From an uncultured Pseudomonadota bacterium (lineage in GTDB: Bacteria; Pseudomonadota; Gammaproteobacteria; Burkholderiales; Burkholderiaceae_C): a stretch of DNA of 17,504 nt. The stretch's first letter is position 1; each line of letters starts with the position of its first letter. This document shows, one piece after another, positions 1 to 17,504 of the stretch. The notes under the pieces are model-generated. The model worked only from the letters and a program-made list of their open reading frames with translations. It searched no databases and was not told the DNA's origin. The position numbers and the translations under genes were made by a program. The stretch is from contig ONTY01000065.1 of assembly GCA_900320815.1 (NCBI GenBank), positions 1 to 17,504 of the forward strand, in the 5' to 3' direction.

Positions 1-373
1 CCAGCCGCGTGATGCGCAGCGCGCGCCCGTCCCAATACAGGCTGCGCTGCGCCAGCCAGGCGGCCTCGATGCGCGCGGCGGCGCTGCGCCGCCCGCTGGC
101 GCGCGCCTCGGGCCACACCATCATCGCGTCCAGGTCGGCGCGCCACTGCAGCAGCCCCGCCTGCAGCGCCAGCGTCTCGCGGCTGTTGTCTTGCACGCTG
201 TGCTGCGTGCGCACCATCGCGTCGATGCCGCGCCAGCTCATCGCTGCCAGCAGCGCCATGATGGCCAGCGCCACCAGCACTTCAATCAGGGTGAAGCCAC
301 GCGCTGCCGCTTCAAGTCTTTGGGTATTTTCCCATTGCCGGCATACATTGCGGGCATCAGCATCTTTATTCAT
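1..373 (-). CDS. gspJ: Type II secretion minor pseudopilin GspJ, N-terminal part (runs off left edge)
   Basis: GspJ is a minor pseudopilin that joins GspH, GspI and GspK at the tip of the type II secretion pseudopilus in the inner membrane and periplasm. The visible ~124 codons contain a prepilin signal, RGFTLIEVLVALAIMALLA, with cleavage expected between Gly and Phe. The helix continues with WRGIDAM, and LYWDGRALRITR follows near the edge; both are typical of GspJ. The only in-frame ATG is at 373, which gives an unusually long leader of about 26 residues before the cleavage site. Much of that leader is encoded by a dispersed hairpin repeat (331-368). No good ribosome binding site precedes this start. 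The gene follows gspI after 105 bp, last in the visible G-H-I-J order. GspJ is favoured over another pseudopilin because of this order and the WRGID motif. Confidence 0.85.
   Translation of the reverse strand, partial: MNKDADARNVCRQWENTQRLEAAARGFTLIEVLVALAIMALLAAMSWRGIDAMVRTQHSVQDNSRETLALQAGLLQWRADLDAMMVWPEARASGRRSAAARIEAAWLAQRSLYWDGRALRITRL
331..368 (+). repeat. Dispersed hairpin repeat, copy 1 (inside gspJ leader codons)
   Basis: TGCCGGCA (336-343) and TGCGGGCA (349-356) form an imperfect hairpin with a 5-base loop, preceded by CCCAT as in copy 2. The right half has decayed: the usual AATGAAGCAATACC tail is replaced by ATCAGCATC. It lies within the coding sequence for the gspJ leader peptide. 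Confidence 0.55.
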
Positions 374-425
374 GGAGTATCAAAACCAATAACAAAGCAG
401 ATTTCTATACTCAACACCTTTATCT

Positions 426-466
426 CCCATTGCCGGCATATAAAGCCGGCAAACAAGGCATACCAT
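426..466 (+). repeat. Dispersed hairpin repeat, copy 2 (gspI-gspJ gap)
   Basis: TTGCCGGC (430-437) and GCCGGCAA (445-452) are perfect 8-base arms around a 7-base loop. CCCA precedes the hairpin and the tail GGCATACC follows. The stem has a G-C pair at its variable position. It fills most of the 105-bp gap between gspI and gspJ. Confidence 0.8.
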
Positions 467-478
467 TGAACATGCCGC

Positions 479-841
479 TCAATTCCTGCCTGCCACAAAA
501 CTCATCTGCACCACGCCCTGTCCGCCCTCACTCACCTGCAGCTCCACGCGGCGAAAGTAGGGGTTGGGCGTGGCGTGCACCGCCTGCTCAATGGCAAAGC
601 TGCGCCCTGCCTGAGCGCACGCCAGGCCGCTGGTGCCCACGTCAGGCAGGCGACGCGCCAGGCGAAGCTGCACCAGGTGGTTTTCCGCGCACAGCTGCGC
701 GAGCATGAACTGGCTCTGCCGCCCGGCGCTCTCTGTCAAAGCTGCCGAGGCGCGCAGTGCGGCAATGAGCGCCGTGGCCGTCAGCGCCAGCGCCACCAGC
801 ACCTCAATCAGGGTAAAGCCGCGCCGCCGCCGCTGCCTCAT
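479..841 (-). CDS. gspI: Type II secretion minor pseudopilin GspI
   Basis: GspI is a minor pseudopilin of the type II secretion system that forms the pseudopilus tip with GspJ and GspK. The protein is about 120 residues, normal for the family. A basic leader MRQRRRR precedes the signal GFTLIEVLVALALTATALI, with cleavage after the Gly. The following segment (AENHLVQLRLARRLPDVG, then FRRVELQVS) matches the usual short GspI C-terminal fold. I chose ATG 841 because GAGGGG lies about 8 bases upstream. A GTG at 856 would instead overlap the gspH stop as GTGA and add five residues. Either way the gene is tightly coupled to gspH upstream. A hairpin repeat separates it from gspJ. Confidence 0.88.
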   Translation of the reverse strand: MRQRRRRGFTLIEVLVALALTATALIAALRASAALTESAGRQSQFMLAQLCAENHLVQLRLARRLPDVGTSGLACAQAGRSFAIEQAVHATPNPYFRRVELQVSEGGQGVVQMSFVAGRN

Positions 842-852
842 CGCCACGCCCC

Positions 853-1305
853 TCACGGCGCCACCTCCACGCCCTGCGCGGCAAAGGGATGCAGCCCGTC
901 GGTGGCGATGCGGATGCGCCGCAGCGCGCCAGCGTCAGCGGCCAGCTCCAGCACCACCGCCTGCGCGGCAATGATGGGGTCAGGGCCGAGCAGCAGCGTC
1001 TCGTTGCCCAGCGCGCGCACGCGCGCATCCAGCCAGTGCTGCGGCAGCGGCGCGCCGCCGGGCGGCACACCGTCAAAGACAAAGCCTGCCCCCACAGCGC
1101 GCCAACTCACGGGCACGCCTGCGGTGCGCGAGCGCGCGCGCGCCGCCTCCAGCAGCGCCGCCAGCCGCTCGCCCTCGCGCTCCAGCGCGTCGGAAGACAC
1201 ATTGCCCAGCGCCAGCGACACCACCGCCGTCGACACCGCAACGATGGCCAGCACCGCCAGCACCTCCAGCAGGGTGAAGCCGCTCGCACGCCGCATTCGT
1301 CTCAT
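853..1305 (-). CDS. gspH: Type II secretion minor pseudopilin GspH
   Basis: GspH is a minor pseudopilin of the type II secretion machine. At 150 residues it has a normal length. A short basic leader, MRRMRRASG, is followed by FTLLEVLAVLAIVAVSTAVV, so prepilin peptidase should cut after Gly9. The C-terminal part is a small beta-rich domain (for example RIRIATDGLHPFAAQGVEVAP), as expected for GspH. The start ATG overlaps the stop of the upstream WbsX-like gene as ATGA, and its own stop overlaps a possible gspI GTG start. It is therefore translationally coupled on both sides. In ordinary gsp operons gspH directly follows gspG; here two glycan-type genes lie between them. Confidence 0.87.
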   Translation of the reverse strand: MRRMRRASGFTLLEVLAVLAIVAVSTAVVSLALGNVSSDALEREGERLAALLEAARARSRTAGVPVSWRAVGAGFVFDGVPPGGAPLPQHWLDARVRALGNETLLLGPDPIIAAQAVVLELAADAGALRRIRIATDGLHPFAAQGVEVAP

Positions 1306-2711
1306 TGGCCGTGCACTCCGAACGCCACGCGCTGCGTCGCCGCCAGCAGCGCGTAGCCACAGCGCCGGTCAGCTTCCAGATACACGCCCTCGGCCCATTC
1401 GTTCCAGGCGTTGATGAAGGTCATGGGATGGCCGGGGATGGCGGGGTGCTCCTGCGCCCACTTGGCGGCGTGGCGCAGCCAGCTTTCATACAGCGGCGGG
1501 GTGCAGCCGGGAAAGATGTTGGCCGCCGTCCCACGGCGCGCGGTGTTGTCCCAGCTGCCCGCCAGCACGGTGCGCAGCAGCGTTTGCGGCGGCGGCGCCG
1601 TCATATCGCGCACCAGGGTTTTGTAATGCACCACACGCGCCGTATTGTCGCCATACCATTGGTGCACGCCCACGGCATTTTCACCCGGGCGATACAACAT
1701 ACTGGCATTGGGAGGAAACTCAAATAAAAAATCCACACCCATCGTTTGCGCCGTCACAGGCGTGCCGTCGGCATTTTTGAGATTGAATTTTTCATGCCCG
1801 CCAATGAGCAATTCGCCCGCGCCGCCAGCGCGCGCCCGCTCGCGCCAGCACTGCACCACGGCGGGCACCTCAGCCAGCGGCAGTGCGCCCGCAGCGCCGC
1901 TGAGTGGATAGACCAAAAACACCGGACGCCCATCAATTCTGTAATAGCCCGGGTGCCTGAATATGGGCAGCAAATCGTCAATCAGGCGCTGCGGGTCGTC
2001 TGGCAGGTTCTGGTGCGCCAGCAAAATATTGTCGGCGTGCTCCCTCTTGTCCACCCAAGTGCGCGTCCAGTTTTCATTGCACCACATCACCATGAAGGGC
2101 AGGCGCAATTCGTCCCACCTTTTCATGTATTGCTCCAGCGGCATGGACAGCATTTTTTTGCCGCTGAACCAGTAATGATAAAAAATAAAGCCTTCCAGCC
2201 CCGCCTGCCGTGCCAGCTCCACCTGCCGCGCCATCACGTGCGGCGCGCGCAAATCATAATAACCAAGCTCGCCGGGCTGGCGCGGCTGCTCATGCCCGGC
2301 AAATAATGGGCGCGCACGCGCCACATTGCTCCATTCGGTAAAGCCCTCGCCCCACCAGGCGGAGTTTTCTGGCGTGGGATGAAATTGCGGCAGGTAAAAG
2401 GCAAAAAGTTTTGTGGGGATACGCTCTTTTTGCGGCGCGGGCGGGAGTGTATCCACATAAAAATCCGGATGCGCCTCGGCGCTGGCGTCAATATCGCGCG
2501 CCATTTGCGTGGCCGCATCGCCCCAGGGGCCAAGCAGCGCGCGGTCAATCTCGCGGCTGGGGCGGGCGCGCAGCACAAATTGCCTGGCGCAAAACTCCAT
2601 CGCCTGCTCGCCCATGCCGCGCACACTCACGCTGCCATAGTTGAATGTGCACGGCCCGCGCACGCCCTGCATTTTTTTGAAATACTCAAACAGGCGCTCA
2701 TCAATATTCAC
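1302..2711 (-). CDS. WbsX/GH99-like glycan protein inserted in the gsp operon
   Basis: This 469-residue protein belongs to the WbsX-like (GH99-like) family found in O-antigen and surface polysaccharide clusters. The family is usually annotated as glycosyltransferase or glycosidase-like, and exact substrates are mostly unknown. The family core begins near residue 103 with FAFYLPQFHPTPEN. It continues with WWGEGFTEWSNV, GFIFYHYWFSGK, MWCNENWTRTW and ends near residue 435 with FINAWNEWAEGVYLE, so the core looks complete. The first ~100 residues are not part of the core; the stretch EFCARQFVLRARP resembles the tail of glycan-cluster methyltransferases. The start is GTG at 2711, overlapping the methyltransferase stop as GTGA, and the end overlaps gspH as ATGA. 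There is no signal peptide, so a cytoplasmic location is likely. It is locally more AT-rich than the gsp genes around it, which suggests acquisition. Confidence 0.85.
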   Translation of the reverse strand: MNIDERLFEYFKKMQGVRGPCTFNYGSVSVRGMGEQAMEFCARQFVLRARPSREIDRALLGPWGDAATQMARDIDASAEAHPDFYVDTLPPAPQKERIPTKLFAFYLPQFHPTPENSAWWGEGFTEWSNVARARPLFAGHEQPRQPGELGYYDLRAPHVMARQVELARQAGLEGFIFYHYWFSGKKMLSMPLEQYMKRWDELRLPFMVMWCNENWTRTWVDKREHADNILLAHQNLPDDPQRLIDDLLPIFRHPGYYRIDGRPVFLVYPLSGAAGALPLAEVPAVVQCWRERARAGGAGELLIGGHEKFNLKNADGTPVTAQTMGVDFLFEFPPNASMLYRPGENAVGVHQWYGDNTARVVHYKTLVRDMTAPPPQTLLRTVLAGSWDNTARRGTAANIFPGCTPPLYESWLRHAAKWAQEHPAIPGHPMTFINAWNEWAEGVYLEADRRCGYALLAATQRVAFGVHGQ

Positions 2712-3184
2712 GCCGCCGGGAAACTGAAACGCCCCTCGGCAATTTCATTCATCAGCCAGAGGTTGCGCACATTGGGAATACTGAGCACCAGTTCAGCCTC
2801 ATCGCTCAGCCAGGGCTGCAGCGTCGTCAGAATGCCCCAGGGGTTGTCGGTGTGCTCGAGCACATCGCCCAGCACCACGCCATCGACGCTGCGCGGCTTC
2901 AAACCCAGCGCGCCCAGGTCGTGCGCCTCAAAACGCCCGCAAATCACGCGGTCGAGAAACTCGGCGCTCTCGGCAGCGGCGGCGCGGTTCATTTCAAAGC
3001 CCCAATACTGGCAGCCGGGAAACTTTTCTTTGCAATACTGCCCGGTGCGCCCGCCCGAAGAGCCAATTTCCAGCACCAGGCGGCGTGGGGCGGTGAACAA
3101 ATCCACCAGTTCTTTGCGGGCGAGGCGGTGGTAAAACGTGGCGGGCGCGTTTTCCACGCCCAGATATTTTTGCCAGAGGTGCAT
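2708..3184 (-). CDS. Class I SAM-dependent methyltransferase, short C-terminus
   Basis: The 158-residue product has the class I methyltransferase core: motif I LVLEIGSSGGRTG (residues 37-48), an acidic strand end (GFEMN), and the post-motif VLGDVLEHTDNPW (104-116) followed by LVLSIPNVRN (132-141). It resembles the methyltransferases of the Methyltransf_11/23 type that accompany WbsX-like proteins in glycan clusters. Those proteins normally continue after a segment like NEIAEGRFSF with another 50 or more residues, often including a THLRFF-type motif. Here the reading frame stops after FPAA, so the C-terminal part of the fold is missing. The next gene begins in the +2 frame with possible remnants of such a tail, so this could be one disrupted fusion gene. 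It starts 17 bases after gspG at an ATG in an A-rich stretch with no clear ribosome binding site. The substrate is unknown. Confidence 0.78.
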   Translation of the reverse strand: MHLWQKYLGVENAPATFYHRLARKELVDLFTAPRRLVLEIGSSGGRTGQYCKEKFPGCQYWGFEMNRAAAAESAEFLDRVICGRFEAHDLGALGLKPRSVDGVVLGDVLEHTDNPWGILTTLQPWLSDEAELVLSIPNVRNLWLMNEIAEGRFSFPAA

Positions 3185-3201
3185 TTTTTTGAGGCGATGA
3201 C

Positions 3202-3633
3202 TTACTGCCAGCTGCCAATATCGGCGTCTTTGCCCTCGCCGCCGGGCGTGCCGTCGGCGCCGTAACTCATCACGTCAACCTCGCCGTAGACGCCGGGATT
3301 CAGATATTGATACGGCGCTCCCCAGGGGTCGTTGGGCAGGCGTTCCAGATAGCCCTTCCAATTGCCCGGCACGGGCGGCGCAGCGGGGCGCGTGACCAGC
3401 GCCTGCAAACCCTGCTCAGCGGTGGGGTAGCGTTGATTATCGAGTTTGTAGCGTTTGAGCGCATTCATGATTTGCCCCACATCCACTTGTGCGGCTGTCA
3501 CGCGCGCATCGTCCACATAGCCAATGACGGCAGGAGTTATCAGCGCCGCCAGCAAGCCAATGATGGTGAGCACCACCAGCAACTCAATCAAAGTAAAACC
3601 CGCACGGCGGCGGGCAGCAGCAAAAGTGTTCAT
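3202..3633 (-). CDS. gspG: Type II secretion major pseudopilin GspG
   Basis: GspG is the major pseudopilin that polymerises into the type II secretion pseudopilus. The 143-residue protein has a short leader, MNTFAAARRRAG, then FTLIELLVVLTIIGLLAAL, with cleavage expected after the Gly and the conserved Glu at +5. The C-terminal part has the family hallmarks YKLDNQRYPTAEQGLQALV, the LPNDPWGAPYQY loop and a calcium-loop-like end (VMSYGADGTPGGEGKDADI). Upstream codons in the same frame extend to 3741 but lack pseudopilin character, so ATG 3633 is chosen. It is the first gene of the visible minus-strand operon and is divergent from gspC across 72 bp. The next gene downstream is a methyltransferase, not gspH as usual. 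Confidence 0.95.
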   Translation of the reverse strand: MNTFAAARRRAGFTLIELLVVLTIIGLLAALITPAVIGYVDDARVTAAQVDVGQIMNALKRYKLDNQRYPTAEQGLQALVTRPAAPPVPGNWKGYLERLPNDPWGAPYQYLNPGVYGEVDVMSYGADGTPGGEGKDADIGSWQ

Positions 3634-3658
3634 AAGACTTGGGGAAAAAAATGGGCAA

Positions 3659-3702
3659 GCGCACAAAAAGTGCGCCACGAGTGCGCGCAATGATAATTGC
3701 GC
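3659..3702. promoter_or_regulatory. Two palindromes in the gspG/gspC divergent spacer
   Basis: GCGCAC-AAAAA-GTGCGC (3659-3675) and GCGCAAT-GATA-ATTGCGC (3685-3702) are perfect inverted repeats in the 72-bp divergent spacer. The second contains GATAAT (3692-3697), a plausible -10 box for gspC. Its distance to ATG 3706 would make the transcript nearly leaderless. They could be operators or promoter parts. No regulator can be named. Confidence 0.4.
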
Positions 3703-3705
3703 CCC

Positions 3706-4380
3706 ATGTTTGCGCCCTCCCGCCCCTCGAAACCGGCCCATCCCGCGCGCCTGGCCGCCGCGCTGCTTGCCTTTGCCATTTGGGCACTGGCCGCCGGCTG
3801 CGCCGTGTGGTGGTGGCTGCGCGCGGGCAGTCAGGCAGCGGCGCCTGCCGCCCCAGTGGCAGCGCAGCGCGCGCAGCAGGCCATTGATAGCGCCGCTGTG
3901 GCGCGCGCCTTGGGCGCTGGTGCGCCTGCGGCAACGCAGTCAACCGCCGCAGCGTCCGCCAGTGCACCTGCCGCAGCCGATGGGCGCTTTGCGCTGCGCG
4001 GCGTGCTCACACACGGAATGGACGGCGCAGCACTGATTGCGGTGGAAGGCAAGACGCGCGCCGTGCCCTTGGGTGCTGCGCTGGGCAAGGATGCCGAGGG
4101 CTGGGAGCTGCACGAAGTGCAGCCGCACGCCGTGCTGCTGGTCGCTGGCGGACGCGAGGTGCGCCTGGAGATGCCTGATGAGCAGGAGCGCGCCCGCATC
4201 CTCAAAAGCAGCGCCGCACACGCTGCCGCCGGTGCTGCGGCAACGCCAGCGCGCGTGCCACACCCAGACGCTGCGCGCGCCGAGGCCGAACGCACAGAAG
4301 CCAGCCCGCGCGTGGAAATCACGCGCCCCGAAGCCATTCGCCCGGAAATGGCACCGCTGCCCGAGCTGGCAGCGCAATAA
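3706..4380 (+). CDS. gspC: GspC-like inner-membrane protein of type II secretion
   Basis: The protein (about 224 residues) has a short cytoplasmic N-terminus, one membrane helix (about residues 15-38, ending in WWWLR) and a Pro/Ala-rich linker. A small beta domain follows: FALRGVLTH, then AALIAVEGKTRAVPLG, WELHEV and VLLVAGGREVRLEM. That domain matches the periplasmic homology region of GspC, which links the inner-membrane platform to the secretin GspD. No PDZ domain follows, which is common in betaproteobacterial GspC/GspN-type proteins. The tail is Ala/Glu/Pro-rich and probably disordered. ATG 3706 is chosen; a TTG at 3697 would add three residues. It is divergent from gspG, and its 3' end faces pdxH. 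Its isolation from the rest of gsp is seen in related genomes, but the name rests on the domain alone. Confidence 0.75.
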   Translation: MFAPSRPSKPAHPARLAAALLAFAIWALAAGCAVWWWLRAGSQAAAPAAPVAAQRAQQAIDSAAVARALGAGAPAATQSTAAASASAPAAADGRFALRGVLTHGMDGAALIAVEGKTRAVPLGAALGKDAEGWELHEVQPHAVLLVAGGREVRLEMPDEQERARILKSSAAHAAAGAAATPARVPHPDAARAEAERTEASPRVEITRPEAIRPEMAPLPELAAQ

Positions 4381-4400
4381 GCGCATTGTTTTATGGGGAT

Positions 4401-4438
4401 AAAAAGCACTGCCCGTCTATCTTGCGGGCGTTGGGCAG
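4401..4438 (-). terminator. Probable terminator of pdxH
   Basis: Read on the minus strand, CTGCCC and GGGCAG pair around an inner GCCCG/CGGGC hairpin and are followed by TGC and five Ts. It lies just past the pdxH stop, between convergent genes. The same hairpin is a degenerate member of the dispersed repeat family. Confidence 0.45.
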
Positions 4439-4440
4439 GC
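4407..4440 (+). repeat. Dispersed hairpin repeat, copy 3 (gspC-pdxH gap, degenerate)
   Basis: CTGCCCGT and TTGCGGGCG (4409-4430) keep the family spacing, with GCCCG pairing to CGGGC; the variable stem position is C-G. The tail is degenerate (GTTGGGCAGG). Assignment to the family rests on spacing and position in the gap. Confidence 0.45.
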
Positions 4441-4466
4441 GCGCTTCAAAACTGCGCAGAAAAAGA

Positions 4467-5105
4467 CTACGGCGCCAGCCTCTCGCGCAGCCAGGCGCCC
4501 TCCACCAGGCGGTAGCGCAGCCGGTCGTGCAGGCGACTGGGGCGCCCTTGCCAGAACTCCCAGACATCTGGCAGCAGGCGCCAGCCGCCCCAGTGCGGCG
4601 GACGCGGTGGATTGAGCGCAAAGCGCGCACCGTAGCGCGCCGCTTCCGCCACAAGCCAGGCGCGACTGGCAATCGGCTGGCTCTGCGGGCTGGCCCAGGC
4701 GCCAATGCGGCTGGCCAGCGGGCGGGTGGCGAAATACGCATCGCTGGCTGCTTGCTCGAGCTTTTCCACGCGCCCCTCGATGCGCACCACGCGCTCCAAC
4801 TCGGGCCAGAAAAACTGCAGCGCTGCCTGCGGGTTGCCCGCCAATTCGCGCCCCTTGCGGCTTTCGTTATTCGTGAACCAGGTGATGCCGCGCGCGTCAT
4901 AGTCCTTGACAAGCACCACGCGCGTAGAGGGGCGCAGGTCACTGCCAACAGTGGCCAGCGTCATGGCGTTGGCGTCAGGCACCTGGGCGGCGAGTGCCTC
5001 GCCAAACCACTTGTCAAACTGCGCCAGCGGGTCTGGCAGCGAATCTTTTTGCGAAAGGCTGGCGCGGCCAAACTCGCGCCGCATGTGGGCGATGTCGTTC
5101 ATCAT
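4467..5105 (-). CDS. pdxH: Pyridoxamine/pyridoxine 5'-phosphate oxidase PdxH
   Basis: PdxH is a cytosolic FMN enzyme that oxidises pyridoxamine or pyridoxine 5'-phosphate to pyridoxal 5'-phosphate, the last step of vitamin B6 synthesis and salvage. The 212-residue length is normal. Recognisable segments are [31 protein letters not shown] (FMN and phosphate binding), [43 protein letters not shown], and the C-terminal signature [12 protein letters not shown] followed by [14 protein letters not shown] and RLAP. The start is ATG 5105 or the adjacent ATG 5102. It is divergent from the OmpA-like gene across 66 bp and convergent with gspC, so it is probably monocistronic. Confidence 0.97.
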
Positions 5106-5136
5106 GGTGCGGCAGTGTATCGGGGGGCGGCGTTCC

Positions 5137-5142
5137 TACAAT
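5137..5142 (+). promoter_or_regulatory. Candidate -10 box (TACAAT) for the OmpA-like gene
   Basis: TACAAT followed by CGCCGC lies 30 bases before ATG 5172. The same pattern, TTCCTAnAAT then a GC-rich discriminator, precedes alaS. No clear -35 box is seen. Confidence 0.45.
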
Positions 5143-5171
5143 CGCCGCTTTTTTCTGCGGGGCATGGGTCT

Positions 5172-5669
5172 ATGGCCACTCGTACATACACCATCAATTA
5201 CGTGGCGCTGGCGTTGACTGTCCTGGGCGCACTGGCGCTGGCAGCGGCGCTGGCGTTTGGCGTGACGCTACACCGCCATGTGGCAGACGCCGATGCCGCA
5301 GCGCCGCAGCGCGTGACGCCAGCGACAGCGATGATGGCGCTGCCGCCACCCGCAGCGCAGCCCAACTGGGCAGGCACAGTAAAAAAACATCCGGGCGACG
5401 AAGCGCAGGTCAAGCAGGCGGGCGACGTGGTGCATTTCACCTTTCCAGCGTCCAGCGCCGCACTGCCCGATGAGGCGCCACTGGCGCTGGCTGGCGTCAT
5501 CAAAGGTGTGGCTGCCGGGCAGCACGCCGTCATCAGCGGCTCAGGCGCCGGTGCACAAGCCGTGCAGCACACGTTGAGCACCTTGGGCGTAGACGCCGAC
5601 AAAATCGTGCTGCGTCCGCTGCCAGAAGGCAGCAGCGAGGCCGCGCAGGTGGATGTGTGGCTGGAGTAA
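5172..5669 (+). CDS. Small membrane-anchored protein with degenerate OmpA-like domain
   Basis: The 165-residue protein has an N-terminal membrane helix (about residues 10-33, YVALALTVLGALALAAALAF) and an Ala/Pro-rich linker. A C-terminal domain has the spacing of OmpA-like peptidoglycan-binding domains: VVHFTFPASSAALPDEA (near residue 90), AVISGSGAGAQAVQHTLSTL, GVDADKIVLRPLP and a final VDVWLE strand. Normal OmpA-like domains carry an Asp and Arg that bind diaminopimelate (NxxLsxxRA). Those residues are not evident here, so peptidoglycan binding may be lost. Topology suggests an inner-membrane anchor with the domain in the periplasm. ATG 5172 is chosen because the membrane helix begins just after it and a -10-like box lies 30 bases upstream; the ribosome binding site is weak. 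Function is unknown. Confidence 0.7.
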   Translation: MATRTYTINYVALALTVLGALALAAALAFGVTLHRHVADADAAAPQRVTPATAMMALPPPAAQPNWAGTVKKHPGDEAQVKQAGDVVHFTFPASSAALPDEAPLALAGVIKGVAAGQHAVISGSGAGAQAVQHTLSTLGVDADKIVLRPLPEGSSEAAQVDVWLE

Positions 5670-5697
5670 AAAAGCCTGGGGTGCGCCAATACCCAGC
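5668..5697 (-). terminator. Possible terminator of the ankyrin-encoding transcript
   Basis: On the minus strand CTGGGT (5696-5691) pairs with ACCCCAG (5682-5676) with one bulge, then GGC and six Ts follow. It is about 60 bases beyond the ankyrin stop, and its end overlaps the stop of the convergent OmpA-like gene. Confidence 0.4.
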
Positions 5698-5707
5698 CAT
5701 ATGAATT

Positions 5708-5747
5708 GCCATTGCCAGCCAATATCGCTGGCAATGAAGCAATACCC
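5708..5747 (+). repeat. Dispersed hairpin repeat, copy 4 (best-preserved)
   Basis: ATTGCCAGC (5711-5719) and GCTGGCAAT (5727-5735) are perfect 9-base arms with a 7-base loop. The tail is GAAGCAATACC. The variable stem pair is A-T where copies 2 and 5 have G-C or a related pair, a compensating change. It lies ten bases past the ankyrin stop, between convergent genes. Confidence 0.85.
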
Positions 5748-5756
5748 AACAACCGC

Positions 5757-7631
5757 TTACTGGGCGCCAGCCTCCTGGAGCATGGCAGCAATCGCATAGT
5801 GCTTTTTCGCGGCGGCCAGCTGCAGCGCCGTTTCCCCTTTGTTGTTTTTGAGATGCACGTCAGCGTCGCTTGCCAGCAGCAGGCGCACCGTGTCGGTGTG
5901 CCCGCGCAAGGAGGCTTCCATCAGCGGTGTGATACCGGCATGGTTGGCCTTGTCAATGTCTGCCCCTTTTTTGATGAGCAGCTTCACAATGGCGGTGCGC
6001 TCATGTGCCGCAGCATGCCAGAGCTCTGTGTTGCCATATTTATTCGCCATATTAACGGCGGCTTTTTCTGCCAGCAAAAACGCCACAATTTTTTTGTGCC
6101 CATACCATGCAGCATGCATCAAGGGTGTTGAGCCATAGGGATCATCCGCAAAATTGACGGCAGCGCCCTTGCCCACCAGAAACTGCACTGATTTCAAAGA
6201 ACCGCTGCGCGCCGCATCCGCCAGCGCGGCGCTGGCATCGGCGCCGCGCTCGAGCAACAACGAAATCATTTCCCGGTTGCGCGCAGGCACATTGCCTTTG
6301 CCGGAAAGCGCCAGCCCCAGTGCTGTGGAGGCGTTTTTCATGACTGCATTCACATCAGCGCCTTTATCCAGCAGCATGCGGACAATATCGATATGCCCGC
6401 GCCGGGCGGCGTTGGTGAGCGCCGTTTCGCCGGACAAGGCACCAGCAGCATTAATATCTGCGCCTTGGTCAATCAGAAACTGCACCATCTCTTTGCGTCC
6501 ATGCCATGCCGCGTACATCAAGGCTGTGCGCCCATGCACACGCCCATTTTTATCCTTGCCTTTTTCCACCATATCAGCACCATGCGCCAGCAGCAGTTTG
6601 GCAGCGGCAATATCACCCTGTTGTGCCGCTTTCATCAGGGCAGTTTCCCCTAGCGTGTCGGTGGCGTTGACATCTGCGCCCCAATTGAGCAACGCTTTGA
6701 TGGCACCTATATTTCCGGAAAATACCGCAAAATCCAGCAGTCGGTAGCCAGCCACGTGCTTATTGGCAAGAGGTTCATTGATGTCAGCACCGGCGTTCAA
6801 TAGCGCAATGAGCTTGGCCTCCTGTGCGCTGTTTTCCACATCCATCACGAATAAAAACCATCGGGCTGCTGCTGTGATGTCTGCTTTGAATTCTACATCG
6901 CGCGCCATACCATCAAGCAATCCCTGCCATGCAGCCGCATCCTCATGCACCAAGGCATATTGCAGTGTCGTGACCCTACCCAGCTCTATGCGGCTTTCAT
7001 CAAGAAATGGACTAAACGCTGGCGGCAGCCCCAGCATGTAGGGCACACCAAAATATTCTGGGAATGCGCCGGCATACTTCTCGCAGTCTTCAAGGTGTAT
7101 GCCGTACGATTGTGAATGCAGCCGCCATACGCTTTTCCAGCGTTCTTTTGAAAACAGCGGGGCGCGCGTGGCCAGCGCCACATCATCATACAAGGACGCC
7201 ATTGCAGCATGACGGATGCTGTTTTTGCCTGTGCTCAGCGAAGCAATATATCCTTGAGGTATATGCCTGCGATAATGCCCAATCCTGCGATTGAACAAAG
7301 CTGGCATGCGGGCAAGATATGGATCGGTCAAAGCGCAGGGATCGATAAAGTAGACACCTGTTTGTGCGCTCCACGGTGTCATCCCCGCAGCCCCCGCTAC
7401 GATGATGCCGAGTTTTATTTGTTTCTTCTCTTTCAACACCCATCCAGATGTATATGGATTGAAATCATGCTTTTGGATGACCGGCAACAATCCAAGATTT
7501 GGATAGTAATAAGAACGCTCGTCACTCGCCCCGTGCCGGCTAGGCGTTTCCCGATAGCTCAATGGCGATTTTATTGAATAACTTGGATAATATCTGATAT
7601 TTACCGTAATCTGGGGCGGAACAGCTAGCAA
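5757..7631 (-). CDS. Glycosyltransferase C-terminal domain fused to ankyrin repeats (second half of a split gene)
   Basis: This open frame of about 624 codons has no credible start of its own: the first possible one is a TTG at 7631 inside what looks like a membrane helix. Residues 1-180 resemble the soluble C-terminal domain of GT-C-type membrane glycosyltransferases: SDERSYYYPNLGLL, GVYFIDPCALTDPYLARMP, RIGHYRRHIPQGY and ATRAPLF. Residues ~180-265 are unassigned. From ~265 to the end there are about ten ankyrin repeats, with units such as GETALMKAAQQGDIAAAKLL, GADVNA and GSTPLMHAAWYGHKKIVAFL. The preceding gene (7540-8679) ends in the other frame. Removing one G from the seven-G run at 7648-7654 joins them into a 973-residue protein. 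In such a protein the ankyrin repeats would probably lie in the periplasm. Ankyrin arrays normally bind proteins; the partner is unknown. Confidence 0.8.
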   Translation of the reverse strand: MLAVPPQITVNIRYYPSYSIKSPLSYRETPSRHGASDERSYYYPNLGLLPVIQKHDFNPYTSGWVLKEKKQIKLGIIVAGAAGMTPWSAQTGVYFIDPCALTDPYLARMPALFNRRIGHYRRHIPQGYIASLSTGKNSIRHAAMASLYDDVALATRAPLFSKERWKSVWRLHSQSYGIHLEDCEKYAGAFPEYFGVPYMLGLPPAFSPFLDESRIELGRVTTLQYALVHEDAAAWQGLLDGMARDVEFKADITAAARWFLFVMDVENSAQEAKLIALLNAGADINEPLANKHVAGYRLLDFAVFSGNIGAIKALLNWGADVNATDTLGETALMKAAQQGDIAAAKLLLAHGADMVEKGKDKNGRVHGRTALMYAAWHGRKEMVQFLIDQGADINAAGALSGETALTNAARRGHIDIVRMLLDKGADVNAVMKNASTALGLALSGKGNVPARNREMISLLLERGADASAALADAARSGSLKSVQFLVGKGAAVNFADDPYGSTPLMHAAWYGHKKIVAFLLAEKAAVNMANKYGNTELWHAAAHERTAIVKLLIKKGADIDKANHAGITPLMEASLRGHTDTVRLLLASDADVHLKNNKGETALQLAAAKKHYAIAAMLQEAGAQ

Positions 7632-8679
7632 GGCAACACATACTATACCCCCCCGCTACTGTATAAAGTAATGCAGTTTTATTCGTGGTATTCCACAGTT
7701 TTGAAAGTGCAATGGCAATGACCGATGTCAGCAGCGATGTGGTCAAAAATCGCCCCTGCATATAATCGCCACCCACATTGCAAATATAAATAATCTGTAG
7801 CGCCACGCCAGCCATCAGCAGGCGAGGCAGGTGGTTTTTCCCAAGGACAAGAGAAATTGGCGCAGCCAGCATCACCGTGCCCAGCGTCAGCGGATCAACG
7901 CGGAAGCTATGTTTCAGATATTCCCAGCCCCGCGCCAGCATTTCAGCGCGCGGATAGCCCAGGTTGGTCTTGGCGATAGCTGTGTTGGGCACCAGCGAGC
8001 CGTAATAGATAAGTGAAAATGCCTCCCACACCAGCACCGGAATAATGGCAAGCAGGGCGAGTTTGATGGTATACCGCCAGCCGCTTGCCTTGTATGCCTG
8101 CCACAGCATCCAGAGTGAAGCTGGGGTGACGAGGAAAATGGAATCCGGCCTTGTAAGAAACAGCAGGCCATAGAGCATGCTGGTCTGGAAAAAGCGTTTG
8201 GCGGCATCCTGCTGCGTGAGAGCGACGAGCACGTAGGCGCACAGCAGCACATGCAGCAGCGGATTTTCCAGCCCACTGCTGGAATAATCGATAAAGGCGC
8301 GCGAAAGCAGCAGGGCGACAGAAGCAAAAATGCCCAGCACCACATTGCCGTGGCGCATGATTTTGAGCAGCAAAAACAGCGTACCCAGCAGACAGGCGTA
8401 GCTCAATGCCAGTGTGAACCAGTAGTGATGCTTGAAAATGCCAATGCCGGTGACCAGCAGCGCATACCAGAGCGGATGCGTGTACACCTGTACGCGCTCG
8501 CCCACATTCCACACTGGGCCATAGCCCTTCAAAAAATTGTCCACAGCGCGGAAAGTGATAAAAATATCATCTTCCAGCCAAGCCGTATTAATAAATACAT
8601 AAGTAAACGCAAGAAAAAATAAAAGCGGCACAATCCATGCCGCTTTGAACAGGGAACATATATTTTTTTGACGATTCAT
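7540..8679 (-). CDS. GT-C-type membrane glycosyltransferase, N-terminal half (frame-split)
   Basis: The 379-residue product is a polytopic membrane protein with around nine hydrophobic helices. After the first helix comes the acidic motif WLEDDIFITFRAVDNFLKG (residues 34-52) and WNVGERVQVYTHPLW, then SSGLENPLLH and FLTRPD. This resembles lipid-phosphosugar-dependent GT-C enzymes such as AftB-like arabinofuranosyltransferases, where the Asp in the first periplasmic loop is catalytic. The donor and acceptor are unknown. ATG 8679 is chosen because GGAG lies 8 bases upstream; the frame is open to 8754, but that part is a hairpin repeat. Translation shifts at a run of seven Gs within the last helix (LLYTVAGG), after which 31 unrelated residues precede the stop. 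With six Gs the frame continues into the C-terminal domain and ankyrin repeats. A run of seven As also lies within codons 4-6. Confidence 0.82.
   Translation of the reverse strand: MNRQKNICSLFKAAWIVPLLFFLAFTYVFINTAWLEDDIFITFRAVDNFLKGYGPVWNVGERVQVYTHPLWYALLVTGIGIFKHHYWFTLALSYACLLGTLFLLLKIMRHGNVVLGIFASVALLLSRAFIDYSSSGLENPLLHVLLCAYVLVALTQQDAAKRFFQTSMLYGLLFLTRPDSIFLVTPASLWMLWQAYKASGWRYTIKLALLAIIPVLVWEAFSLIYYGSLVPNTAIAKTNLGYPRAEMLARGWEYLKHSFRVDPLTLGTVMLAAPISLVLGKNHLPRLLMAGVALQIIYICNVGGDYMQGRFLTTSLLTSVIAIALSKLWNTTNKTALLYTVAGGYSMCCLASCSAPDYGKYQILSKLFNKIAIELSGNA
7648..7654 (-). other. Seven-G run at the frameshift point of the glycosyltransferase gene
   Basis: Seven Cs on the plus strand (Gs in the coding strand) follow codons for LLYTVA. 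With six or nine Gs the two halves join in frame through GGIVCVALLAVPP, a natural continuation of the membrane helix. With seven or eight the protein is truncated. The span 5757-8679 is 2923 bases; minus one it is 974 codons exactly. Confidence 0.8.
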
Positions 8680-8703
8680 TTCATAGACTCCACAAGAAAA
8701 CAT

Positions 8704-8750
8704 TCCATTGCCAGTGCAGGTTGCCGGCAATGGGACGATACTCAGATACC
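8704..8750 (+). repeat. Dispersed hairpin repeat, copy 5 (glycosyltransferase-gloA gap)
   Basis: CCATTGCC (8705-8712) and GGCAATGG (8726-8733) are perfect outer arms; the inner stem is mismatched. The tail is ACGATACTCAGATACC. It sits in the leader of the glycosyltransferase gene, 25 bases before its ATG. Confidence 0.7.
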
Positions 8751-8772
8751 TCATGGGTTCGCAGGAATGTTT

Positions 8773-9162
8773 TTAGCTGCCCTGCTCAATCAGTTCAATC
8801 TTGTAGCCATCCGGGTCGGCGGCGAAGGCGATGAAGCTGGTGCCGCCTTTGAGCGGCCCGGGTTCGCGCGTGATTTGGCCGCCCGCTGCACGGATGCGCT
8901 CGCAGGCGGCGCGCACGTCGGGCACGCCAATGGCAACGTGCCCGTACGCCGTGCCCATCTCGTAGGCGTCCACGCCCCAGTTGTAGGTCAGCTCAATTTC
9001 AGCTTGCGCTGGGTTGCCGCCCTCGTAGCCCAGGTAGACCAGCGTGTATTTGTATTCAGGGTTGTCAAAGCGGCGCAGCTCGCTCATGCCAAGCGCCTCG
9101 GTGTAAAAGTGGATAGAGCGTGCCAGGTCGCCCACGCGCAGCATGGTATGCAGAAGTTTCAT
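8773..9162 (-). CDS. gloA: Lactoylglutathione lyase (glyoxalase I)
   Basis: Glyoxalase I isomerises the hemithioacetal of methylglyoxal and glutathione to S-lactoylglutathione in the cytosol, the first step of methylglyoxal detoxification. The 129-residue protein covers both vicinal-oxygen-chelate modules. The four expected metal ligands are visible: His5 ([10 protein letters not shown]), Glu57 (AEIELTYNW), His75 (AYGHVAIGV) and Glu123 (GYKIELIE). They match the nickel-type bacterial enzyme, with one residue inserted relative to the E. coli numbering. The motif FYTEALGM and the end [11 protein letters not shown] are typical. The start is ATG 9162, and it is divergent from alaS across 136 bp. 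The next gene downstream, the glycosyltransferase, has the same orientation but is 93 bp away across a hairpin repeat, so an operon link is uncertain. Confidence 0.96.
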
Positions 9163-9224
9163 AGGTGCGCATTGTGCCGCTGCGCCGCAGCATCATCCGC
9201 ACCGCACCGTGTGGGCGCCTTTCC

Positions 9225-9230
9225 TAGAAT
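9225..9230 (+). promoter_or_regulatory. Candidate -10 box (TAGAAT) for alaS
   Basis: TTTCCTAGAAT followed by GCGCCGC lies about 70 bases before the alaS ATG. It closely matches the element before the OmpA-like gene. No convincing -35 box is present. Confidence 0.45.
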
Positions 9231-9298
9231 GCGCCGCTTTGCGCCGCACTCTCCCTTTTCCCCTTGGGCGGCGGCAGCCCACTGTGACCACAACAACC

Positions 9299-11929
9299 AT
9301 GACTTCTCCCAAGCCCCCTTTCATGTCCGTGGCGGACATCCGCCAGGCGTTTCTGGACTTTTTTACGGCGCGCGGACACACGGCAGTGGCCTCCTCGCCG
9401 CTGGTGCCCATGAACGACCCCACGCTCATGTTCACCAACAGCGGCATGGTGCAGTTCAAGGACGTGTTCCTTGGCCGCGACACGCGCCCCTACACGCGTG
9501 CCACCAGCGTGCAGGCGTGCCTGCGCGCCGGCGGCAAGCACAACGACCTGGAAAACGTGGGCTACACCGCGCGCCACCACACTTTTTTTGAAATGCTGGG
9601 CAACTGGAGCTTTGGCGACTACTTCAACAAGCTGCCGCCCGAGCGCCTGCTGGCCACGGTGTATGCCGAAGACGACGAGGCGTATGACATCTGGACGCGC
9701 GACATCGGCCTGCCCGCAGAGCGCGTCGTGCGCATCGTCGACAACAAGGGCGGGCGCTACAAGAGCGACAACTTCTGGATGATGGCCGACACCGGCCCCT
9801 GCGGGCCGTGCAGCGAAGTGTTCTACGACCACGGCCCGCAGGTGCCCGGCGGCCCGCCCGGCAGCGCCGATGAAGACGGCGACCGCTTCATTGAAATCTG
9901 GAACCACGTGTTCATGCAGTTTGACATGGTGGAAAAAGACGGCATCGTCGTCCCCCTGCCCGCCCCCTGCGTGGACACGGGCATGGGGCTCGAGCGCATC
10001 GCCGCCATCTTGCAGGGCGTGCACAGCAACTACGAGATTGACCTGTTCCGGGCGCTGATTGCCGCTGCCGCGCGCGAAACCGGCTGCGGCGACCTTGCCG
10101 CGCCCTCGCTGCGCGTGATTGCCGACCACATCCGCGCCGCCGCCTTCCTGATTGCCGAGGGCGTGCTGCCCGGCAAGGACGGGCGCAACTACGTGCTGCG
10201 CCGCATCATCCGCCGCGCCATCCGCCACGGCTACAAGCTGGGGCAGAAAAAGCCCTTCTTCCACCTGCTCGTGCCCGATCTGGTGCAGCAGATGGGCGAC
10301 GCCTGGCCGCAGCTGCGTGAGCAGGAGGCAGCCGTGCAGCAGGCGCTGCTGGCCGAGGAAGAAGCCTTTGGCCAGACGCTGGAAAACGGCATGGCGCTGT
10401 TTGAGCGCGTCTGGACGCAGACCAAGAAAGACACCCCAAAAGGCGCCACTCCCACCCTCGGCGGGCAGCACATCTTCACCCTGGCCGACACCTACGGCTT
10501 TCCCGTGGACATGACCGCCGACATGGCGCGCGAGCTTGGCGCCGAGATGGACATGGACGGCTACGAGCAGGAGATGGCCGCGCAGCGCCAGAGGGCGCGC
10601 GCCGCCGCGCACTTCAAGATGCAGCGCCAGCTCGAGTACGAAGGCGAAGCGGGCGAGTTCACCGGTTACTCGCAACTGGCCGGACGCGCCACCGTGCGCG
10701 CGCTCTACAACGCCCATGACATTCCCGTCAAAGAACTGCGCGCAGGCGACGAAGGCGCCGTTGTGCTGGACATCACGCCCTTTTACGCCGAGAGCGGCGG
10801 CCAGGTGGGCGACGCCGGTCAGCTGGCCAGCGACGGCGGCGCCATCTTTGAGGTGCTGGACACGCAAAAAATCAAGGCTGGCGTGCACGGTCACCACGGA
10901 CGCCTGAGCGCGGGACTGCTGCGCGTGGGCGAGAGCGTCGCCACCCAGGTAGACACCGCCCGGCGCGCCGCCTGCGCGCGCAACCACAGCGCCACGCACC
11001 TCATGCACCGCGCACTGCGCGAAGTGCTGGGGGTGCATGTGCAGCAAAAAGGCTCGCTGGTGGACGCGGAAAAAACCCGCTTTGACTTCTCGCACCACAG
11101 CCCCATGACGCCAGAGCAGATTGCCGAGGTGGAGCAGCGCGTGAACGCCGCCATCTGCGCCAACGCCGCCACGCGCGTGCAGCACATGGGCATTGAGGAG
11201 GCACGCACCAGCGGCGCCATGATGCTTTTTGGCGAGAAATATGGCGAGAGCGTGCGCGTCGTGGACATCGGCGAGAGCCGCGAACTTTGCGGCGGCACGC
11301 ACGTGGCGCGCAGCGGTGACATTGGCTTTTTCAAAATCACCTCCGAGAGCGGCATCGGCGGCGGCATCCGCCGCGTGGAAGCCATCACCGGCGCCGGCGC
11401 CCTGGCCTGGGTGCAGCGCGCCGAGCACCAGCTTGCCGCCGCTGCCGCTGCGCTGCACACCACCGCCGCCGAGTTGCCAGAGCGCGTGCAGCAGGCCATC
11501 GAGCACACCCGTACCCTGGAGCGGCAACTGGCCAGCCTCACCGGCCAGCTGGCCAGCGCCCAAGGCAGCGGTCTGGCGGAAAAAGCTGTGGACGTGAGCG
11601 GCATCCACGTCCTTGCCAGCTGCGTTGACGCGCCTGATGCCGCTGCACTGCGCCAGATGCTCGACGACCTGCGCAGCCGCCTGCCTGCCGCTGCCGTGCT
11701 GCTGGCCGCCGTGCAGGCGGACGGCAAAGTGCAGCTTGCCGCCGGCTGCGCCAAAGAGGCCGTGGCGCGCGGCATCAAGGCGGGCGAACTCATGCGCTTT
11801 GCCGCCGGGCGGCTTGGCGGCAAAGGCGGCGGCAAAGCCGACATGGCCATGGGCGGCGCGCCCAGCAACGAAAACCTTGACGCAACGCTGGCCGCTGTGC
11901 CTTCGTGGGTGAAGGAGCAGTTGGGCTGA
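9299..11929 (+). CDS. alaS: Alanyl-tRNA synthetase
   Basis: AlaRS charges tRNA-Ala with alanine in the cytosol and clears mischarged Ser and Gly. The 876-residue protein is full length. The class II catalytic core begins with [13 protein letters not shown]. Motif 2 is visible at residues 91-108 ([18 protein letters not shown]) and motif 3 near residue 225 ([14 protein letters not shown]). The editing domain has the zinc-ligand segments NHSATHLMH (near residue 562) and CGGTH (664-668). The C-terminal DHHA1-type domain ends with [11 protein letters not shown] chose ATG 9299 because SVADIRQ is the usual family N-terminus; ATG 9323 is an alternative. No strong ribosome binding site precedes it. 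It is monocistronic: a divergent gene lies upstream and a strong terminator follows. Codon use is GC-rich and regular, as expected for a core gene. Confidence 0.98.
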
Positions 11930-11954
11930 ACGCCAAACCCTTTCCCAATGAAAA

Positions 11955-11982
11955 AGCCTTGGCGCATCGCCAAGGCTTTTTT
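11955..11982. terminator. Bidirectional rho-independent terminator after alaS
   Basis: AGCCTTGGCG and CGCCAAGGCT form a perfect 10-bp stem with loop CAT, followed by six Ts. Five As precede it, so it could also end minus-strand transcription coming from miaA. Confidence 0.92.
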
Positions 11983-11999
11983 GTTTTCGCCAAGTATCA

Positions 12000-12040
12000 C
12001 TTCATCGCCGGCTTTATAAGCCGGTAATGAAGCATTATAC
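12000..12040 (+). repeat. Dispersed hairpin repeat, copy 6 (alaS-miaA gap)
   Basis: CCGGCTT (12008-12014) and AAGCCGG (12018-12024) form a 7-bp stem with loop TAT. CTTCAT and ATGAAG add an outer stem beyond a 2-by-2 internal loop. The tail is GAAGCATTATAC. The variable stem pair is G-C. The tail overlaps the last codons and stop of miaA. Confidence 0.78.
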
Positions 12041-12862
12041 TGACGGGTATACGCTTTTCAGCGCCCGCACCACTTCTCCCGCCAACCCTTCCGCCGTGCT
12101 GCCCTCGTCCACGCAGATGCTGCGGCGCTGCGGCATGGCGCGCAGCCAGGTGAGTTGCCGCTTGGCAAGCTGGCGCGTGGCAGCGCAGGCTTTTTCGCGC
12201 AGCCACGCTGCATCCCTGCCTTCATCCAGCGCCTGCCACGCCTGCCGGTAGCCCACGCAGCGCATGGAGGGCAATGCCGGCGACAGGTCGCCGCGTGCAC
12301 GAAGCCGTCGCACTTCGTCCACAAAACCGGCGGCGAGCATGGCGTCAAAACGCGCGGCAATGCGCGCGTGCAGCCAGGCGCGACGGTGAGGCTCCAGCGC
12401 ACACAGCACGCCACCTTGTTCACCTTGCGCGCCCTGTTCGCCCTGCCTTTTTTGCAGCGCGGAAAGCGGGCGGCCCGTGAGCAGCCACACCTCCAGCGCG
12501 CGGCCTATGCGCTGGCTGTCCTGCGGCGCAATGCGCGCGGCGGCCTGCGGGTCAATGCGCGAGAGGATGCGATGCAGCGCCGCCCAGCCGCACCGCGCCG
12601 CCCTCGCCTCAATGCGCTGGCGCACGGCAGCGTCTGCCGCCGGCAGCGCGTCCAGCCCGTGCAGCAGCGCGTGGAAATACATCATGGTGCCGCCGACCAG
12701 CAGCGGCAGCCGCCCCCGCGCGCGAATCTCTGCCATCAGCCGGCGCGCATCGCGCACAAAGTCAGCGGCGCTGTACGGCTCCCGCGCCAGCGCCAGCGCC
12801 AGCGCGCTCTTGCCGCTGGCCGTCGGGCCGGCGAGGGCAATAAAGGGGATGGGAGGCAGCAT
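12035..12862 (-). CDS. miaA: tRNA dimethylallyltransferase MiaA with an internal in-frame deletion
   Basis: MiaA transfers a dimethylallyl group to A37 of tRNAs that read UNN codons. The protein has the Walker A loop GPTASGKS (residues 12-19) and later family segments: [44 protein letters not shown] and [16 protein letters not shown]. It is only 275 residues. After ALALALAR it jumps to [12 protein letters not shown], so compared with E. coli MiaA about 44 residues are missing. The loss removes the DSxxxYxxMDIGTAKP motif, including the catalytic Asp and substrate-binding residues, so activity is doubtful. GCGCCA is repeated in tandem at the junction, consistent with slippage. An imperfect repeat also encodes [12 protein letters not shown]. 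The start ATG overlaps the stop of the upstream gene (TGATG); a GTG at 12865 is an alternative. It may be a pseudogene or an assembly artefact. Confidence 0.88.
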
Positions 12863-13266
12863 CACACCCTGGAGAGCACGTTGGCGCCATAAAAAAGGTT
12901 TCTTGCCGCAAACTCTGGCAGGCTCTCGGCCCGCAGCAGCGCCCGTGCCGCTGCCAGCGTCTCTGGATTTTTAATATTGTTTATTCCCCAGGCCGGTTCA
13001 GATAAAACAAACCTGGCATGAAAAACCCATTGCGGTGGCGGCATTCCCACTTCATTGCACAAAGCTTCCACTGTTGCCGCCACAAAAGCGGCAAACGCTG
13101 GATCGGCGCCCGGCACATTGGCCGGTTCGTCGCGGACGATTTTTCTTCTTGTGGCTTCGTCGGAGGCGCGGAAATTGTCGATGAATTGCGACCACGTCAA
13201 TGACGGGTCATTCGCGGCAGCTATATCGGCAGCCGCAAGCAAACCGTCTTCTTTTCTAAAAAGCAT
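12862..13266 (-). CDS. Conserved-looking hypothetical protein coupled to miaA
   Basis: I do not recognise this 134-residue protein with confidence. It is soluble, with no signal peptide or membrane helix. The N-terminal half is charged and helical ([23 protein letters not shown]). The middle has [24 protein letters not shown], and the end is [18 protein letters not shown]. That C-terminal pattern (P-x-F-x-x-RN-x-F, then a leucine and Arg-Val end) recalls small uncharacterised proteins sometimes found beside nucleotidyltransferase-type toxins. No such partner lies here. The start ATG 13266 lacks a clear ribosome binding site. Its stop overlaps the miaA start as TGATG, so the two are translationally coupled. 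Its codons near the start are more AT-rich than those of miaA, and it may be a recent arrival. Confidence 0.65.
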
Positions 13267-13329
13267 GATGAAATGGCACCAATCAATACATATTAAAATG
13301 GCGGAGAATGCGCCGCCACCAATACCAAT

Positions 13330-14229
13330 TCATCGCACCCGCACCCGCACCCGTGGCTTTTCCATGCCAAACGCGCGCCGCAGCGCGGCGCCGATGCTGC
13401 GGTGCAGGCGGCGCGCAGCGGCGAGTTTGCCGCCCATATTCAAAAAGCCGTGCATAACGCCTGCATATTCCTTCACCGCGCTGTCGGCCTCGTCAATGTA
13501 GTGCTGGAAAAACCAGTGCAGACTGCGCGCGTCCAGCATGGGAGCGTTGGCATAGCGCGTGCGCGAGGTGAAGGCGGCAAGGCCAGCGGGCACGCTGCCG
13601 GCGGTGCTGGGGTAAATCAGCACCTGCAGCGCCAGCGGCAGCCCCACATCGCGCGCGTGCAGCGCGCTGACCGCTGCCAGCGTGCCGCCGGCGGAGTCGC
13701 CGCCCACGGCGATGCGCCCTCCGTCCAGCCCAAGCTGCGCAGCGCCGCCGTGCGCCAGCCACTCTAGCGCGTCAATGGCATCGTTGACGGCGGTAGGAAA
13801 GCGCCATTCGGGCGCGAGCCGGTAGTCGGGTGCCAGCACCGCGCAGCCGCCCGCCTTGCTGATGGCACGGCACGCGCCCTCGTGCGTCGCCGGGCTGCCA
13901 ATGACGTAGCCGCCACCGTGGAAAAACAGCAGCACGGGCAGCGGCGCGCCGTCGCCCGGCATGCGCGGCGCCCACAGGCGCGCCGGGATGTCCTGGCCAT
14001 CGCGCATGGGGATGTGCAGCGCACGCATGCGCAGCAGCGGCTCATAGGGCACGTCCAGCAGCCCGACGCCGCTGGCATACAGCGAGCGCGCCTGCATCAC
14101 GCTCATGGCACATATCGGCGGCGCAGAGGCGCGCGCCATCGCCTGCGCCAGGTGCAGCACATCGGGCGCAAGACACGCGGCGATGGCAGGGTCAAGCGCA
14201 CCCTTGGACGCATGAACAAGTTCTGGCAT
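13330..14229 (-). CDS. HSL-family alpha/beta hydrolase (esterase), catalytic-Asp region missing
   Basis: The protein (299 residues) is a hormone-sensitive-lipase-type carboxylesterase. It has the oxyanion motif HGGGYVIGSP (104-113), APDYRLAPEW (133-142), the nucleophile elbow GGDSAGG (Ser179) and the catalytic His260 in YAGVMHGFLNMGG. Between HWFFQHYID and EADSAVKEYAG the family normally has about 45 more residues, including the LxDE-type segment with the catalytic Asp. They are absent, and Ser-to-His spacing is 81 residues here, where I recall about 127 in family enzymes such as EstE1. Activity is therefore doubtful. ATG 14229 is chosen; the upstream extension of the frame is repeat-derived. 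The C-terminus is a (RV)n tail encoded by three copies of GGTGCG. A hairpin repeat with a T-run lies in the leader. It is divergent from dsbC. Confidence 0.85.
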   Translation of the reverse strand: MPELVHASKGALDPAIAACLAPDVLHLAQAMARASAPPICAMSVMQARSLYASGVGLLDVPYEPLLRMRALHIPMRDGQDIPARLWAPRMPGDGAPLPVLLFFHGGGYVIGSPATHEGACRAISKAGGCAVLAPDYRLAPEWRFPTAVNDAIDALEWLAHGGAAQLGLDGGRIAVGGDSAGGTLAAVSALHARDVGLPLALQVLIYPSTAGSVPAGLAAFTSRTRYANAPMLDARSLHWFFQHYIDEADSAVKEYAGVMHGFLNMGGKLAAARRLHRSIGAALRRAFGMEKPRVRVRVR

Positions 14230-14261
14230 GGTATACAAAATACCACTATATTTAATACACA

Positions 14262-14296
14262 AAAGCCCGCAATAGTTGCGGGCAAGTGAATGATAC
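14262..14296 (+). repeat. Dispersed hairpin repeat, copy 7 (esterase-dsbC gap)
   Basis: GCCCGCAA (14265-14272) and TTGCGGGC (14276-14283) are perfect 8-base arms with loop TAG. The tail is AAGTGAATGATACC. The variable stem pair is C-G, a further compensating change. On the minus strand the hairpin is followed by four Ts inside the esterase leader, so it might attenuate that transcript. Confidence 0.65.
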
Positions 14297-14391
14297 CCTG
14301 AAAAATACCCGACAGGCATCAAAAAACACTGGGCAGCTTGCCTCTGCACCCATTCAATGGTTGGGGAAGAGCAACTGTCGTGCTGCTATGC

Positions 14392-14397
14392 AACAAT
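14392..14397 (+). promoter_or_regulatory. Weak candidate -10 box (AACAAT) for dsbC
   Basis: AACAAT followed by GCGCGCC lies about 46 bases before ATG 14443. It has the same discriminator style as the alaS and OmpA-like promoters. No -35 box is evident. Confidence 0.25.
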
Positions 14398-14442
14398 GCG
14401 CGCCTTTTTTCTTTTCCCAACCCAACTTTTTCCGCAAGAACC

Positions 14443-15348
14443 ATGAAAACCATGACTCTGAAAACCTGGCGCCTGCGCATTGGTGCACTGGCAGCGTTGG
14501 CGGCACTGGCTCTGCCCGTGGCCGCGCAAGAAGCTGCGGCCTCTGCGCCAGAGGCAGCGGCGTCCGCAGCCCCAGCAGCAGCCCCTGTGGCCTCTGCACC
14601 TGCGGCAGCGGCGTCCGCAGCCTCTGCGCCTGCGGCAGCGGCAGCAGCATCCGCAGCTTCTGCGCCAGAGGCAGCGACTGTGGCAGCAGCCGCACCGGCC
14701 ACGCCAGAAGAAGCCATTCGCGCCAACCTGCCCCGCCGTATGCCGGCGCTGCCAAAAATCGACGAAGTGCGCGCCATGCCCATGCAAGGGCTGTTTGAAG
14801 TGCGCACCGGCAGCGATATTTTCTACACCGACGCCCAGGCCAATTACCTGATTCGCGGCTCGCTGGTGGATACGCAAACGCGCAAAAACCTGACGGAAGA
14901 GCGCCTGGAGCGGCTCACGGCCATTGATTTTGACAAACTGAATCTGGACAACGCCATCACCATCGTGCGCGGCGACGGCAGCCGCAAGCTGGCAGTGTTT
15001 GAAGACCCGAACTGCCCGTACTGCAAGCGCGTGGAAAAAAGCCTGGCAGAAATTGAAAATGTGACGGTACACGTGTTCGTTGCGCCGCTGCTGGGCAAAA
15101 ACTCCGCCGAGCGCGCGCAGAAAATCTGGTGCGCCGCTGACAAAGCAAAAACCTGGATGGACTGGATGCTCAGCAACACTGCCCCCGAAGGCAATGCCAG
15201 CTGCGACACCACGGCGCTGGACGAAAACATGGCCTTTGCCCGCGAACATCGCATCTCTGGCGTGCCGGCGCTGATTTTTGCTGACGGCTCGCGCGTAGCC
15301 GGCGCCATTGGCACCGACAAAATCAAAGAGCGCCTGGAGCGCAAGTGA
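14443..15348 (+). CDS. dsbC: DsbC-like periplasmic thiol:disulfide interchange protein with Ala-rich linker
   Basis: DsbC rearranges wrong disulfide bonds in periplasmic proteins as a dimer and is kept reduced by DsbD. The 301-residue protein has a signal peptide (MKTMTLKTWRLRIGALAALA, cleavage near VAA-QE). An unusual Ala/Ser/Pro-rich stretch follows (about residues 28-84). Then comes a DsbC dimerisation domain (GLFEVRTGSDIFYTDAQANY, YLIRGSLVDT). The thioredoxin fold has the active site CPYC (Cys191 and Cys194) in FEDPNCPYCKRVEK, and a second Cys pair at 230 (IWCAADKAKTW) and 254 (ASCDTTALDEN). The cis-Pro loop reads GVPAL, where many DsbC proteins have GTPT. The extra length over the usual ~240 residues is the linker, encoded by degenerate repeats. 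M61 follows 15 bp downstream, so the two are probably co-transcribed. DsbG is less likely because of the neighbouring motifs. Confidence 0.92.
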   Translation: MKTMTLKTWRLRIGALAALAALALPVAAQEAAASAPEAAASAAPAAAPVASAPAAAASAASAPAAAAAASAASAPEAATVAAAAPATPEEAIRANLPRRMPALPKIDEVRAMPMQGLFEVRTGSDIFYTDAQANYLIRGSLVDTQTRKNLTEERLERLTAIDFDKLNLDNAITIVRGDGSRKLAVFEDPNCPYCKRVEKSLAEIENVTVHVFVAPLLGKNSAERAQKIWCAADKAKTWMDWMLSNTAPEGNASCDTTALDENMAFAREHRISGVPALIFADGSRVAGAIGTDKIKERLERK

Positions 15349-15363
15349 TTTTTTGAAAAACAC

Positions 15364-17208
15364 ATGACCGACGCCGCGCCGCTCCCCTCCTGCACCCCGG
15401 CAGTGCATTACTGCGTGCGCGCCGCTGATATGCGTGCGCACCGCTGGGCGGTAGAAATGACCATCGCCCAACCGCAGGAGGGGCAGCGCGTGTCGCTGCC
15501 AGTGTGGGTGCCGGGCAGCTACCTGGTGCGCGAGTTCGCACGCCACCTAGACGGCCTGCACGCCGAATGCGGCGGGCAGCCGTGCGCGCTGCAGCGCATC
15601 AACAAAAACACCTGGCAGGCCAAGTGCGCTGCGGGGCAAGCGCTGCGGCTGCGCTACGAGGTGTATGCCTTTGACGCCTCGCCGCGCGGCGCCTGGCTGG
15701 ATACGCAGCGCGGCTTTTTCAACGCCACGGCGCTGCTGCTGCGCGCGCACGGCGCCGAGTGCGCGCCGCACACGCTGCACGTGCTGCCGCCGCACGACGC
15801 GCCGCACTGGCACATGGCCGTGGCGCTGGCTGCGGCAGCCGAAAGCGGCGGCGCCGATGAGCGCGGCTTTGGCTGCTACGCGGCGCCCAGCTATGCGGCG
15901 CTGGCCGACGCGCCAGTGTGCATGGGGCCGCTGTGGGAAGGCAGTTTTGAGGCCGCTGGCGCGGCGCACCGCTTCGTCATCACCGGGGCACTGCCTTCAT
16001 TTGATGGCGCGCGCCTGCTGCGCGACGCACAGAAAATCTGCCAGACGGTGCACCATTTTTGGCATCCTGAGGGCGACCCGCCCCCATTTCAAAACTATTT
16101 ATTCATCTTGCACGCCGGCGGCACCGGCGGCGGCGGGCTGGAGCATGCCAACTGCTGCGTGCTGGGCTGCGGACGGCAGTATTTGCCACGCCTGTATGCC
16201 GAGCGCGATGGCGCCCCCTCAAAAAATTATCTCATGCTGCTTGGCCTGATGGCGCACGAATATTTTCACGCCTGGTGTGTCAAGCGCCTGCACCCATTTG
16301 CAGACTATGATTTTGACGCTGAAAACCTGACGGAACTGCTGTGGTTCTTTGAAGGCTTTACCAGTTATTATGAAGATATTGTGCTGCGGCGCGCCGGCAT
16401 CATCGACGACGCAACCTATCTTGCGCGCCTCGCGCAGCATATTGAACGCGTGCGCCGCACACCCGGGCGGCTGCGGCAATCACTGGCACAAGCCAGTTAT
16501 GACGCCTGGCTGCGTTTTTACCGCCCGGATGAAAACACACCCAACAGCACCGTGGACTATTACGCCAAAGGCGCACTGGTGGCGCTGTGTTTTGACCTGA
16601 CACTGCGCGCGGCTGGATGCGGCACGCTGGACGAAGTCATGCGTGCGCTGTGGCGGCACTGCACGCGCGGCGAGGGCGGCGCCGCAGGCGGCATCGTGAG
16701 CGAAGCAGATATTGCTGCGGCGTTGCACGAAGTAGGTGCGCGCTCATTTACGCCGGAATTGGATGAATGGATTCACGGCACTGGCGAATTGCCGCTGGAG
16801 CCGCTGCTGCGCCAGAGCGGCGTGCGCGTGCGCCACGCTGTGGTGCCTGTGGCACACGCACTGGGAATGCGCGTGCACGAAGAGGGCGGCTTGATACAAG
16901 TGCAGGGCGTGCTGGCTGGCAGCGCCGCTGCCGCCGCCGGCCTGGCCGCAGGCGACGAATGGCTGGCCGTGCAGCCGCCGCCAGCAGCAGACGGCGCCAC
17001 CGCCGCCGCGCCAGACTTCTGGCGGCTGCAGCGCGTCAAAGACGTGCTGCAGCACGCGCGCCCACAGCAGCGCATCACGCTGCTCATCGCCCGCGATGGG
17101 CGACTGCTGCACTTGCCCCTTGAATTGCCCGTCAGCGGCGCCTCAGATACCGTGCGCTGGGAGCTGGAAGCGGCGTGCACCGATACTCCCTTGTGGGTGG
17201 CAGGCTGA
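15364..17208 (+). CDS. M61 family metallopeptidase (glycyl-aminopeptidase type) with PDZ domain
   Basis: The 614-residue protein has the M61 architecture: an N-terminal beta domain with VSLPVWVPGSYLVREFARH, a thermolysin-like catalytic domain and a C-terminal PDZ domain. The zinc site is HEYFHAW (His298, Glu299, His302), with the third ligand Glu330 in WFFEGFTSYYED. GGTGGGGLEHANCC and VDYYAKGALVALCFDL are typical of the family. The PDZ carboxylate loop region reads VLAGSAAAAAGLAAGDEWLAV (about 518-538, split here as AAAAAGLAAGDEWLAV). Known members have glycyl or alanyl aminopeptidase activity. No signal peptide is visible, so it is probably cytosolic. It starts at ATG 15364, 15 bp after dsbC. 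Length and motifs look intact. Confidence 0.94.
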   Translation: MTDAAPLPSCTPAVHYCVRAADMRAHRWAVEMTIAQPQEGQRVSLPVWVPGSYLVREFARHLDGLHAECGGQPCALQRINKNTWQAKCAAGQALRLRYEVYAFDASPRGAWLDTQRGFFNATALLLRAHGAECAPHTLHVLPPHDAPHWHMAVALAAAAESGGADERGFGCYAAPSYAALADAPVCMGPLWEGSFEAAGAAHRFVITGALPSFDGARLLRDAQKICQTVHHFWHPEGDPPPFQNYLFILHAGGTGGGGLEHANCCVLGCGRQYLPRLYAERDGAPSKNYLMLLGLMAHEYFHAWCVKRLHPFADYDFDAENLTELLWFFEGFTSYYEDIVLRRAGIIDDATYLARLAQHIERVRRTPGRLRQSLAQASYDAWLRFYRPDENTPNSTVDYYAKGALVALCFDLTLRAAGCGTLDEVMRALWRHCTRGEGGAAGGIVSEADIAAALHEVGARSFTPELDEWIHGTGELPLEPLLRQSGVRVRHAVVPVAHALGMRVHEEGGLIQVQGVLAGSAAAAAGLAAGDEWLAVQPPPAADGATAAAPDFWRLQRVKDVLQHARPQQRITLLIARDGRLLHLPLELPVSGASDTVRWELEAACTDTPLWVAG

Positions 17209-17257
17209 ACACACCGACAGGCTCTAGCGCCGCAGCATATACCCACCAATAGTATAA

Positions 17258-17297
17258 TGCCTTGCCCGCATCTTTCGCAGGCGAAGCTCTATATACC
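17258..17297 (+). repeat. Dispersed hairpin repeat, copy 8 (after the M61 gene)
   Basis: CTTGCCCGC and GCAGGCGAAG (17261-17285) keep the family spacing with an imperfect stem. The tail is AGCTCTATATACC. The variable position has drifted to C and A, so it no longer pairs. Confidence 0.5.
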
Positions 17298-17298
17298 A

Positions 17299-17318
17299 TT
17301 CAAAAATACCTTTTTGAA
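17299..17318. repeat. AT-rich inverted repeat
   Basis: TTCAAAAA and TTTTTGAA are perfect arms around TACC. The run of five Ts is inside the stem, so it is not a typical terminator, but it could help end M61 transcription. Confidence 0.35.
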
Positions 17319-17371
17319 CACCTCCACCTCTTTTGCCAGAACTATGGTGGTATCACTCTGCCAACCGCAGA

Positions 17372-17390
17372 GCTTATTGCGGCAATAAGC
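17372..17390. promoter_or_regulatory. Perfect 19-bp palindrome, possible operator
   Basis: GCTTATTGC and GCAATAAGC flank a single central G. It lies about 105 bases before the start at 17494. Such symmetry is typical of dimeric repressor sites, but no regulator can be named. Confidence 0.35.
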
Positions 17391-17493
17391 CAGATGAAAT
17401 AGAAGTATCTGCACCGCACGACACTGGCACCCTGCCCCGCTACACTTTCGCCCTCCCAAACTGCGCATTGCCCAAAACTGCAAGGAAGACGCC

Positions 17494-17504
17494 ATGATTT
17501 TCTC
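17494..17504 (+). CDS. Probable start of a gene cut by the right edge
   Basis: ATGATTTTCTC is preceded by AAGGA seven bases upstream, the best ribosome binding site in this region. Only three full codons (Met-Ile-Phe) are visible, so the product cannot be named. Its upstream spacer has a palindrome and a TATAAT box. Confidence 0.5.

Follow-up and report, generated by a model that had tools for sequence, protein, structure and literature searches.

An AftB-like glycosyltransferase gene with an ankyrin tail, read in two frames across a run of seven Gs, as a possible phase-variable locus

The described systems closest to the locus reported here are the phase-variable poly-G glycosyltransferases known from Neisseria (lgt, pgl) and Campylobacter, in which a G run lies within the reading frame of a surface-glycan enzyme and the gene goes off frame there while being otherwise intact. 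The cut-off for poly-G/C switching is set at 9 or more in Neisseria (PMC5953494) and at 7 or more in Campylobacter, where switching has been demonstrated for tracts of at least eight (PMC6321876). On the side of the enzyme, the comparison is with mycobacterial AftB, a terminal beta-1,2-arabinofuranosyltransferase (structure 9dlf), which has 11 membrane helices and, behind them, a C-terminal domain in the periplasm (PMC12041299). The GT136 three-component pentofuranose systems of Citrobacter, which resemble the present locus by analogy only, employ a GT-C enzyme that works in the periplasm, where it transfers a lipid-linked pentofuranose onto a glycan of the cell surface (PMC11127046).

The gene described below shares with the Neisseria and Campylobacter genes the position of the run, the loss of frame at that point, and an otherwise intact coding sequence. 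It differs from them in its run of 7, which lies at the Campylobacter cut-off and under the Neisseria one, in its AftB-like GT-C family, in its ankyrin tail, and in that a single tract length was seen. In the open-licence papers searched, we recognised none that describes switching of this kind for an enzyme that is AftB-like or fused to ankyrin repeats.

The window, the whole stretch of 17,504 nucleotides analysed here, corresponds to contig C111 in full; the draft genome to which it belongs comprises 2,102,861 bases in 339 contigs and is 81% complete. The frames on either side of the G7 run form one gene, located in a low-GC stretch on the minus strand and reading from 8679 to 5757, with the following parts:

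7648..8679, minus strand: first frame, the GT-C membrane part, with its ATG at 8679 and 344 codons to the tract
7648..7654, minus strand: G7 tract, the site of the frame change (C7 on the plus strand)
7540..7647, minus strand: first frame continued out of frame beyond the tract, for 35 codons plus stop, ending a 379-aa product
7656..7658, minus strand: TAG closing the second frame, directly 5' of the tract
6945..7649, minus strand: second frame, part 1, the C-terminal domain of the same glycosyltransferase family, periplasmic by homology
5757..6944, minus strand: second frame, last part, a linker and the ankyrin-repeat tail, with the stop at 5757

Elsewhere in the window, a hormone-sensitive-lipase-like esterase (13330-14349, minus strand) matches its models partly (LipP1 2-224 of 300) and may be without a stretch near its C-terminus. 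Searches of the window with Rfam at gathering thresholds and with a tRNA scan found nothing.

Up to the tract the first frame reads ...ALLYTVAGG, after which it meets its stop at 7540; the second frame starts with GIVCVALLAVPP and stays open for 630 codons down to the stop at 5757. Because the TAG just 5' of the tract shuts the second frame, the change of frame must fall between 7654 and 7540. The two open frames belong to one gene, since they match consecutive positions of the family profile across the tract: 7678-8625 corresponds to model positions 7-320 and 7098-7664 to 321-505, the second match overrunning the tract by a few codons, through the TAG. This profile was built from seven sequences, with the window left out; one of the seven is a paralog that this genome also carries. 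The G7 run, or a point just after it, is where the frame changes, in agreement with an earlier note on this DNA, which had located the loss of frame after LLYTVA at the seven Gs (7648-7654). The 974 codons that the note had counted with one G fewer also fit the span of both frames, which is 2,923 nt, a multiple of three plus one. Judging from hydropathy and alignment, the tract is predicted to code inside the last membrane helix.

A run of this kind is ordinary in this genome; a frame change that lands on one is not. The run at 7648-7654 is the only one of at least seven Gs or Cs in the window, and one is the count expected in 17.5 kb: G7 is matched 177 times in the genome when overlaps are counted, and scaling from 74 runs counted in 59 stretches (411,719 bases) gives an estimate of approximately 122 distinct G/C runs of at least 7, about one per 17 kb. 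With a run expected at that spacing, the presence of a G7 run alone was ruled out as evidence. The chance of a run falling within the 115-nt interval in which the frame must change is, by arithmetic, about 0.7%. Given this unusual coincidence, the run is where the change happened, either in the organism or in the data.

The membrane part was called a membrane glycosyltransferase in the earlier note, an assignment that stands and that sequence matches narrow to an AftB-like GT-C enzyme. The N-terminal piece matches the AftB structure 9dlf with an E value of 1.4e-15, and the family profile matches AftB at 1.1e-33, with a best match that spans the first ~230 profile positions only. Against the NCBIfam AftB model NF041481, the N-terminal piece reaches an E value of 3.5e-17 and 61.7 bits, far below the curated equivalog cut-off of 1050, and the enzyme is for this reason described as AftB-like and not as AftB. 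The C-terminal domain that follows the last membrane helix is present, in the second frame, which is predicted to open with the periplasmic domain of ~230 residues. The enzyme is therefore like mycobacterial AftB in its membrane GT-C sequence and in the C-terminal domain behind it, and unlike AftB in scoring below the AftB cut-off and in carrying an added ankyrin tail. Apart from its change of frame the gene is intact, and its product would be an AftB-like transferase of the GT-C (pentofuranosyl) type, extended at the C-terminus by ankyrin repeats, whose probable role is to add sugars to the cell surface.

The assignment of the second frame to the C-terminal domain of the family, also made in the earlier note, holds for its first ~230 residues; beyond them come a linker and ankyrin repeats, which the note had missed. 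The last ~400 residues are mostly ankyrin repeats, with a PF12796 match at an E value of 3.4e-61 and with PF00023 and other ankyrin models also above the Pfam cut-off. A structure model of the downstream piece, used solely for the ankyrin helix pattern, has a mean pLDDT of 64, with residues 1-107 below 50, and displays helix pairs in the ankyrin part. If the topology of AftB applies, the tail would face the periplasm. Ankyrin matches were found in none of 87 related loci, a set that includes the paralog of the same genome and two duplicates, and in which some loci are truncated where their contigs end. That paralog, intact on contig C150, has 583 aa (with a start codon chosen by hand) and is without an ankyrin tail. 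On contig C131, an ankyrin-bearing frame that ends at the contig end is 57% identical to the tail in the window, and on contig C333 (L007 3689-4160, minus strand) approximately 84 N-terminal residues are joined to approximately 60 residues from the end of the ankyrin tail, in another frame. This C333 copy is a remnant of a second glycosyltransferase-ankyrin fusion. The ankyrin-bearing piece has 88 matches in the genome, nearly all of them to ankyrin repeats and spread over many contigs, which makes this an ankyrin-rich genome; slightly upstream of one ankyrin-repeat gene lies a C12 run (L108 on C162, 2644-2655), which could act on transcription.

The downstream codons are not decayed. Aligned with nine relatives, the C-terminal half is as similar to them as the intact paralog is, with identities, half and paralog respectively, of 37% vs 32% to L008, 41% vs 39% to L028, and 27% vs 28% to L042. 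Among the residues invariant in these nine relatives, the half keeps 20 of 24 and the paralog 22 of 24. A coarser alignment of 83 relatives, which omits L004 and L035 (the L008 gene again) as well as L036 and L056 (over-long ORFs), gives 16 of 21 invariant residues kept in the C-terminal piece and 54 of 55 in the N-terminal one. Relative to the paralog, the N-terminal half has a dN of 0.29 and a dS of 1.25 (dN/dS ~0.23) and the C-terminal half a dN of 0.61 with dS saturated; the ankyrin part has a dN of 0.33 and a dS of 1.46 relative to the C131 copy (dN/dS ~0.23). Averages of this sort are blind to the most recent past, and so to a very recent loss. Since the second frame is open for 630 codons and has diverged no more than the intact paralog, the gene carries a single lesion, which is recent or reversible. 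The earlier note had named, as what would speak against its proposal of switching, a stable frameshift shared by all relatives with decayed codons downstream; neither was found, the best matches in the 87 related loci being in one frame and the downstream codons not decayed, and the proposal stands as partly supported.

In each of the 87 related loci, paralog included, the best match lies in a single frame, 80 of these loci being the best 80 of 291 found, a selection that may leave out broken copies. Three relatives carry in-frame G9 runs: an Azoarcus MAG (L031), a Zoogloeaceae MAG (L033), and Pseudomonas indica (L042). The first two genes are orthologs, 65% identical, with their runs at different sites, and the run of P. 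indica lies in the same linker as the one in the window, somewhat upstream. In a further relative (L194), a C9 run is located near the start, with an in-frame ATG (1372) before it and another (1486) after it; an out-of-frame ATG before this run, read by eye, was withdrawn once the ATG at 1372 proved to be in frame, and the run may lie within the gene or ahead of it. The 3 runs of at least nine Gs in 85 distinct genes of the family, a count that omits L004 and L035 (the L008 gene again) and L194 (from a later search), compare with a mean of 0.36 and a maximum of 3 in 200 synonymous shuffles, and none was found in 541,583 flanking bases of the family genes. Runs of at least seven Gs are not in excess (7 vs 12.35 expected). 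The genomes of the Azoarcus and Zoogloeaceae MAGs are rich in long G runs, with 75 and 56 overlapping G9 matches, as compared with 12 in the genome of L028 and 11 in the larger one of P. indica, which reduces the weight of the first two runs. Some G runs in these two MAGs are well over 20 bases long, and the genomes may be contingency-rich or the runs assembly artefacts.

Other G/C runs in the same genome were assigned by reading individual genes, as calling frames by codon usage over all runs proved too weak for low-GC genes: it missed the break in the window, and several of the breaks that it reported were, on reading, gene junctions. The 59 stretches surveyed were partly picked for long runs or ankyrin genes and draw on the first 100 listed G7 matches, and 13 of their 74 runs could be assigned, ten in frame and three off frame, a contrast that was spotted post hoc. 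The ten genes read in frame include glutamate dehydrogenase, an E1-E2 ATPase, a SpoU methylase, a T2SS F protein, TonB, and an L,D-transpeptidase. An extra in-frame run (L120:15855) lies in a multi-helix protein without a Pfam match, and the remaining 60 are intergenic, at junctions, start-proximal, or unclear. The three genes that go off frame at a run of at least seven are the split gene, a GT39/PMT_2-like gene, and an OafA-like acyltransferase. The GT39-like gene (PF13231, E 9.9e-18) shifts frame at a G8 run (L115 on C164, 3878-3885); its nearest ATG is out of frame and the first in-frame ATG lies 43 codons in, and the gene may be dead. In the acyltransferase (PF01757, E 1.5e-24), a C10 run (L110 on C57, 1415-1424) follows an out-of-frame ATG and precedes the body of the gene, and the sole start-like codon after the run in the frame of the body, in the stretch checked, is a TTG; this C10 run is a second candidate switch. 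Non-glycan genes also have start-proximal runs after possible in-frame ATGs, among others C11 in L109, C10 in L111, and C8 in L116, L118, and L124, the ATGs being putative starts from a mechanical scan. Such runs are thus not special to glycan genes, and together with the in-frame start of L194 they weaken the pattern in favor of switching.

A change located at the run could reside in the data, with the real gene in frame and the tract length wrong in the contig. The assembly does contain faults that would suit this explanation, namely scaffold gaps and lesions in two conserved genes. The sole matches to glyS in the genome (L154 on C116, about 1000-1150) are split over two frames, 23 residues of the query being absent from between the two pieces, and miaA (window 12035-12865, minus strand) is without ~47 internal residues, including the conserved DSALVYRGMDIGTAKP, that are present in 7 of 7 genomes of the same genus. 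Both lesions may be misjoins, that of miaA alternatively a deletion; however, they are tens of bases long and are not single-base homopolymer changes. Shorter homopolymers are not generally broken either: exact A/T 6-runs were followed by the same frame in 66 cases and by a break in 0, and G/C 6-runs in 18 and 1, the one break reading as a gene junction. The ten genes that read in frame through G/C runs of at least seven speak against an assembly error, as do the 7 of 20 sampled ORFs that score above the equivalog cut-off over nearly the full model (RimO, IlvC, XseA, TruB, GatA, PrfA, and GatB), in a sampling by coding score that favors intact ORFs. We consider an assembly or sequencing error rather unlikely. 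Still more so, to the point of being very improbable, is recoding, in which the G7 allele would yield the full protein because the transcript slips, or the ribosome undergoes programmed frameshifting, at the run. The run could slip and the second frame begins exactly at the tract, but the single-frame best matches of the 87 related loci give no sign of a conserved need for recoding.

A change in the organism could also be a one-way loss, by a real and recent frameshift at a mutation-prone G run that killed a dispensable, horizontally acquired gene, with no selected switching. Among 29 genomes of the genus, 3 have the gene, counting the present one; no second copy of the split gene was found in these 29, and a plasmid search found no match. 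This restricted occurrence, the low-GC surroundings, the sibling copy on C333 that is already a remnant, the broken appearance of the GT39-like gene, and the shortness of seven Gs for a selected switch would all be consistent with loss. Against it, the gene has no other lesion, the divergence downstream is not in excess, and the G9 runs of the relatives are left unexplained. Loss of this kind is possible, if somewhat unlikely. The G9/C9 runs in relatives and the other off-frame genes of glycan type are circumstantial evidence that favors switching. We tentatively place a low-rate phase-variable locus first, by a narrow margin over one-way loss and assembly error; it is the reading that accounts for the relatives' runs as well.

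If the locus is phase-variable, the assembled sequence would be the off-frame allele of an otherwise intact gene, and slipped-strand mispairing would alter the length of the tract. Of the three length classes modulo three, one would give the full enzyme; with either of the others, translation would run off frame at the tract, stopping 35 codons later in the assembled allele. The off-frame product would lack the last membrane helix and what follows it, periplasmic domain and ankyrin tail alike, and should be inactive. The locus would then act as a low-rate translational contingency gene for surface-glycan decoration.

A wider proposal, which we regard as doubtful, is that genes for AftB-like GT-C enzymes have recurrently become poly-G/C contingency loci across Betaproteobacteria and Pseudomonas, with runs arising repeatedly at new sites of the same gene and switching periplasmic pentofuranose decoration; in the present case a periplasmic ankyrin tail would be switched along with the enzyme. 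Should the split gene turn out to be only a case of loss or of misassembly, it would urge caution on homopolymer frameshifts in draft assemblies. Together with the genes of the Azoarcus and Zoogloeaceae MAGs, P. indica, and L194, it provides a small test set for the convergent evolution of runs in one enzyme family. If switching is real, an unusual enzyme-ankyrin fusion is switched, and the homopolymer switching of surface sugars would extend to AftB-like periplasmic GT-C enzymes.
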